A stretch of DNA of 64,000 nucleotides. It comes from Methanobrevibacter sp. TLL-48-HuF1. GTDB lineage: Archaea > Methanobacteriota > Methanobacteria > Methanobacteriales > Methanobacteriaceae. Position 1 is the stretch's first letter, and each line of letters starts with the position of its first letter. This document shows, piece by piece, positions 1 to 64,000 of the stretch. The stretch is from the NCBI RefSeq assembly GCF_023617305.1, contig NZ_CP081485.1:186001-250000 (forward strand), in the 5' to 3' direction. A program made the translations under genes and the position numbers. The notes under the pieces are model-generated. The model ran no database searches and was not told where the DNA came from. It saw only the letters and a list, made by a program, of their open reading frames with translations.

Positions 1-1
1 T

Positions 2-916
2 GTATCCAGATTAATTGATAAAAACGGATATGAACCATGTGTAATAGCCATGGGAAGAGGCGGACCTCAAGAACCGGAAATAGTTCACGGAGAACAGCTT
101 GAAATAACCCCTGAATTTTTATTGGAACAGTCTGAAAAAGGAGTTCATGCAGCTAGTGATCACTGGGAAGATGCTTTAATGAGCAGAATCTTAACAATAG
201 GCTGCAGACGTTGTGGAGGTGGAATGGCAGGTGAAGTCTTTTTAACCAATATGAAAAAAGGAGCGAAATTAGCTAATCAGGTAGATTCTAAATTTGCTAT
301 ATTTGAAGGTAGTGGAGCAGCAATTCCTCCAATTAAAACAGATAAAAATATTGTACTTATCGGTGCAAATCAACCATTAAACAATATTATAGATTATTTT
401 GGACCTTATAGAATTGGTCTTGGTGATTTAATTATTTTAACAATGTGTGAAGAACCAATGTGCAATGAAGAAAAAAGAGAATACATTGAACACTTTATAA
501 AAGAAATAAATCCAAAAGCAAAAGTAATCTCAACTGTATTTAGACCAAAACCGTTAGCAGATATTTCCGGTAAAAAAGTGCTGTTTGCTACAACTGCTCC
601 AAAAAGTATTGAACATGAATTAGTTGACTATCTGGAAACCAATTATAACTGTGAAATCGTTGGAACCACCCCACACTTATCCAACAGACCTCTTTTGAAA
701 AAAGACATAGAAAAACACATGGATGAAGCAGATATAATGCTTACTGAACTTAAAGCAGCTGCTGTTGATGTAGCTACTAAAGACTCAATAAAAGCTGGTT
801 TAGATGTGGTATACTGTGACAATATACCAGTTCCAATAAATTACAAATATCCTGATTTATCCAAATCTGTTTTAGAAATAGTTGATGAAGCTATCAAAGA
901 TTTTAATAAAGATTAA
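2..916 (+). CDS. cpgS: Cyclic 2,3-diphosphoglycerate synthetase, C-terminal part (5' end outside window)
   Basis: The reading frame is open from base 2 ([21 protein letters not shown]), so the gene begins before the window; the ATG at 50 is internal. The family makes cyclic 2,3-diphosphoglycerate from 2,3-diphosphoglycerate with ATP in the cytoplasm, a potassium-balanced phosphate store and protein stabiliser of Methanobacteriales. About 305 of an expected roughly 460 residues are seen. The visible part has the conserved GRGGPQEPE stretch, a Cys-rich [12 protein letters not shown] segment and a C-terminal nucleotide-binding-like half. Family assignment rests on recognition of these stretches. 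The next gene starts 86 bp downstream after an AT-rich gap. Confidence 0.8.
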
Positions 917-1001
917 TTTCTTTATTTTTTACTTTTTTTACAACTAAATTTATAACCTCTTTAATACAATATATTAATACTAAAATAATTGAGGAAATGA
1001 A

Positions 1002-1613
1002 ATGAAAAAAGATAAGAAGAAACTTATCGTCATACTGTTAATAATTGTTGTTATCCTACTTTTAACACTAATAACATTAATGACTAATTTTGGAAAGGAA
1101 TCCAGTGAAATAAATATTATAAGCAAGGATACTTTAAAAAATGGAGACACAATTTCAATTACACTAAAAGATTCAAATGGAAATCCCATATCTGATCAAA
1201 AAGTAGATATAATAATTGAAAATGAAAAGAATCAACAAGTAACAACTGATGAAATGGGCAATGGCGTGCTACAACTTAACAGAATCAGTGACGGACAATA
1301 CACTGTAAAAGTCATTTACAACGGAAACGACAAATATTCCAAAAGTGAAACTACACAATCATTAACAATATCTGACCAAACCACATCATTAAGTAATAGT
1401 GAAAGTAGTTCCAGCGATAAAACTGAAAACATAATGAGTGAAGACGGATATTCGTATAAAACTGGATATGGACCTGATTATGATTGTTTAGGAGTTAGTC
1501 GTGAAGAAGCAGCTGCTAAAGGATGGCACTATATTCCAGGTATGGATGATGAAGGAAATGATATGGGAGCATATGTTCCATATGATTATAATGCAGGATG
1601 TTACCATACATAA
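1002..1613 (+). CDS. Membrane-anchored extracytoplasmic protein with one Ig-like domain
   Basis: A 203-residue protein. Residues 1-8 are Lys-rich and 9-28 form one hydrophobic segment, giving an N-terminal anchor with the rest outside. Residues about 35-125 look like the Ig-like/Big-type repeat of Methanobrevibacter adhesin-like proteins (DSNGNPISDQKVDIII, then DEMGNGVLQLN, then YTVKVIYNGNDKYS). A Ser-rich linker (about 125-142) leads to a Tyr/Gly-rich tail of about 60 residues with two cysteines (DYDCLG and NAGCYHT), which I do not recognise. A good Shine-Dalgarno (TTGAGGAAATGAA) precedes the ATG. Role unknown; probably a surface protein. Confidence 0.65.
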   Translation: MKKDKKKLIVILLIIVVILLLTLITLMTNFGKESSEINIISKDTLKNGDTISITLKDSNGNPISDQKVDIIIENEKNQQVTTDEMGNGVLQLNRISDGQYTVKVIYNGNDKYSKSETTQSLTISDQTTSLSNSESSSSDKTENIMSEDGYSYKTGYGPDYDCLGVSREEAAAKGWHYIPGMDDEGNDMGAYVPYDYNAGCYHT

Positions 1614-1647
1614 AAATTTAAGATTTAAAAAAAATAAAGCTCAGGAA

Positions 1648-2913
1648 TTAGAATAATCCTGAGTCTTTTAATGCTTGTTCAAATTTATTAGCTACTTTAT
1701 CGAATTTTTCTTTAATAATAATTGTTACAATCAATGTTCCAATAATCATTCCAATCATTGCATAAACACCAGTGAAAAATGTTGGCCAATAAACACCAAG
1801 TAATGCATTTCTAAGTAAAGCTATAGCATGAGTCATAGGTAAATATGGACTTAATGCTTGGAAAAAGTCATTCATTACATATACCGGATAAATACCATTT
1901 GTTGTAGATATTTGAAGTACCAATATAATAATAGCTAATGCTTTACCACCATTACCAAATAATGACAGCAATGAATAAATAAATGTCATAAATGCTAATG
2001 TTATTAAATAAACACATCCTATGAACAGTCCAGGATTAGAGACTTCAATTCCTAACCAGAATGCACCAATTATTGTTACTGTTGATTGCAATAATCCTAT
2101 TACTAAAAATAATCCCATTCTACCGAAATAAAGTTCTAATGGTTTGTATAATGATTCACCTAAGTATCTTGCTTTAATCAATGCAATTGAAATTACACAA
2201 CCAACCCATATTGAAAGTACTATGTAAAACGGAGATACTTCTGAACCGTAATTATCTACAGGATTTATTTTTTCTTTTGTAACTTCAGTTGGGGAGTAGA
2301 AATAGTTATCTACACCACTTGAATTCATATAAGATAATTGTGATAAGCTTGATTGAGGTGTTGTTTGACCCATTACTGATAATTGGTTAAATGCTACACT
2401 GTTTACAGTTTGAATAACCTCATCATTTATTTTACTTTGTATCTGATTTACTGCATTGTTACTCATTCTTGAAGCAACAGGATTTGTTTTTTCATTTATT
2501 AAATATGTTAATTCTGCTTGTTTTGGATTTTGATCATTGATTGATAATAAATTTGAGGAGAAATTCTCAGGTATTATTATAGCAGCATAATACGTTCCAT
2601 TTTCCACCCCGTCCCGGGCATCATCCTCGTCTACAAAATCCCATGCAAAATCATCATTGTCTTCCAATTTATCAATTACCTTATCTCCAAAGTTATATGA
2701 AGCATTGTTATATGTTGCGTTTTGATCATTGTTTACTACTGCAAAATCCAAATTATCTGTATTTCCATAAGGATCCCAGCATGCATCAATATTTAAAAGT
2801 GCATATAAGGATGGTAAAATAATAATTGCTATTATTGTAATAACAACAGCAGGATTTTTAAAGATTGCTTTTGAATCCTTTTTCATTATATGAAATATTT
2901 TATCTATTGACAT
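1648..2913 (-). CDS. YhgE/Pip-type ABC-2 family membrane protein
   Basis: The protein has an N-terminal transmembrane segment (AVVITIIAIIILPSLYALL), an extracytoplasmic region of about 180 residues beginning with the family-typical WDPYGNTDNLDFAVVNNDQ, and about six C-terminal membrane helices. This is the layout of YhgE/Pip and ABC-2 permeases (phage infection protein, EsaA relatives), which act in export or efflux; the substrate is unknown. I place the start at the ATG at 2913, preceded by GGTGG with 5 nt spacing; the in-frame GTG at 2922 is part of that ribosome site. It lies 13 bp after the TetR gene and is surely cotranscribed and controlled by it. Confidence 0.75.
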   Translation of the reverse strand: MSIDKIFHIMKKDSKAIFKNPAVVITIIAIIILPSLYALLNIDACWDPYGNTDNLDFAVVNNDQNATYNNASYNFGDKVIDKLEDNDDFAWDFVDEDDARDGVENGTYYAAIIIPENFSSNLLSINDQNPKQAELTYLINEKTNPVASRMSNNAVNQIQSKINDEVIQTVNSVAFNQLSVMGQTTPQSSLSQLSYMNSSGVDNYFYSPTEVTKEKINPVDNYGSEVSPFYIVLSIWVGCVISIALIKARYLGESLYKPLELYFGRMGLFLVIGLLQSTVTIIGAFWLGIEVSNPGLFIGCVYLITLAFMTFIYSLLSLFGNGGKALAIIILVLQISTTNGIYPVYVMNDFFQALSPYLPMTHAIALLRNALLGVYWPTFFTGVYAMIGMIIGTLIVTIIIKEKFDKVANKFEQALKDSGLF

Positions 2914-2926
2914 TAGTTCCACCGTT

Positions 2927-3517
2927 TTAGTTGGTTATACCGTTAATAAATATATCTAAAAAATCATCAAGATATTTATTAGTATCATCATTGGAAACTT
3001 TTGATTCGAATTTCCAGAATATTATTCCTTCAACAATTACACTAAACACAGTTAATGCTGCTGCTGAAGGATTGATTTTACGTATTTTTCCTTTATCAAT
3101 CTGTTCCTGGAAAATATTGGTCAGATTTTTAAGAACTTCATCTGAAAATTTTGAAAACATTTTTTCTTCTTCAGGACTGGACATTAGCTCATCTAAAGCT
3201 ATTTTAATAATGTCCATATTATTATCTAAAAAATTTACAAGTTTCCACCATGTATTCTTTAATAATGATTCCAAATCTGTATCTTCGTAATTAGTGAAAA
3301 TATCACTTATTTTCTCTAGGAAATAATCTGAATAATAAATCTTAGCTATTTTTAAAAGATTATCTTTAGATTTAAACTTTCTAAAAACAGTAACTTCACT
3401 AACTTCAGCTTTTTTAGCTATTTTTTTAGTTGTTGTGCCGTTCATCCCTTTCTTATCTAAAAGAAATATTGTTGCATCAACAATTTTTTGTTCTGTTTTA
3501 TCTAGTTCAATTTCCAT
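2927..3517 (-). CDS. TetR/AcrR family transcriptional regulator
   Basis: A 196-residue protein with the standard TetR N-terminal helix-turn-helix at residues about 8-55 (DATIFLLDKKGMNGTTTKKI, then AEVSEVTVFRKFKSKDNLL). The rest is a ligand-binding and dimerisation region of typical length. It is the first gene of a two-gene operon with the YhgE/Pip protein. A long perfect palindrome sits directly before its ATG, between a TATA box and the start codon. There is no Shine-Dalgarno and the predicted transcript begins about at the ATG, so the message is probably leaderless. The simplest reading is a self-repressor that also controls the exporter; the inducer is unknown. Confidence 0.85.
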   Translation of the reverse strand: MEIELDKTEQKIVDATIFLLDKKGMNGTTTKKIAKKAEVSEVTVFRKFKSKDNLLKIAKIYYSDYFLEKISDIFTNYEDTDLESLLKNTWWKLVNFLDNNMDIIKIALDELMSSPEEEKMFSKFSDEVLKNLTNIFQEQIDKGKIRKINPSAAALTVFSVIVEGIIFWKFESKVSNDDTNKYLDDFLDIFINGITN

Positions 3518-3518
3518 A

Positions 3519-3542
3519 ATGTAAGTAAGTGCTTACTTACAT
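3519..3542 (-). promoter_or_regulatory. Palindromic operator of the TetR-exporter operon
   Basis: Two perfect 11-bp arms, ATGTAAGTAAG and CTTACTTACAT, flank a 2-bp centre. The palindrome starts one base upstream of the tetR ATG. A TATA-like ATTTATATG (minus strand, about 3540-3549) abuts its upstream edge, so the predicted initiation site falls at about 3519. A dimeric repressor bound here would cover the whole TATA-to-start interval. Size and placement fit a TetR-family site; binding is inferred. Confidence 0.75.
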
Positions 3543-3609
3543 ATAAATGTTTAGTTTTTACACTTTAAAAAAATAGCTATAAATAATACTAAAGGAATAA
3601 TTAAAATTA

Positions 3610-4326
3610 ATGATAACTATAGCTGTTGGAGTTGGAGAAAATAAAAACATCTTAGAAGCCTGTGATATTTTTAAAACACAAAAACCAGATGTCAATATGG
3701 AATTAATCGAAAATGACGAAAAACTTGCCAAAAGTATTTCAGACAAAAATATAAATGCAACAATAAGAGGCTCACTATCTGCATCTAATGTTTTAAAACA
3801 ACTAAAAGAAAGTTATCCCAAAATATCAAGAGCCACCTACATCAATGGCGAAGGTCATGAATTTTTAATAAGCTCTGTCGGCATTGATGAGGGAAACACA
3901 TTAGAAGAAAAGCTTAATATAGCTATTCATTGTATAAATTTCATGAAAAAACTTGAAAAAACTCCTAAAATAGCTACACTTTCATATGCAAGACCTGGAG
4001 ATTACGGCAGAAGCAAAGAAATTAACCAGTCACTGGATGATACTGAAAAGCTCAGCAAATTAATTGAAAAGCATACAAATCAAAAAATTGAAAACCAGTG
4101 TGTATTAATTGACCAGGCTATAAAAAATAAATGTAACATACTAATAGCTCCAAATGGAATTGTAGGAAATACTATTTTTAGAACCCTTGTTTTATTAAAC
4201 TCATGGCCAAGCTTTGGAGCAATAACATTTGGTATTAATGAAATATACATTGACACCAGCCGTGATCAAAGTACAGAAGGTTATTTACGCAGCTTAGAAT
4301 TAGCATATAAATTGGCCAAACTTTAA
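3610..4326 (+). CDS. mtxX: Methanogenesis marker protein 4 (MtxX)
   Basis: A 238-residue soluble protein matching the methanogen-specific MtxX family, related in fold to phosphate acetyl/butyryltransferases. Recognisable parts are [42 protein letters not shown] and the C-terminal [20 protein letters not shown]. Its reaction is not established; the family is restricted to methanogens and related archaea. It is transcribed away from tetR and followed 56 bp later by uppS, a neighbourhood I recall from other Methanobacteriales. A TATA-like CTATAAATAAT lies about 30 bp upstream; no strong ribosome site is visible. Confidence 0.8.
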
Positions 4327-4382
4327 AAGCATTAAATAATATATATTTATTAATAGACAATTATTTACTTCAGGTAGTTATT

Positions 4383-5147
4383 ATGGGTGAAAATTTTATT
4401 TATAAAATATATGAATGGTATATTTCCAGAAATTTAGAATCCTCCAAAATGCCTAAACATGTTGCAATCATCATGGATGGTAACAGACGTTATTCTAAGA
4501 TTCAGGGAAATATGGATGTTGTAACAGGACATGAAATTGGAGTAGACACTCTAGAAAAAGTTTTAGACTGGACAATAGAACTTGGAATTGAAATAGTAAC
4601 AGCATATGCATTCTCAACAGAAAATTTTAACAGACCAGAACATGAAGTAGAAGGACTGATGAATTTATTCTTTAAAAACTTTAAAAGACTTGTTGATCAT
4701 GAAAAAATCCATAAAAACGAAGTAAAAGTCAAAGTAGTAGGAAGAATCGATTTATTACCTGATAATGTAAAAGAAGCTATTAACGATGCCGAAGAAGCAA
4801 CTAAACATTATAACAAAAGACAACTTAATTTAGCTATTGGATATGACGGTCGTTTAGAAATTGTAGATTCAGTTAAAAAAATCATCAAAGATGTTGAAAA
4901 AGGATTAATAACAGTTGATGATGTTGATGAAGATTTAATAAGTAAAAACCTTTATACTGCAGGATTAGATGATCCTAATCTAATCATCAGAACAAGCGGA
5001 GAAGAAAGATTAAGCGGATTCTTACTATGGCAATCCTCATACTCTGAATTATACTTCTGTGAAAGTTTATGGCCAGAACTTAGGAAAGTAGATTTCTTAA
5101 GAGCTATCAGATCATACCAAGAAAGAGAACGTAGATTTGGAGTATAA
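4383..5147 (+). CDS. uppS: Polyprenyl (undecaprenyl-type) diphosphate synthase
   Basis: A cis-prenyltransferase that elongates an allylic diphosphate with isopentenyl diphosphate to the long lipid carrier used for pseudomurein and glycan assembly at the membrane. The signature [14 protein letters not shown] at residues about 23-36 carries the catalytic Asp. [12 protein letters not shown] and the C-terminal [20 protein letters not shown], followed by SELYF and the [11 protein letters not shown] tail, complete the family. Length (254) is usual for archaeal members. AGGTAG lies upstream of the ATG, and tatD follows after 5 bp, so the two are cotranscribed. Confidence 0.92.
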
Positions 5148-5152
5148 AAAAT

Positions 5153-5914
5153 ATGATAGATACACATTGCCACATAGATTTTGAAGATTATGACAGCGAC
5201 AGAACAGATGTAATCAAAAGAGCAAAAGAAAAGCTGGATGCAGTAATTGACTCTGGAACAAGCCTTGAAGGCAATCAAACTGTATTAAATTTATCAAAAG
5301 AAAATGAAGGATTTATTTATCCAACTTTCGGATTTCATCCTGTAACTTCACAGAAATGTACAAATGAAGAACTGCACGAAGCTCAAAAACATTTAATTGA
5401 TAATATTAATGATATTGTAGCTATTGGTGAAGTAGGAATGGACTTTTTTTATGTAAAAGATAAATCCTTAAGAGCAAGACAAAAAGAAATATTTACTAGC
5501 TTTATTGAAATAGCTAATGACTATAAAGTCCCATTGCTTATGCATGTTCGTGACTGTGAGAAAAAAGCACTGAATATTATTAACGAATACGAAGACCTGC
5601 CATATGTAGTGTTTCACTGCTTTAGCGGAAGTTTAAAAACAGCTAAAAGAATAATGGAACATGACAACTATTATATGAGCTTTTCCACAATGCTTTGTTA
5701 CTCACAAAGACATCAGGAATTAATAAAAGACATTAAATTGGATCATGTTTTAACTGAAACCGACAGCCCGTATCTGGCTATGACAAAAGAAGAAAGAAAC
5801 GAACCAGCTAATGTTATTAAAGCTTGTGAAAAAATAGCTGAAATTAAAGAAATGGATTTAAACACTGTTGATGAAATAACAACCAACAATGCAAAAAGAG
5901 TATTTAATATCTAA
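5153..5914 (+). CDS. tatD: TatD family metal-dependent hydrolase
   Basis: Amidohydrolase-fold phosphodiesterase/nuclease. The metal-binding HCHID is at residues 4-8, GEVGMDFFY near 93, LLMHVRDCEKKA near 127, VFHCFSGS near 151, and the LTETDSPYL metal aspartate near 200. Family members have 3'-5' DNase activity or act in quality control; the substrate here is not known. It starts 5 bp after uppS and its stop codon overlaps the 3' end of the convergent gene at 5911 by 4 bp. Confidence 0.88.
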   Translation: MIDTHCHIDFEDYDSDRTDVIKRAKEKLDAVIDSGTSLEGNQTVLNLSKENEGFIYPTFGFHPVTSQKCTNEELHEAQKHLIDNINDIVAIGEVGMDFFYVKDKSLRARQKEIFTSFIEIANDYKVPLLMHVRDCEKKALNIINEYEDLPYVVFHCFSGSLKTAKRIMEHDNYYMSFSTMLCYSQRHQELIKDIKLDHVLTETDSPYLAMTKEERNEPANVIKACEKIAEIKEMDLNTVDEITTNNAKRVFNI

Positions 5915-6279
5915 TCTTTTAACAGAAGATTTAGATTTAATACACTAAATCCCTTATCTATTTCTGTATAAATCACCAAATTAAATTTATCCAAATCCTT
6001 TAAAAGAGCATCTAATTTTTCAAAAGGAATATCTACAGCATTTAAATAAACATCAAAATCCTTCTGACCGAATCTTACTGGTTTTCTACAAAACAGCTTA
6101 AATTCATAAAGATATAATTCAATTCTGTCTCCCAAATCTTCCAAATTTCCTTTTCCGTTTAACAGAAAGTCAATAATATCATTCTGTAAAATTTTACCTT
6201 CATTATCCATATCTATCTGAAGACTTTCCATTTCTTTCAGCTCATTTAAAAGCTCATCTTTTTCATCCTGACTATACAT
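5911..6279 (-). CDS. Conserved hypothetical protein, 122 aa
   Basis: An acidic soluble protein with an N-terminal predicted helical stretch rich in Glu and Leu (DELLNELKEMESLQIDMDNEG) and a more mixed C-terminal half. I do not recognise a family and see no signal peptide or membrane segment. It ends tail to tail with tatD (4-bp overlap). The ATG has no strong Shine-Dalgarno. Codon use resembles its neighbours, and it is probably a real Methanobrevibacter-specific gene. Confidence 0.5.
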   Translation of the reverse strand: MYSQDEKDELLNELKEMESLQIDMDNEGKILQNDIIDFLLNGKGNLEDLGDRIELYLYEFKLFCRKPVRFGQKDFDVYLNAVDIPFEKLDALLKDLDKFNLVIYTEIDKGFSVLNLNLLLKD

Positions 6280-6304
6280 AAAGATTAATTATTTTTAATA
6301 ATAT

Positions 6305-6799
6305 TTAAACCCATACCACATTTGCTGTTGTAAAAACATAATTATTGGAAAATACAGGATTATATAGTTTATTTGTGGAATTTGTTGTGTTAAAACTTAT
6401 AGCTATTGATTTTCTTAAATTATAATTAATCCTATCACCAATTGAATCTAATTCTTTTTTATTATAATCCTGACTTGCTTTTGCATAGACTTTAAATTGT
6501 ATTTTCTGTTTTCCATAGTTTTTATCAATTCCCGATGAATTATAACTAATATTCAAAACACTTACACTGTAAGGATGTTTTAAACCGTCCATATTATCAT
6601 ATTCATTAAATGTTTCCTTTGGATATATGGCACTTGATGATGATGCAACACCTTCACTAACACCTGATTTAGCAGCAGCCATAGCTATGTTAAGTTCGTT
6701 TTCATTACCTATCAAAAATGCTGAAATCATCAAAACAGTTATTAATGACCCGATCAACAGTAAATATTCCCCGCTAAGCTGGCCTTTTTCATCATTCAT
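6305..6799 (-). CDS. Class III signal peptide (QxSxEY) pilin-like protein
   Basis: The N-terminus MNDEKG followed by QLSGEYLLLIGSLITVLMIS is a textbook archaeal class III signal: charged leader, Gly before Gln, the QxSxEY box, then about 20 hydrophobic residues. Such proteins are cut before Gln by EppA-type peptidases and assembled into adhesion pili or kept in the membrane. The remaining 130 residues are Ser/Asn/Tyr-rich and extracytoplasmic. Its start overlaps the stop of the upstream pilin-like gene (ATGA), so they form one operon. A possible processing peptidase is encoded at 53204-54073. Confidence 0.75.
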   Translation of the reverse strand: MNDEKGQLSGEYLLLIGSLITVLMISAFLIGNENELNIAMAAAKSGVSEGVASSSSAIYPKETFNEYDNMDGLKHPYSVSVLNISYNSSGIDKNYGKQKIQFKVYAKASQDYNKKELDSIGDRINYNLRKSIAISFNTTNSTNKLYNPVFSNNYVFTTANVVWV

Positions 6800-7188
6800 A
6801 ATATCACAATCTCCCCTTCTCGATTTTCGATTAAATAAGTCCGTCTGCTGTATAACTCATAATTTCTACTAATATCAATTGGCAAAATAGCTACTTCACC
6901 TTTTTTATTTGAGTATTCAATTGTTAATTTGCTTTTTTCAACTGTAATCTTATAAGAATACTCTTTTTGAGGCAGCGAAACTTTTTTAGAAAAACCGTCA
7001 CCATTTGAGTTAACCTGATTTATACAATTAGCTAAATTATCTAAAATCAGTCTATGGTTAAAAGTTGATTCAATATTTTTATTTGATTCCAAATTTGATT
7101 GAGCGTAAAACAATAATGATGTAGCTATTAATAATATTATAAAAATAGAAAAAATGGCTTCTATTGATATAAATCCTTTTTCGTTCAT
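6796..7188 (-). CDS. Type IV pilin-like protein
   Basis: A 130-residue protein starting MNEKGFISIEAIFSIFIILL. This is a short positively charged leader, Gly, Phe, then Glu at position +5 and a long hydrophobic helix: the classical type IV prepilin signature, unlike the QxSxEY box of its partner. The C-terminal domain is predicted mainly beta. It is the first gene of a two-gene operon with the class III signal protein, suggesting a minor-pilin plus major-pilin pair or components of one surface complex. Confidence 0.65.
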   Translation of the reverse strand: MNEKGFISIEAIFSIFIILLIATSLLFYAQSNLESNKNIESTFNHRLILDNLANCINQVNSNGDGFSKKVSLPQKEYSYKITVEKSKLTIEYSNKKGEVAILPIDISRNYELYSRRTYLIENREGEIVIL

Positions 7189-7305
7189 ATTTTTTAATTA
7201 TCTTAAGAATTAATAAACTTTGTTTAAATTAAAGTGAAATATTGGTGTTAAATTCTTTTTTAGTTTCATAATCATTAAATAGAAGTTAAATCAAAAAATT
7301 GTATT

Positions 7306-8058
7306 ATGAAAGGTAAAGTAATCTTTATTGGAGCAGGTCCTGGTGACCCGGATTTAGTAACTGTTAAAGGAAGAAATGTTATTGAAAAAGCCGATGTTAT
7401 TGTTTATGCTGGTTCTTTAGTTAACAAAGAAGTTTTAAATCCTAGAAAAAAAGAATGTGTTGTTTACAATAGTGCTGTATTAAATTTAGACGAAACAACT
7501 GAAATCTGTCGCGAAGCAACTTCTAAAGGACAGTTAGTAGCCAGAGTTCATACTGGAGATCCTTCCATTTATGGAGCTATCGGTGAGCAAATAAGAGAGC
7601 TGCAAAAATATGATATTGAATATGATATTATTCCTGGAGTAAGTTCCCTATTTGGTACAGCCAGTGTACTTGAAACAGAATTGACATTACCTGAAATTTC
7701 ACAAACAGTTATTATTACACGTCCGGAAGGCAGAACTCCAAAACCACGTAGTGAAAGCATTTCCAGCTTATCAAAACATCATGCAACTATGTGTATCTTT
7801 TTAGGAATTGGTATGATTGATAAAGTTGTTGATGAATTGCTGGTCGGATACAATGAAGACACTCCGATAGCTGTTGTAAAAAAAGCAACCTGGAATGACC
7901 AGGAAATAATTAGAGGGACCTTAAAGGATATTGCACAAAAAGTAAAAGATGCCAATATTACAAAGACTGCAATGATTGTAGTAGGAGATGTGTTAAACCC
8001 TGGAGATTTCACACCTTCTAAGCTATATGATCCAAACTTTAAACATGAATATAGATAA
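7306..8058 (+). CDS. cobM: Cobalt-precorrin-4 C11-methyltransferase
   Basis: S-adenosylmethionine-dependent methyltransferase of anaerobic corrin synthesis (CbiF/CobM), methylating C-11 of cobalt-precorrin-4. The N-terminal VIFIGAGPGDPDLVTVKG is the SAM-binding loop. ARVHTGDPSIYGAIGEQ and the GVSSLFGTASVLETELTLPE region distinguish CobM from the other precorrin methyltransferases. Length (250) is normal. It stands alone on its strand and is convergent with the metE-like gene (3 bp between stops). Corrinoid is needed in quantity for methyl transfer in methanogens. Confidence 0.9.
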   Translation: MKGKVIFIGAGPGDPDLVTVKGRNVIEKADVIVYAGSLVNKEVLNPRKKECVVYNSAVLNLDETTEICREATSKGQLVARVHTGDPSIYGAIGEQIRELQKYDIEYDIIPGVSSLFGTASVLETELTLPEISQTVIITRPEGRTPKPRSESISSLSKHHATMCIFLGIGMIDKVVDELLVGYNEDTPIAVVKKATWNDQEIIRGTLKDIAQKVKDANITKTAMIVVGDVLNPGDFTPSKLYDPNFKHEYR

Positions 8059-8061
8059 TTT

Positions 8062-9006
8062 TTAACTATATTCCTCTTTTATATTATTCATTAATTTAAG
8101 TTTACTGAAAGCTACATCTTTGCTGGCTCTTCTTAACCCGCAATCAGGATCTAAAATTATATTTTCCTTTCCAAGAATTTCAACACCTTTAGCTACAAGA
8201 TTTTCAATTTTTTCTTTAGAATCCACTTCATTTATAGAAGTATCAAGACAGCCAAAGCCTATTTTTTTATTTTTGACTAAAGATGCATTTTCCTCTAAAA
8301 TTTTAATGTTAGTATCATTTCCTGCAAATTCACAGTCCAGAATATCAATATTGAATTTAATCAAATCTTTAAAAACACTGTCTAAATTACCGCAAACATG
8401 CATAGCTAATGGAACAGTGAGATTTTCTCCAATTATATCAATAGCTTCACTTGCTACTTTTAAATCCACAAGCCCTGTAGATAAAAATGGCTCATCAACC
8501 TGAATGTAAACCGGATTAATCTTTTTTTCAATAGCTTCCACTTCATATTTAAGACTTCTGGCCAAATCTAAAATTGCATCTTCCTTATGTTTATAAAAAG
8601 ACTCAATTCGTGATGAATAAACAATTGTAGAAGGACCAGTTATAATTCCCTTAATTCCTTTACCTTTAGGAATATTTCCATTAAAATAATCATTCATAAC
8701 TTTTTTAGCATATTTTAAATCATTAATAGAAATTTCTTTTGTAGGCTGTCTGATTTTAGAAGTAATAACTGTATTATTTCCCTCCAGCATCATTCCAGGA
8801 ATAAAATTAGTAAAAGTAGAAACCATATCTCCACGAACCTGACCATCAGAAATAATATCTACACCGGCATCAAGTTGTGAGATTACAGTTTGTTTTATAG
8901 ACTGTTTAAATGAATCATAAGCCCCAAATACTTTTAATATTTTGTCTTTTGTAGTGGTTGGAGATTTTATTTCAGCTGGGAAACTACCAACAACAGTAGA
9001 AATCAT
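8062..9006 (-). CDS. Core methionine synthase (MetE C-terminal-type, archaeal)
   Basis: A 314-residue TIM-barrel protein equal to the catalytic half of cobalamin-independent methionine synthase, lacking the N-terminal folate-binding half. TVVGSFP is at the start, SDGQVRGDM near 55, GPSTIVYSS near 124, QVDEPFLSTG near 170, MHVCGN with zinc ligands near 203, and a C-terminal DPDCGLRRAS with the third zinc Cys. The characterised Methanothermobacter relative takes its methyl group from methylcobalamin rather than methyl-folate; by homology this enzyme should use a corrinoid-bound methyl. It lies 8 bp downstream of the DUF1894 gene in a methanogen-specific cluster. Confidence 0.82.
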   Translation of the reverse strand: MISTVVGSFPAEIKSPTTTKDKILKVFGAYDSFKQSIKQTVISQLDAGVDIISDGQVRGDMVSTFTNFIPGMMLEGNNTVITSKIRQPTKEISINDLKYAKKVMNDYFNGNIPKGKGIKGIITGPSTIVYSSRIESFYKHKEDAILDLARSLKYEVEAIEKKINPVYIQVDEPFLSTGLVDLKVASEAIDIIGENLTVPLAMHVCGNLDSVFKDLIKFNIDILDCEFAGNDTNIKILEENASLVKNKKIGFGCLDTSINEVDSKEKIENLVAKGVEILGKENIILDPDCGLRRASKDVAFSKLKLMNNIKEEYS

Positions 9007-9014
9007 AAAATCAT

Positions 9015-9320
9015 CTATTTAATATTTAATTTTCTTATCTTTTCAATTTCACCTATATCAACAGGCAATTCTACAACTGCAGTACCATAACATGGTTTAG
9101 TATATGGAATAAGTACAGTTCCTTTTATTGAATCAACTCCAATAGGAATTGGAGTTATACCAATGACACGAGATCCTAAAATTTCTTCTCCAGCATTAAC
9201 ATAAATGATTTCTGGAGATTTATATCTGATAAGTCTTGCACAATCTTTAAAACCAGCCTGTGATGCTAAAATTTCATAATTATCAGATTGTTGAAGATAG
9301 GTATCTAAACAAAAAGACAT
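9015..9320 (-). CDS. DUF1894 family protein (methanogen-specific)
   Basis: A small 101-residue soluble protein recognisable as the DUF1894 family, found only in methanogens. Visible conserved stretches are GFKDCARLIRYKSPEIIYV and ILGSRVIGITPIPIGV. No catalytic residues are obvious and its function is unknown. It sits between the DUF1890 gene (4 bp away) and the core methionine synthase (8 bp away), so the three are almost certainly one transcript. Confidence 0.72.
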   Translation of the reverse strand: MSFCLDTYLQQSDNYEILASQAGFKDCARLIRYKSPEIIYVNAGEEILGSRVIGITPIPIGVDSIKGTVLIPYTKPCYGTAVVELPVDIGEIEKIRKLNIK

Positions 9321-9324
9321 ATTA

Positions 9325-9777
9325 CTACAACTCCTTCAATGCTTTATCTAAATTAACTTTAAGTGGATTTGGATTATGGAATGCTCTTACAGAAATTACT
9401 TTTGCATCCGTATTTTCACTAACTGTTTCTGTATATTCCTTTAATAACTCAGAATCTTTTTCAAATACAAGTGCAATAGATTTAGTTTGTAAAAGTTGAT
9501 AAAAAGTTACAAAATAAGATGCGGCTGCATCTTTATGTACAAATCCCAGTAATAAATCATATTCCCCTTCCTGAATATTAGCTAAACAATCATCCAAATC
9601 AATCATTTCATGAATATAATATTTTTCCGGATCAGAAACTTTAACTAATTTTGAAGCTGCAGGATTAGCAGCTATTGTTACATCATAACCTTTTTCGGCC
9701 AATTTATAAGCTGCATAAATTGACATAGGTGTTTGTGACGGGGTTTCTGGACACCCCAATAATATTAATGCTTTCAT
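9325..9777 (-). CDS. DUF1890 family protein (methanogen-specific)
   Basis: 150 residues starting MKALILLGCPETPSQTPMS, with a Rossmann-like alternating pattern. It matches the DUF1890 family, known by structure from Methanothermobacter but without an assigned reaction. I chose the ATG at 9777, preceded by AGAGGTTG, over the longer frame, which would overlap the upstream membrane-protein gene by 41 bp and has no ribosome site. It is cotranscribed with DUF1894 and the methionine synthase. Confidence 0.75.
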   Translation of the reverse strand: MKALILLGCPETPSQTPMSIYAAYKLAEKGYDVTIAANPAASKLVKVSDPEKYYIHEMIDLDDCLANIQEGEYDLLLGFVHKDAAASYFVTFYQLLQTKSIALVFEKDSELLKEYTETVSENTDAKVISVRAFHNPNPLKVNLDKALKEL

Positions 9778-9790
9778 CTTTTCAACCTCT

Positions 9791-10885
9791 TTAAATATTC
9801 TTATTAGTTCTTGATTTAAGTGTGACAACATTAGCTAATATTAATGCTCCTAAGAATATAAATGAAAGTAATGCTAGCCCGTTAATAGACCTATTAAACA
9901 CAAACATACCAATTAATGCTTGTGAAATAAATGCAGTTAATGCACCAGTCAATAATACTTCCTTACCTAAGTATTTTTTATTATTATGTTCTCTTTTTTC
10001 TCTATACATGGTTAATATTTTTAAACCAATAATAATAGTTCCTAAAACAAAAACTATTAATCCAACAAGCCCCAAATAACCAAAGTCAAATCCATATCCG
10101 AAAATACCTGGAAGCATATAATCAATTGTATCTTTTTGATTTACAAGGACTCCACAGAATAGTGGAAACGGCAAACCAAAGAATATGATTAATTGCATAG
10201 GTAAAGTAATATATCCTTCAGCAAATGCAGTTCCTTCAGTACCCCAGAAAGAAGCTGCACCATCATGTCCAATTAACTGAATGTTATTTAATACCATTTT
10301 AATACTGGATGAAGAGTATTGTTCAATTCTTCCTAATCTTAATAATGGAGAGAAAATAGTCATTCCAGTTATTCTAGCTATTATTTCAAGTCCGCAGAAA
10401 CCTGCAACAGCTGCTCCAAAAAACATTAAAATTCTTTTAAGCGTAAAAACTGATTTTTCTCTGAAAGATTTGGATATTATGATGTATCCTACAAATAAAC
10501 CTAATATCCATAAGATTAAGAAAGATCTGTGCATTAATCCACCAAAAAGGGTAATGCCTGCAAGGAATAATAAAACAACTTTTCTAAGAGGTCTTACATC
10601 CACTCCCGAATTCTTCATCACCTTCAGCGATGCAAATGCAGAAACAATAGCCATTAAAGCAATTGGCCCAAATGGATGTGTAAATTCATTCTGACTAGAT
10701 GAAATAATTAATAAAAGAATATCTGCTCCAAAAAGAAGTGTGAAACCACCAGCTAAAAAGAGAGATAAAAATGTTACAACACTAAGTGACAATGGAATTA
10801 AATTAAGACAAAAAACCAATGTAACAAATAACATTGCCCCTACTTCTAAGATTAGTTGTAAATGATTCTGAGCTATTAACATCAT
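9791..10885 (-). CDS. Multi-pass membrane protein, unknown function
   Basis: 364 residues with about nine to ten hydrophobic segments spread along the length and a central hydrophilic loop (about residues 170-215) carrying RLGRIEQYSSSS and GHDGAASFWGTEG. No transporter or glycosyltransferase motif that I recognise. It ends 13 bp before the DUF1890 start and so heads the operon with DUF1890, DUF1894 and core methionine synthase. The position suggests a methanogen-specific role, but nothing in the sequence shows what it moves or makes. Confidence 0.6.
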   Translation of the reverse strand: MMLIAQNHLQLILEVGAMLFVTLVFCLNLIPLSLSVVTFLSLFLAGGFTLLFGADILLLIISSSQNEFTHPFGPIALMAIVSAFASLKVMKNSGVDVRPLRKVVLLFLAGITLFGGLMHRSFLILWILGLFVGYIIISKSFREKSVFTLKRILMFFGAAVAGFCGLEIIARITGMTIFSPLLRLGRIEQYSSSSIKMVLNNIQLIGHDGAASFWGTEGTAFAEGYITLPMQLIIFFGLPFPLFCGVLVNQKDTIDYMLPGIFGYGFDFGYLGLVGLIVFVLGTIIIGLKILTMYREKREHNNKKYLGKEVLLTGALTAFISQALIGMFVFNRSINGLALLSFIFLGALILANVVTLKSRTNKNI

Positions 10886-10929
10886 AATTTAATCACAATT
10901 TTAAAATTTATTTTTTGAAAATTTATAAA

Positions 10930-11002
<73 letters not shown>

Positions 11003-11013
11003 ATAATAATAAA

Positions 11014-11041
11014 AACTAAATATATTATATAATATTTAGTT
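11014..11041. repeat. AT-only inverted repeat upstream of tRNA-Ala
   Basis: AACTAAATAT and ATATTTAGTT are perfect 10-bp arms around an 8-bp AT centre. The element lies 12 bp upstream of the tRNA 5' end and 17 bp after the DUF354 stop. It probably holds the tRNA TATA element (TATTATATAATA on the minus strand) and may also end the DUF354 transcript. All-AT composition makes its symmetry less significant. Confidence 0.4.
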
Positions 11042-11057
11042 ATTTTAATATAAAAAA

Positions 11058-12089
11058 CTATTTACTCCCATTACCTAAATCATAAATATTATCAATAATA
11101 ATCTGGAATAAATCATCAGTTTTAAAATCTATTTTTTCATGAGGATTAACAATAAAAGCCAAAGCTTTTTGTATAATCTCATCAATATCATTAGACCTAA
11201 ACATTAAACCCTGATCTATATAATACTGATCTACAGCTAATGTTTTACCAGGATAACATGAAATAACAGGAGTTTGCAATATTGCTGCTTCCCGATTCAT
11301 AGTTCCACCAGCTCCAATTACCAAATCCGCTTTTTTCATTAAACTTGAAGTATCGACGGGAGGTTCCAAAATAGTAACATTGTCAATACCTTCAAAGATT
11401 TCTGCTTGTGCTTTAAATCTTGGCAATATCAATATATTAGCATATTCTTTTAATACATCAACAATTGGAGATAAAACTGATTTATGACAATCTGCATCTA
11501 AATAAGATGCTAAAGATGGTTCAGGCCTCATTAAAATAGTTTTTGGATATTTTAATTTAAGATCCAAATCATCGAAAATATTGTCATTATATTCAAAGCT
11601 CTTAAAATGCATCAATTCGGAAGTTCCATTATATGGTATGATGCTGTTAGGATCTGCTCCAAACTGCATCAGTTTCCAGATGTCAATTTTATTTGGTGTG
11701 ATAATCCTGTTGCATAATGGAAGAGTTAATTTGTTCGCAGCCAATGCATGTTCATTATCTAAAACATATAAACTTGGAATTCCTAAACCAAATGCTATTC
11801 TCGGAAGTTCAATAGAATGTTTGCTAAGTGCAACATCCACCTTTTCATTATTAATAACATCTACAAGTTCATAAACACGTGAAGTACTTTCCTTAAGCTT
11901 ATCATATAAACTTACCCCATGTTTTCCAACAGAAATAAAATCTATATCATACATATTCATTAGTTTATGAATATCCCCGAAGTCTCTAGCTGTAATTATT
12001 AAATCTTCTCCTTCAGATTCCAAGTATTTAATGACATCCTTAAAGAATCTTACATGAGGTGCATTTGAAATATCAATCCAAATTTTCAA
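11058..12089 (-). CDS. DUF354 family protein (GT-B fold, glycosyltransferase-like)
   Basis: The mature N-terminus LKIWIDISNAPHVRFFKDVI is the DUF354 hallmark. The body has a two-lobed GT-B pattern with a nucleotide-sugar-type C-terminal lobe (KKADLVIGAGGTMNREAA, PVISCYPG). The family is widespread in archaea, with no biochemical role I can name. I place the start at the TTG at 12089: AAGGTGAT lies just upstream, and the GTG at 12098 is inside that Shine-Dalgarno. It follows hypB by 14 bp and may be cotranscribed with hypA-hypB. Confidence 0.7.
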   Translation of the reverse strand: MKIWIDISNAPHVRFFKDVIKYLESEGEDLIITARDFGDIHKLMNMYDIDFISVGKHGVSLYDKLKESTSRVYELVDVINNEKVDVALSKHSIELPRIAFGLGIPSLYVLDNEHALAANKLTLPLCNRIITPNKIDIWKLMQFGADPNSIIPYNGTSELMHFKSFEYNDNIFDDLDLKLKYPKTILMRPEPSLASYLDADCHKSVLSPIVDVLKEYANILILPRFKAQAEIFEGIDNVTILEPPVDTSSLMKKADLVIGAGGTMNREAAILQTPVISCYPGKTLAVDQYYIDQGLMFRSNDIDEIIQKALAFIVNPHEKIDFKTDDLFQIIIDNIYDLGNGSK

Positions 12090-12103
12090 CGAAATCACCT
12101 TAA

Positions 12104-12760
12104 CTATCTTTTTTGTTTATTAATAGCAGCGATTATTTCTGATAAACCTTCACCTTGTTTTAAACTAGCTTTAATAACTTGAACATCAGGATTTAAACGT
12201 TTTGCATCATTAACCATTTTATCAGCATCTGCACCAACAGCATCAGCTAAATCCACTTTATTAATAACTACTAAATCAGAAGTCTTGAAAATTAATGGGT
12301 GTTTTTCTACAGTATCATCCCCTTCAGTAACACTTACAACAACAATTCTCATGTGGGAACCTAAATCAAAATCAACAGGACAAATCAAATTACCCACATT
12401 TTCAATAATAACCATGTCCAAATCATCTAATGGCAAATCTCCAAGTCCATGACCTACTAAATGAGCATCTAAATGGCATTCTTTACCAGTGTTTAAACCA
12501 ACTACAGGAGCATTGTGTTTTTCTATTCTGCCTGCATCAAATTTACTAATTACATCTCCTGCAATTACACCAATTTTATCATCAGTATTCTCAATAATGT
12601 TTTCAATTAAAGTAGTTTTACCAGAACCAATAGCTCCAACAAAATCAACGCAAAAAATATTTTTATCTTCAAGATTTTTCTTATTCCTGTCTGCTAATCT
12701 TTTATTAGCATCCATAATATTTTTTTGTACTTCTACATCAGCTACATTATGCATAGTCAA
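12104..12760 (-). CDS. hypB: Hydrogenase nickel incorporation GTPase HypB
   Basis: SIMIBI-class GTPase that with HypA loads nickel into [NiFe] hydrogenases in the cytoplasm. The P-loop is GAIGSGKTTLIENI near residue 43, the metal/switch segment TGKECHLDAHLVGHGL near 91, ENVGNLICPVDFD near 121, and the base-specificity NKVD near 165. There is no N-terminal His-rich or CXXCGC nickel-storage leader, as usual in methanogens. It starts 10 bp after hypA. The clients would be the F420-reducing, F420-non-reducing and energy-converting hydrogenases. Confidence 0.95.
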   Translation of the reverse strand: MTMHNVADVEVQKNIMDANKRLADRNKKNLEDKNIFCVDFVGAIGSGKTTLIENIIENTDDKIGVIAGDVISKFDAGRIEKHNAPVVGLNTGKECHLDAHLVGHGLGDLPLDDLDMVIIENVGNLICPVDFDLGSHMRIVVVSVTEGDDTVEKHPLIFKTSDLVVINKVDLADAVGADADKMVNDAKRLNPDVQVIKASLKQGEGLSEIIAAINKQKR

Positions 12761-12770
12761 TTCCTCCTAT

Positions 12771-13148
12771 CTAATCATCATCAGGTTTCTCAATAACAAT
12801 ATTTTTAACAATACAATCTTTTCCATTTAAAATAGATATCCTTTTATTTCCACATTTTGGACAGTCTACAATTGGAGCATAGTGATCTTTATCATCCAGT
12901 TCTGCTACTCCTTTAAATCCACATTCAGGACAATCAATTTCAACAGGTATCTCTTCAATTTTAATATCGGCATCTTCAACTATGGTATTTTCAACTAAAA
13001 CACTTAACATGAAACGTAACTGTTCAGGGTTTATCATAGCCAATCTGCCAATTTCAATACCAACTTCAGTAACTTCAGTTGCATTGTTACTTTCTGCAGT
13101 ATCTATTACTGCATTTATTATTCCTTGAGCCATAGATAATTCATGCAT
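12771..13148 (-). CDS. hypA: Hydrogenase nickel insertion protein HypA
   Basis: 125 residues beginning MHELSMAQGI, with the N-terminal Met-His-Glu nickel site. Two CxxC zinc pairs (CPECGF at about 74 and CPKCGN at about 95) form the rubredoxin-like zinc domain. It hands nickel to hydrogenase precursors together with HypB, encoded 10 bp downstream. An Asp-rich C-terminal extension (EKPDDD) follows the usual end of the family. The 135 bp upstream are AT-rich and hold the likely promoter. Confidence 0.95.
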   Translation of the reverse strand: MHELSMAQGIINAVIDTAESNNATEVTEVGIEIGRLAMINPEQLRFMLSVLVENTIVEDADIKIEEIPVEIDCPECGFKGVAELDDKDHYAPIVDCPKCGNKRISILNGKDCIVKNIVIEKPDDD

Positions 13149-13283
13149 TTTATTTCTCCTACATATTCAGAAAAAAATATTAATATTATAATTATAGTTA
13201 GGATGATTAATAAATATTGTTAATTAATGTGAAAATCAAAAAAAAATAAGTTTTATAAAAAAATAAAATGGATAAAAATTAAT

Positions 13284-13493
13284 TTATCCCATATTATAAG
13301 CATCATATGCAGCATATATAGCATATATTAAATAAATAATATTACCAATGGTGCCTAATGCATATGTTAAAATAATTGAAAGAACAATTGCTGCAACAAA
13401 CATTATTATACCTTTTTGAGTTTCACCTTGTACTACTTGACCAATACCAGGGAAGAAGAAAGAAATAATAGCTGCTACTATTGGACTAACCAT
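13284..13493 (-). CDS. Small TM2-like membrane protein, 69 aa
   Basis: Two hydrophobic segments (VSPIVAAIISFFFPGIGQVV and GIIMFVAAIVLSIILTYA) with the PGIGQxxQGxxxKG turn seen in TM2-domain and related small membrane proteins. The third hydrophobic stretch IIYLIYAIYAAYDAYN is typical of the same group. A strong ribosome site (GGAGGGGTATT) precedes the ATG. Function unknown; it stands alone between hypA and the DUF1998 helicase. Confidence 0.7.
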   Translation of the reverse strand: MVSPIVAAIISFFFPGIGQVVQGETQKGIIMFVAAIVLSIILTYALGTIGNIIYLIYAIYAAYDAYNMG

Positions 13494-13641
13494 AATACCC
13501 CTCCATAATTCAATTAAAAAACCAATACAAAATTATCGTATTATGTATATATTAACATTGAAAATATTTAAAGTTTCCTACTGTATTTCCATTTAATATT
13601 CAAAAAAATTGTAATAGATTAAACGAAAAAAATAAAATAAA

Positions 13642-16242
13642 TTATTTTAATTCTAACCATAATTCATTAGCATCTTCATTGGCCGAGTCAATTTTTAGAG
13701 CTCGTTTTGTAAACATTTTAGCTCCATTCATATCACCCTGCTCATATAATATTCTACCAAATAACGCCCATGCATCAGCATATTCATCATCAATATCCAC
13801 TAACTCATTCAAGGATTCTTTTGAGTTAAAATAATCTCCCTGCGAATATAAATCATAAGCTTCTTCATATAATGTTTCAAGCTTCATATTATCATTAGAA
13901 GATTCAATAATCTCCTCTTCATCAACTTTTTCAGCAACTATTTCTTCCTGTTTTTGTGAGATTAAATCACACATATAATTTAAAATATATTCAGTTGCAT
14001 TTTTGTGAAGGGGCTTATTATCATTTCCGCATTTCGGAGAGTAAATACATGAAGGGCATCCATTATGACAATCACAATTTTTAAGTAAATCTCTTGTAGA
14101 TTTTAATAAATCAACAAAAACATCAACAGCCTTTTGTGTTATTCCAATTCCACCTTCATAAGCATCATAAATGAATATTGTAGCTTCCTGAGTATCTTCA
14201 TGATAATTTGTAGATAATCCACCAATATCAAATCTGTCACACATTACATGAAGCGGAAATAAACCGATTAATGCATGTTCTGCACCGTGAAGTCCTCCTT
14301 CAAAGACTTCCTCTTCATCTTTATATAAATCTTCAAGTTTATTTTTAACTTCCCTTGGAATTGTAAACCATAATCCTTTTGTTCTGAATTTTAAAGGAGG
14401 CAAATTTAAATTAAACTGCCCAATTACTTTTGAAAAATGCATTTTCTTATATCTGTAATAATCTTCTTCTACGGTTAATTCACCAAAATGGATTTTTAAA
14501 TTACCATATCGGGTTTTAGATAATTTTTTCTCAATATTGATGTGTACCTTATTTAAAACCATAGTATGATAATCTACAGTATTTTTAGAAACATTTACAA
14601 AATGACTATTTAAATTAACACTGTCTACATGATATGTTTCACCTTTATTAATCAAAATAGCTCCTTCATGTGCTTCCCTATACACCTGTGAACGTTCCAT
14701 AACCTCTAAAAGTTTACCATTATTCATAACTCTGAATTCATCATTGGATAACTGATCCAAGGAATGTGACATTGCAGGATTGTCATCATATGGATAAATA
14801 TAATCTCCACGAGGATTCTGATATAAATCTTTTTTAGAAACTAATTTATCCAAAACTTTTTTATCTGCTCCGAAATAATCCATAGCTTCATCTTTTTTGA
14901 GAGTTAACTCTTTAGCAGCACACAATAAATGTGCTTCCTGTAATATATGGTTTGACAAATCAATAATTACATTTTCATGAGGTTTATCAAAAAAGAAATC
15001 TGGATTATTCATAAAATACTGATCCAGCTGATTTTCAAAAGCAACTAAAATAGCTAATGATTTCTGATTACTTCTTCCTGCTCTTCCGCTTTGCTGCCAT
15101 GTGGAAATCATAGTTCCGGGATATCCTGAAATAATCACTGCATCAAGTGAACCGATATTAATACCTAATTCCAGAGCATTTGTACAGGTAACCCCCAGAT
15201 ATTTACGTGATTTTAAGCCGTCTTCAATTTCACGTCTTTCATCTGCCTGATAACCTGCCCTGTATGCAGTTATTCTATGAGTTAATTTCCTTTTGATATT
15301 ATCCATATCTTTTTTAGCCCACATAGCTATTAATTCTGTTATTTTACGTGAAACAGTGAAACATAATGTTTGAATGTCTTTTAACATTAAGTAAACAAAG
15401 ATATTTTCTGTTTCCATATGCACAGAAGGTGCTTCAGAGTTATTGTGTTTTTTTCTCCTGTAATTTCTAAATGGATTATACAATATAAAATCTTTTTCTC
15501 CGCTTGGAGATGTATCATTATCTACTAATTTAAATTCTTCACCAGTTAATCTGTTAGCCAGTTCCAATGGATTAGCTAATGTTGCAGAAGACAATATAAA
15601 CTGTGGATCAGACCCATAGAAATTAGCTATTCTTTTCAGTCTGCGAATAAGATAGGCTACATTTGAACCGAAAATACCTTTATAATAATGGGACTCATCA
15701 ATGACTATGAATTTCAGATTGCTGTAAAAACGCTTCCACTGATGATGCCAGGACAAAATAAGATGCAGCTGATACGGATTAGTTAAAATAATCCTTGATT
15801 TCTGACGAATATCATATCTTTTAGATTTTGGAGTGTCTCCATCATAGGTATGTGGATTAATTTTAATATCAAGAGATTTTTCAAGATTTTCCAAAACATG
15901 GAGCTGGTCATTTGACAGTGCCTTTGCAGGGTAAATGTATAATGCTGTAGCCTTATTATCTTCAATCATTGTTTCCATAATAGGTAAATTGAAAGCCAAT
16001 GTTTTACCTGAAGCTGTCGGCGTTGTAATAATTACATTTTCATCCTTTTGAATAGCTTCATAAGTTTCTGCCTGATGTTTATATAATTTGGCATTTTTAG
16101 ATTTTAAATAATCAACAATTTTAGGATTTAAATTCTCAACTTTTTTATAGCTGGCTTTTCTGGCAGGAATAGTTTCTACATGAGCTATTCTGTCCCTATA
16201 CCTTACATCATTTTTAAACATGTCAATTGTTGATTTTGTCAT
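13642..16242 (-). CDS. DUF1998-type DEAD/DEAH helicase (YprA/MrfA-like) with C-terminal TPR
   Basis: Superfamily 2 DNA helicase of 866 residues. Walker A TPTASGKT is near residue 74, the DExH box IDESHYYKG near 180, SAT near 220, and the helicase C lobe with SGYPGTMISTWQQSGRAGRS near 375-395. A DUF1998 region carries a four-Cys metal cluster (CDCHNGCPSCIYSPKC) near 750. Residues about 800-866 add two tetratricopeptide-like repeats, which bacterial YprA lacks. Bacterial YprA (MrfA) repairs mitomycin-type lesions with the exonuclease YprB (MrfB). A YprB-like gene lies at 47292-48347. Transcribed divergently from the UvrD-like gene. Confidence 0.85.
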   Translation of the reverse strand: MTKSTIDMFKNDVRYRDRIAHVETIPARKASYKKVENLNPKIVDYLKSKNAKLYKHQAETYEAIQKDENVIITTPTASGKTLAFNLPIMETMIEDNKATALYIYPAKALSNDQLHVLENLEKSLDIKINPHTYDGDTPKSKRYDIRQKSRIILTNPYQLHLILSWHHQWKRFYSNLKFIVIDESHYYKGIFGSNVAYLIRRLKRIANFYGSDPQFILSSATLANPLELANRLTGEEFKLVDNDTSPSGEKDFILYNPFRNYRRKKHNNSEAPSVHMETENIFVYLMLKDIQTLCFTVSRKITELIAMWAKKDMDNIKRKLTHRITAYRAGYQADERREIEDGLKSRKYLGVTCTNALELGINIGSLDAVIISGYPGTMISTWQQSGRAGRSNQKSLAILVAFENQLDQYFMNNPDFFFDKPHENVIIDLSNHILQEAHLLCAAKELTLKKDEAMDYFGADKKVLDKLVSKKDLYQNPRGDYIYPYDDNPAMSHSLDQLSNDEFRVMNNGKLLEVMERSQVYREAHEGAILINKGETYHVDSVNLNSHFVNVSKNTVDYHTMVLNKVHINIEKKLSKTRYGNLKIHFGELTVEEDYYRYKKMHFSKVIGQFNLNLPPLKFRTKGLWFTIPREVKNKLEDLYKDEEEVFEGGLHGAEHALIGLFPLHVMCDRFDIGGLSTNYHEDTQEATIFIYDAYEGGIGITQKAVDVFVDLLKSTRDLLKNCDCHNGCPSCIYSPKCGNDNKPLHKNATEYILNYMCDLISQKQEEIVAEKVDEEEIIESSNDNMKLETLYEEAYDLYSQGDYFNSKESLNELVDIDDEYADAWALFGRILYEQGDMNGAKMFTKRALKIDSANEDANELWLELK

Positions 16243-16398
16243 AATAATCTTGAAAAACAGTTATTTATTATAAAATAATATATGAATAAATTAAATATTT
16301 AAATTATTCGTGTAAATGATACTTATCAAATGCTCTGTAGAGCAGTTTATATAGTTAACATATATAAATAATAAATAATTAACAAAATGAGGACAATA

Positions 16399-18858
16399 AT
16401 GATTAGTTATGAAGAATTTGAGGATATTGTTGTAAATACACTAAAAAGAAACATTTCTTCAAATAAAGATCAAAAAAAAGCCATTTCATCTGATGCAAAT
16501 GACTCCCTTTTTATAGTAGCAGGCCCCGGATCTGGAAAAACTACTGTAATTGTACTTAAAATACTTAAATATATTTTTGTTGATGATATTGCTCCAGATG
16601 AAATTTTAGCAACTACTTTCACCAGAAAAGCAGCAAACGAGTTACATTCACGTATTTTAAGTTGGGGAGATCAGATTAAAAACTATCTTTTAGAAAATAT
16701 TGTTGAAGATGACCCTATTAAAGAACTGGAATTAATGAATTTCATTGAAAAAAAGATAGACTTAAACAAAATCAATATTGGAACTACTGACAGTGTAGCT
16801 GAAGATTTGCTGAGAATTCATAGAGAGCCCGGAACAAATCAGCCATTAGTAATTGAAGAGTTTGTTACAAAGTCAGCTATGACAAATATTCTTCTTAAAG
16901 ACAACAGATACTTAAATGAAAATTTAAAGGAATATCTTAAAAGTTTTACACCTAAAGAAAAGCTGGAAGAACCTTCAAAAATGGCAGAAATCATTTTGAA
17001 TATGAAAAATAGAATGTACTATGACCAGGTGAACTTTGATGAAATCTATGATAAATTTGAAAAAGGCAGCGGAGCTAACTTAACTCTTAACTGTATAAAA
17101 GATTACGAAGCAGAACTGCAAAATAGAAACATTATAGATTTCCCGATGCTCGAATCCAAATTCTTAAACAAACTTAAAAATCATAAACTGGACATTTTTT
17201 TAGACAGTATAAAAATCATTCTAATTGACGAATATCAGGACACCAATCTGATTCAGGAAGATATTTACTTTACAATAGCCCAGTCTGCCCTAAAAAACAA
17301 CGGCAGTATAACTGTTGTAGGTGATGATGACCAATCTCTCTATCGTTTTAGAGGAGCTACTGTAGATTTGTTTACAAATTTCAAAAAACGTGCACATGAC
17401 AAATTAGGAATTGATGTTAAAGAGATTAATTTAAGAACCAACTACAGGTCCAGTGAAAATATTATCAGTCACTGCAATCATTTTGTAGAACTAGACAAGG
17501 AATATCAAAAAGCAAGAGTAGATGAAAAACCTAAAATCATTGCTCCTGATTTTGATAAAGATAAAATACCTGTTTTAGGAATGTTTAGAAATAACCCTGA
17601 AATGTTAGCTAAAGATTTAACTCAGCTAATTAATAATCTCATAAATAATGGAGAAACATCACTGAAAATCAGAAGAGTATTAAATAAAGATTATTATAAT
17701 ACATTAAATGGCAATTCAAACTTACAAATCATTAACAAGCAAAAACAGAATAACGCTAAAAAAAGCAAAAATTTAGAAAATATTACATTGAAATTAGATG
17801 AAGAATACGGGTCTGCATCAGATATAGCTATTTTATCATATTCTCCTAAAGAAATGAAAGGAAGCACTCCAACATTTAATTATTACTTAAGAAAAAATCT
17901 TAAAAAACTCAGAAAACCTATTGAAGTTTTCAATCCAAAAGGAAGAGACCTGCAAGATATAAAATCAGTTGCAATATTTTGCGGATTGATTTTAGAGTGT
18001 ATTGATCCTCAAGGCATAATCCAAAAATCAGATAAACAAATCCAGAATTTAGCTAATAGAAACATGACCCGCTGGAGATACCGAGCAATAGACTACATTA
18101 AATTAAAACCTGAACCTAATGAACCTGTTTCACTGTCTGAATTTGTAATTTCCTGGCAAAACCGCCACCCTAAAAATCGTGACAAATGGCCTGAAAGTGC
18201 TAGTCTGATGGAACTGGCTTATAAATTAACTACCTGGATTGAAGACCTTCAAGAAGATGTTGAAGGAATCGTGTATCTGGAAGCTATTACAAGGTCAATT
18301 AAGCAAACAGGATTTTTCAATAAGTATTCCGGAAATATTGTATTTACCAATTCAAAAACCGAAAGAGAATCAGTTCTTGAAGCTATCTGGAATATTTTCA
18401 TTCCAATAGCTACCGGAGGAGTTGGAATTGACGAAGACCTTCTTGAAACACTGCCTGATGACAGAATAAATATAATGTCTATTCATCAATCTAAAGGACT
18501 GGAATTTCCATTAGTAATTGTTGATGTCGGCAGCAAATTTAAAAAGAACACTTTCAATACTCAAAACTTAAGATTTCCAAAAATTGAACCTGAAAACAGA
18601 AGTATTGAAGACAGTATACGTTGTTTCAGCTCTCTTGGAGAATCACAAAGAAGTGAAAAAGACAGATCCTTTGATGATTTGACAAGACTTTATTTTGTGG
18701 CATTTTCCAGAGCTGAAAATGTTCTGCTGCTTATTGGATTAATATCTTCCCTTGACGGATATTCAGTTAACAATAATCTTAAACAAATTCCTAATGTTGC
18801 ACTTGGCTGGAGCAGAGATGAAAAATTAGTTGGATTTGATGAAATATATCTAATATAA
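16399..18858 (+). CDS. UvrD/Rep-family superfamily 1 DNA helicase
   Basis: About 819 residues with the full SF1A set: VAGPGSGKTTVI (motif I), TTFTRKAANEL (Ia), IILIDEYQDTNLIQ (II), VVGDDDQSLYRFRGA (III), LRTNYRSSENI (IV), INIMSIHQSKGLEFPLVIV (V) and DLTRLYFVAFSRAENVLLL (VI). It translocates 3' to 5' on single-stranded DNA using ATP. Start chosen at ATG 16399, because the ATG at 16387 overlaps the GAGG ribosome site. A PD-(D/E)XK nuclease follows 16 bp later with a strong GGAGG site, giving an AddAB/RecB-like helicase-nuclease pair split over two proteins. Confidence 0.9.
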   Translation: MISYEEFEDIVVNTLKRNISSNKDQKKAISSDANDSLFIVAGPGSGKTTVIVLKILKYIFVDDIAPDEILATTFTRKAANELHSRILSWGDQIKNYLLENIVEDDPIKELELMNFIEKKIDLNKINIGTTDSVAEDLLRIHREPGTNQPLVIEEFVTKSAMTNILLKDNRYLNENLKEYLKSFTPKEKLEEPSKMAEIILNMKNRMYYDQVNFDEIYDKFEKGSGANLTLNCIKDYEAELQNRNIIDFPMLESKFLNKLKNHKLDIFLDSIKIILIDEYQDTNLIQEDIYFTIAQSALKNNGSITVVGDDDQSLYRFRGATVDLFTNFKKRAHDKLGIDVKEINLRTNYRSSENIISHCNHFVELDKEYQKARVDEKPKIIAPDFDKDKIPVLGMFRNNPEMLAKDLTQLINNLINNGETSLKIRRVLNKDYYNTLNGNSNLQIINKQKQNNAKKSKNLENITLKLDEEYGSASDIAILSYSPKEMKGSTPTFNYYLRKNLKKLRKPIEVFNPKGRDLQDIKSVAIFCGLILECIDPQGIIQKSDKQIQNLANRNMTRWRYRAIDYIKLKPEPNEPVSLSEFVISWQNRHPKNRDKWPESASLMELAYKLTTWIEDLQEDVEGIVYLEAITRSIKQTGFFNKYSGNIVFTNSKTERESVLEAIWNIFIPIATGGVGIDEDLLETLPDDRINIMSIHQSKGLEFPLVIVDVGSKFKKNTFNTQNLRFPKIEPENRSIEDSIRCFSSLGESQRSEKDRSFDDLTRLYFVAFSRAENVLLLIGLISSLDGYSVNNNLKQIPNVALGWSRDEKLVGFDEIYLI

Positions 18859-18874
18859 AAAAGGAGGCTTAAAA

Positions 18875-20101
18875 ATGAAATTATCTTCAAGATCAAAAGC
18901 ATATATGATTCCGGAATATAGTTTAACTGGAGATTTGCTCTCCTTTTTAACTTGTAACTTACAGTACAGATATCAGAATAAAGGTACTCTTCCTCCATCA
19001 ATGCCTATACAATTATGGTTTGGAGAATTTATACATGGAGTAATGGAAGAAGCTTACTTACAATGGGAATTAAATAAAACACCGTTTCCATGGGACTGGA
19101 AAAAAGACATCAGACCTATTGAAAATATGATTGATGCAAGATTACAGGTAAGGGGGCTTTATCCTCCAAAAGAACATTTCTTTTCAACAAATCATCCAAG
19201 TAATGAAAATGTTGATGTTAATGAAAGAGACCATAAAAAATTAGCCAGTGCAAGAGCTGAAAGGGCTATTAATTATTGGGGTCCTCATTTATTCCCTTTA
19301 ATTGATTCTGCAGAACTGTTGATAAAAGGAATTCGAAATATGCCTAATTACGATGAAAACACCAGCCGTTCCAATTATTATGGCATCAATGGTGTTATTG
19401 ATGTCTTAAGCTCATTAAAAATTAATGAAACAATTGAAAATACCCAACAGACAACATTGGATTCCTATAGAAATAAGATTATCGAATATCTGAGAAATGA
19501 TAAAGAATTTCAAGAGCATGTGCATAACATTGACTGTGATGAATATGAGGTAATTATTGATTATAAAGGAATGAGAAGGCCTTCAAATCAAAGAGATGAT
19601 GATGAAACATGGATTCGTCACAAATGGCAAATTTTAACATATGCCTGGCTTAGACACCAGCAGGCAGATGCCAAACCAATTGTTGCAGGAATTATTTTCT
19701 ATTTAAATGAACTTGTTCCCTCAAAGGAAGATCTGATTGTTGTTCAGCAGGATATTCATAATAATCTAACTGATATTCCGAAAGATGATGAATTTAAAGA
19801 AGATGTTGCACTAATTGAAAACTGGGATGAAGACGCTAAAGTTCCTGAATTAAGTTCCGAATTTAAAACAGCAAGATCAATCAGAATAATCAATATTAAC
19901 CCTGATGAAATTGAAAAGGCTTTGAATGAATTTGACAATGTTGTAAATAATATTGAATCATCATTAATTAAAGAAATTAAAGGCTGTAAAATTCAGGATG
20001 CATGGAAAGCACAGGGGGATGAAAGAACCTGTGATGCATGTGATTTCAAAACATTCTGTAAAAATAAAAAAACAAAAACAAAAGAATTTACTATTCCTTA
20101 A
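18875..20101 (+). CDS. PD-(D/E)XK nuclease with Fe-S-type cysteines (AddB/Cas4-like)
   Basis: 408 residues. An N-terminal Cys (SFLTCNLQYRY) and a C-terminal TCDACDFKTFC triplet match the four-Cys iron-sulfur cage of AddB and Cas4 nucleases. Between them are FGEFIHGVMEEAYLQW (the conserved His helix) and EVIIDYKGMRR (the catalytic Asp-x-Lys), then KWQILTYAWLRH (the QxxxY helix). Likely cuts single-stranded DNA ends unwound by the helicase 16 bp upstream, acting in recombinational repair or degradation of foreign DNA. No cas1/cas2 or repeats are nearby, so a CRISPR role is unlikely. Confidence 0.82.
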   Translation: MKLSSRSKAYMIPEYSLTGDLLSFLTCNLQYRYQNKGTLPPSMPIQLWFGEFIHGVMEEAYLQWELNKTPFPWDWKKDIRPIENMIDARLQVRGLYPPKEHFFSTNHPSNENVDVNERDHKKLASARAERAINYWGPHLFPLIDSAELLIKGIRNMPNYDENTSRSNYYGINGVIDVLSSLKINETIENTQQTTLDSYRNKIIEYLRNDKEFQEHVHNIDCDEYEVIIDYKGMRRPSNQRDDDETWIRHKWQILTYAWLRHQQADAKPIVAGIIFYLNELVPSKEDLIVVQQDIHNNLTDIPKDDEFKEDVALIENWDEDAKVPELSSEFKTARSIRIININPDEIEKALNEFDNVVNNIESSLIKEIKGCKIQDAWKAQGDERTCDACDFKTFCKNKKTKTKEFTIP

Positions 20102-20127
20102 AATAAATATATAAAGTAAGTGATATT

Positions 20128-20805
20128 ATGAGTAGTTTAGAAACCAATCAAAAGTATAGTAAAGTACTTGAAGACAATGTTAAACTAACCTGTAAAGCAG
20201 TAGCTGTTAAACTTTTAGCTAGTGAAGATGAACTTCCTGAAGGCTATGATCTAATAGATGAAAAGGTCAGACATTGTGAAATGATTAGAAAAGCATCATA
20301 TGGGGAAAAATTTTATAGTACTATTGAACAGCAAGCCTGTTTAGGTGGAGCTGGAGCTATTGGTCTTAGAGATATGCCTCCTAAATTAGCTAGTGGAGAA
20401 AAATATTTTGAATTAGGAAGATTTAAAGATTTGGAAACTGCAAAAGCAGCTACTGAAAAACTTTCAATAATAAAAGAAAGATATTGGGGAATTGTATATT
20501 CACCTTTAGACGAAGCTACTTTCAAACCCGATGTAGTTTTAATAATTACCGAACCTGTTGGCGGAATGAAATTAGCTCAAACTATTGTTTATTCTTCAGG
20601 AGATAAAGTCAGACCTAATTTTGCAGGTATCCAATCACTTTGTGGTGACGCTTTAGCTAATCCGTTTATAACTGGTGGAGTTAATTTCACATTAGGCTGT
20701 GACGGTTCCAGAAATGCAGCAGATATTAAAGACAATGAAATGACTATTGGAATTAGTGGTGAAAAATTAGAAGAAGTTATTTCAAACCTAAAAGTTATCG
20801 AATAA
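20128..20805 (+). CDS. DUF169 family protein
   Basis: 225 residues of the DUF169 family common in methanogens and anaerobes. It has CKAVAVKLLASEDELPEG, the Cys-containing VRHCEMIRKASYGE and QQACLGGAGAIGL segments, and a C-terminal SLCGDALANPFITGGVNFTLGCDGSR. The conserved cysteines suggest a metal or cofactor site, but no reaction is assigned. It starts 26 bp after the nuclease gene with AAGTGAT upstream, and its end overlaps the convergent nucleotidyltransferase by 18 bp. Confidence 0.8.
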   Translation: MSSLETNQKYSKVLEDNVKLTCKAVAVKLLASEDELPEGYDLIDEKVRHCEMIRKASYGEKFYSTIEQQACLGGAGAIGLRDMPPKLASGEKYFELGRFKDLETAKAATEKLSIIKERYWGIVYSPLDEATFKPDVVLIITEPVGGMKLAQTIVYSSGDKVRPNFAGIQSLCGDALANPFITGGVNFTLGCDGSRNAADIKDNEMTIGISGEKLEEVISNLKVIE

Positions 20806-21447
20806 CTTTAAATAATCATCATAATGATTTATATTTAATAATTCCAGTTCATTTTTTTCTTTTATACCATAAAAAGTATAACCATCATCAAATATTTTTC
20901 TTAAAATTGGATTTAAATTATCATTTTCATTTTCCAAATATTTTATTAAATTATCTTTAAATGCTACAAAAGGCATTCCTAATCCCTCAGCAGTGTCTAA
21001 TAAACCTGTTTTTCTACGTCTTAAAATAGCTATTGTTTTTTCAGGATTATCTGAATTTTTACAAACATTAATCATTTCATCAAACGTTTCACTTGATACT
21101 GTTGGCTGGTCTCCAGTTATGCAAAGTGCAAAATCAGAACTGATATTTTTTAAACCGTTTAAAAGAGATACTGATAAACCTACATCAACAGGATTATTTT
21201 CTACAAATTTTACAGAGTCTTTATAATTATCAAAAATAGCTTCTTTTATTTCATCACTATAATGGCCTAATACCACAATACATTCATCTACATTTGAAGA
21301 TAATGCATTGTCAATAGTTGTCTCTAAAACAGTTTTATTATGAAACGGAAGAATAAGTTTGTTTTTTACTGAAATATTTCTAGAAATCTGATCTTTTCTC
21401 ATACGGGAATTTTTACCTGCAGCGGTAATAATAGCTGAAACTGTCAT
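20788..21447 (-). CDS. MobA-like NTP transferase
   Basis: Nucleotidyltransferase of the MobA/IspD fold. The N-terminal SAIITAAGKNSRM is the nucleotide loop, followed by LILPFHNKTVLE, CIVVLGHYSDEI and the metal-binding CITGDQPTV. The MocA/MobA group makes CDP- or GMP-activated cofactors or phospho-sugars; the substrate here is not evident. Start taken at ATG 21447. The longer frame starts at a TTG inside the upstream gene's stop and would prefix an implausible hydrophobic run (IIIYLLFYFFLVFI) to a cytosolic enzyme. Confidence 0.75.
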   Translation of the reverse strand: MTVSAIITAAGKNSRMRKDQISRNISVKNKLILPFHNKTVLETTIDNALSSNVDECIVVLGHYSDEIKEAIFDNYKDSVKFVENNPVDVGLSVSLLNGLKNISSDFALCITGDQPTVSSETFDEMINVCKNSDNPEKTIAILRRRKTGLLDTAEGLGMPFVAFKDNLIKYLENENDNLNPILRKIFDDGYTFYGIKEKNELELLNINHYDDYLKLFDNF

Positions 21448-21491
21448 AATAAACACTAAAAAAAAGTAAAATAAAAGATAAATAATTATCT

Positions 21492-22676
21492 TCAACTTGG
21501 AATAAATCTTTCTATCTTACCGTAAATTGCCATACTCGGACCTGAACCTTCAGTCCACATCACTATTTTAACTGGATAATCATGATTATTTGTAACTTTA
21601 ATATCTTCAGAAGGATTAAATCCAAATAATACTGCATCATTATCTCCACACATACCTACTGGCAATCCAAATCCTTCAGCAAGAACAGCTGCTCTTAATA
21701 CCCTAGCTGGCGGACATACTCCATGAGAAGCACTACCTCCAGGAGCATTACTGTCAGAAGCAGAACCAAAATCAATATATGCTTTTCCATTTCCACTTGA
21801 ATTTGGTGGAATTACTGTATTATTCCATGCATCTACAAAAGATCTTGCATTAAATTCTCTTACCCCATCCCCATATTCAGGGTGAGAACCTAAAGAAGTA
21901 GAATAAACTTCACCATCCTCTTCTGTAACATTACCCATATACAATACAATAGGAGTGCCATCAGGATATGCAGCTACATAATCAGATACATTGTTACCAA
22001 ATATAATTGATACATTACCAGCACTTATATCATTTCTTCCATCAGAAAAGTTAACAATTCCTCGCTCTAATGTGAAATTAGATTTGTCAGAATCATAATT
22101 ATACCAATTTTGAATAGTTGTAGTATTGTAATACTTACTTCCAAAATCAGTGTTTTTAATTTCTGAAGTAGGAATTGATTTAACGACAGTACCATTTTCT
22201 ACAACATCAACACCATCAGATGTTTTGGTTAAAACCTTATAAGGTGCACTGTAACCCCATACATAAGTATGTGGCGCTTTAACAGCTAACTGATTACCTT
22301 CATAAGTTAAATAACCTGGACCTTCAAAGCCCTGTGCTTTACCATAAGAATCTATACCTTCACTAGATATTGTAGCAAAGTCAAATGGAACAGTTCCTGT
22401 TGTTAAAGTTATTAATATACCCTGCAAATCAAGACTGGTAATCTGGTGAGCTATAAAAGGCAGATTACCTAATAAAGGTACCTGAATTGACTGATTCTCA
22501 CCTAAAATAGAATCCCCTTCAAACATAGATTGGCCAATAGGCAAATTATATTCATTTGCAAAGGATTCACCAGTGTATGTATTATGATTTACAAAAGAAA
22601 ATGCGAATAAAAGTAAAGAAATAAAGAATAATGCCAATATTATCTTAATAGATGTACTTCTCCATTTATAACTCAT
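21492..22676 (-). CDS. Membrane-anchored protein with a VanW-like C-terminal domain
   Basis: About 394 residues. One N-terminal membrane helix (IKIILALFFISLLLFAFSFV) leads to a large extracytoplasmic region rich in Asn-X-Thr/Ser. Residues about 310-390 resemble the VanW domain: SHGVCPPARVLRAAVLAEGF, then LFGFNPSEDIKVTNNHDYPV. VanW-type proteins are tied to peptidoglycan in bacteria, and the neighbour here is a Mur ligase, so a pseudomurein-related role is a reasonable guess. The start is ATG 22676, 9 nt after AAGGTG; the TTG at 22694 is upstream of that ribosome site. Confidence 0.55.
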   Translation of the reverse strand: MSYKWRSTSIKIILALFFISLLLFAFSFVNHNTYTGESFANEYNLPIGQSMFEGDSILGENQSIQVPLLGNLPFIAHQITSLDLQGILITLTTGTVPFDFATISSEGIDSYGKAQGFEGPGYLTYEGNQLAVKAPHTYVWGYSAPYKVLTKTSDGVDVVENGTVVKSIPTSEIKNTDFGSKYYNTTTIQNWYNYDSDKSNFTLERGIVNFSDGRNDISAGNVSIIFGNNVSDYVAAYPDGTPIVLYMGNVTEEDGEVYSTSLGSHPEYGDGVREFNARSFVDAWNNTVIPPNSSGNGKAYIDFGSASDSNAPGGSASHGVCPPARVLRAAVLAEGFGLPVGMCGDNDAVLFGFNPSEDIKVTNNHDYPVKIVMWTEGSGPSMAIYGKIERFIPS

Positions 22677-22761
22677 ATTATTTAACACCTTCAATAATAA
22701 TATAACAATAGTATATTTAGTTACTATTATATTTATATATTTTCATTTCAATGAATACAAA

Positions 22762-24042
22762 CTAAAGGTTTTCAGACAAGAGCCTTATTCTTTCCTGGAT
22801 TTCAATAATAGCTTCCTGACCGTTACCTCCAATGAAAAGTGCATCTTCATGAGAGAATTCAGCAATAAGGGCAATTATCTCATCTAATGAGTTAGCTATC
22901 TCAATTCTGCCCTCATAACCAAGACTATTTAAACGATACAATCCCATATCAATAGTATCATCTAATCCCGGAAACAGAACAATGACTTCAGGATTATATT
23001 TAACTGCTTCATCTAAAATACTTAATCTATGTTCTTCATTAGCTCTAGGAGTGCCTATAAATAATGCATAGAAATCATTTTCACTTAAAACTGAAGTTAA
23101 TGCATCAGAATTATCAGTTTTACCTACAAAAATAGAAGCATTATTAATCTTATAAACATTCATTCTACCTTCAACTGCTTTAAAATCAGCTAAAGATTTC
23201 ATAATACTATCCTTAGATATTTTTAATTCAGTAGCTATAGCTGCAGCCAAACCAGCATTTAATGCATTGAATCTACCACAAACCTGTAACTTTTCATCAT
23301 ATTCAAAAAAAGGAATAGTTTTATCAGCAACTTCTTTAAAATCAGCATTGAAATCTTGATTAAAAGCTGTAAAAATCGTTTTTCCTTCAAAGAATCTCAC
23401 TAAAGTATTTTTATAATTGGCTATTGTCTTATGAACATTCATATGATCATTACCAATATTAGTAAGACCTACCATGTCAAAATCAAAACAATAATTGCAA
23501 AAATCAAGTGTCATGTCACAAACTTCAACAAGTAATATATCATAATCGTCGTTTGAGGCTTCTAAAACTAAATCATAGTAACCTGAAAAGCCTCCACCAC
23601 CATTTCCACCGACTAAAACTTTTTTACCAGCATTTTCCAAAATAGTTTTTAACATATGAACACTAGTAGTTTTACCATTAGTTCCAGTAATGCCAATAGT
23701 AAAAAGGTCTTTATGCTTAGTTACAACATTACTTAACAGTTTACCTTTTTCAAGCAATTTATTTGCAAAAGCTCCCCCATACATGCTGGGACTAATCGCT
23801 ATTGCATCACATTCTTCAATTGCATGTGAATTTGAAAAACCTAAATCAACAGTTAAATTATCAGAAACAATAGAAACAGTTTCATCACCACTAACCAAAT
23901 TCATTGAAATCATAGGTAATTCCAAATCTGATAAATCAACTTTACTATTTAAATCAGTTGCATAAACATCCCAACCATGATTTAAAAGAGAATTAACTGC
24001 TTTTTTTCCTTCTACACCTAAACCTATAACTGCTGCTTTCAT
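22762..24042 (-). CDS. Mur ligase family protein (likely pseudomurein peptide ligase)
   Basis: 426 residues with the Mur ligase layout. An N-terminal Rossmann domain (AVIGLGVEGKKAVNSLLNHG) precedes the ATP-binding TIGITGTNGKTTSVHMLKT near 115. A central domain has TNIGNDHMNVHKT and GRFNALNAGLAAAIA, and the C-terminal domain includes VEGRMNVY. These enzymes join amino acids by ATP-driven amide bonds; in Methanobacteriales, homologues are proposed to build the pseudomurein peptide. MurD-like in its N-terminal domain, with the substrate undetermined. The next gene on the strand is the VanW-like protein, 85 bp away. Confidence 0.78.
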   Translation of the reverse strand: MKAAVIGLGVEGKKAVNSLLNHGWDVYATDLNSKVDLSDLELPMISMNLVSGDETVSIVSDNLTVDLGFSNSHAIEECDAIAISPSMYGGAFANKLLEKGKLLSNVVTKHKDLFTIGITGTNGKTTSVHMLKTILENAGKKVLVGGNGGGGFSGYYDLVLEASNDDYDILLVEVCDMTLDFCNYCFDFDMVGLTNIGNDHMNVHKTIANYKNTLVRFFEGKTIFTAFNQDFNADFKEVADKTIPFFEYDEKLQVCGRFNALNAGLAAAIATELKISKDSIMKSLADFKAVEGRMNVYKINNASIFVGKTDNSDALTSVLSENDFYALFIGTPRANEEHRLSILDEAVKYNPEVIVLFPGLDDTIDMGLYRLNSLGYEGRIEIANSLDEIIALIAEFSHEDALFIGGNGQEAIIEIQERIRLLSENL

Positions 24043-24137
24043 AAAAAAATACCTTTATTATTATTTATAACAGTATAAAATATTGTTATTCAAGTATAAA
24101 TATTATAACATTCATAATTCATTTAAAAGGTGAAATA

Positions 24138-24539
24138 ATGTTTGAAGAGGAAAATGATAATAAAATATATCGTCTTATCATTAGTAACGGTTATGACAAA
24201 AATAAGGAATATATGAAATTTATTGAACAAATGTATTCTAAAAATGATTTTTTATGGAAAGAATCTATTTCCGGGTCTTATTCAACAGCCAATAAAGAAT
24301 TTTTTGAAAAAATAGATGTTATAATACTTTTAGCAGGTTTATATAATTACAATAAAGAAACTTTTAATGATTTAATTAAAGCTAGTGAAAACTATAATAT
24401 TCCCATAGTTCTTGTAAGACCACATGGACTTGAAGAAGTTCCTGAAAACTTGGAAAAAGAAGCATCAACAATTGTAGGATGGAATGCTAACTGTATTATA
24501 GATGCAATAAAAAATGCTGAGGAAATAGGCAGAATCTAA
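24138..24539 (+). CDS. TIR-like (DUF1863/ThsB-type) small protein
   Basis: A 133-residue single-domain protein with a flavodoxin-like pattern. It begins YRLIISNGYDKNKEY, continues with a hydrophobic strand in DVIILLAGLYNYNKET, then NIPIVLVRP, and ends with a helix after STIVGWNANCIIDAI. This matches the MTH538-like/DUF1863 TIR-like fold, the fold of ThsB in Thoeris defence. The usual catalytic Glu of NADase TIRs is not clearly placed. It has its own AAAAGGTGA ribosome site. It faces rad50 tail to tail (32 bp between stops) and diverges from the Mur ligase. Confidence 0.6.
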   Translation: MFEEENDNKIYRLIISNGYDKNKEYMKFIEQMYSKNDFLWKESISGSYSTANKEFFEKIDVIILLAGLYNYNKETFNDLIKASENYNIPIVLVRPHGLEEVPENLEKEASTIVGWNANCIIDAIKNAEEIGRI

Positions 24540-24571
24540 ATTAATCACTTAAAAAAATTAAATAAAAGTAT

Positions 24572-27325
24572 CTAACTAGATACTTTTGAAATACCATTAT
24601 CTTTTTCTACTTTAATCAAATTATCTGCAGCATTTTCAAGCTGACTTTCATGAGTCACAATAATCATTTGCGGTAAAACAGTCATGTCTTTTAACAGATT
24701 AATTAATTCATGTCTTCTAAAGCTATCTAAATGTATTGTAGGTTCATCTAAAAGAATAGTGTCCAAATCACCTTTTGCCATAGCCTGAGTAATACCAAGT
24801 CTTAAAGCAAGGGCAATAGCTATTTTTTCACCACCACTAACCATACTCATTGAAGATTCACCTTCAGGACCAAATACAGTTACTTCATAGTCCTCATCCA
24901 ATGTTAAATCAGAATAATTAAAGTTAAATTCATCAAAGAAGTCCTTAGTGTATTTTTGAATTACAGGCCTTGAACGATTCCTTAACTCTTTTTGTATACC
25001 GTTTTTAGAATATAATGTTCTAATATGATTCAATAAATCAATATAATCTGTAGTGTTTTTATATTCTTGTTGGAATTTATAGTTAGTTAATATTTTTTCT
25101 GTTAAATCATTGACATTAGCTATTAATTCTTTAGCTTGACCTTTAATTCCTGAAAGCTCATTTGTAAACTCATCATATCTTCTTTCATAAACTTCGTAAA
25201 AGTAAATTACTTTTTCATATTTTTCTTTATCATAAACAGAAGCATTTATTTTATTTTTCAAGATTTCAATTTGATTAAGTGAAACACCAATATCATCTTT
25301 TTTAGAAGTTAACTGAGATTCAAAAGCTTTTTTATTTTGAACAAAACCTTTAAGTTGATTAAATTCTTCTTCCTTATTTTTTAAATCAGTAATACGTGCT
25401 TGTAAATCAGCAGTACTCATATCACCGCTTAAATGAGGATCTTGGTCAATAGCTAATTTGATATTTTTAACATGAACATCAATTTCATTATTAACCTGAT
25501 TTAATTTATATTGAAGTTCAGTTTTACTACTTAAAACATCTAGTGCTCCTTTTGATTTTATATATGCATTGTAATCTTCTTTATTTTCTTCACGGCCAAT
25601 TTTTTCTTTAGATATATCCAGTATAAGTTCACCTAATTTATTATTAGTGTACTCTTTAGATTCTAATCCTTCATCAATCTCATTAAGTTTAACCAAATCT
25701 TTTTCTAAATTGTCAAATTTATTTTTATATCCTATAATATCTTTAGATAAATCCTGAAGTTTATTATATTTTTCTTCAAAACTATCTTTATTTTTATTCA
25801 AAAGACGAATATTTTCATTATTTTCTACAATAGCTTTCTTATTAACATTAATTTCACTATTATAAGAATCAATTAATTCATTTTTCTTTTGAGGATTAAT
25901 ATCAGATTTACAAACAGGACATTTATTTTCAACATCCAATAATTCATCTAAAGGTTTTTGTGCTGTATCAATAGCTTGTTTAAATTTAACAATTTCCTCA
26001 TTTTTAGAAATAATCTCAAGACTTAAATCTTTAACTTTATTAGAAACTTCCTCACTGAAGTTGTTGGTAACCTCTTCTAAATGACTGAAATTATCAACAT
26101 CAGCTAAAATATCCTGAGACAAACCACTATCATATAATTTATCTTTAGTTACAGAAAAAAAACTTTCAATTTCATTTCTATTTCCTTCAATTGATTTAAG
26201 AAGTTGCTTTTTATCTTTTTCAAGTTGGGTAAGAGTAGCTAATTCTTTTTCAAGATTAATTTTTTGATTGTTTAATTTTTCAATTTTCTCATCGGCTACT
26301 AAAAATTTATTATATCCTTCTTTTTTAGATGCTAAAAGTTCTTCCTGTGTTGCAATTGAATCTAAATCTTTTTCAATTTTTTGTTTATCAAGTTCCAACT
26401 GCTGAATACTTGTAACAGATTTTTCAAAGTCCAAGTATAACGGTAATTTCTTAACAAATTTTTCCAATCTTACAATTTGCTCTTCGGCTTTTTTTATTTC
26501 ATCTAAATTATCCTGAAGTGCTCTTTTATCATTTTCAAGAGAATCCAATCTTTTTTTCTCAGCATCTAAATTATTATTGAAGTTATCAAAGATTTCTTTT
26601 TCTCTTTCCATATTGGTTTTTTCATTTTGCTTTTCAGCTTTCATCTCTTTAACTTCTTCAATCTGTTTTTCTAAAGCAAGCCCTTTTTCTTTAAGACTAT
26701 CCAATAATGCTTTTTTATGATTATATTCCTCTTTTAACTCTTCAGATGAAAATAACTTACCCTTAAGTTCTGACTGAGCTTTTTCATAATTGCTAATAAT
26801 AGGCTGTAAGTTTTTCCAGGCTTTTTCCAGAGAATCCAAACCTAATAATTTTCCAATTAATTGTTTTTTCTCAGAGGAAGTTTTATCAACTAATTCTGCA
26901 ATTTCTCCTTGCCTTATGTAAATTGCATTTAAAAACAAATCTGAATCAATATCCAAAATAGACTGAATTTCATTAGCTACCTCTTTATCTCCAGCACATG
27001 ATGGAATAAATTGACCTTTAGAAGTGGTTTTTTTAAGAATTGTTGATTTTAAACCTGATTTGGTTTTTTCACGATGAATTTTATATTCCTTACCATTAGA
27101 AATAAATTCCAAATCAACATACATGTTTTCATTACTGCCATTTCTCACTAAATCATCAATTTTTTTAGCAGTATGTTGTTTGAATAATGCAAAACTAATA
27201 GCTTCTAAAATAGTAGATTTTCCAGCACCATTTTCCCCTACAATAACTGTAATCCCATCACCAAATCTAATAACTTCATGATTATAGGATTTGAAATTGT
27301 TTAATGTTAATTTTGTAAAAATCAT
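24572..27325 (-). CDS. rad50: DNA double-strand break repair ATPase Rad50
   Basis: 917 residues with the SMC-like layout. Walker A GENGAGKSTILEAISFALF is near residue 31, followed by a long coiled coil with the zinc-hook CPVCKSDI near 460. A second coiled coil leads to the signature SMVSGGEKIAIALALRLGI and Walker B LDTILLDEPTIHLDS. With Mre11 it tethers and processes DNA ends. Its ATG overlaps the mre11 stop by 4 bp; it is the last gene of the nurA-herA-mre11-rad50 operon. Confidence 0.97.
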   Translation of the reverse strand: MIFTKLTLNNFKSYNHEVIRFGDGITVIVGENGAGKSTILEAISFALFKQHTAKKIDDLVRNGSNENMYVDLEFISNGKEYKIHREKTKSGLKSTILKKTTSKGQFIPSCAGDKEVANEIQSILDIDSDLFLNAIYIRQGEIAELVDKTSSEKKQLIGKLLGLDSLEKAWKNLQPIISNYEKAQSELKGKLFSSEELKEEYNHKKALLDSLKEKGLALEKQIEEVKEMKAEKQNEKTNMEREKEIFDNFNNNLDAEKKRLDSLENDKRALQDNLDEIKKAEEQIVRLEKFVKKLPLYLDFEKSVTSIQQLELDKQKIEKDLDSIATQEELLASKKEGYNKFLVADEKIEKLNNQKINLEKELATLTQLEKDKKQLLKSIEGNRNEIESFFSVTKDKLYDSGLSQDILADVDNFSHLEEVTNNFSEEVSNKVKDLSLEIISKNEEIVKFKQAIDTAQKPLDELLDVENKCPVCKSDINPQKKNELIDSYNSEINVNKKAIVENNENIRLLNKNKDSFEEKYNKLQDLSKDIIGYKNKFDNLEKDLVKLNEIDEGLESKEYTNNKLGELILDISKEKIGREENKEDYNAYIKSKGALDVLSSKTELQYKLNQVNNEIDVHVKNIKLAIDQDPHLSGDMSTADLQARITDLKNKEEEFNQLKGFVQNKKAFESQLTSKKDDIGVSLNQIEILKNKINASVYDKEKYEKVIYFYEVYERRYDEFTNELSGIKGQAKELIANVNDLTEKILTNYKFQQEYKNTTDYIDLLNHIRTLYSKNGIQKELRNRSRPVIQKYTKDFFDEFNFNYSDLTLDEDYEVTVFGPEGESSMSMVSGGEKIAIALALRLGITQAMAKGDLDTILLDEPTIHLDSFRRHELINLLKDMTVLPQMIIVTHESQLENAADNLIKVEKDNGISKVSS

Positions 27326-28545
27326 TGAAGAGCCCCACTAAATCTTACCTGATCGTCTTCAGGTTTATTTTCAGTTATTTCATCACCAGAATCATCATTT
27401 ATAATATTGTATTTTTCATTGAAAAATTGATTAACTAAATCCTCAGATTCATCTGTTTTATTTTTTGAAAGCAAGTCATATAATTCAATAGCTAAATTAT
27501 TGACATCTTCACTATCATACTCTTTTAATTCATCAATTAAAAGCTCTTTAGGACCTAAAGCATTTTTATCATTAATAATAGCATTAACATCCACTTCCCT
27601 ATCAAGTACATTAAATGTAGGCCTGATCATTAATGCCAAATCACCAAGTTCCCTATTAATAAATTCATATATTTCCCCTATATTTGAATCAATGTTGTTG
27701 ATTTTAAGATTTAAAATAGGCTGTTTATCAAAGTCTTTTATTGTATTTTTAATAGAATCTATTTCAGCACCTAAATTCCTATAATCAATAGTTTTTACAA
27801 TGAATTCACGAGGAATATCCATTTTAATTCTTTTAACATTCATTTTTGGTCCGTCTAAGTCCACTACAATAAAACCTTTACCATTCTTTTTAAGGTCTAT
27901 TAACTCATTAACATTCCATGTTTCAGTTGATCCAGGATAAACCAGTTTTCCTTTACCAAAATCATCACAAATATAATTATGAATATGGCCTAATGCATAA
28001 TAATCAAAATTATCAGGAATATCTCCAATTTCCAATTCATACTGTAAATTGAAATATTTGTCAATTCCCTGATGTAAAACAAGAATAGATTTTTCATGAT
28101 TTTCTGCTTTTTTGGACAATTCATCTAATTTGCTTTTAAGATTTTTGTTTTGGGAAGCTGGAAGAAATGGCAATCCTGCAATAAAAACATCATCATGCAT
28201 ATAATTCGTATTAATTGTGCTTATTAATTTTAAACCAAATTTTTTAAATAATACCTGAGGAGGTATAGCTCCATTACGATTTACAACATCATGATTTCCG
28301 GCAATAGCATACATTGGTATTCCTGCACCTTTTAATTTAAGCAAACCTTTTTGAAAAGCTAAAAGAGCAGATGGTGATGGTCTTGCTGAATCAAACAAAT
28401 CTCCACTATGTATTACAAAATCAACTTTTTCTTCGATTATTTTATCTATAATTTTATCAAATACTTCATAAAAGTCTTTTTCCCGCTCAAGTAAGCCGAA
28501 TTGTCTATAACCTAAATGAGTATCTGCCAAATGTGCAAATTTCAT
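27322..28545 (-). CDS. mre11: DNA double-strand break repair nuclease Mre11
   Basis: Calcineurin-like phosphoesterase with all metal motifs: FAHLADTHLGYRQFG, FVIHSGDLFDSARPS, YAIAGNHDVVN, ILVLHQGI and YALGHIHNY. It has manganese-dependent 3'-5' exonuclease and endonuclease activity and binds Rad50. The start is ATG 28545 (MKFAHLADTH) with AAAAGGTAA upstream; a longer frame to 28584 would add 13 residues before the conserved start. The C-terminal about 60 residues are acidic and likely carry the Rad50-binding helices. Confidence 0.96.
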   Translation of the reverse strand: MKFAHLADTHLGYRQFGLLEREKDFYEVFDKIIDKIIEEKVDFVIHSGDLFDSARPSPSALLAFQKGLLKLKGAGIPMYAIAGNHDVVNRNGAIPPQVLFKKFGLKLISTINTNYMHDDVFIAGLPFLPASQNKNLKSKLDELSKKAENHEKSILVLHQGIDKYFNLQYELEIGDIPDNFDYYALGHIHNYICDDFGKGKLVYPGSTETWNVNELIDLKKNGKGFIVVDLDGPKMNVKRIKMDIPREFIVKTIDYRNLGAEIDSIKNTIKDFDKQPILNLKINNIDSNIGEIYEFINRELGDLALMIRPTFNVLDREVDVNAIINDKNALGPKELLIDELKEYDSEDVNNLAIELYDLLSKNKTDESEDLVNQFFNEKYNIINDDSGDEITENKPEDDQVRFSGALQ

Positions 28546-28671
28546 TATATTACCTTTTAAATTTTTTATATAACCAACAAACACTCTAAAATTAAAGCAT
28601 TTAACAATTAATTATATAGCTAATAGTAATATTTAATATTATGGTAGCATTAGAAAAGTAATATGATTAAA

Positions 28672-30183
28672 TCAATAGTCGTAACCTAAATTAAGAATGT
28701 ATTCTTCCTGTTTTTTGATTTCTTCAGCTTCATCTTCCTTAAAATTATCCAGCATAGATACAATATCCAAGTCTCCACCATGTCTGCGACCTTTAAATTC
28801 ATCGATTTTAACCAGTGTCGGAACATTTGTCATAAGTCCTGTTAAAATAGCTTCACCAACATTTAAGGAAGGTAACTGTTTTACCAAATCACCAGATAAG
28901 CTTTCACTAGCTGATTGTACATGCCTTTGATCTTCAGGTTCAACTAATCTTAAAATAATCATGTTATTCATTTGAGATAATGCATCATGGTCCACTGTTT
29001 TTGGAGACTGACTTACCAAACATAATCCAAGACCGAATTTACGTCCTTCTCTTGCTACTCTTTGAATCCAGAATTTGGAGTTGGAATCTCTTTTATTAGG
29101 AGCTAAAATATGTGCTTCTTCAAGAATATAAAATACCGGGAAATCCAAGGTTTTATTGGTTGTTTTATGAACTGCATTTTTCCTATACTGCAATGAATTT
29201 CTCATAATATGACTTACAAGAACTTCAGCAGTTGATTCATCAGCCTGACTTAAATCCAAAACATTGGCTTTACCTATTTTAATAGTTCCTAAAATATTGC
29301 CTTTATTTATATTGAAAAGATTATCATATTTTTCTCTTAAATCATCAACCTTATTCATAACATCCATGATTTTAGTTTTTTCATTGGAACTACTGTTTTC
29401 ATCATTGTACTTGTCTTCTAAAATTGTAAAAATAATTTCTAAAAAGTCTTTTGAGCTAGATCCACCACTGCTTATAACCTTACGAGCTTCATTAAATGCT
29501 TTTCTGAAGTATCTTTCCTGAATATGAGCCGAACCTTTAATATTAGCCAAATTTTTAATTTCTGAAAAGGACATGTATATAGGATTTATTACAGGATCAA
29601 TAACATTTACCTTACCATTTGTAAAGGTGGCATCAACATATTCTCCATGCATATCAAAAACAAAAACAGGAGCATTGTATTTTAATAATCCATCAATTAA
29701 AACAGATACTGTATTTGATTTACCTGCTCCAGTCATAGCTAAAATAGCTAAATGCCTGTTCATAATAGAATTTACATCCACATTAACTTCAACATCACTC
29801 TGATTAACTAATGTCCCTAATTTCAGCGGATTTTTCAAGTTAAATACTTTTTTTAGAAGTTCATCATCTGCTTTTGTAATCGGAGTTCCTGGAGGTGCAG
29901 GAATCCTTGGCAGCTTTAAATTATCATCTACATCACCAAGTAAGCGAACTTTTCCCTTAACATATAAATCATTTCCGCTAACCTTAGTTATTGTTTCAAT
30001 GTCATCTACATCATATATTTCACTATTTAATGCTACATTACCTCTAACTAAGTTTTCAATCATTCCCAACACATTTTTCCCGTCATATTTAATGGAAACA
30101 TATTCTCCAACCTGAGGCATTGAATTTGAAATAAAATCAACTTCCAATAATGAAATTTCCCCTATACATCTTCCTATAATCAT
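28672..30183 (-). CDS. herA: Bipolar DNA helicase/translocase HerA
   Basis: Hexameric FtsK/VirB4-like ATPase that pumps DNA during end resection with NurA. An N-terminal HAS-barrel (MIIGRCIGEISLLEVDFISN) is followed by Walker A LAMTGAGKSNTVSVLIDGLL near 152, Walker B FPVFYILEEAHILAPN near 345, and the arginine-containing RVAREGRKFGLGLCLVSQSP. The start is ATG 30183, 8 nt downstream of AAAGGTG; the GTG at 30192 is a near-SD codon. It begins 18 bp after nurA ends and is followed by mre11 after a 126-bp gap. Confidence 0.95.
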   Translation of the reverse strand: MIIGRCIGEISLLEVDFISNSMPQVGEYVSIKYDGKNVLGMIENLVRGNVALNSEIYDVDDIETITKVSGNDLYVKGKVRLLGDVDDNLKLPRIPAPPGTPITKADDELLKKVFNLKNPLKLGTLVNQSDVEVNVDVNSIMNRHLAILAMTGAGKSNTVSVLIDGLLKYNAPVFVFDMHGEYVDATFTNGKVNVIDPVINPIYMSFSEIKNLANIKGSAHIQERYFRKAFNEARKVISSGGSSSKDFLEIIFTILEDKYNDENSSSNEKTKIMDVMNKVDDLREKYDNLFNINKGNILGTIKIGKANVLDLSQADESTAEVLVSHIMRNSLQYRKNAVHKTTNKTLDFPVFYILEEAHILAPNKRDSNSKFWIQRVAREGRKFGLGLCLVSQSPKTVDHDALSQMNNMIILRLVEPEDQRHVQSASESLSGDLVKQLPSLNVGEAILTGLMTNVPTLVKIDEFKGRRHGGDLDIVSMLDNFKEDEAEEIKKQEEYILNLGYDY

Positions 30184-30201
30184 CAATATCACACCTTTAA
30201 T

Positions 30202-31260
30202 TTATAACATTTCCCTACCTGATTTTTCACGAACTTTAGCTATATTAATAAGCTCTTTTATGTTTTTATCTGAAATAACCACATCATTATGTGCTTTTTT
30301 AAGCAGATATGGATATCCATCTGTTGAAAACTTTTTAAGTTTTGCGGCAATTTCTTCAATTTCAGCCATAGAAGCATCATAAGGAAGCTCCACTTTCAAT
30401 ACATTTTTATAATCATCTAATCTTAAATAAAAAATTGTAAATTTTAAATCCTTAAAAAATTCATCAAAAACTGGAAAAGTTGTATTAATATCTTTTGATA
30501 CTTTTTTACGAATTACTCTTGAAATACCCTGTTTTTGAGTGTATTTATCAAAAATAGCTATATCCGGAATATTACTATGGAAAATATCATTATTTGAAGA
30601 ACTTTTAGAAATAGCTATCATTTTTTTAGGATTCTTTAAAATCTCTTTTAAGACTATTAATCTTTCAATAGTTGTTAAATACAAAATATAAGGATATTTT
30701 TGCTCCTGATAGATCTTAAAATATTTATTAAATAATTTTGGAGAATAAACACTTTTATCAGAGGGATTTTTAACCATATCTTCAAAATCATTTAATGTAG
30801 CAGATATCAAATCTTTTTTAGCCTTGGCAGATGTTTCAACACCTCTTGGAAATGGATTCTGCAAATCTCCATAAATAGATCCGTCTATTAAATAATAATC
30901 CACATTATATTCTTCAAGAGAACTTAAACAGCATTTAAGCTCAAAAATAGACATATAATTACTTAAAAATTCATCCAAATATGACAAATAAGGAAATTTA
31001 TCAATGTCACTTTGTTCAATTGTTTTAAGTTGTCCGTCAAAAATCAATGACTCGGCAGCTACTGCATAAAAGTTAAATCCTAAAAATTTCTTTTTATTGA
31101 AACTGCCGTCACCAGCGCCAATTGAAAATTCATCATCACTGCCTGTAATGTTTTTTTCGTTCCAATTATCTGAAACAATGGAATTTCCTTCAAGTTCCGG
31201 GATAATTTCTTTAATGGATCCTCTTTTACTAGCTGCTTTAATATATAATGAATTTAACAT
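30202..31260 (-). CDS. nurA: 5'-3' nuclease NurA
   Basis: 352 residues of the NurA family, a manganese-dependent single- and double-strand 5'-3' nuclease that docks on HerA. The catalytic region has SIGAGDGSFNKKKFLGFNFY near 46 and YYLIDGSIYGDLQNP near 125, both with metal aspartates. The C-terminal GYPYLLKKAHNDVVI contains the conserved His-Asp pair. First gene of the nurA-herA-mre11-rad50 operon, the standard archaeal DNA-end-resection cluster. Confidence 0.92.
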   Translation of the reverse strand: MLNSLYIKAASKRGSIKEIIPELEGNSIVSDNWNEKNITGSDDEFSIGAGDGSFNKKKFLGFNFYAVAAESLIFDGQLKTIEQSDIDKFPYLSYLDEFLSNYMSIFELKCCLSSLEEYNVDYYLIDGSIYGDLQNPFPRGVETSAKAKKDLISATLNDFEDMVKNPSDKSVYSPKLFNKYFKIYQEQKYPYILYLTTIERLIVLKEILKNPKKMIAISKSSSNNDIFHSNIPDIAIFDKYTQKQGISRVIRKKVSKDINTTFPVFDEFFKDLKFTIFYLRLDDYKNVLKVELPYDASMAEIEEIAAKLKKFSTDGYPYLLKKAHNDVVISDKNIKELINIAKVREKSGREML

Positions 31261-31320
31261 AATCTCTAATAAAAATAAGTTAGTTAAATAATAAAAAAAT
31301 TAGGTAAGAGTGTCTGAAAA

Positions 31321-32073
31321 CTATTCTATTGAAGCTTTTCTGATAGCTGATGTAATTTCTTCAATTTTACCTCTAACATCATTGGTTTCTTCAACAATTG
31401 TTCCTGTAACAATTATATCTCCGCCAGCTTTTGCTGCTGTATATGCAGCTTCACCATCACGGATACCTCCACCAACAATAATTATCATGTCTTCAGTAGC
31501 TTTTTTAGTATATCCTACCATTTCTGGTGGAATTGGTTTATCTGCTCCGGAACCTGCTTCAATATAGAAAAATCTCATTCCTAAAAGTTCAGCAGACATT
31601 GCATAAGCTGCAGGTATTTTTGGTTTGTTTCTAGGTACTAATTTAGCATCTCCTACCCAGCCAACAGTTCCTCCAGGTTGAACAACCATATAACCCATTG
31701 GTAAAACTTCAATTCCTGCTTGCCTTACAATTGGTGCAGCTAATGCCTGAGCACCATAAATCCAATAAGGATTAGTAGAGTTTAAATAACTCATAAAGAA
31801 AATTGCATCAGCATATTTACTTACACTATTAATATTTCCAGGGAATAAAATAATTGGAACTTCTATATTTTCAGATAATATTTTACAAGTTTCATCAACT
31901 TCATCATTATTAACAGTTGATCCACCAATCATAATTCCATCAGTTCCACCAAGAATAGCTTCTTCAGCTATGTTTAAAGCTTCCTGAGGTGTTTGTTCAT
32001 CCGGATCAATTAAAGTAAAATGAATTTTCCTATTTTTTAATATGCCTTTAATATGTTCTTCGACCATTTCCAT
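31321..32073 (-). CDS. Geranylgeranylglyceryl phosphate synthase
   Basis: Makes the first ether bond of archaeal lipids from glycerol-1-phosphate and geranylgeranyl diphosphate. TIM-barrel motifs are FTLIDPDEQTP near residue 20, GGTDGIMIGGSTVNNDEVD near 40, YIEAGSGADKPIPPEMV near 165 and IIVGGGIRDGEAAY near 195. This is the larger (group II) archaeal type. The start is ATG 32073 behind TTTAGGGA; the frame open to 32115 adds residues without a ribosome site. Confidence 0.93.
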   Translation of the reverse strand: MEMVEEHIKGILKNRKIHFTLIDPDEQTPQEALNIAEEAILGGTDGIMIGGSTVNNDEVDETCKILSENIEVPIILFPGNINSVSKYADAIFFMSYLNSTNPYWIYGAQALAAPIVRQAGIEVLPMGYMVVQPGGTVGWVGDAKLVPRNKPKIPAAYAMSAELLGMRFFYIEAGSGADKPIPPEMVGYTKKATEDMIIIVGGGIRDGEAAYTAAKAGGDIIVTGTIVEETNDVRGKIEEITSAIRKASIE

Positions 32074-32278
32074 AAAAATCCCTAAATATCTTAATATAAC
32101 TATTTGTGTAAACAATATTATATTAAATTAATGTTTAATTACATCAGTTAGAGATTTTATTACTCTCTGTTCTTTTTTCATCTAATAATTCTATATTATG
32201 TTTTTAATATTTTATTACAGACCTCATAAAACAAGTACATTCAATGCTTTTACAGCTGGTGATTGTATAATATCATTT

Positions 32279-32409
32279 TTACAATTCTTGGGTTGTTGTA
32301 CTTGCTATTCCAATTATGTTTAGTGTCCCGTCTTCGTTTAAGTTATATTTTGTTTGTTGGTTTTTGGTTAAGGTAAGTAGACGCGGAATTGGTTGTTTTT
32401 AAGTGTCAT
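32279..32409 (-). pseudogene. Fragment of a phage prohead-protease-like gene
   Basis: Minus-strand reading gives MTLKNNQFRVYLP and then a stop. A one-base shift at ACCTTAACC continues as TKNQQTKYNLNEDGTLN followed by IIGIASTTTQEL and stop. The pattern NQFRVYLPL then DGTLxIxGIAS resembles the N-terminus of caudovirus prohead proteases. Only about 43 residues remain, with no catalytic part. The frame is open upstream for about 17 more codons with plausible residues but no good start. It lies downstream of the minor-head-protein remnant on the same strand, an order common in phage head modules. Confidence 0.5.
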
Positions 32410-32428
32410 GATCATTATTATATTAGGA

Positions 32429-32498
32429 ATCTTTTTTTTAATAGTAAGGGGGGTTGTGTTAACTATTCACCCCCACCATTACTATATATTAAAAAGAT
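32429..32498. repeat. Large imperfect inverted repeat with G6/C5 core
   Basis: ATAGTAA followed by GGGGGG pairs with CCCCC, a short ACCA bulge and TTACTAT. The flanking AATCTTTTT and AAAAAGAT extend the symmetry, with a loop of about 16 nt. In an AT-rich background a stem with such a G/C block is striking. It lies inside the phage remnant between the protease-like fragment and the small plus-strand frame, and may be an old terminator or packaging/regulatory hairpin. Confidence 0.5.
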
Positions 32499-32682
32499 GT
32501 TTTTTCCGGTTTTTTTAGTTATTTTTTTTAGGCGATAAAAAAAATGATATTTTTTTGAAGAAAACCAAAAAAATACATATTTTAATCTTCTTCAATATTC
32601 ACAGTAGACAGTTAGAAAAAAAAATATAGATTATATGAAAGGATTATACATTATAAATATAAATTAAAAGGAGGTGAATACA

Positions 32683-32806
32683 ATTCCAGAAGAAACCCAA
32701 GAAACTAAAATAAAACAGAACAAAAAAAACCCCCCCTTTTTTTTATACTCCAAATGATAATTCAGATTATGTGATTAAGAAAGGATACATAAACATTGAA
32801 AAATAA
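32683..32806 (+). pseudogene. Small frame-shifted gene with strong ribosome site and A8-C7-T8 tract
   Basis: A very strong Shine-Dalgarno (AAAAGGAGGTGA, about 32665-32678) is followed 4 nt later not by ATG but by ATT, then PEETQETKIKQNKKNPP. A run of eight A, seven C and eight T (32722-32744) follows. In the incoming frame the message soon stops (TGA at 32755). Skipping one base continues as YTPNDNSDYVIKKGYINIEK and stop at 32806. The codon use of both halves looks native. Either a decayed phage gene of about 42 residues, or a start and slippage arrangement of interest. It opposes its neighbours in strand. Confidence 0.45.
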
Positions 32807-32822
32807 TATCATTACTTCTACT

Positions 32823-33089
32823 TTAAATCATTTCAAGTATACGGACTGGTTGCATAAGCAAACCTTCATCAGTGAATTCATTATCTGGACTTTTAGGATC
32901 ATCATAATAATAACATGCGTCTTCGTATTCTCCCCTTATTATGTCATCTCCATATTCATTTAGAAGATACATTCTAAATTCTAAATCCTTTGGAGAATCA
33001 GCTTCTCCTAAAAATAATTCAATAACTCTTTCTTTGAATTCTTCATAGGTCATAGGATATTTTGATTCTTTATTAGTTTCAGATTTCAT
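32823..33089 (-). CDS. Small acidic protein in phage remnant, 88 aa
   Basis: Starts at ATG 33089 with AAGAGGAAG upstream; the longer frame to 33167 overlaps the preceding remnant and lacks a ribosome site. The sequence is acidic and soluble (YPMTYEEFKERVIELFLGE, then EYEDACYYYDDP). I do not recognise it. It lies just downstream of the minor-head-protein remnant and appears intact, so it may be a leftover phage head-module gene that is still open by chance or still used. Confidence 0.5.
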   Translation of the reverse strand: MKSETNKESKYPMTYEEFKERVIELFLGEADSPKDLEFRMYLLNEYGDDIIRGEYEDACYYYDDPKSPDNEFTDEGLLMQPVRILEMI

Positions 33090-33108
33090 TATTACTCTTC
33101 CTCTTATT

Positions 33109-34055
33109 CTATTGTGTGTTTTGGCTCTCATCCCTGATTGCATATGCTTTATCATAAGCATCGTCACCAGTTACTGGGGAAACTGCTTCATAAAACTGTT
33201 CAGGTTTAGTATATCTACTTTGTCTACCAGTATATTTAAAGAATATTACATGCTCTGCTTTATCTCTTTGTTTTATCCATCCTGGTGGAGCATATTCTTC
33301 ATTAAATTCAACATGAGTTACTGGTTCGAAACCACAATGGCGATAAAACTCATAATTACCTGCAAAACTGTCTAGTTTGGTTCCGCCTTTTGTTGTTGCG
33401 AATTTTAATAAAGAACTACTACTGTCTTTTACATTGCCGGAATTATTTGCACAGACACTTATAATATCCCCATCATCACGAATAGCTATTGTACTCCCAT
33501 TCTTGGTGATGAACATTCTACAATTATCAAAGAATGAAGTATCATCGGGAATGTCTACTCTCTATGATTTATTTGGTGGTTGTGATGCTGCTGCTTTTTT
33601 TAATTTGTCAAGGAAGAATTCTTTATCTGTTAATTCTTTGACTTCAATAGCATACCTATCTGCATTAGGAATGCCTAGTTTATCGTTAGAATATATTTAG
33701 TGTAATTATTATTTAAATTATTGGTAGCAGACAATTCATTCAATAGTGTTAGGTTAATTACTTCAGGCTCAACACTACCTCCAGTTTTACTGTCTCAGAC
33801 ACTCAAAATAAGTACAACGGCAATTAGGATACACAGACAACATACTATCATTATCCAAATCACTAATACGATGCACATTATCCTTTAAACCAAGACGATA
33901 AACATTATCCTCACTTTTATTAAACAAGTAAACATTATCCAAACATAAAGTGCAGACATCAGCATCTTCAGCAGTTAGAATAGTAACTTTAACATAAAAC
34001 TGTATTTTGTACTAACCTCAGTTTTAGCTATTTTAGCACTTAAAGCAATCAAAAT
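33109..34055 (-). pseudogene. Phage minor head protein (Mu gpF-like) remnant
   Basis: Minus-strand fragments in different frames line up as one gene. ALSAKIAKTEVSTKYSF (about 34046-33996) is followed, after a frameshift, by KVTILTAEDADVCTLCLDN to YPNCRCTYFECLRQ and stop. A second shift leads to DSKTGGSVEPEVINLTLL ending about 33690. A third shift gives YSNDKLGIPNADRYAIEV to SQPPNKS, an in-frame TAG, then RVDIPDDTSFFDNC and an open 135-codon tail. The AKxxKTEV helix, the DADVCxxC pair and the HPNCRCT-like box are typical of Mu gpF/SPP1 gp7 minor head proteins. The tail with YRHCGFEPVTHVEF looks like an accessory GNAT-like domain. The N-terminal portion is missing. Confidence 0.68.
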
Positions 34056-34190
34056 CTAATAAAATGATTTTATTAGCTAAACTGCAAGGATTTTTACCTA
34101 AAAAATATCAGAAATAAACATATAAAGTAATTATTATATTAAAAAAGACATAAGCCTTAAAAAAAAGAAATTAAAGTAAAGAGAATAAGA

Positions 34191-34337
34191 TTATCCTCTT
34201 GGTTCTTTTGCTTTGAACCTTAAACCTGTGTACCCACATTTCCTACAAGTAGTTGCAGCAGCAGGGTTACGAGCATTACATTTTAAACAGATTTTAACAT
34301 TAAACATTCTGTTTTCTGCTTCTTCAAATCTTGCCAT
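34191..34337 (-). CDS. rpl40e: 50S ribosomal protein L40e
   Basis: A 48-codon gene. The protein [20 protein letters not shown] ends with [19 protein letters not shown]. Four cysteines in two CxxC pairs (CLKC and CRKC) make the zinc ribbon of L40e. The ribosome site AAGGAGGAG lies 8 nt before the ATG. A clean, intact housekeeping gene bounded by the phage remnant on one side and dedA on the other. Confidence 0.95.
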
Positions 34338-34481
34338 TAATAACTCCTCCTTATAATCATGAAAAATGTAATTTTAATTAAAGAAAATATGTTATGAAAC
34401 AAAAATAAGAATTTTAATTATCATAACTATTAATAAATTATTTTGTTTTAATAGTATTTAAATGTTTAGTTAAAACCCTCA

Positions 34482-35081
34482 TTATTTCTTAAATTTATAA
34501 CACCAATATAAAATCAAACCTACAACAGCAATAACTAAAACCGCATCAAGAATATGGAAATACTTAGTAAGAACAGACCAGTTTTGACCTAATATTACAC
34601 CTAAATATGCAAGTATTAAAGTCCACGGCAAACATCCAAGTGCTGTGTAAAGTGTAAACTTTTTAATATCCATACGGGCTATACCAGCAGGTAGGGAAAT
34701 GAAAGTTCTTATAACAGGTAAAATACGCCCAACAAATACTGCTGCTGCCCCATATTTATTAAAAATATCATCAACCAAATCCAGTTTATCTTCAGTAATT
34801 AAAATGTATTTTCCATACTTTTCTAAAATTGGTCTTCCGCCTTTCAAACCAACAAAGTAAGCTATTAAAGATCCAACAAGATTTCCTAAAGTTCCGATAA
34901 CTACAATTCCAAGAAAACTTAATTGCCCTTCCTGAACTACAAAGCCTGCAAAAGGCATTATAACTTCGCTTGGAAAAGGAATACATGCACTTTCTAATGT
35001 CATCATTATAAAAACACCAAAATAACCTAATGTTTCAATAACATGAACTACAAACATTGATAAAACTTCAGTAATTGCCAT
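34482..35081 (-). CDS. DedA family membrane protein
   Basis: About 199 residues with the DedA/SNARE-associated layout: four to five membrane segments, the family glutamate in MMTLESACIPFPSEVIMPF, and the FVGRILPVIRTFISLPAG loop with the conserved arginines. Proposed roles are lipid-carrier flipping and proton-linked homeostasis; archaeal and bacterial DedA proteins can flip polyprenyl phosphates. The start is ATG 35081 after AGGTG. It begins inside the tail of a PAP2 remnant, suggesting a former PAP2-dedA operon for lipid-carrier recycling. Confidence 0.85.
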   Translation of the reverse strand: MAITEVLSMFVVHVIETLGYFGVFIMMTLESACIPFPSEVIMPFAGFVVQEGQLSFLGIVVIGTLGNLVGSLIAYFVGLKGGRPILEKYGKYILITEDKLDLVDDIFNKYGAAAVFVGRILPVIRTFISLPAGIARMDIKKFTLYTALGCLPWTLILAYLGVILGQNWSVLTKYFHILDAVLVIAVVGLILYWCYKFKK

Positions 35082-35242
35082 TATATACACCTAAATTTTT
35101 AAATACATAGTCTCCTAATTTTAAAGCAACAAAACCAGACAAAACACCTACACCACTACCGCCTAAACATTTATCGGATAATGAACACCTAAATAGATTC
35201 TTGAAAATCCAACAACAGCTGCAATAGCTAATGTAATATAAA
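35068..35242 (-). pseudogene. PAP2-family phosphatase, C-terminal remnant
   Basis: The minus strand encodes ITLAIAAVVGFSRIYLGVHY followed by PINV and a stop. A one-base shift at AATGTTTAGGCGG restores GGSGVGVLSGFVALKL to the tail. SRIYLGVHYPxxV is the third PAP2 phosphatase motif with its catalytic His. The N-terminal two thirds are missing. The upstream boundary at about 35242 joins directly to an HTH gene remnant. The tail overlaps the dedA start by 14 bp, as functional operon partners often do. Confidence 0.62.
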
Positions 35243-35400
35243 TCAATGATGTTTAATAGTTTTATAATCCAAATTAAGTTCACCAGCTAATTGATTGGCA
35301 TTACATGGCTTTTCATTAATCTTTTTAATAATTTTAGCTCTGTTGATGCCTCCTTTTTACCGGTGATTAATCACCAAAGCAACTTTTCCATATGTTTCAT
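35243..35400 (-). pseudogene. Archaeal winged-helix regulator, N-terminal remnant
   Basis: From ATG 35400 the minus strand reads MKHMEKLLW, then TGA where the family usually has Trp, then LITGKK. A shift to the next frame gives [37 protein letters not shown] and stop. The phrase GGxNRAKIIxxIxEKPxNAN then LxLDYKTxxHH is typical of small archaeal HTH proteins whose C-terminal part is missing here. So the gene has a nonsense change, a frameshift and a deletion that fused it to the PAP2 tail. Confidence 0.6.
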
Positions 35401-35528
35401 AATCAAAAAATCCTTAAAATAAAATTATAATATCAGTTTTAGAATTTAGACTATAAAATATTATCTGCAGTAATTTTACTGACTTAAAAATCAAAAAGCG
35501 GCTTTTAAAAAAAAATAAAAATCTAAAA

Positions 35529-36044
35529 TTATTCTTTAGATTCTAAAAATTCGTTTTGAACTCGAACAACGTCTTTACTAGTATCAGCTTCACTGTAAGA
35601 TTCTAAAAGATCATGATTTAATTCTAAAAATGTATGTCCCCATTTAAAACCATCTAAAATATCTTTTGCTTCATCTTTAAAACGAGTAATATATAAAGTA
35701 GCTGAAATAGCTTCAACAGTAGATAAAATACATGGTTTCCCATAATTAACAGGATTAGTGGCTATTAAAAACGGAAGAGACCTATGATATTTAGATAAAG
35801 AGAAGAATTTTTTAGAACTTGATACTTCATTCCATGAACAGTCAAGTCCTACAATTCCTCTTCTGTGAACATATCTGTAATCTTCGTATGAAACAGCTTT
35901 TTGGGCAAATGGGTTTAACACAACAGCTCCACTAGGTATTTTATTAATATTATATACTAATTTACATTTACCTAATTTTTCCATTTTAATAGAAGTGCAT
36001 TTCTTTCTATCACATTCATTTGCATGAAAAACTGTAATTTTCAT
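35529..36044 (-). CDS. Tsr3-like rRNA aminocarboxypropyltransferase (DUF367)
   Basis: 171 residues of the DUF367/Tsr3 family. It uses S-adenosylmethionine to add an aminocarboxypropyl group to a modified uridine in the small-subunit rRNA decoding region. Seen are HANECDRKKCTSIKMEKLGK, the conserved LNPFAQKAVS, GLDCSWNEV, RSLPFLIATNPVNYGKP and LSTVEAISATLYI. Its ATG follows directly on the stop of the upstream gene (TAAATG), so the two are cotranscribed. Confidence 0.88.
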   Translation of the reverse strand: MKITVFHANECDRKKCTSIKMEKLGKCKLVYNINKIPSGAVVLNPFAQKAVSYEDYRYVHRRGIVGLDCSWNEVSSSKKFFSLSKYHRSLPFLIATNPVNYGKPCILSTVEAISATLYITRFKDEAKDILDGFKWGHTFLELNHDLLESYSEADTSKDVVRVQNEFLESKE

Positions 36045-36716
36045 TTAAACACTGCCTTCCAATACAGAAGTATTTCCTGCTTCATATTGATGTATTAAAT
36101 CAATTTGGTGATTAAATTCATCCTGAGACAATCCGAATTGATCAGCTACAGATGGAACATCCTTGCTTTCTTTTAAACTAATAGATTTAAGTAATGGTTC
36201 CACATAATCAATATATGAATCACCATAAGTATTTTTAGTAAAGTTAACATCTGAATTATTTCCAAAGATTACATTAATAACATAACCCTGGTTTTCTTTT
36301 TGAACTTCACAAATAATAATTCCCATTGTATCATTGGATTTTGTAGAATTATTATCTCCACTATTAGGAACAGCTTCACCAAAGTAAATATTCCATTCCT
36401 GACCATTGAAAGTTCTTTTTTCCGGAGTACCAATACCCTGGAATTCATAAATTTCCATTAATGCAGATGCATTATCCATTGTAGTAATATTATATTCTAT
36501 ATCATGAGCTTTATCTTTATACGCATGAGCATAATCTAGAGAATCATTTTCTAAAGAAACATTACCTACAAAACTACCCACCATGAAAGGAGAAGAAAAT
36601 GAAGTTGATCCTTTAGATGAATCATTAGAATTACCAGAAATAAAAATAAAACCTACAACAATTACAATAGCCAAAATAACAACTGCGGCTATTATCATCA
36701 TATTCTTTTTTTCCAT
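36045..36716 (-). CDS. Membrane-anchored extracytoplasmic protein of unknown function
   Basis: 223 residues: a Lys-flanked hydrophobic helix at 5-27 (MMIIAAVVILAIVIVVGFIF), a Ser-rich linker, and a soluble domain of about 170 residues with many Asn-X-Ser/Thr sites outside the cell. The domain, with NGQEWNIYFGEAVPN and YVINVIFGNNSDVNF, resembles a family of anchored proteins I associate with Methanobrevibacter, without a known role. It sits immediately upstream of tsr3. Confidence 0.55.
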   Translation of the reverse strand: MEKKNMMIIAAVVILAIVIVVGFIFISGNSNDSSKGSTSFSSPFMVGSFVGNVSLENDSLDYAHAYKDKAHDIEYNITTMDNASALMEIYEFQGIGTPEKRTFNGQEWNIYFGEAVPNSGDNNSTKSNDTMGIIICEVQKENQGYVINVIFGNNSDVNFTKNTYGDSYIDYVEPLLKSISLKESKDVPSVADQFGLSQDEFNHQIDLIHQYEAGNTSVLEGSV

Positions 36717-36841
36717 TATAAAACTCCATTAATAAGTTTACTATAATTTAATTTTAATCAACATGTTTTATATAATTTTACAAAAACTTTTATTATACTA
36801 AAAACAATAACTTATTAAACAAAGAATTTTAGTTGTTAATT

Positions 36842-38103
<1,262 letters not shown>

Positions 38104-38107
38104 AAAA

Positions 38108-38545
38108 ATGGTTGTTAGAGTTATTGAAGCAAAAGAAGATAAAGTAACAATGGCTGATTTAATAGCTGATTTGAAAAAATCAAACAAAGTAGATTATTCT
38201 GGAGCTATCTTTACTTTTGAAGGTATTGTTCGTGGAAAAGAAGAAAATATGAACCTTGAAAAACTCATACTGACTACACCCGATAAAGAAAAAACCTTAA
38301 AAGACATTGAAAATATTGTTGAAGATGCAAAAATCAAATTCAATGTTTTTGAAATATCTGTAATACATTATATTGGAGAATTTTACACAGGAGACAGTCT
38401 GTTTTTAGTTGCTGTATTAGGTGGCCATAGAGGAGAGTCACTTGATGCACTAAAAGAAGTAATTGAAAAAGTAAAATATGATGTTGAGTTTAAAAAAGAA
38501 GAAATTTCAGATAATGGAAGCAAAACAATACTGGCTGGAGGTTGA
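38108..38545 (+). CDS. moaE: Molybdopterin synthase catalytic subunit MoaE
   Basis: Inserts sulfur into precursor Z to make molybdopterin, needed for formylmethanofuran dehydrogenase (molybdenum or tungsten). Seen: AIFTFEGIVRGKEE, FEISVIHYIGEFYTGDSLF and GGHRGESLDALKEVIEKVKY with the active-site lysines, then EFKKEE. The start is ATG 38108, 8 nt after GGAGA. A Mop-type molybdate-binding protein is encoded 2.6 kb away at 41179. Confidence 0.9.
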   Translation: MVVRVIEAKEDKVTMADLIADLKKSNKVDYSGAIFTFEGIVRGKEENMNLEKLILTTPDKEKTLKDIENIVEDAKIKFNVFEISVIHYIGEFYTGDSLFLVAVLGGHRGESLDALKEVIEKVKYDVEFKKEEISDNGSKTILAGG

Positions 38546-38727
38546 TTTTTATACCTCTAATTTTTTTTATTAAATTAATAATCCTGTTTTTAGTCATTTA
38601 CTTAATAGTAAAAAACATTAAGTTTATTTTTGTTGTTCTGGCACTGATTTTCTTATTTTTCGCACTTCAGACAGTCTTCGGATATGATGCAACAGCTATT
38701 TTAACTCAGGTATTTTCATATAATTAA
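38542..38727 (+). CDS. Small hydrophobic membrane protein, about 60 aa
   Basis: Two hydrophobic helices separated by a Lys/Asn turn (IKLIILFLVIYLIVKNIKF, then VLALIFLFFALQTVFGYDA). It overlaps the end of moaE by 4 bp. The start is doubtful: the TTG at 38542 sits directly against GGAGG, and the ATA at 38551 has better spacing but is a rare start. Probably a real small protein translated by coupling to moaE; function unknown. Confidence 0.5.
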   Translation: MIFIPLIFFIKLIILFLVIYLIVKNIKFIFVVLALIFLFFALQTVFGYDATAILTQVFSYN

Positions 38728-38741
38728 AATTATTTTTATTA

Positions 38742-41027
38742 TTAACTAACTTTTATGGTATTTCCTGTCTGGAATTCGTTCCATATTGAGGTTATGATGT
38801 ATTCTCCAGACATTAACCGAATATTTAAACTAGCTAAACCATCAGCACCAGTAATTTTATGATAAAACACTCCATTTACATTAAATGAAACATTTTGATT
38901 AGCTAGTGGTCTGCCCTGACCGTTAAGCACCTGTGCTGTAAATCTGCTGCCGTCCAGATAGTCCATAATAAGATTTTGCGTTACTAATGTCGGCAATACA
39001 TTAACCTGCTTTCCTATTTCAAGTCCGTCAAAGATTGTTGTAATAACATATTTTCCAGGTCTTAAATTGATTGCTAAACTAGCTGAACCAGTTAAATCAG
39101 TTTCACAGGTGTAGAATATTCCATTTATATTGAATGTTACATTTTTATTAATAGCTAAACTTCCATCTTTATTATAAAGTGTTACATTGAATTTGGAAGC
39201 ATTTAAATAATATTTTGTTAAATCACAAGCTGCAATTAAACTTTTTACAGTGATATTGAATCCTCTTTCTTCAGAATTTGCCGGATTATAGGCAGTTAAA
39301 ATATAATTGTCCGGCCTTAATTTAATTCCTAATTTAGCTACACCTTTACCATCAGTTTCACGAGTGTAAAACACACCATTAATATTGAATTTAACTTTGC
39401 TGTTAGCTAATGCACATCCAGTATTATCTAAAAATTCAGCAATGAATTCTGTACCATTCTGATACATTAAAACAGTATCTCGAGCTAAAACAGTTGATTT
39501 GACATTTATTTTTCCGCTAGCTTCAGTTGGATTGTAAATGAAGTTTCCATTATAACTTACATTAACCAGATAGTGATTAGCTTTCAAATTGACTGTTAAA
39601 AATGCCAAACCTTCATTATCTGTTGTTCGATTATAAACTCCTCCATTGATATTAAATGTTACTATAGCATTAGCTATTGGCTTTTTGAAATTATCAGACA
39701 AATTAGCCATTAATCGGGAACCGTCTTTATAATACATCTCAAGATCATTAAGACTTAAAAATGCATTTTGAACTGCATCAACAGTTGTATTTAAGATTTC
39801 ATTGTCCACAATAGCTGTTATTACATATTTACCTGAAGTATTTGTCTGGAATATGTTTCCGATTATATCCCCACCTGTGCTTTTAAATATTGCATTTCTT
39901 TTAAAAACTGCATTGTTCCATATCAACCTAATAGCTGTTGGCGTATTAACTTTAACTTCAGAATCCATATTCAGTTTTACAGCAGTATAGTTTTTAATGC
40001 TTATCTGACCGTTTATTAAATTACTGAAATTCGGATTGTTATCTGCCCACCAGTTATCATTTAAATCCATTTTTTCCCTGAAATTTTCATAATAGATTGT
40101 ATTGGTATTGTTGATAAATCCGCAATAGTTAATCTGACCCCCTGTACTTCTTATATAAATTGCCCCACCTTCCGGAGATGTATTGTTTAAATATTCGCAG
40201 TTATAACTTTCAAAAATCCCATATCCATTTTTTCCGTTTGTATAAACTGCTCCGCCACATTTGCCTGCTGTATTATTAATGAATGATGAATTATAAATTC
40301 TTGTTATTCCTGTCCAGTGATAAACAGCTCCACCATAATTATCATTACCTGAAGCTGTGTTATTAATAAAACTGCAATTGAAAATATCTGCATAAGAATC
40401 ATTTATTTTAAGTGCTCCTCCATTTCTTCCAGCACTATTAAACTCAAATGTAGAGTTAATTATTGTTGTATGGCTCCTTTCAAGACTGGATATGCATCCT
40501 GCATCACGTATTGCTGTATTATTTGAAAAATAGCTGGAAATTACTGTTAAATTACCGTGATTATCAATGCATATTCCATTGATTCCGCTGTTTTCAATAA
40601 ATTTTGAATCCATGATTTTTAAGCTGGCATCTTTATTTACAGTTATTCCGCCATACCCTTCAGTAAATGTGATTCCTTTAACTGTTATGTTATTGCCTGT
40701 TATTTTAAAAAAGTTTTCATAATTTTGCCCGGTAAAAACAGTGTTTTCACAGCCAATAATATTCAGATTATTCTTTGATATTTCCAGTCCGTTATTATGA
40801 GGACCATTGTAATATCCATTATTGACGATAATAGTATCGTTATCATTAGCTTTGTTTAATGCTGAATCTAAACAATTAAATGGATTGCTGCTGGAACCGT
40901 CTCCATCATCAGATCCTGCTTTTACATACCATAAATTTTCCTGAGTTATATTATCATCAGCTGCAGCCAATGGTATTGTTAACAGCAGAAAAAATAAGCT
41001 TATTAAAAATACAACCTTTTTATTCAT
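38742..41027 (-). CDS. Adhesin-like protein: beta-helix plus four Ig-like repeats
   Basis: 761 residues. Residues 1-23 form a signal peptide ending in PLAAA. Residues about 33-330 are a right-handed parallel beta-helix of the pectate-lyase/polymorphic-outer-membrane type, with recurrent SxFINNTA and GGAVY units. After a linker come four Ig-like repeats of about 85 residues, each holding FNINGxFYxxxTDxxGxAxLxI. There is no C-terminal membrane helix or sorting motif, so attachment to the wall is not explained. This is the typical build of Methanobrevibacter surface adhesins. Monocistronic, with 150 bp between it and the divergent Mop gene. Confidence 0.85.
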   Translation of the reverse strand: MNKKVVFLISLFFLLLTIPLAAADDNITQENLWYVKAGSDDGDGSSSNPFNCLDSALNKANDNDTIIVNNGYYNGPHNNGLEISKNNLNIIGCENTVFTGQNYENFFKITGNNITVKGITFTEGYGGITVNKDASLKIMDSKFIENSGINGICIDNHGNLTVISSYFSNNTAIRDAGCISSLERSHTTIINSTFEFNSAGRNGGALKINDSYADIFNCSFINNTASGNDNYGGAVYHWTGITRIYNSSFINNTAGKCGGAVYTNGKNGYGIFESYNCEYLNNTSPEGGAIYIRSTGGQINYCGFINNTNTIYYENFREKMDLNDNWWADNNPNFSNLINGQISIKNYTAVKLNMDSEVKVNTPTAIRLIWNNAVFKRNAIFKSTGGDIIGNIFQTNTSGKYVITAIVDNEILNTTVDAVQNAFLSLNDLEMYYKDGSRLMANLSDNFKKPIANAIVTFNINGGVYNRTTDNEGLAFLTVNLKANHYLVNVSYNGNFIYNPTEASGKINVKSTVLARDTVLMYQNGTEFIAEFLDNTGCALANSKVKFNINGVFYTRETDGKGVAKLGIKLRPDNYILTAYNPANSEERGFNITVKSLIAACDLTKYYLNASKFNVTLYNKDGSLAINKNVTFNINGIFYTCETDLTGSASLAINLRPGKYVITTIFDGLEIGKQVNVLPTLVTQNLIMDYLDGSRFTAQVLNGQGRPLANQNVSFNVNGVFYHKITGADGLASLNIRLMSGEYIITSIWNEFQTGNTIKVS
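38745..39776 (-). repeat. Four tandem Ig-like repeat units inside the adhesin
   Basis: Four units of about 85 codons encode a shared core: a strand before LANSKVKFNINGVFY, then an ETDGKG turn, then a LRPGxYxIT strand. The protein core is well kept while the DNA of the units has diverged, so they are old duplications and not a recent array. They form the stalk or the outer end of the adhesin. Confidence 0.7.
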
Positions 41028-41114
41028 ATTAATATATTGTATTTAAATAATACTTTAAATATCGATATGTAAAAAAATATGTAATCGTTGTAAAAAGTTT
41101 TAATATTCCATAAA

Positions 41115-41130
41115 ACGAAAGATTTATATG
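41115..41130 (+). promoter_or_regulatory. Promoter of the Mop gene (BRE and TATA)
   Basis: CGAAAG followed by ATTTATATG is a good archaeal BRE-TATA pair about 50 bp upstream of the Mop ATG. Initiation is predicted near 41150-41155, leaving a short leader with the AAGGAGA ribosome site at about 41165. Confidence 0.6.
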
Positions 41131-41178
41131 CAATTCGATGTTAATATATTATTGAAAATATCCTAAGGAGATTTTAAA

Positions 41179-41388
41179 ATGGAAATCAGTGCTAGAAATA
41201 AAATGAATGGAAAAATAACCGACATTAAAACTGGTGGAGTTATGGCTAGTGTTAAAATCCAAGTTGAAGAACCTGGTGAAATTACAGCTTTAATTACCAA
41301 AGAATCCGTTGAAAAACTCGGTTTAAAAGAAGGAGATGATGCAACAGCTATCATCAAATCAACTGAAATTATTGTAGGTAAAGAATAA
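41179..41388 (+). CDS. Molybdate-binding Mop (molbindin-like) protein
   Basis: 69 residues equal to one TOBE/Mop domain: ARNKMNGKITDIKTGGVMAS, EITALITKESVEKLGLKEGD, then ATAIIKSTEIIVG. Single-domain Mop proteins form hexamers that store molybdate or tungstate in the cytoplasm. This fits the metal demand of formylmethanofuran dehydrogenase and the moaE gene nearby. Strong ribosome site and promoter upstream. Confidence 0.9.
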   Translation: MEISARNKMNGKITDIKTGGVMASVKIQVEEPGEITALITKESVEKLGLKEGDDATAIIKSTEIIVGKE

Positions 41389-41527
41389 TTACCTACAAAC
41401 TTATTTTTTATCACCAATACCAATATATAATCCAAATTCTACAACCAAAAAGCCAGAATCATTATTAAAATTCCTATTTAATACAGATTCGATTGTTTTA
41501 AATAAATTGAAATTTAAATTAAAAAAT

Positions 41528-42013
41528 ATGAAAATCGAATTAGAATCTATTGGAACTATACATACCGAGTTTGAAAATATTGAAGGTATGCCTATACAGC
41601 CAACAGGTGCAAAAGGCATTAAAGGAAAAATAGTACTTGATGAAAAATATGCAGCAGGTTTAAAGGATTTGGAAGATTTTTCCCACATACATTTGCTTTA
41701 CCTGCTCCATAAAGTTGAAGGATATCTGCTGGAAGTAAAACCTTTTATGGACAATAACACACACGGAGTTTTCGCAACAAGATCTCCCAAAAGACCAAAC
41801 CGCATAGGTTCTTCTGTAGTAAAATTAGATAAAATTGAAGGAAATACCATATACATCTCAAATATTGATGTTCTGAATGACACACCATTACTGGACATTA
41901 AGCCTTATGTTCCTCAGTTATACGAAGACACAATTGATGATTTAAAAATAGGTTGGTTTGAGAATAACCATAAAAAGGCTAAATCTCAAAAATCTGATGA
42001 CAGATTTAAATAA
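41528..42013 (+). CDS. TrmO/TsaA-like tRNA methyltransferase
   Basis: About 161 residues of the TrmO (YaeB/TsaA) family, which N6-methylates t6A37 of certain tRNAs with S-adenosylmethionine. Conserved GTIHTEFEN, FSHIHLLYLLHKV, the FATRSPKRPNRIGSSVVKL box and DVLNDTPLLDIKPYVP are all present. The C-terminal domain of bacterial TrmO is absent, usual in archaea. ATG 41528 has no Shine-Dalgarno. It ends back to back with the thioesterase gene. Confidence 0.85.
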   Translation: MKIELESIGTIHTEFENIEGMPIQPTGAKGIKGKIVLDEKYAAGLKDLEDFSHIHLLYLLHKVEGYLLEVKPFMDNNTHGVFATRSPKRPNRIGSSVVKLDKIEGNTIYISNIDVLNDTPLLDIKPYVPQLYEDTIDDLKIGWFENNHKKAKSQKSDDRFK

Positions 42014-42433
42014 TTATTCTTTTCCAAATTCATCTACAGGAATTAAATGTTTTTCAAGCTGCAATCTGATATCCTCAGGTATTGGAACTGATTTTTGTTC
42101 CATAAAATCAAAGTGAACAAGAACACAAGTTCCTTTAACTTTTAATTTTCCGTCTTGCCATGCTTCCTGACCTAATGTAAAAGAGCTGTTTCCTATTTTT
42201 AAAAGATGGGTCCTTATTTCAACATCATGACCTAAAAAAATTTGTTTTAAGTAATCATAATCATTATGAACTAAAATTAATTTCCAGTGTTCATAATCAA
42301 CTTTTAAATCAGGAGTGAATATTCTGAATAATTCATTTCTCCCGGTTTCAAACCAATCACCTAATGTATTGTTGTTAATATGCCTTAAACCATCAAGATC
42401 TCCAAATTTTGGTGTGACAGTAGTTTTAAACAT
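42014..42433 (-). CDS. Hotdog-fold acyl-CoA thioesterase (4HBT/YbgC-like)
   Basis: 139 residues with the hotdog motif FGDLDGLRHINNNTLGDWFE, where the Asp/His pair and long helix mark 4-hydroxybenzoyl-CoA thioesterase relatives. Natural substrate unknown. It converges with trmO and sits 32 bp downstream of the M42 peptidase gene on the same strand, possibly the same transcript. Confidence 0.8.
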   Translation of the reverse strand: MFKTTVTPKFGDLDGLRHINNNTLGDWFETGRNELFRIFTPDLKVDYEHWKLILVHNDYDYLKQIFLGHDVEIRTHLLKIGNSSFTLGQEAWQDGKLKVKGTCVLVHFDFMEQKSVPIPEDIRLQLEKHLIPVDEFGKE

Positions 42434-42465
42434 TTTTTATAATCTCCAAAAAAAATTGAAAAAAG

Positions 42466-43497
42466 CTATAAAGAGTTTATAGCTTCTGTAATTAACTGAA
42501 TAGTTGATTCAACATCTTTCATACTGCAGACACTTACAGTAGTATGTATATATCTAGTTGGAACTGATAAAACTCCAGTTGGAATTCCTTCCCTTGTTAA
42601 GTGAATAGCTGTACCGTCAGTTGTTCCGCCGTCACTTACTTCTAACTGGTAATCAATTTCATTTTCATCACCTGCTTTAATAAGCAAGTCTTTAATTGAT
42701 TGTTGAGTAAGGATTCCACGTCCGCTTGCATCAGCTAAAATTATAGCCGGACCTTTACCCATTACCACTGGTGCTTCTTCAGGTTTAATTCCAGGATGGT
42801 CTCCGGATAAGGTAACGTCTAATGCAATAGCCATATCAGGATTTAATTTAAATGCAGAAGTTTTTGCTCCTTTAAGACCTACTTCTTCCTGTACAGTACC
42901 TACACCGTAAACAGTAGCTCTTGTGTTTACTCTTTTTAAAACTTCCATCATTACATAACAGCCTACACGATTATCTAATGCTTTACCCATAATTAAATCG
43001 TTTGGATATTCTTCAAACCAGGCTCTGAAACTTATTTTATCTCCAATACGAATCATTTTTTCTGCATCTTCCTGGTCTTTTGCACCGATATCAATAAACA
43101 TGTCGTCTGCTTTTACAACTTTGTTTCTTTCTTCAGGTTTTGTAACATGAGGTGGTTTTGAGCCAATAACCCCCGGAACATCTTCTCCAATGCTGCTGTG
43201 AATAATTACAGACTGATTCATTAGCATTTGGTCATTAATTCCACCGATTGTTGAGAATTTGACATATCCTTTTTCATCAATATATCTGACCATCAATCCG
43301 ATTTCATCCATATGGGAAGCTAACATTACAGTAGGTGCTTTTTTCTCACCTTTTTTAGTAGCTATTACATTACCCATACTGTCTTCTTCAATAGAATCAG
43401 CAACATCTTTTAATTCTCTTTTAATAATGTTTGCTATTTTTTCTTCAGATCCAGAAACACCTGGAGTTAAAGAAAGCTCTTTCATTAATTCCATCAT
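42466..43497 (-). CDS. M42 family metallo-aminopeptidase
   Basis: 343 residues of the tetrahedral aminopeptidase/FrvX family. Two-zinc site residues are in [11 protein letters not shown] (His), [13 protein letters not shown] (Asp), [11 protein letters not shown] (catalytic Glu-Glu), VTLSGDHPG (Asp) and the C-terminal [10 protein letters not shown] (His). It degrades peptides released by the proteasome. GGTGAT overlaps the first of two consecutive ATGs, so the true start may be the second ATG or the ATG at 43485. Confidence 0.9.
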
Positions 43498-43564
43498 ATC
43501 ACCACTAAATAAATGTATTTTTTATATTATAAATAGTTTAAAAAATAAGTAAAAGTAAGAAGAT

Positions 43565-44644
43565 TTACTTCTTATTTGTTAATGCCTTAAATCCAATTGT
43601 AGTTGTACTGTATTTGGTTCCAGCAGCTTTAATAACATCCTGGATTTTAGATGTAAGATAAGATTCAGGTCTCCAAGGTGCATCTTTATCTTCACCAACA
43701 ACAGAAACTTCATCAACAATGTCATTTTCAAGAAGGTATACTAAAATAGCTGATACTACACCACCGTCCTGACCCATAATTGAATCTGCTTTTACAGAGT
43801 AAATTTCAAGGTATTCACCTAACGGCTGTTCATCAATTCCTTCAGGATATATTGCATCACTGATAAATGTTCTAGGACATGCAAAGTAACATGCATGACA
43901 TTCTTCTTCACATTCTTTTATTGATACCGGTTTTCTGTTGTTTATCTGAATAGCTTCAATTGGACAGACATATTCACATGCACCGCATAAAACACATGCT
44001 CCTACACTGATTACATCGTTTTGCAAGTTATCAAATTGGCATTTGCTGCATTCATCATAAAACTCTTCTTCAGATATTTGTCTTTTTGATAAAACAGGTC
44101 TTCCGATAGCTTCCCGTTTCTTGTAAATCCTTGTATTTTTAGTGATTTTCTGATTAGCTATTTTTTCCAATAAATCCTGACCTTTTTTGGAAATCGGTTC
44201 AGCTTCAATGTATCCTTCAGCTATACATGCATCAATTATTTGTTTACCTTTTTCAGTTCTTACAATAACAGTTGACTGATACTTCGGAGAACCAACAGAT
44301 CCAACAGAAATATCTGAAACATCAGAAGTATAATCAGTACAGATATGGCAATTTTTACGAGTAAAAGGTTCAGTTTCAGCTATTGGTATTTTAAATACAT
44401 TACCATCTATTAAATATGCAACAAATTGTCCTTTTTCTATTCTAAATTCTTTAACTTCAAATAATTCAATACCCTGACTTTTTAAATATCTTTTAAGATA
44501 CTGGTATGAGAAGTTTTCCATACAAAACAAACCTATTTTAACATCAATAGGAGAACCGCCGGTTTTTTCTTCATATCTATTAATTTTTGTAGCTGCTAAA
44601 ATTTGGCAAGGAGTTCCTACCATAGCTGTTTTCTTATTACCCAT
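43565..44644 (-). CDS. FrhB-like F420/flavin iron-sulfur protein with swapped domain order
   Basis: 359 residues. The protein starts KKTAMVGTPCQILAA and runs through GLFCMENFSYQYLKRYL, FTRKNCHICTDYTSDVSDIS and VGSVGSPKYQSTVIVRTEKG: this is the FrhB/FdhB C-terminal domain. Two ferredoxin-type clusters follow (CVLCGACEYVCP, CEEECHACYFACP). The chain ends with GQDGGVVSAILVYLLENDIV to KAAGTKYS, which is the FrhB/FdhB N-terminal domain. Usual members have these domains in the opposite order. Likely passes electrons between F420H2 or another donor and a partner. Start ATG 44644 behind GAGGTGA. Confidence 0.8.
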   Translation of the reverse strand: MGNKKTAMVGTPCQILAATKINRYEEKTGGSPIDVKIGLFCMENFSYQYLKRYLKSQGIELFEVKEFRIEKGQFVAYLIDGNVFKIPIAETEPFTRKNCHICTDYTSDVSDISVGSVGSPKYQSTVIVRTEKGKQIIDACIAEGYIEAEPISKKGQDLLEKIANQKITKNTRIYKKREAIGRPVLSKRQISEEEFYDECSKCQFDNLQNDVISVGACVLCGACEYVCPIEAIQINNRKPVSIKECEEECHACYFACPRTFISDAIYPEGIDEQPLGEYLEIYSVKADSIMGQDGGVVSAILVYLLENDIVDEVSVVGEDKDAPWRPESYLTSKIQDVIKAAGTKYSTTTIGFKALTNKK

Positions 44645-44891
44645 ATTTTTCACCTCTTATGCTAACATAATCATATTAATATAATATATGTGTCGTAATA
44701 TCATTTAAAGTTTTTTATCAAACTAAACAAAATACTTTAAAAGCAAATTAAAACAAAAATTTGTTTAGATAATCTAATTTATACCAAATAAAACTATACA
44801 AAAATACAATTATAGTATAAAATATTAAATAATATTTAAACAACACATTTAAATAATACATAATTATTATTAATAAAACAAAGGTGAGAGT

Positions 44892-45668
44892 ATGAAAACA
44901 TTTACAAAAATTGCTAAAATCTATTTTAGCCCATCAAGTACAACAAGGAAAATAGTAGATGAAATAGCCAATAAATTTGAAGGCACGCAAGAAGAATACG
45001 ACTTATTAAATGTAGCTGGTGGAAATTCTCCAAAAGAGTTTGATGATGACACATTAGTAATTGTAGGAATGCCTATTTTTGCAGGAAGACTTCCGAAAAC
45101 AGCCAGTACAAAATTAATGAACTTTAAAGGAGAAAATATCCCTGTAATAGCTGTCGTAAACTACGGAAACATAAATATCGGAGATGCACTCCTTGAGTTA
45201 AACGACATATTAAAAGAAAACGGATTTACCATCGTAGGAACCGGTGCAACAGTCAGCCAGCACTCAATAGTAACAGATGTTGCAGCAGGCAGACCGGATG
45301 AAAAAGATTTAGAAAAGCTTAATGAATTTGTAGAAAAATGCAGGGAAAAATTAGATTCTGAAGAATTTGAAGACATTGAAGTTCCGGGCAATAAACCGTA
45401 CTGCGAATATAAAAAAGTTCAATTAACTCCAATCTGTGACGAATCATTATGTACATACTGCTACGAGTGTGTTTCATCTTGTCCTGAAGAAGCTATTCCT
45501 GATATGGACCCTGGACAAACAGATGCTGATCTTTGCAGTGCATGTACTGCCTGCATATATACATGTCCTGAAGATGCAAGATACTTTACCGGAGACTTAT
45601 TTGAAGGAATGAAAGAAAGATTCCTAACTAACTTCAACCAAAGAAAAGAAAGTGAATTTTATTTATAG
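44892..45668 (+). CDS. EFR1-type flavodoxin plus two-cluster ferredoxin
   Basis: 258 residues. The N-terminal flavodoxin-like domain has the phosphate loop YFSPSSTTRKIVDEIA and the FMN loops MPIFAGRLPK and VVNYGN. The C-terminal ferredoxin has two 4Fe-4S motifs, CTYCYECVSSCP and CSACTACIYTCP. Such EFR1 proteins are soluble electron carriers of anaerobes. It diverges from the FrhB-like gene over a 247-bp AT-rich gap, suggesting a shared redox role. Strong AAAGGTGAG ribosome site. Confidence 0.85.
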   Translation: MKTFTKIAKIYFSPSSTTRKIVDEIANKFEGTQEEYDLLNVAGGNSPKEFDDDTLVIVGMPIFAGRLPKTASTKLMNFKGENIPVIAVVNYGNINIGDALLELNDILKENGFTIVGTGATVSQHSIVTDVAAGRPDEKDLEKLNEFVEKCREKLDSEEFEDIEVPGNKPYCEYKKVQLTPICDESLCTYCYECVSSCPEEAIPDMDPGQTDADLCSACTACIYTCPEDARYFTGDLFEGMKERFLTNFNQRKESEFYL

Positions 45669-45692
45669 AAAATAGCCATGCTATTTTCTTTT

Positions 45693-47216
45693 TTAAATTC
45701 TGTTTTTTGCAACGCTTCTTACATATTCGTTTTCATCACTTGCAGCAACTTCCTTTAAAACTTTCTTATTTGAAATATTTTTAACAGCAGCTTCACGAAT
45801 TCTCCAGGAAGGCTCATTTTTAATTAATTCAATTAAAGGCTTTTGTGTTTTAACTTTAGAAACAGCTCTTACAGACAATTCCTCTGCAATATTGGCCTCA
45901 TAAACTTTAAGTAAAATATCCTCATCATCGATTTTATTTAAAGCTTTTAGAGAAAATTCGGTATCTTCATTTTCCTTAATTATTTCAATCAGGACTTTAA
46001 TATCATCAATATGAGATAAAGTCTCTTTTCTAACTTCCTCTAATTTTGCATTATGTAAAATCTGAATAAATGAAGATTCTTTGCTGATATGTTCAATAGC
46101 TTCATCAGCAGTCTCTTTAAAAGGAGTGTTGACAGCTATTTCAACAAACAACTTCTCATCAGTCAGATTAGGATTGTTAATAGCATGTGCTCTTACAAAT
46201 GAATCTACATCTTCAAGAGCTATATTGACCAGTGTTTCCTGAGAAGTAAGTTTTTTAACGGCACTCTGGCGGGCTAAGCGGTCTGCTTCACTTTTAGCTA
46301 TTTTAGTTAAAATCTCTTCATTATCAAGTTTTTTAATAGCTTCTGTTCTAACAACAGTATCATTATCCTCCAAAGCTATTTTTTCAAGCAAAGCTTCATT
46401 ATTTAACCTTTTTACCAAATCCAAACGAATATCAGCAGTTTGGGAGTTAAGTGCAATATCTTCCAATAATTTGGGATTTACAATTTTACTTAAAAGAACA
46501 TTTCTCACTTTTGTATTTTCTTCATTTTTAGCTATTTCAACTAATTTGTTTTCATCGTTAATTTTATTTATAGCAGCTATTCTTACACCGTCATCCTTAT
46601 CTTCAACAGCTACCTTCTGAAGCACTTCTTCATTATAAAAATTGCCTTTATTAACTGCCATTTTTCTGATTTCCTTATCTTTAGCTTCAAATGCAATGCT
46701 TTCCAGTATTTCCTGACTGTCAATTTTTTCCAAAGATAATTTTCTGAATTTCCTGTCAATAGCATTAATAGCAATATCCTTTAAGGTTTCCTCATCTTCG
46801 ATTTTTTCAAAGATTTCAGTTACATGCCTATTCTTTTTTTGATTAATGACAATCTCAGCTATTGACTTGTTGTTTTCACCTAATCTTTCATAAGCAAAGC
46901 TTCTGACATCATAAAATTCAGCATTTTCAGCTGCATCCCACAAAAGATCCTCATCCTGAATTTTATTTGCAGCTATTAATCTTATAGCTCTGTCAGTTAC
47001 ATGTTTGGCTATATCCAATGCTACATACTGATTTGTAATTGAATCTGTAGCCTGTGCCCTTTCATGTCTATTTTTACTGTTAACAGCTATTTCTCTTAAA
47101 GCTAACTGGGATTCTTCAATGTCCGGCTGTTTATCAATTGCTTTTCTTTTTCTTTCAACCCTTTTTACTTTTTTATTTGCATTTTTGTTCTTTTTAAATC
47201 TATCAAAAAATCCCAT
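45693..47216 (-). CDS. HEAT-repeat alpha-solenoid protein
   Basis: 507 residues. A basic N-terminus (MGFFDRFKKNKNANKKVKRV) leads to about 18 short helical repeats of 22-26 residues, each with a pattern like DEEILxKIALEDxDxxVRxxAI. No catalytic motif is visible, so it is probably a scaffold or binding platform; the basic head could touch nucleic acid or membrane. HEAT proteins of this repeat type also occur as phycobilisome-lyase-like or genome-maintenance factors, but nothing here decides. It is 75 bp downstream of the YprB-like exonuclease on the same strand. Confidence 0.72.
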   Translation of the reverse strand: MGFFDRFKKNKNANKKVKRVERKRKAIDKQPDIEESQLALREIAVNSKNRHERAQATDSITNQYVALDIAKHVTDRAIRLIAANKIQDEDLLWDAAENAEFYDVRSFAYERLGENNKSIAEIVINQKKNRHVTEIFEKIEDEETLKDIAINAIDRKFRKLSLEKIDSQEILESIAFEAKDKEIRKMAVNKGNFYNEEVLQKVAVEDKDDGVRIAAINKINDENKLVEIAKNEENTKVRNVLLSKIVNPKLLEDIALNSQTADIRLDLVKRLNNEALLEKIALEDNDTVVRTEAIKKLDNEEILTKIAKSEADRLARQSAVKKLTSQETLVNIALEDVDSFVRAHAINNPNLTDEKLFVEIAVNTPFKETADEAIEHISKESSFIQILHNAKLEEVRKETLSHIDDIKVLIEIIKENEDTEFSLKALNKIDDEDILLKVYEANIAEELSVRAVSKVKTQKPLIELIKNEPSWRIREAAVKNISNKKVLKEVAASDENEYVRSVAKNRI

Positions 47217-47291
47217 TGTAATTCCTCATTTGATACTTATTATATTTTATAATAAAAATAGTTTATTTTACATAACATATCTATAAAATCA

Positions 47292-48347
47292 TCAGCTTTC
47301 ATTTACTATATCATACATTTTCATCAAAAAGCTGGCCAGAGAAACAATATCCTGTCTGTTGTGTTCTATAATCGGAACTATCGGCCCTATATTCCTTTCA
47401 GTCAAGTATGTTTGATAATAACCCGGAATGTACTGGCCAGGAACGTCATCTTTTCTTTCAATTCCAAAGATTTCCTTTTCAATTGTTTGAAGCTGGCAGT
47501 TCGGCAGACTGTCTTTCCACAGATTTCTTGCAAAATACAGCAAATCAAGATGTGGCAAATCCAAATGGGGATTCATTCTGTAATAGCTGCATCTGTTTTT
47601 AATAAATGGAACATCGAACATTGATCCGTTGAATGTTACATGAACTGAATCTTCATCCAAATGAGACAGATAAGCTTCCAAAACTGCAGGTTCCTCATAA
47701 ATGTCTCTTAAGAAATATTGTGAAGAGGTTATTTTATTGTTTTTAATTTCAGCTACACCAATCAGAATAACCGGAACATTTGATAAACCTAATGTTTCAA
47801 TATCCATAAATTTAAAGTTTTCTGCATCAGGAATACTTGCACATTTAATTAAATTATCTCTGCACTTTTTACCGTACTTGTTTTTATTCAGTAATCCCAA
47901 AACATCCTTAAATGACATCTCTTCAATATTGGCTATGAATCTGTCTGCATATGATCTGTATCTGTCATGACTAGCAAGAGATTCAATAGTGTCATATCCT
48001 GCATTTTTTAGGTTTTGTTCTGTTTTAACACCTATTCTTGGAAGTAATTTAAGATTGTGGTTCATCTGTTGTTTAAAATTATTTTCAGCTAATTTGAAGT
48101 TTATTTTTTCACTTTCAGTTATACATAATGTTTCACCAGCATCAGTATCTATTATTTTACTTCCGTTAATATCTGACAGCTTTTTATTTTCATATTTGAC
48201 TAGCAGATTTTCTTCCAATGCTTTAAAATAAGATGGTGAAGTTTTCCTAGCTTTTTCTTTAGCTTTTTCAGAAGGGTTATCTGAAGATATTGAATTTGAC
48301 AATATTGCTTCCAACAAATACCTTTCGTGTTCTTCTCTTTGTGTCAT
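47292..48347 (-). CDS. YprB/MrfB-like RNase H-fold 3'-5' exonuclease
   Basis: 351 residues. Residues about 105-135 hold a helix-hairpin-helix-like LPRIGVKTEQNLKNAGYDT segment. The C-terminal half is a DEDDh exonuclease: FKFMDIETLGLSNVPVILIG (Asp-x-Glu), VHVTFNGSMFDVPFIKNRC (Asp), LPHLDLLYFARNLW and IIEHNRQDIVSLASFL (His and Asp). This is the YprB family, whose Bacillus member works with the DUF1998 helicase YprA in interstrand-crosslink-type repair. The matching helicase lies at 13642-16242. Confidence 0.8.
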   Translation of the reverse strand: MTQREEHERYLLEAILSNSISSDNPSEKAKEKARKTSPSYFKALEENLLVKYENKKLSDINGSKIIDTDAGETLCITESEKINFKLAENNFKQQMNHNLKLLPRIGVKTEQNLKNAGYDTIESLASHDRYRSYADRFIANIEEMSFKDVLGLLNKNKYGKKCRDNLIKCASIPDAENFKFMDIETLGLSNVPVILIGVAEIKNNKITSSQYFLRDIYEEPAVLEAYLSHLDEDSVHVTFNGSMFDVPFIKNRCSYYRMNPHLDLPHLDLLYFARNLWKDSLPNCQLQTIEKEIFGIERKDDVPGQYIPGYYQTYLTERNIGPIVPIIEHNRQDIVSLASFLMKMYDIVNES

Positions 48348-48449
48348 TTACATTAATTTAGTCATTTATTGTATATATTATTAATTAAAGTATAATTGAA
48401 TTTTAATAAAATACAAATAAGTTTATATAGTAGATTGATACAATAGTAA

Positions 48450-48610
48450 ATTGACTACTAATAACTTCAGCAATTATTAGTAGTCAGAGATAGATAAAAA
48501 AACAGCCAATTTTAAAATTCATTTCTCTAAAAAACTTGTAAAAACAAACACATTATAAGGCAAGGAAACTCTCAAATACTTGCCTTATAATCCCAAAAAA
48601 TACTATTTTT
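48450..48610 (+). ncRNA. Candidate structured RNA with two long perfect hairpins
   Basis: The 349-bp gap between the exonuclease and the next membrane gene has no reading frame. A TATA-like GTTTATATAG (48421-48430) predicts initiation near 48450. The first hairpin starts at 48452: 13-bp arms (TGACTACTAATAA with TTATTAGTAGTCA) and a 9-nt loop to 48486. A second hairpin of 13-bp perfect arms (ATTATAAGGCAAG with CTTGCCTTATAAT) and a 14-nt loop lies at 48552-48591. A T5 run follows at about 48605. Strand inferred from the TATA placement. No known RNA family is recognised. Confidence 0.5.
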
Positions 48611-48696
48611 AAAAAAAAAATTCTTTAGAAAACTATAATAATATTTTAAAACTAATATTAAAATTAGTTAATATATAAAATATTAAGGTTGCAATA

Positions 48697-49080
48697 ATGA
48701 AGCTAAAATTAGGTATAATCTACGGAATTTTAATATGGTTTTTTGTATATCTAATTACAGCAATATTTAGCCCCTTGATAAGTGACAACATTCCATACAT
48801 CAATATTGTTGCTCCAATAGCTATTATCGTAGTAACCGGTTTTTTTGGAATCCTCTACATTAGAGATATAAATGAAAATGAAGTTATTGAAGGATTTAAA
48901 ATTGGAATAATCTTTATTTTAATGGATGTTATTTGTGATTTTGTATTTTTTATACTTCGCAATAAAACAAATATCCTGATTGACGATTATCCGATTCATG
49001 TAATTTCTATGATTATATTAACTCTCATTACAACTACATTACTAGGTTATCTAGCACAAATGGAAATAGATTTAAAATAA
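48697..49080 (+). CDS. Four-helix membrane protein of unknown function
   Basis: 127 residues with four hydrophobic segments (IIYGILIWFFVYLITAIF, IVAPIAIIVVTGFFGILYI, IGIIFILMDVICDFVFFIL, IHVISMIILTLITTTLLGYL) and short acidic loops. No family recognised. AAGGTTGCAATA precedes the ATG. It is followed 12 bp later by the phosphopantoate ligase, so it may be cotranscribed with CoA-synthesis genes. Confidence 0.65.
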   Translation: MKLKLGIIYGILIWFFVYLITAIFSPLISDNIPYINIVAPIAIIVVTGFFGILYIRDINENEVIEGFKIGIIFILMDVICDFVFFILRNKTNILIDDYPIHVISMIILTLITTTLLGYLAQMEIDLK

Positions 49081-49092
49081 AGAGGTTTGAAT

Positions 49093-49827
49093 ATGATACC
49101 TAAATCACATCCACGTTATGAATCATTAGTTTTAAGAGACAAAATAGTTAAAGCCCAAAAGGAAGGATATTTGGCAGATTCTGCAATGATTGCACATGGG
49201 AGAGGAGAAGCATTTGACTATCTTCTTGGTGAAAAAACCACATTCCCCGCTAAAAGAGCAATGTATGCGGCAGTAGCTACCATATTATTATCTGAAAATC
49301 CCGTCATATCCGTAAATGGAAATACAACTGCTTTAGCTATTGATGAAGTAATTCAATTTGCAAAAACCGTAAATGCCAAAATAGAAATCAACTTGTTTTA
49401 CAGAACTGATGAAAGAGTAGAAAAAATAACTGAGCTCTACAAGAAACATGGATACAGCCAAATACTTGGAACAAAAGATGACGACATCAAATACCTGAAA
49501 AGCATTAAAAATGAAAGAGCTTCAGCCAGCAAAACAGGTATCTATTCAGCAGACACTGTTCTTGTACCTTTAGAGGATGGAGACAGAGCAGAAATTCTAA
49601 GTAAAACAGGTAAAAAAACAATCACTATCGATTTGAATCCTTTATCTAGAACTTCACAAACTTCAAACATTTCAATTGTAGACAATGTTGTACGTGCATT
49701 TCCGTTTATGACAGAAATTGCTAAAGACTTGAAAACTCAGGACAAACAGCTTTTAATAAACATGGTAAATGACTTTGACAACAAGGAAAACCTTAAAGAA
49801 TCACTAAAACTATTTAAAAATAATTAA
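49093..49827 (+). CDS. 4-phosphopantoate--beta-alanine ligase (archaeal)
   Basis: Archaeal phosphopantothenate synthetase (DUF137), which joins 4-phosphopantoate to beta-alanine with ATP in the archaeal route to coenzyme A. Recognised by IPKSHPRYESLVLRDKIV, AHGRGEAFDYLLGEKT, NPVISVNGNTTAL, NLFYRTDERVEKI and TIDLNPLSRTSQ. Start ATG 49093, 5 nt after GAGGT; the TTG at 49087 is too close to that site. A P-loop kinase follows 15 bp later. Confidence 0.9.
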   Translation: MIPKSHPRYESLVLRDKIVKAQKEGYLADSAMIAHGRGEAFDYLLGEKTTFPAKRAMYAAVATILLSENPVISVNGNTTALAIDEVIQFAKTVNAKIEINLFYRTDERVEKITELYKKHGYSQILGTKDDDIKYLKSIKNERASASKTGIYSADTVLVPLEDGDRAEILSKTGKKTITIDLNPLSRTSQTSNISIVDNVVRAFPFMTEIAKDLKTQDKQLLINMVNDFDNKENLKESLKLFKNN

Positions 49828-49842
49828 AACGAGGAATATAAA

Positions 49843-50385
49843 ATGGAAATAATGGGAATATCAGGATTGCCTGGATCTGGAAAAAGTTTAGTGTCTGAAA
49901 TTGCAACTAAAAAAGGAGCAGTAGTTGTAAGTATGGGAGACATAATACGTGAAGAAGCTAAAAAAAGAGGAGAAAGCTCAAAGGAAACTGCAACCAACCT
50001 TAGAAAAGAGCATGGAAAATATATTGTAGCACAGCTGACTATTGAAAAAATCAAACAAATGATTGAAGACAAATTAGCTACAACAATTATTGTAGAAGGA
50101 ATCAGAAGCCCTTTTGAAGTAAAAATGTTTAAAGAAAACTTTGATAATTTTATAATTCTTTCTATTTTTGCAAATCCTGCAATACGTTTTAAAAGATTGC
50201 AGGAAAGAAACAGAGAAGATGACTCTAAAAATTATGAAGACTTCCTAAAAAGAGACCAGATGGAATTGGATTTCGGTATTGGAACTGTAATCTCATTATC
50301 TGATAAAATCATTATTAATGAAAAAGATCTTGAAAGCTATGAAAAAGAAATAAATGAATTTTTAAAAGAAAACACCACACTTTAA
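49843..50385 (+). CDS. UPF0200-type P-loop kinase (dephospho-CoA-kinase-like)
   Basis: 180 residues. The N-terminal GISGLPGSGKSLVSEIA is the nucleoside/CoA-kinase P-loop, then VSMGDIIREEAKKRG, IIVEGIRSPFEV and the LID RFKRLQERNRED. This is the archaeal COG0237/UPF0200 group, related to dephospho-CoA kinases but with no proven substrate. The position 15 bp after the phosphopantoate ligase suggests a CoA-pathway or precursor kinase. It converges with the Dph6-like gene, 2 bp between stops. Confidence 0.75.
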   Translation: MEIMGISGLPGSGKSLVSEIATKKGAVVVSMGDIIREEAKKRGESSKETATNLRKEHGKYIVAQLTIEKIKQMIEDKLATTIIVEGIRSPFEVKMFKENFDNFIILSIFANPAIRFKRLQERNREDDSKNYEDFLKRDQMELDFGIGTVISLSDKIIINEKDLESYEKEINEFLKENTTL

Positions 50386-50387
50386 AT

Positions 50388-51068
50388 TCATTTATCTTCT
50401 AAATCTGCTTCTTCAATAATATACAAACCACTATCCAAATGCCATGTTTTTTTATCTTTTAAAATATTAATTCTTTTTTTAAAGATTGGACCGTCAATAG
50501 CTAGTGTTTCTGCTTCTCCACCTTCAAAAGCTAAATTAATACCAACTTTTTTGTTGATTTCAACTAATTCATCAATAGCTTTATCATCGATTTTTCTACC
50601 TAGCCATGATTCATCAAGGCCATAAGCAAAAACACCACTTATTATAACTTCAAAACCTAAAGAAACTATCTTTCGCATGTATTCAAGTTCATCTACATGC
50701 CAGTACGGAGATATAATTTCCAGTCCAACTTCACCGCCTAATTTTTCAATTCTTGATTTTTGATAAACTGAATAAAGTGCACCAGTATATATAGCTTCAA
50801 CACCTAAATCTTTAAGTTTTATAAAAGCCATTTTTAAATCTTCAAGTTCCTCTTCTTTAATACCCTGAGTTTGTGCAGTAATAATTGGAATATCCAATGC
50901 TTCTGCAAGCAAATCTGTTATATGAATATTCGGAACATGAAACATGTAAGATTCATCATTAACAGATTTCATAGAAAGAAGATATTTAACATCTTCCCCT
51001 GTTTCTAAAGCATTATATAATGCCATAGTACTGTCTTTGCCTCCAGAAAATAAAACAGCTACTTTCAT
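50388..51068 (-). CDS. Diphthine--ammonia ligase-like ATP pyrophosphatase (Dph6-type)
   Basis: 226 residues of the PP-loop family. VAVLFSGGKDSTMALYNAL is the ATP loop; TGALYSVYQKSRIEKL, SPYWHVDELEYMRKIV and GGEAETLAIDGPIFKKRI are Dph6 marks. Probably amidates diphthine on elongation factor 2 to diphthamide. ATG 51068 with AAAAGGTAG upstream; it is 6 bp after the membrane protein gene on the same strand. Confidence 0.85.
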   Translation of the reverse strand: MKVAVLFSGGKDSTMALYNALETGEDVKYLLSMKSVNDESYMFHVPNIHITDLLAEALDIPIITAQTQGIKEEELEDLKMAFIKLKDLGVEAIYTGALYSVYQKSRIEKLGGEVGLEIISPYWHVDELEYMRKIVSLGFEVIISGVFAYGLDESWLGRKIDDKAIDELVEINKKVGINLAFEGGEAETLAIDGPIFKKRINILKDKKTWHLDSGLYIIEEADLEDK

Positions 51069-51074
51069 CAAATA

Positions 51075-51881
51075 CTACCTTTTAACCTTTTTATTAAGGA
51101 ACTTTTTGAATTTCCTATAACTGACAACAACTGCATCGAAGTAAATTCCAACAATAGAAACAATTACACCAACAACCCCTGAAACTGCTATAAATTCATT
51201 ATCAGATAACATAGACTGATTAGTCTGATTAATAACATCCTGTGTTGGTCCTTCAATATGAGTTGCAACAATTCCTCTTTCCAATAAAGCATTTTCAAAT
51301 TCCTCTAAAGAAGCAGATGATACAACTAACTTAGCATGTATTTGAGCATAAGCAATAGAATCACCATAAACCAATTTATACCAATCAGAAAATGATTGCA
51401 ATGCAGAACTAGATGTGTAACCCGGTTCTAAAGTAATATTAATTCTACCAGAAGGTTCAACTGTATAATTTGCATAATGAGAATCAATATTGCCTATTAC
51501 ACTATTAAAATAAGATAATTCCCGGTCATTAAAACTCCATAAGAAAAAGGTTATTCCAGTTTCATTAAATGACTTAAAACCCTCAATTTTAGATAAATTC
51601 TGTTCCAATTCACCTACATCTGTGGCAGAAGACAAATCCAAATATAATGTTTCTTCATTTCCTGGAACATTCTTTTCAAGTTCGCCTACAACCGATGGAA
51701 ACTCCTCATATAAAGGTTCCAAGAAAAATGCCCCACCAATAGCACCTATAAGAAAAGCTACAACAAGAACAAGGACTATTTCTTTTTTAGGCATAAATGG
51801 CTTTAACATTCCTATAGAAAAAACAAATACCATCAGTATAAGGAATAAAATAACATATACAATAGCAATTAAAATATCCAT
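51075..51881 (-). CDS. Membrane protein with large extracytoplasmic loop
   Basis: About 268 residues. Two N-terminal helices (ILIAIVYVILFLILMVFVF and KEIVLVLVVAFLIGAIGGAFF) are followed by an outside domain of about 150 residues (YLDLSSATDVGELEQNLSKI), then a C-terminal helix (FIAVSGVVGVIVSIVGIYF) and basic tail. No family recognised; the overall plan recalls small adaptor or sensor proteins. Start ATG 51881 with GTGA upstream; the TTG at 51896 lacks a site. Confidence 0.6.
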   Translation of the reverse strand: MDILIAIVYVILFLILMVFVFSIGMLKPFMPKKEIVLVLVVAFLIGAIGGAFFLEPLYEEFPSVVGELEKNVPGNEETLYLDLSSATDVGELEQNLSKIEGFKSFNETGITFFLWSFNDRELSYFNSVIGNIDSHYANYTVEPSGRINITLEPGYTSSSALQSFSDWYKLVYGDSIAYAQIHAKLVVSSASLEEFENALLERGIVATHIEGPTQDVINQTNQSMLSDNEFIAVSGVVGVIVSIVGIYFDAVVVSYRKFKKFLNKKVKR

Positions 51882-51997
51882 AAATTCACGCGCCAATTAA
51901 TAAATATTACTATTTAAGATAACAAGTGATTTAAATAAGTTTTGGATAGAATAATGGATTATATCCCATTAAAAAAAGAAGAATAAATAAGAATTAA

Positions 51998-52747
51998 TCA
52001 ATCATAAAATTTCTGATTAACACACTTCCAAATCATTGTATGTTCGTCTTCCTGACTTATAAATTTAAATTCCGTTTCAGGAGCTAGAAGAATATCGCAA
52101 CTCATTTCAGGATCCATCATACCTCCCAAATAAACAGTTTTAGTGTCTTTTGGAAGTATTAAAACATTTAAATAAGGAATATGATCTTCAAAATGCATAT
52201 TTACACTGGCTTTAAATGGATTTTTAGAAGAATAAACACCGTCAATAGCCTGTTTTTTCATTAAAGGTTCGAATTCACGATAATAAACTTTAACTTCCTG
52301 ATTTAAAGGTCGGGCCTTTTCAAAAATCCAATCATTAGAATTATTCTTTATGGCAAATAAGTCAAAAAATGAATCCAAATCAATGCAAACTGTATCCTTA
52401 CTAGACGGATTTATCATGATTTCATCAATTTCTGATGAATCTTCCAGCATATCCTTTAAATCTTTCATGAAAATAGCTATTACAGAAACTGGAGGATTGT
52501 TTTTTTTCAGTTCAACATTGTCGGTAAATAATGGAATGCATTTGCACCCATTTTCTTCAATTGTAACAGGTTTAAATCTAAGAGGTTCATTTATTTTATC
52601 ACTTTGAGTTTTAGAATATATTTCAACAGGAAGTAAAAGTTGTGCATTTTTAAATTCATATACAAAACTTTCATATTCTTCTTTACTCATAGATTCCGGT
52701 TCAATTTTCATTAACTCTTTAAGTTTAGCATTATCTAGATTACTCAT
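51998..52747 (-). CDS. SseB-like domain protein
   Basis: 249 residues. The region LLLPVEIYSKTQSDKINEPL, then FKPVTIEENGCKCIPLFTD and IDEIMINPSSKDTVCI matches the SseB N-terminal domain, seen in enhanced-serine-sensitivity proteins of bacteria. The C-terminal about 100 residues (VYSSKNPFKASVNMHFEDHI) match its usual companion domain. Cytosolic; function unsettled. Monocistronic. Confidence 0.7.
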   Translation of the reverse strand: MSNLDNAKLKELMKIEPESMSKEEYESFVYEFKNAQLLLPVEIYSKTQSDKINEPLRFKPVTIEENGCKCIPLFTDNVELKKNNPPVSVIAIFMKDLKDMLEDSSEIDEIMINPSSKDTVCIDLDSFFDLFAIKNNSNDWIFEKARPLNQEVKVYYREFEPLMKKQAIDGVYSSKNPFKASVNMHFEDHIPYLNVLILPKDTKTVYLGGMMDPEMSCDILLAPETEFKFISQEDEHTMIWKCVNQKFYD

Positions 52748-52775
52748 AAATTAACCTCACACATACATTATTAAT

Positions 52776-53204
52776 TTACTTTTTAGAGATAAATATATTT
52801 TCACTCTCAGCAGGCCATTCAATAACAATAGTATTTTTACCTTTATTTAAATTTAGAATTCCGCTGATAACATCCGCATCATGATTTACCTTAATCAGCT
52901 TAGATGAATGGTCATTGAATTTTACACCTGCTGATAGATGTTTTTTGTAGATATTGACATTAATGCTTTGATCAAGTTCCAGATTAACACTTTGTTTTGC
53001 ACCCTGACCTTCACCATATACCTGATTAATTCCATCAGCTATTTTATATAACTGGGATTTGACATTTATGGTATCTGAAATGTCTGTTGTTTTTTCAATA
53101 GCCAGATTAGCTAAAGGCAGAGTAAAAACAGTTAAAAGAATTAAAGCTATTGCAAATATAAAGAGATATTCAACTGAAATTTGGCCGTTATTTTCTTTAA
53201 GCAT
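52776..53204 (-). CDS. Class III signal peptide (QxSxEY) pilin-like protein
   Basis: 142 residues. MLKENNG then QISVEYLFIFAIALILLTVF is an exact class III signal: cleavage is expected between Gly and Gln. The body of about 110 residues is beta-rich. GGTGAT lies upstream, and its ATG overlaps the stop of the prepilin peptidase gene (TGATG), so peptidase and substrate are translationally coupled. A surface pilus or adhesion subunit by family. Confidence 0.78.
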   Translation of the reverse strand: MLKENNGQISVEYLFIFAIALILLTVFTLPLANLAIEKTTDISDTINVKSQLYKIADGINQVYGEGQGAKQSVNLELDQSINVNIYKKHLSAGVKFNDHSSKLIKVNHDADVISGILNLNKGKNTIVIEWPAESENIFISKK

Positions 53205-54073
53205 CACATCACCAGAAAGAACTTTTTTATAAACAGCATCATCAAATCACCATAAATAACAGATATTAAAAATCCTGCAAGTATTGCTGGTGCAAATGGA
53301 AATCCTATTTTTATTGAAATGTTGTTGGATATGATTTTTTGAGCATTCATAATCTTTAACAAATACATATCCTGAAGGGTTATTCCCCCTGCACTTTGGG
53401 ATTTGAAGTAGTAGTCAAAATCCGGATTATCTTTTGTTTTATAAACTTTTAAATTGCCGTTGATGTCATTAATTAAAATAGCTATCTTTTCATTATTAAA
53501 ATAATAGTCATTGACAATCATTCCCTCCTTCAGGTCTTTAACCAGTATTAATTTATTTAGATTTAACTTTAAAAATAGAGATATGGAATTTATATTTAAA
53601 AATGAAAATAACATATCCTTATTTGAGTTAAATATTGTGTTTTTTAATACCAGATAACCAGTAAAAATCAGCAGAAATGGAAATGCTACTAAAATACTGT
53701 TTATAATTACTGTAAATGAAAAGGGGTAAACTGATAGCTGAGGATAAATATTTAAAAAGTTAACATTTATGCCAAATGGTATAACTGTAGCAATAGCTGT
53801 GAGTAATTTTACATCTCCCCCACCCCAAATTTTTAATTTCCAAAAAAGCAAAGTTACTATATATGTTACAAACATTGAAATTATTGAGCATAAAATGTAT
53901 TTAATGTTAGTAGAAAGAACTGACAAAAACAGGTTAGAAATTAATCCGAAAATAAGCAGAGAGAAATTTAGCTTATTAGATATAATTCCTGTTTTAACAT
54001 CAAAAATTGCAGCCAAACAACAAAATAAAGATGTAACTATAATTTGAACTAAAAATATAATACTAAAATCCAT
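53204..54073 (-). CDS. A24-family archaeal prepilin peptidase (EppA-like)
   Basis: 289 residues with five to six membrane helices and the two catalytic aspartate motifs of A24 peptidases: AAIFDVKTGIISN near residue 25 and the GxGD motif in IWGGGDVKLL near 85. A soluble insert (about 165-250) contains VKDLKEGMIVNDYYF, like the type II C-terminal domain of archaeal A24 peptidases. It removes leader peptides from pilins at the membrane. Overlap with a QxSxEY protein gene supports EppA-type specificity. Confidence 0.8.
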   Translation of the reverse strand: MDFSIIFLVQIIVTSLFCCLAAIFDVKTGIISNKLNFSLLIFGLISNLFLSVLSTNIKYILCSIISMFVTYIVTLLFWKLKIWGGGDVKLLTAIATVIPFGINVNFLNIYPQLSVYPFSFTVIINSILVAFPFLLIFTGYLVLKNTIFNSNKDMLFSFLNINSISLFLKLNLNKLILVKDLKEGMIVNDYYFNNEKIAILINDINGNLKVYKTKDNPDFDYYFKSQSAGGITLQDMYLLKIMNAQKIISNNISIKIGFPFAPAILAGFLISVIYGDLMMLFIKKFFLVM

Positions 54074-54157
54074 AATTCTAGTATAAACTAAGAAATATAT
54101 TAATTAGCTAGAAAATAAGAGTGTAAAATTGTTTTTAAAATGAAAAAATGAAGAGAA

Positions 54158-55774
54158 TCAGTTTTTAGAATACTCACAAATAGCTTCTAAAAATGATTTA
54201 AATAATGGATGTGGCCTATTCGGTCTTGATTTAAATTCCGGATGGAACTGGCAGCCGACAGCCCATGGATGATTTGGCAATTCCACAATTTCAACTAAGA
54301 AGTCATCAGGACTAACTCCAGAAATAATCAAACCTTTGTCTTCCAGATCTTTCCTGTAATTATTGTTAAATTCAAATCTGTGTCTGTGACGTTCTGCAAT
54401 ATCTTCCTTATTATAAGCTTCATATGTTTTAGTTCCCTCAATAAGCTTACAGTCATAAGAACCTAAACGCATAGTTCCACCCATGTTTTTAACTTTTTTC
54501 TGTTCTTCCATCATGTCAATAACTGGGTGAGGATTATTGCTGTCAAATTCTGCACTGTTAGCTTCAGGATATCCGTTGCGTCTTGCAAATTGGGTTACAA
54601 TAGAATGCATTCCTAAACAGATACCGAAGAGTGGAACATTATGTTCAATAGCATAATCTACAGCATCAAGTTTGCCTTCAAATCCTCGTTCTCCAAATCC
54701 TCCAGGAATAAGAATACCATGGAGATTGCCCATAACACCTTCATCCAACTTGTCAACATCAGAACTTATGTAAATGATATTGGCTTTTACACCTGCACTA
54801 GCTGCAGCATGTTGCAGAGATTCTCTGATACTGATATATGCATCTTCAAGCTCAACATATTTACCGACAATTCCAATATTCACAACAGGACTTTCAATCT
54901 TAAGAGATTCTACAATTTTACGCCAGTCATCAAGTTTTGAGGAATCCGGTTTAATATCCAATCCTATTCTGTTAACAATTAATTCACCAATGTTATTTTC
55001 CTCTAAAACCAATGGAACCTCATAAATAGTACTTGCATCAGGAGTGTTTACAACAGCTTTCTGATTCACATCACAGAAATGAGCTATTTTTCCTTCTAAA
55101 GCATCATCAATCGGTTCCTGAGATCTGCATACAATAACATCAGGGTTAATACCCATACTTCTTAATTCTTTTGTAGAATGTTGTGTTGGTTTGGTTTTAA
55201 ATTCACCGGCAGCATTCAGGTATGGAATAAATGTAACATGAACAAACATGACATTATCATGCCCTTCTTCATTTCTAAGTTGCCTTAAAGCTTCCAGGAA
55301 AGGTTGGCTTTCAATATCCCCAACAGTACCACCTAACTCAATTAAAACAACATCATAATCTCCATTATCAGAGATTAACCTGATCATTTCTTTAATTTCA
55401 TTAGTAATATGTGGAATAACTTGAACACAAGCCCCCAAGAATTTACCTTCCCTTTCTTTAGAAATAACAGATTTATAAACTTTACCTGTAGTAATGTTAG
55501 ATAAACCAGGCAGTTCAACATCTAAAAATCTTTCATAATGACCTAAATCCAAGTCAGTCTCCATTCCATCATTAGTTACAAAAACTTCACCATGCTGATA
55601 AGGGTTTAATGTTCCTGAATCCCAATTCAAATAAGGGTCTATTTTAATAGCAGCTACTTTTAAACCATAAGATCTTAAAATACGACCCATAGATGCAGAA
55701 GTAATTCCTTTTCCAATAGAACTAACTACCCCACCAGTTATAATAATATACTTTGTCAGAAAAATCCTCTCCAT
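54158..55774 (-). CDS. pyrG: CTP synthase
   Basis: 538 residues. The synthetase domain begins [40 protein letters not shown] and [11 protein letters not shown] follow. The C-terminal glutaminase has the nucleophile loop [10 protein letters not shown] and HxE (QFHPEF). It converts UTP, ATP and glutamine to CTP. Start uncertain: ATG 55774 has no ribosome site of its own. GGAGAGG just inside it is placed ideally, 6 nt, before an in-frame CTG at 55759, which gives (M)TKYIIITGG, the usual family N-terminus. TATA-like boxes lie 50-60 bp upstream. Confidence 0.95.
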
Positions 55775-55854
55775 TTTTATAAAAAAATAAAATTATATAC
55801 ATTTATAGTTTAGTTATTCATAATATATATAATAATTTGAAAAAAATTAGATTA

Positions 55855-56007
55855 AATTATGGTAGCTATACTTGGGTGGTGTAATTGTATAGCTACCTAA
55901 TTTTTACCTAAAAGAATTCCGGCAATCAGCCATCGGGTTGGGTGGTGGAATGACCAATCACCTCAGATAAATTCTTTTAAACAAAAATCAGAAAGAGTAA
56001 AACTCTT
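55855..56007 (+). ncRNA. Candidate structured RNA next to the insertion sequence
   Basis: No reading frame is present. A plus-strand TATA-like ATATATATAA (about 55822-55831) predicts initiation near 55855. Then follow (1) a perfect 11-bp hairpin, GGTAGCTATAC with GTATAGCTACC (55861-55897, loop 15 nt). Next is (2) a 10-bp closing stem, TAAAAGAATT with AATTCTTTTA (55909-55979), enclosing smaller stems including GGTTGG/CCAATC. Last is (3) AAGAGT/ACTCTT (55993-56007). The decamer TTGGGTGGTG occurs both in the loop of hairpin 1 and inside element 2. It lies between pyrG (divergent) and the left end of the IS. Family unknown. Confidence 0.5.
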
Positions 56008-56009
56008 CC

Positions 56010-57324
56010 GATAGTAACATTTATAGCATTATTTATAAATACTTTGCTATCATAACATGGCACTGTCAATAACTTTGGTGATGAATGCCTCGGAAGTTTC
56101 TCTGCACCCAGTATTTGGTTTTGAGAGAAAATCTTGTCCTAGCTCCTTCAAAAGTTCTTAATGTTTTTTTAATATGCTTAGGGAAAACTTTTTGAAAGAA
56201 ATTTTCAATTTTATTACTTGTAGTTGGAACATTACTATTTTCAAGATGAAATGTTATTGTTTTAAAGTAAGGAATGATGAAAAACCACAATAAATTAAAA
56301 ATAACTTTCGGCAAATTGTTTTGTATACTAATAAGATAATCTCTACCTTTTTTAGCAGATTCTAAATCATTAGCATCTAAAACATCAAAAACTAATTGTT
56401 TACAATAATTTAAGTATTCCAATTCTTCATCAGAATAATTATTTCTTTTTTTATCCTCTCTAATGTTCCTGTTTATCTTTTGTTTTGTGTGAAACATACA
56501 GAATTGATGTCTAACCCCAACTTTTTCAATTGCTGGATGATACTCATCTTTTAAATCAGATACAATACAAATCTTAGGCTGATTACGTAGGGAATCATCT
56601 AAAAACTTATATATAGTTCCAATATCCTCTGATTCCACCAGATCCATAGAAACAACAGAATTCAATTTAACATCAAATAAGACTAAAAAATAGTTCCAAA
56701 CACCGTTAATTTTAGTCCAAAGACTATCAAACAAATAATATCCAGAATAAGATTCATTCACACTTATATCATCATTTTCATCAGATATTATGCAAGATTC
56801 AATACTTTGATGTGAAATATCTACATTGAAGAATCTTTTGAGCATATACTGAATTTTATAAATACTATTTCCAGAAACAGAGTATATTTCATTGATATAT
56901 TCTATTACAGGCTTTGTAATATTGCAATTTTCATCAACAATAGATTTAATATCAGTATAAAAAATTTTACCACATTTTTTACATTTATATTTCTGAATAA
57001 TACATTTTTGTTCTCCAACATTTAAAAAATACAATTTACGAACATAATTCCCATTTTTAACAACATTTGAGGAATAACAATCAGGACAAAATGCATATTT
57101 ATATTTAAAATAAAAATTACCATGTTTAGTAAGCCTAATTAAATTATCATCCGAATTTAAACATCCATTGCTTAATTTCTCCCCATAAGATTCATATTCA
57201 GAAAATTCTTCAAAAAAATCGAAAAGTTTAAGTTGTTTATCCTCCAATATAGAACATGGAGCTTTTGTATTGTCTTTATTCATATTAATATATTAGCTCC
57301 ACTTAATATATTAAATTTACTATC
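56010..57324 (-). mobile_element. Insertion sequence with candidate terminal inverted repeats
   Basis: A single transposase gene lies between GATAGTAA at 56010-56017 and its reverse complement TTACTATC at 57317-57324. With one gap the match extends into ATTTA. The termini leave 56 and 41 bp outside the coding region, which is reasonable for an IS of about 1.3 kb. I find no target duplication in the flanks, so the ends are provisional or the insertion is old. It differs in length from ISM1 described in M. smithii. Confidence 0.45.
56066..57283 (-). CDS. DDE transposase with N-terminal zinc ribbon
   Basis: 405 residues. Residues about 65-108 form a CPDC...CKKCGKIF zinc ribbon. A helix-rich part leads to an RNase H-like catalytic core: YYLFDSLWTKINGVW (first Asp), ICIVSDLKDEYHPAI (second Asp), then HQFCMFHTKQKI, and SNKIENFFQKVFPKHIKKT (Glu). 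The gene is intact and could be active. The family looks like the archaeal ISNCY/IS6-like transposases, but I cannot assign it firmly. No cargo genes. Confidence 0.82.
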   Translation of the reverse strand: MNKDNTKAPCSILEDKQLKLFDFFEEFSEYESYGEKLSNGCLNSDDNLIRLTKHGNFYFKYKYAFCPDCYSSNVVKNGNYVRKLYFLNVGEQKCIIQKYKCKKCGKIFYTDIKSIVDENCNITKPVIEYINEIYSVSGNSIYKIQYMLKRFFNVDISHQSIESCIISDENDDISVNESYSGYYLFDSLWTKINGVWNYFLVLFDVKLNSVVSMDLVESEDIGTIYKFLDDSLRNQPKICIVSDLKDEYHPAIEKVGVRHQFCMFHTKQKINRNIREDKKRNNYSDEELEYLNYCKQLVFDVLDANDLESAKKGRDYLISIQNNLPKVIFNLLWFFIIPYFKTITFHLENSNVPTTSNKIENFFQKVFPKHIKKTLRTFEGARTRFSLKTKYWVQRNFRGIHHQSY

Positions 57325-57388
57325 TTATTTTAAAAAATAAAACCCAAAAAAGCATTTAAAAAATTTTTTGAAATTAAAAATTAAAAAT

Positions 57389-58546
57389 TCAAATCACCAA
57401 AGTCCTTGACAGAGCCCATAACATAGATTCCAAATCAACTTCCAGCAAGTCTTTAACCTTTTTAAGTTCATCAGCAATCTTTATATGCTGAGTGCAATTT
57501 TTTTCACATTCCCCGCATTCCAAACATGAAGATGCAGGTGCATTTTTCCTTGCTAAATTATCATAGTAGAAATAATGTAAAAACTGAAGTTCAATAGATT
57601 GTTTAACATCATTGTAAAGAGCAAAGAACTTTGAAATTGGAATGTTTGTAGGACATGCGTCCAAACAGTAATCACACCCAGTACATGGAATAGCTATTGA
57701 ATCATTAATAATTTCAACAACATCTCCAATAACCTTCTGTTCATCTTCAGTTAATGGAGCGAAATCTTTCATATAGCTTAAATTGTCTTCAAGCTGTTCC
57801 AATGTACTTACTCCGGACAGTACTGTTAAAACACCTTCCAGACCGGCTGCAAATCTGATTCCCCATGATGCAAGTGACAAATCAGAATTTGAATCTGTCA
57901 GTATTTTACCTGCTTCATCTGGAATATTTACCAGTGATCCTCCTTTTAAAGGCTCCATTACAATAATATCCTTATTGTATTTTCTGGCTACTTCATAGCA
58001 TTTTCTTGACTGAATTCCCTCATTGTCCCAGTCAAGATAGTTTATCTGCAACTGCACAAATTCTATAGAAGGATGTTCCTTTAATATTTTATCAAGAGTG
58101 TCTGCATCATCATGAAATGAAATTCCGAGGTGTTTGATAAATCCGTCTTCCTTTAACTTTTCTGCAAACTCAAAACAATTTAACTGAGGAATAATTCCAT
58201 TGTAGAAATTGTTTGTAAGATTGTGCAGCATGTAATAATCAAAATACTCAACACCACATCTTTCTTTTTGCTCATTGAATATTTCTTCAAGGTTATGTGA
58301 AGGTTTAAGCATGTACACAGGTAATTTATCAGCTATTATTACATCTTCTCTCGGATATCTTTCAATAACTGCCTTTCTAATTGCCACTTCACTTAATCCC
58401 TCATGATATCCGTATGCAGTGTCAAAGTAATTGAATCCGCTTTCAATATATTTATCAACCATTTCAAATACCTGAGGCATGTCAATATCTTCAGGATTGT
58501 CACTGTTACATGGTAATCTCATGCATCCAAAACCGAATTTTTTCAT
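57389..58546 (-). CDS. Aldo/keto reductase with C-terminal ferredoxin domain
   Basis: 385 residues. The N-terminal aldo/keto reductase barrel has FGFGCMRLP, the catalytic Tyr in FDTAYGYHEG, ADKLP, and HLGISFHD. The C-terminal part carries CTGCDYCLDACP and CLECGECEKNCTQ, two ferredoxin-type cysteine sets. Such fusions occur widely in anaerobes, often gut Firmicutes and methanogens. It follows the esterase gene by 15 bp and is probably in the same operon, under the palindrome at 59366. Confidence 0.88.
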   Translation of the reverse strand: MKKFGFGCMRLPCNSDNPEDIDMPQVFEMVDKYIESGFNYFDTAYGYHEGLSEVAIRKAVIERYPREDVIIADKLPVYMLKPSHNLEEIFNEQKERCGVEYFDYYMLHNLTNNFYNGIIPQLNCFEFAEKLKEDGFIKHLGISFHDDADTLDKILKEHPSIEFVQLQINYLDWDNEGIQSRKCYEVARKYNKDIIVMEPLKGGSLVNIPDEAGKILTDSNSDLSLASWGIRFAAGLEGVLTVLSGVSTLEQLEDNLSYMKDFAPLTEDEQKVIGDVVEIINDSIAIPCTGCDYCLDACPTNIPISKFFALYNDVKQSIELQFLHYFYYDNLARKNAPASSCLECGECEKNCTQHIKIADELKKVKDLLEVDLESMLWALSRTLVI

Positions 58547-58561
58547 ATTATCATCTCTTTT

Positions 58562-59353
58562 TTATAATGGAAGCCATTCTATAAATTCTTTAATATAATC
58601 ATTGCAAAACTCCCAGGTGTGTTCTCCTGAAGAGCATCTGAATTCTACATCAACATTTCTTGATTTCAAGTAATTATAATAATCCATATTTTCATTATAT
58701 AAGAAGTCATTATCTCCAACTGCCATGAAAATCTTTGGAATTTCAATATTTTTAGCTATCAAATCATCGATTAAAAATTTGGGATCCATGTCACTTCCGA
58801 TTACTTTATCCAAATCACCAAAACAGGACTGGGCAAAAGATCTTGAAGAGAGTAAATCATCTCCCTCGCCCCAATTATGCAAATCATCACTCAGCAGAGC
58901 TGCAGAAATTGCACCTATACATCCAAAAGTACCATGATATTTCAATCCGTTTCTAATAGCTCCATATCCTCCCATTGAAAAACCTGCAAGATATGTGTCT
59001 TCTTTTTTATGAGACAGGGGGAAAATGTTTCTTGTCATTTCAACAAGTTCACGACCTATAAACTCACCGTAATACTTGTGAGAGTCCTTCTGGTCTACAT
59101 AAAAGCTATTTTCTCCACTTGGCAAGACAACTGCAATATTATGGTCTTCTGCAAATTTCTGAATCGTAGTGTTTGCCAAAAATATATCATCACTACCAAA
59201 AAGCCCATGCAGCAGGTATAATGTTTTATATGGCTTTTCTACTATTTCTTCAGTACCCTGCAAGTAATGTATGTTGTCTGCAGGTAAAATTACACTGATT
59301 GACGTTCTTCTTTGAAGTGACTTGCACTTAATATCTCCTCTAAACAATACCAT
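58562..59353 (-). CDS. Esterase D/tributyrin-esterase-like alpha/beta hydrolase
   Basis: 263 residues, cytoplasmic (no signal peptide). LYLLHGLFGSDDIFL forms the oxyanion region and GFSMGGYGAIRNGL the Ser nucleophile; the Asp is in VGDNDFLYNE and the His in SSGEHTWEFC. It resembles tributyrin esterases of gut Firmicutes, so acquisition by transfer is possible. Operator palindrome 13 bp upstream. First gene of an operon with the aldo/keto reductase. Confidence 0.85.
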   Translation of the reverse strand: MVLFRGDIKCKSLQRRTSISVILPADNIHYLQGTEEIVEKPYKTLYLLHGLFGSDDIFLANTTIQKFAEDHNIAVVLPSGENSFYVDQKDSHKYYGEFIGRELVEMTRNIFPLSHKKEDTYLAGFSMGGYGAIRNGLKYHGTFGCIGAISAALLSDDLHNWGEGDDLLSSRSFAQSCFGDLDKVIGSDMDPKFLIDDLIAKNIEIPKIFMAVGDNDFLYNENMDYYNYLKSRNVDVEFRCSSGEHTWEFCNDYIKEFIEWLPL

Positions 59354-59365
59354 AATATCACAAAC

Positions 59366-59382
59366 TGTTGCAAATTACAACA
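59366..59382 (-). promoter_or_regulatory. Palindromic operator, copy 1 (esterase operon)
   Basis: TGTTGCAAATTACAACA, a 17-bp palindrome with one mismatch pair, lies 13 bp before the esterase ATG. It sits about 26 bp downstream of an AT-rich TATA-like stretch (about 59395-59408), so it covers the predicted start site. It differs by one base from copy 2 before the MATE gene. A repressor site is the simplest reading. Confidence 0.65.
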
Positions 59383-59410
59383 TAATTTTTAATGTTTTTA
59401 ATATATAAAT

Positions 59411-59833
59411 TTATTTTATATCTTCTGAATAAATTGCTAAACTGCCTTTAATATTAACACCTGCAGCTAATTTTTTAATATCTTTCAGACTGTTGCCAAG
59501 TCCACTGCCACCATGAGTACAGATAGCTGTTATCTTTTTATCTGTAAAATCATGACTTTTTAAAAAGCTGGCTACAGCTAATGGAAGTGTTCCGAACCAA
59601 TTGGGATAACATAAATATATTGTATCAAATTTATCTATATTTATATCATTTTCCAGTTCTACAACTTCGCGGTTTTTCCATTGCTTTTTAGCTGCTTCTA
59701 AAAGTTTTTTATGGTCATCAGGATATGGAATTTCCGTTTTAATTTCAAAAATTTCACTGCTTATTAATTCATGTAATTTAAAGGCTGCTTTTTTTGTATG
59801 GCCTTCAGCTGAAAAATATATAATCAGATTCAT
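59411..59833 (-). CDS. Flavodoxin-like protein
   Basis: 140 residues with the flavodoxin pattern: IIYFSAEGHTKKAAFKL (phosphate loop), TIYLCYPNWFGTLP (first aromatic FMN loop) and ICTHGGSGLGNSL (second loop). A low-potential FMN electron carrier or oxidoreductase. Its start overlaps the MATE stop (ATGA), so it is translated with the transporter. Related NADPH- or stress-linked flavodoxins of gut bacteria occur beside MATE and aldo/keto reductase genes. Confidence 0.85.
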   Translation of the reverse strand: MNLIIYFSAEGHTKKAAFKLHELISSEIFEIKTEIPYPDDHKKLLEAAKKQWKNREVVELENDINIDKFDTIYLCYPNWFGTLPLAVASFLKSHDFTDKKITAICTHGGSGLGNSLKDIKKLAAGVNIKGSLAIYSEDIK

Positions 59834-61191
59834 GTAACCACCCTATATTCCGTCCATTTATTACTGAAGTATCTGTAGATGTATAATCCGCCTCTTACGA
59901 ACCAGTCAATAAACATAGCTACCCATGTTCCAAATACTCCCATGTTAAAGTTTATGGCTAAAATGTAAGACAAACCTATTCTGCAGGTAAACATTACTGT
60001 TAAACTTACTGCCATTGCCCATTTTGCATCACCAGCACCTCTAAACAGGTTAGGCAGTGTAAATGCTATTGGCCAAATTAAAATTCCAAGTGTACCGTGC
60101 CAGATAATCATTTTAGCAGACAGTGCTGCAGTAGCAGGAGATAAATTATAAAGACCTAAAATAACCGGCAATAGGGCAAATATTAATGCATTAACAATAA
60201 TATGACAGACAACAACAATTAAAATAATCTTTTTATTGTAATATCTGGCCTGTTCATAATCATTTGCTCCAACACATCTTGAGATTACTGCAGTCATTCC
60301 AAGATTAATTGCAAAACCGGGCAATACTGAAAATACTCCAATTGCATAACCTACAGAATTAGCTGCAATAGCGACTGTTCCAAAAGTTGAAACTAAACTT
60401 AAAACCAGCACACGGCCAAACTGGAATAAACCGTTTTCAATACCGTAGGGAATACCTACATTCAGCACTTTTTTAAGAACTTTCCAATCAAATTTATGTT
60501 TTAAAGTTCTTTTAATATGCAGTTTGAAGTTTTCATCTAATGTGAAATGCATTATAGCTGCTGCTGCAACCAGTCTTGAAAGTACAGTGGGAACAGCTAC
60601 TCCTTCAACACCTAAACCCAAATAATAAATACCGAATGCATTACCTATAACATTTAAAATATCACAGATAACCATTATTTTCATTGGCAGAATTGCATTT
60701 CCGCTTGTTCTGTAAATTGCTGCACCTGCATTGTAAATAGCTATAAACGGTATTGAAAAAGCCATAAACAGCAGATATGTATCTGCATAATTCCATACAT
60801 CTGCTTCAATCTGACCAAATAAAGTGCTTATTAAAAAGGATTTGGCTATTAAAACAAATAGCATTAAAAAAACTGATAAAATTCCGGAAAACCATACAAG
60901 CTGATTGCATGCTCCTCTAGCTTTTTTTGGCTTATTGTTTCCTAAATACTGACCGGCTATTACTGCTCCTCCGGTAGCCAGTGCAGAAAATCCGAAAATC
61001 AGCAGCTGCATTAGAAAATCAACTAATGAAACACCTGAAATTGCTGATTCACCTAAAGATGCAACCATTACAGAATCTGCAAACCCTACAAAAAATTCAA
61101 GTCCCTGCTCAATAAGCAACGGTAAAAACAAAGCAAATAATGCTTTATTGGAAAATAAATAATGTTTCGGGGTTTTAATTAAAGATTCCAT
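59830..61191 (-). CDS. MATE-family efflux transporter
   Basis: 453 residues with twelve membrane helices in the MATE double-bundle plan; the N-terminal FALFLPLLIEQGLEFFVGFA, DSVMVASLGESAISGVSLVD and the matching second half (ENGLFQFGRVLVLSLVSTFG) are typical. Exports cationic or hydrophobic compounds with sodium or protons. First gene of the MATE-flavodoxin operon; two palindromic sites precede it at 61221 and 61265. Confidence 0.9.
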   Translation of the reverse strand: MESLIKTPKHYLFSNKALFALFLPLLIEQGLEFFVGFADSVMVASLGESAISGVSLVDFLMQLLIFGFSALATGGAVIAGQYLGNNKPKKARGACNQLVWFSGILSVFLMLFVLIAKSFLISTLFGQIEADVWNYADTYLLFMAFSIPFIAIYNAGAAIYRTSGNAILPMKIMVICDILNVIGNAFGIYYLGLGVEGVAVPTVLSRLVAAAAIMHFTLDENFKLHIKRTLKHKFDWKVLKKVLNVGIPYGIENGLFQFGRVLVLSLVSTFGTVAIAANSVGYAIGVFSVLPGFAINLGMTAVISRCVGANDYEQARYYNKKIILIVVVCHIIVNALIFALLPVILGLYNLSPATAALSAKMIIWHGTLGILIWPIAFTLPNLFRGAGDAKWAMAVSLTVMFTCRIGLSYILAINFNMGVFGTWVAMFIDWFVRGGLYIYRYFSNKWTEYRVVT

Positions 61192-61220
61192 ATTTGGTAC
61201 ACCATAAAAAATAAAATTAT

Positions 61221-61237
61221 TGTTGTAAATTACAACA
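61221..61237 (-). promoter_or_regulatory. Palindromic operator, copy 2 (MATE operon, proximal)
   Basis: TGTTGTAAATTACAACA is a perfect palindrome of two 8-bp arms around one base. It lies 30 bp before the MATE ATG and just downstream of a TATA-like AATTTATAAT (minus strand, about 61240-61250), at the predicted initiation site. Same site as copy 1 except for one base. Confidence 0.7.
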
Positions 61238-61264
61238 TAAATTATAAATTTCCAGATATATAAC

Positions 61265-61281
61265 TGTTGCGATTAACAACA
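61265..61281 (-). promoter_or_regulatory. Palindromic operator, copy 3 (MATE operon, distal)
   Basis: TGTTGCGATTAACAACA keeps the outer TGTTG/CAACA arms but not the inner bases. Its centre is 44 bp from copy 2, about four helical turns, upstream of the TATA box. Suits cooperative binding of two dimers on the same DNA face. Confidence 0.45.
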
Positions 61282-61312
61282 TTAAAAGAAAATGATTAAG
61301 GAAATGATTTAT

Positions 61313-62545
61313 CTAAAAATCATCATTAATTAGTCTGGACATTAATTTATATCCTTCTTTTTTATCCAAACTACCTTTAAGAACACTCTGTTCATCAAAT
61401 GATTCACTCTCATCACCTGTTTTATCAGAGGAATATATTATTAAAGGTACATCATCTCTTGTGTGGGTTCCAACTGAAACCGGTGTTGGATGATCGGGCA
61501 AAATAGCTGCCTTAAAATCCTGACCTTTTAAACTGTCTAAAACCGGACCTACAATATGCTTGTCAATTTGTTCAATAGCTTTAACTTTTTCAGCAGTGTC
61601 TGATGCATGTCCTGCTTCATCAGGAGCTTCAATGTGTACAAAGACTACATCATGATTTTTTAAAGCTTCAATTGCATATTTTCCTTTAGCTTCATAATCA
61701 GTATCAAAGTATCCGGTAGCTCCGGGAACATCAATAATGTCAAAGCCTGCAAAAGCACCAATTCCTTTCAACAAATCAACACCAGTGATTACTGCTGCAT
61801 CCAATCCGTAAACATCTTTAAAATTAGGTAAAGTTGGTGTTACTCCCTGACCCCATAGCCATACCATATTTGCAGGTTTTTTGCCATCAGCTACTCTTTT
61901 TTTATTGACTTCATGATTTTCAAGAACTTCTCCTGATTCCCACATAATCTTTTTAATGAAATCAAGTAATTTTTCATCCCATTTGTCGCCTGAAGTATTT
62001 TCATTTAAGTCTTCACCTGCAATATCATGAGGAGGCATAGTCTTCAAATCAGCCAATAGCTCAGCATCTTCAGCACTGTCACAGGAATATACAAACAGAT
62101 GTCTGTAACTGACTCCTGAATAGAATCTGCCTTTAAAATCATCATATTTTTCATTGAAATAATCATTTAAGCTGTCCATAAGTATTTCAGCTTCCCCAGA
62201 AGTAATATGACCTGCATTAAAATCATCCATATGGTTGTCCTTCTGGGTAATGGTATTGCATCTGAAAATTACATCCTTATCAGTAGTTTCAATACCCATA
62301 CTGCCTGCTTCCAGTGGTCCGCGACCAGTATAATAATTTGCAGGGTTAAATCCGAAAATACTCATATTGGCCACATCAGAACCTGGAGTGTATGCATCAG
62401 GAACATTATTGGTTAAACCTCCAAAACCCGCTTTTGCCATTTTATCAATGTTTGGAGTATCAGCCTCCATAAGTGGAGTCTTACCGTCTAATTCGTCAAT
62501 TGGATAGTCACTTGAACCGTCAGGGATAAAAATTACATATTTCAT
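61313..62545 (-). CDS. ApgM-like phosphoglycerate mutase (possible homoserine kinase)
   Basis: 410 residues of the archaeal cofactor-independent phosphoglycerate mutase/alkaline phosphatase superfamily. Metal and catalytic sites appear in MKYVIFIPDGSSDYP, TPGSDVANMSIFGFNP (catalytic Ser), VFVHIEAPDEAGHASD and ILPDHPTP with HTRDDVP. In glycolysis the family interconverts 3- and 2-phosphoglycerate. The homoserine dehydrogenase gene lies 27 bp upstream, and ApgM relatives next to threonine genes have been shown to act as homoserine kinases in some bacteria, so that role is a serious alternative. Confidence 0.8.
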   Translation of the reverse strand: MKYVIFIPDGSSDYPIDELDGKTPLMEADTPNIDKMAKAGFGGLTNNVPDAYTPGSDVANMSIFGFNPANYYTGRGPLEAGSMGIETTDKDVIFRCNTITQKDNHMDDFNAGHITSGEAEILMDSLNDYFNEKYDDFKGRFYSGVSYRHLFVYSCDSAEDAELLADLKTMPPHDIAGEDLNENTSGDKWDEKLLDFIKKIMWESGEVLENHEVNKKRVADGKKPANMVWLWGQGVTPTLPNFKDVYGLDAAVITGVDLLKGIGAFAGFDIIDVPGATGYFDTDYEAKGKYAIEALKNHDVVFVHIEAPDEAGHASDTAEKVKAIEQIDKHIVGPVLDSLKGQDFKAAILPDHPTPVSVGTHTRDDVPLIIYSSDKTGDESESFDEQSVLKGSLDKKEGYKLMSRLINDDF

Positions 62546-62572
62546 ATTATCATCAAAAAAAGTAAAAGTAAA

Positions 62573-63592
62573 TTAGTATTTAACTTTTAAAATACTAATC
62601 AAATCAGTCAACATCGCAGAAGCAGTTTCAAGAGATCCTGCTCCAAGTCCAATAACACTAACATCACCGGCAAGGTCAGTACGAACAGTAGCCATGTTTA
62701 AAGTTCCGCTTAAGTCAAATGCACTGCCTTTTTTAATTAAACGTGGTGATACCTGTAATTTATCTTTAGAAACTTCAGCTATTAATTTAATTAAATAACC
62801 TTCTTTTCTGGCCAAATCCATAGCCTGTGAAGTAATATTTGAAATACCTTCAACATCAACATCATCATAAGTAGCATCAATTCCTAAAAGTGAATTAGCT
62901 AAAATTACAGTTTTACAAGCTGCATCAATACCTTCAACATCTTGAGTTGGGTCTGTTTCAGCTATTCCTAACTCTTGAGATTCTTTTAAGGTTATATCAT
63001 AGGAGGAACCTTCTGATGCCATTCTTGATAAAATGTAATTGGTGGTACCGTTCAATATTCCTACAATTGATTTGATTCCACAGGATGAAAGTGTTTCTTT
63101 TGTGAAATTAATAATAGGCATTGCTCCACCAACACTGGCTTCATATTTAAATTCAACATTGTTTTTCTCAGCTTCAGATACAACTTCTTTGAATTTTAAA
63201 GCTAAATGTCCTTTATTGGAGGTTACAACATCTTTTCCAGCTTTAAATGCTTTTAAAGTTAAAGACAGTGCAGGTTCTGCATCAGTTATATTGGTTGGAG
63301 TTGCTTCCATCAAACAGTCATATTCCACAGCATCCAACACATTCAAACCTGAAATAGTACTGCCATATTCCGGATAATTGGATAACTTTCCAAATTCATT
63401 TTTAGTATTTACAAGCAGTTCTTCATCTAATCCGTCAGCACAAATTGCAGAAGATGAAGAATCTGCAGCAGCTACTATTTTTAATTCTACATCAAATCTT
63501 TCTTTAATCATGTCTTTTTTTAATGAGATTGCCCTAGCCACACCTTGACCAACTGCACCAAATCCCATTACTATGACTTTACATTCTTTCAT
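62573..63592 (-). CDS. hom: Homoserine dehydrogenase
   Basis: 339 residues. The NAD(P) loop is [61 protein letters not shown] and [16 protein letters not shown] contain the catalytic Lys and substrate residues. Reduces aspartate semialdehyde to homoserine for threonine and methionine. The start is ATG 63592 (TTTAGGGA upstream). The upstream ACT-protein frame ends 8 bp before it, and there is no fused ACT domain, so feedback control may come through that separate protein. Confidence 0.94.
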
Positions 63593-63599
63593 ATTATCC

Positions 63600-64000
63600 C
63601 TAAACTTCATTAATCATAAGTAAATCTTTTTCTGCAGCTATTTTACCAATCTTATCAAATACAAATTCTTTCATGCCAAAGTCTGTTTCAATATTAATTA
63701 AAGCAGAAGATTTAGATTCTCCATCTAATTTAATATCAAATCCAACTACATAAACACCTTCCAAAGAATTAATTTTATCCATAGTGTCTCTAATGTCATT
63801 ATCCACAATATGGCCAATTAAAATAGTGCTTACAACTTCCTTTTTAACAACTCCGTCCATTGCAATAATGGAAACTCCCAACTCTTTGAATCTTTCAATA
63901 ACCCTGTCAAGACTATCACGTTCACCTTCAAGAGTAAGCTGAACCGGAATCATTCCTTTTTCATTTTTAGAATCTCTTTTATGGATTACAGTAACCAGGT
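63600..64000 (-). CDS. ACT-domain protein (5' end outside window)
   Basis: The frame is open through the right edge of the window ([20 protein letters not shown]), so the ATG at 63953 is internal. VTVIHKRD is the end of a first ACT domain. [10 protein letters not shown] then [14 protein letters not shown] is a start-like stretch of the second half, and [20 protein letters not shown] with [14 protein letters not shown] follows. ACT domains bind amino acids; next to homoserine dehydrogenase it is likely a threonine- or related feedback subunit. Confidence 0.8.

Follow-up and report, generated by a model that had tools for sequence, protein, structure and literature searches.

The closest described relatives of the protein reported here are MTBMA_c06440 of M. 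marburgensis and MTH193 of M. thermautotrophicus, which have been listed as F420-dependent glutamate synthase, a function that "remains to be proven" (PMC3087415). FGltS(I) and FGltS(II) were proposed by Susanti and Mukhopadhyay in 2012 (PMC3448663), and these two proteins are probably the FGltS(II)-alpha of that proposal. A swapped domain order is on record for MTBMA_c06440 (as ADL58239, annotated as F420-dependent glutamate synthase): the legend of Fig. 9 in an eLife article of 2013 (PMC3591093), which does not use the word permutation, likens its C-terminal 83 residues to the FrhB N-terminus and its N-terminal 182 residues to the FrhB C-terminus. Within the FrhB family, the beta subunit of the F420-reducing [NiFe]-hydrogenase (FrhB) runs from N-domain to C-domain and lacks a ferredoxin of its own (this lies in FrhG), while chains of the F420-dependent sulfite reductase (Fsr, N-terminal half), of FpoF/FqoF and of the F420-reducing CO dehydrogenase component 8riu start at a ferredoxin that is followed by the N- and then the C-domain (Fd-N-C). 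The beta subunit of formate dehydrogenase (FdhB) begins with the N-domain and places its two-cluster ferredoxin last (N-C-Fd). For ANME archaea, Chadwick et al. 2022 (PMC9012536) describe FrhB6 in a Pfor cluster and FrhB10 in a glutamate synthase cluster, and by that description they adjoin the same kinds of genes as the permuted proteins discussed below. The permutation itself is thus already known; the exit of the gene from its operon and a wider permuted clade appear to be new within the searchable literature, and a search covering few subscription journals found no paper naming circular permutation in the FrhB family.

The window analyzed here, a stretch of 64,000 nucleotides from Methanobrevibacter sp. 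TLL-48-HuF1, encodes an orthologue of the MTBMA_c06440/MTH193 type (Table 1) in which the C-domain comes first, two ferredoxin clusters lie in the middle and the N-domain closes the chain (C-Fd-N), as the initial annotation had proposed. Pfam places FrhB_FdhB_C (PF04432) at residues 4-153 (E 1.7e-46, 158.2 bits against a gathering cut-off of 23.3), Fer4 at residues 212-233 (E 7e-5) and FrhB_FdhB_N (PF04422) at residues 290-349 (E 9e-19, 67.9 bits against a cut-off of 22), so that both family domains score above their gathering cut-offs while violating the family's N-before-C order. The same inversion appeared in a phmmer comparison with an FrhB structure, where two stretches matched in reversed succession (query 272-347 to 6qgr_B 4-82, and query 3-181 to 6qgr_B 98-281). 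A TAA immediately 5′ of the start closes the reading frame, and therefore no second in-frame N-domain lies upstream. A search of the whole genome (1.95 Mb in one contig) found exactly four FrhB N-domains and four C-domains, and the three remaining pairs are arranged N then C.

Table 1. Features of the window and of related loci in other genomes.
Feature	Location	Strand	Remarks
Permuted FrhB-like gene	43565..44644	-	359 aa; putative F420H2-oxidising subunit of archaeal glutamate synthase
FrhB C-domain, chain start	44186..44635	-	aa 4-153, PF04432
Two-cluster ferredoxin domain	43865..44035	-	aa 204-260; clusters about 211-260
FrhB N-domain, chain end	43598..43819	-	about aa 276-349; PF04422 match 290-349
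Shine-Dalgarno-like GAGGTG	44651..44656	-	6 nt 5′ of the ATG (44644) that begins the 359-aa ORF; from sequence
EFR1-like flavodoxin-ferredoxin gene	44892..45668	+	divergent neighbour; placed outside the system
M42-type peptidase gene	42466..43497	-	downstream; frequent class B neighbour; functional link not inferred
Pseudogenised gltS operon, G019	L193 2955-6400		
Pseudogenised unlinked permuted subunit, G019	L194 1916-2965		
Permuted FrhB beside por (pyruvate:ferredoxin oxidoreductase) genes	L215, L219, L221, L222, L224-L227, L229, L230, L232		
Permuted forms directly upstream of an Mtd-like gene	L217, L218, L223, L228, L231, L233, L234		mostly about 487 aa

Both FrhB-type domains are homologous to those of FrhB and keep its four cluster cysteines as well as the QDGG and GTKYS motifs. 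The C-domain ligands of the FrhB-type [4Fe-4S] cluster (C13, C41, C99 and C102) correspond by alignment to FrhB Cys 104, 134, 192 and 195, an EKGQ loop is the equivalent of FrhB GKGK, and the N-domain carries the predicted FAD-binding motifs QDGG (292-295) and GTKYS (342-346), whose Lys-Tyr aligns with the FrhB FAD loop (FrhB ligand positions and FAD-loop residues from PMC3591093). The eight cysteines of the central ferredoxin (C217, C220, C223, C227, C245, C249, C252 and C256) are invariant. On the NCBIfam frhB equivalog TIGR03289 the protein scores 196.4 bits, below the curated cut-off of 331.5. The best PDB matches of its AlphaFold model (pLDDT 88.2, pTM 0.88) are FrhB subunits, with a TM-score to target of 0.55-0.57 for an overlay that covers the C-domain only, as Foldseek does not align permuted chains end to end.

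The permuted protein is a conserved form rather than an oddity. Of the 152 genomes examined from the phylum, about 128 encode the C-Fd-N order at 42-100% identity, nearly always in one continuous alignment; they span several families and 18-19 of the 20 genera, and the order recurs in at least 80 public contigs from Methanobrevibacter, Methanosphaera, Methanobacteriaceae and relatives. An alignment of 48 orthologues shows no variation at any of the 12 cluster cysteines (three [4Fe-4S] clusters), at QDG or at G-KY; these positions include C13, C41, C99, C102, Q292-G294 and K344-Y345 by the numbering of the 359-aa protein. Because the alignment is continuous in roughly 128 genomes down to 42% identity and these 48 orthologues share the expected residues, chance or artefact is excluded as the source of the order. 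We accordingly give next to no credence to a misassembly or an overlooked upstream N-domain hiding the usual order, a reading for which we found no supporting point and which is refuted by the recurrence in this phylum and in other archaeal families and by the stop codon that abuts the start.

The FrhB linker between GTKYS and TPCQ supplies both new termini in the alignment, which bears out the earlier proposal that a circular permutation had cut the chain between the N- and C-domains; roughly 15 residues of that linker have no counterpart in the permuted protein. The further suggestion that the ferredoxin was a newly inserted connector did not hold up. The ferredoxin-N half (residues about 204-350) aligns uninterrupted with the N-terminus of Fsr (7np8 residues 6-139), with residues 9-160 of 8riu, and, in the same genome, across the C-terminus of frhG, the stop and the N-terminus of frhB. 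This continuity argues that Fd-N-C was the ancestral cyclic order, as in Fsr, FpoF-like proteins and the frhG-frhB pair; Fsr, FpoF/FqoF and 8riu share the three modules and their cyclic order with the window protein, but that chain starts at the C-domain. A cut in the N-C linker and a joining of the C-domain to the ferredoxin would turn Fd-N-C into C-Fd-N, presumably by the usual route of tandem duplication followed by trimming. With only the C-domain/ferredoxin junction new, the route through the clusters need not change. FdhB, which also combines FrhB-type domains with a two-cluster ferredoxin in a compatible cyclic order, was rejected as the ferredoxin source, since its ferredoxin resembles that of the window protein less (alignment z 3-4) than does that of FrhG (11.5).

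Genomic context differed between two classes of genomes. In class A, a split glutamate synthase is encoded by an operon whose GXGXG and FMN-domain genes flank the permuted gene. By Pfam, the genes follow the order pdxT (often), class II glutamine amidotransferase, GXGXG, permuted FrhB and Glu_synthase; this operon was found in every sampled family of the Methanobacteria and in most members of that class, including Methanothermus-, Methanothermobacter- and Methanosphaera-type genomes among others. In class B, which includes the window, the gene stands alone beside neighbors that vary by genus, often an M42 peptidase and, in one group, a divergent EFR1, and the genomes keep pdxT-GATase-GXGXG-gltA2 with exactly the permuted gene missing. 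The operon of the window's own genome lies at G000:C1 481-485 kb, about 250 kb from the permuted gene, and its GXGXG and gltA2 genes are 4 nt apart at the place where that gene belongs. MTBMA_c06440 has the same C-Fd-N order and about 49% identity to the window protein (orthologue at L127, presumed M. marburgensis), but it lies inside the operon; the adjacency that is usual, though not strictly defining, for the MTH193/FGltS(II)-alpha type is absent for the window gene. Operon-borne members in general gave single full-length alignments with the window protein at 42-53% identity and in the same order. Most likely, the gene left the gltS operon in the lineage of smithii-type Methanobrevibacter and related genera. 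In one genome (G110, L204 246-4795) the order is GATase-GXGXG-gltA2-permuted subunit, so that the gene comes last (3′) in the operon; this arrangement may be an intermediate stage of the exit or a re-insertion. Elsewhere in the window's own genome, a second glutamate synthase-domain protein follows three rubredoxin-like repeats (L169 6803-8440; G000:C1 about 107.8-109.4 kb) and is possibly a different, rubredoxin-linked FMN enzyme.

Despite this separation, the permuted gene tracks the glutamate synthase genes. With genes scored as present at E<=1e-45 (permuted gene) or E<=1e-170 (gltA2), 124 of the 152 genomes have both, 20 have neither, and four are discordant in each direction (Fisher p 2e-17, ignoring relatedness); every discordant genome but one is less than 90% complete. 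The informative set is class B, because co-loss is trivial in class A, and here gltA2 was present in 34 of 36 genomes, the two exceptions being 80% and 63% complete. Among genomes with gltA2 only, contig ends adjoin gltA2 in two (G073 and G035), a third (G074) is 87% complete, and a fourth (G011; 99% complete, 300 contigs) has a gltS operon with no permuted gene detected, which counts against the reading we prefer. Joint decay was seen in G019, in which stops or frameshifts disrupt the permuted gene and each of GATase, GXGXG and gltA2, whereas the neighboring pdxT and M42 genes are still open. The permuted subunit and gltA2 have congruent trees (distance correlation r 0.82-0.85) that share one taxon incongruence, the grouping of class A species of the window's own genus with other genera; correlated trees by themselves can mirror shared descent. 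Neither gene was found in five genomes of about 99% completeness each (G041, G045, G102, G022 and G115). A 692-aa Fd-N-C protein of G041, considered as a replacement subunit, was set aside because from its sequence it reads as an Fsr of normal order.

Based on the operon context in relatives, the operon that lacks exactly this gene, and the co-occurrence, tree congruence and co-decay of the two loci, we propose with a probability of roughly 0.8 that the permuted protein serves as the F420H2-oxidising input subunit of a split archaeal glutamate synthase, acting in trans. The swapped domains should assemble into a standard FrhB unit, in which F420H2 would give a hydride to a bound FAD. Single electrons would then pass to the [4Fe-4S] cluster of the C-domain, on to the pair of clusters in the central ferredoxin, and from there to the ferredoxin-like N-terminus and the FMN of the catalytic GltA2, which would make glutamate from glutamine-derived ammonia and 2-oxoglutarate. 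In the lineage of the window, the subunit may form a complex with the GATase, GXGXG and GltA2 proteins encoded about 250 kb away. No assay of any permuted-type member was found in the literature searched.

The orphan location allows for a changed partner in the clade of the window, such as the divergent EFR1 that the initial annotation had named for checking as a conserved partner, in which case the subunit would have been recruited after the operon exit and would serve as an F420H2:flavodoxin/ferredoxin oxidoreductase. EFR1 is, like the permuted subunit, a redox protein, and it is divergently adjacent at most smithii-type loci of one genus. Within class B, however, this adjacency is restricted to part of the lineage and missing in most other genera, which rules EFR1 out as an obligate partner, and the permuted gene occurs, evolves and decays together with the unlinked gltS operon; the conserved partners are the glutamate synthase genes, and we judge recruitment by EFR1 or another new partner very unlikely.

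Beyond Methanobacteria, a search of 396 genomes returned full-length permuted matches at 33-41% identity in further archaeal families. Among 79 FrhB-family proteins, a set that includes deliberately fetched permuted loci and whose ratio is not a frequency, 20 were permuted, 58 normal and one was not resolved, and Pfam confirmed the C-before-N order for ten permuted proteins. Most of the permuted genes in these further families immediately precede por genes (porC/G, porD, porA and porB, by NCBIfam on representatives), and in L225 the permuted ORF runs on into a TPP-binding domain. For others, the downstream gene resembles F420-dependent methylene-tetrahydromethanopterin dehydrogenase (Mtd), as NCBIfam confirmed for L217 and L218. 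In a tree built with the domains of permuted proteins restored to N-C order, 38 of 40 permuted proteins formed one clade (SH-aLRT 93), which favors a single origin; as several branches are long, we take this grouping as support and not proof. The two remaining proteins (L220 and L225) fell outside the main clade in the free quick tree, as several independent fusions of C, ferredoxin and N pieces would predict, but a tree holding all 40 together had a likelihood higher by 35.5 log units (AU p 0.88) without proving the clade, and the continuity of the ferredoxin-N half fits an ancestral Fd-N-C order, so we consider separate fusions unlikely. Whether one ancient permutation of the Fd-N-C module founded a clade of F420 adaptors with differing partners (split glutamate synthase in Methanobacteria, por operons elsewhere, genes beside Mtd), free-standing in smithii-type methanogens, is in our estimate an even call; if it did, the permuted proteins beside por would mean that the archaea encoding them oxidise or synthesise pyruvate in an F420-linked way, and the position of these proteins points to a pyruvate metabolism linked to F420 in archaeal lineages beyond the Methanobacteria.

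These results call for a correction of annotation, as such proteins often go by the names "FrhB" or "F420 hydrogenase beta"; the labels distort hydrogenase counts in gut methanogens, where an F420H2 inlet of nitrogen assimilation would be the better reading. A natural permutation of a three-module redox protein, long kept and joined to varied catalytic partners, also offers a test of module order against electron transfer. Elsewhere in the window, positions 38742-41027 encode a large, secreted, adhesin-like protein in which Ig-like stretches recur.
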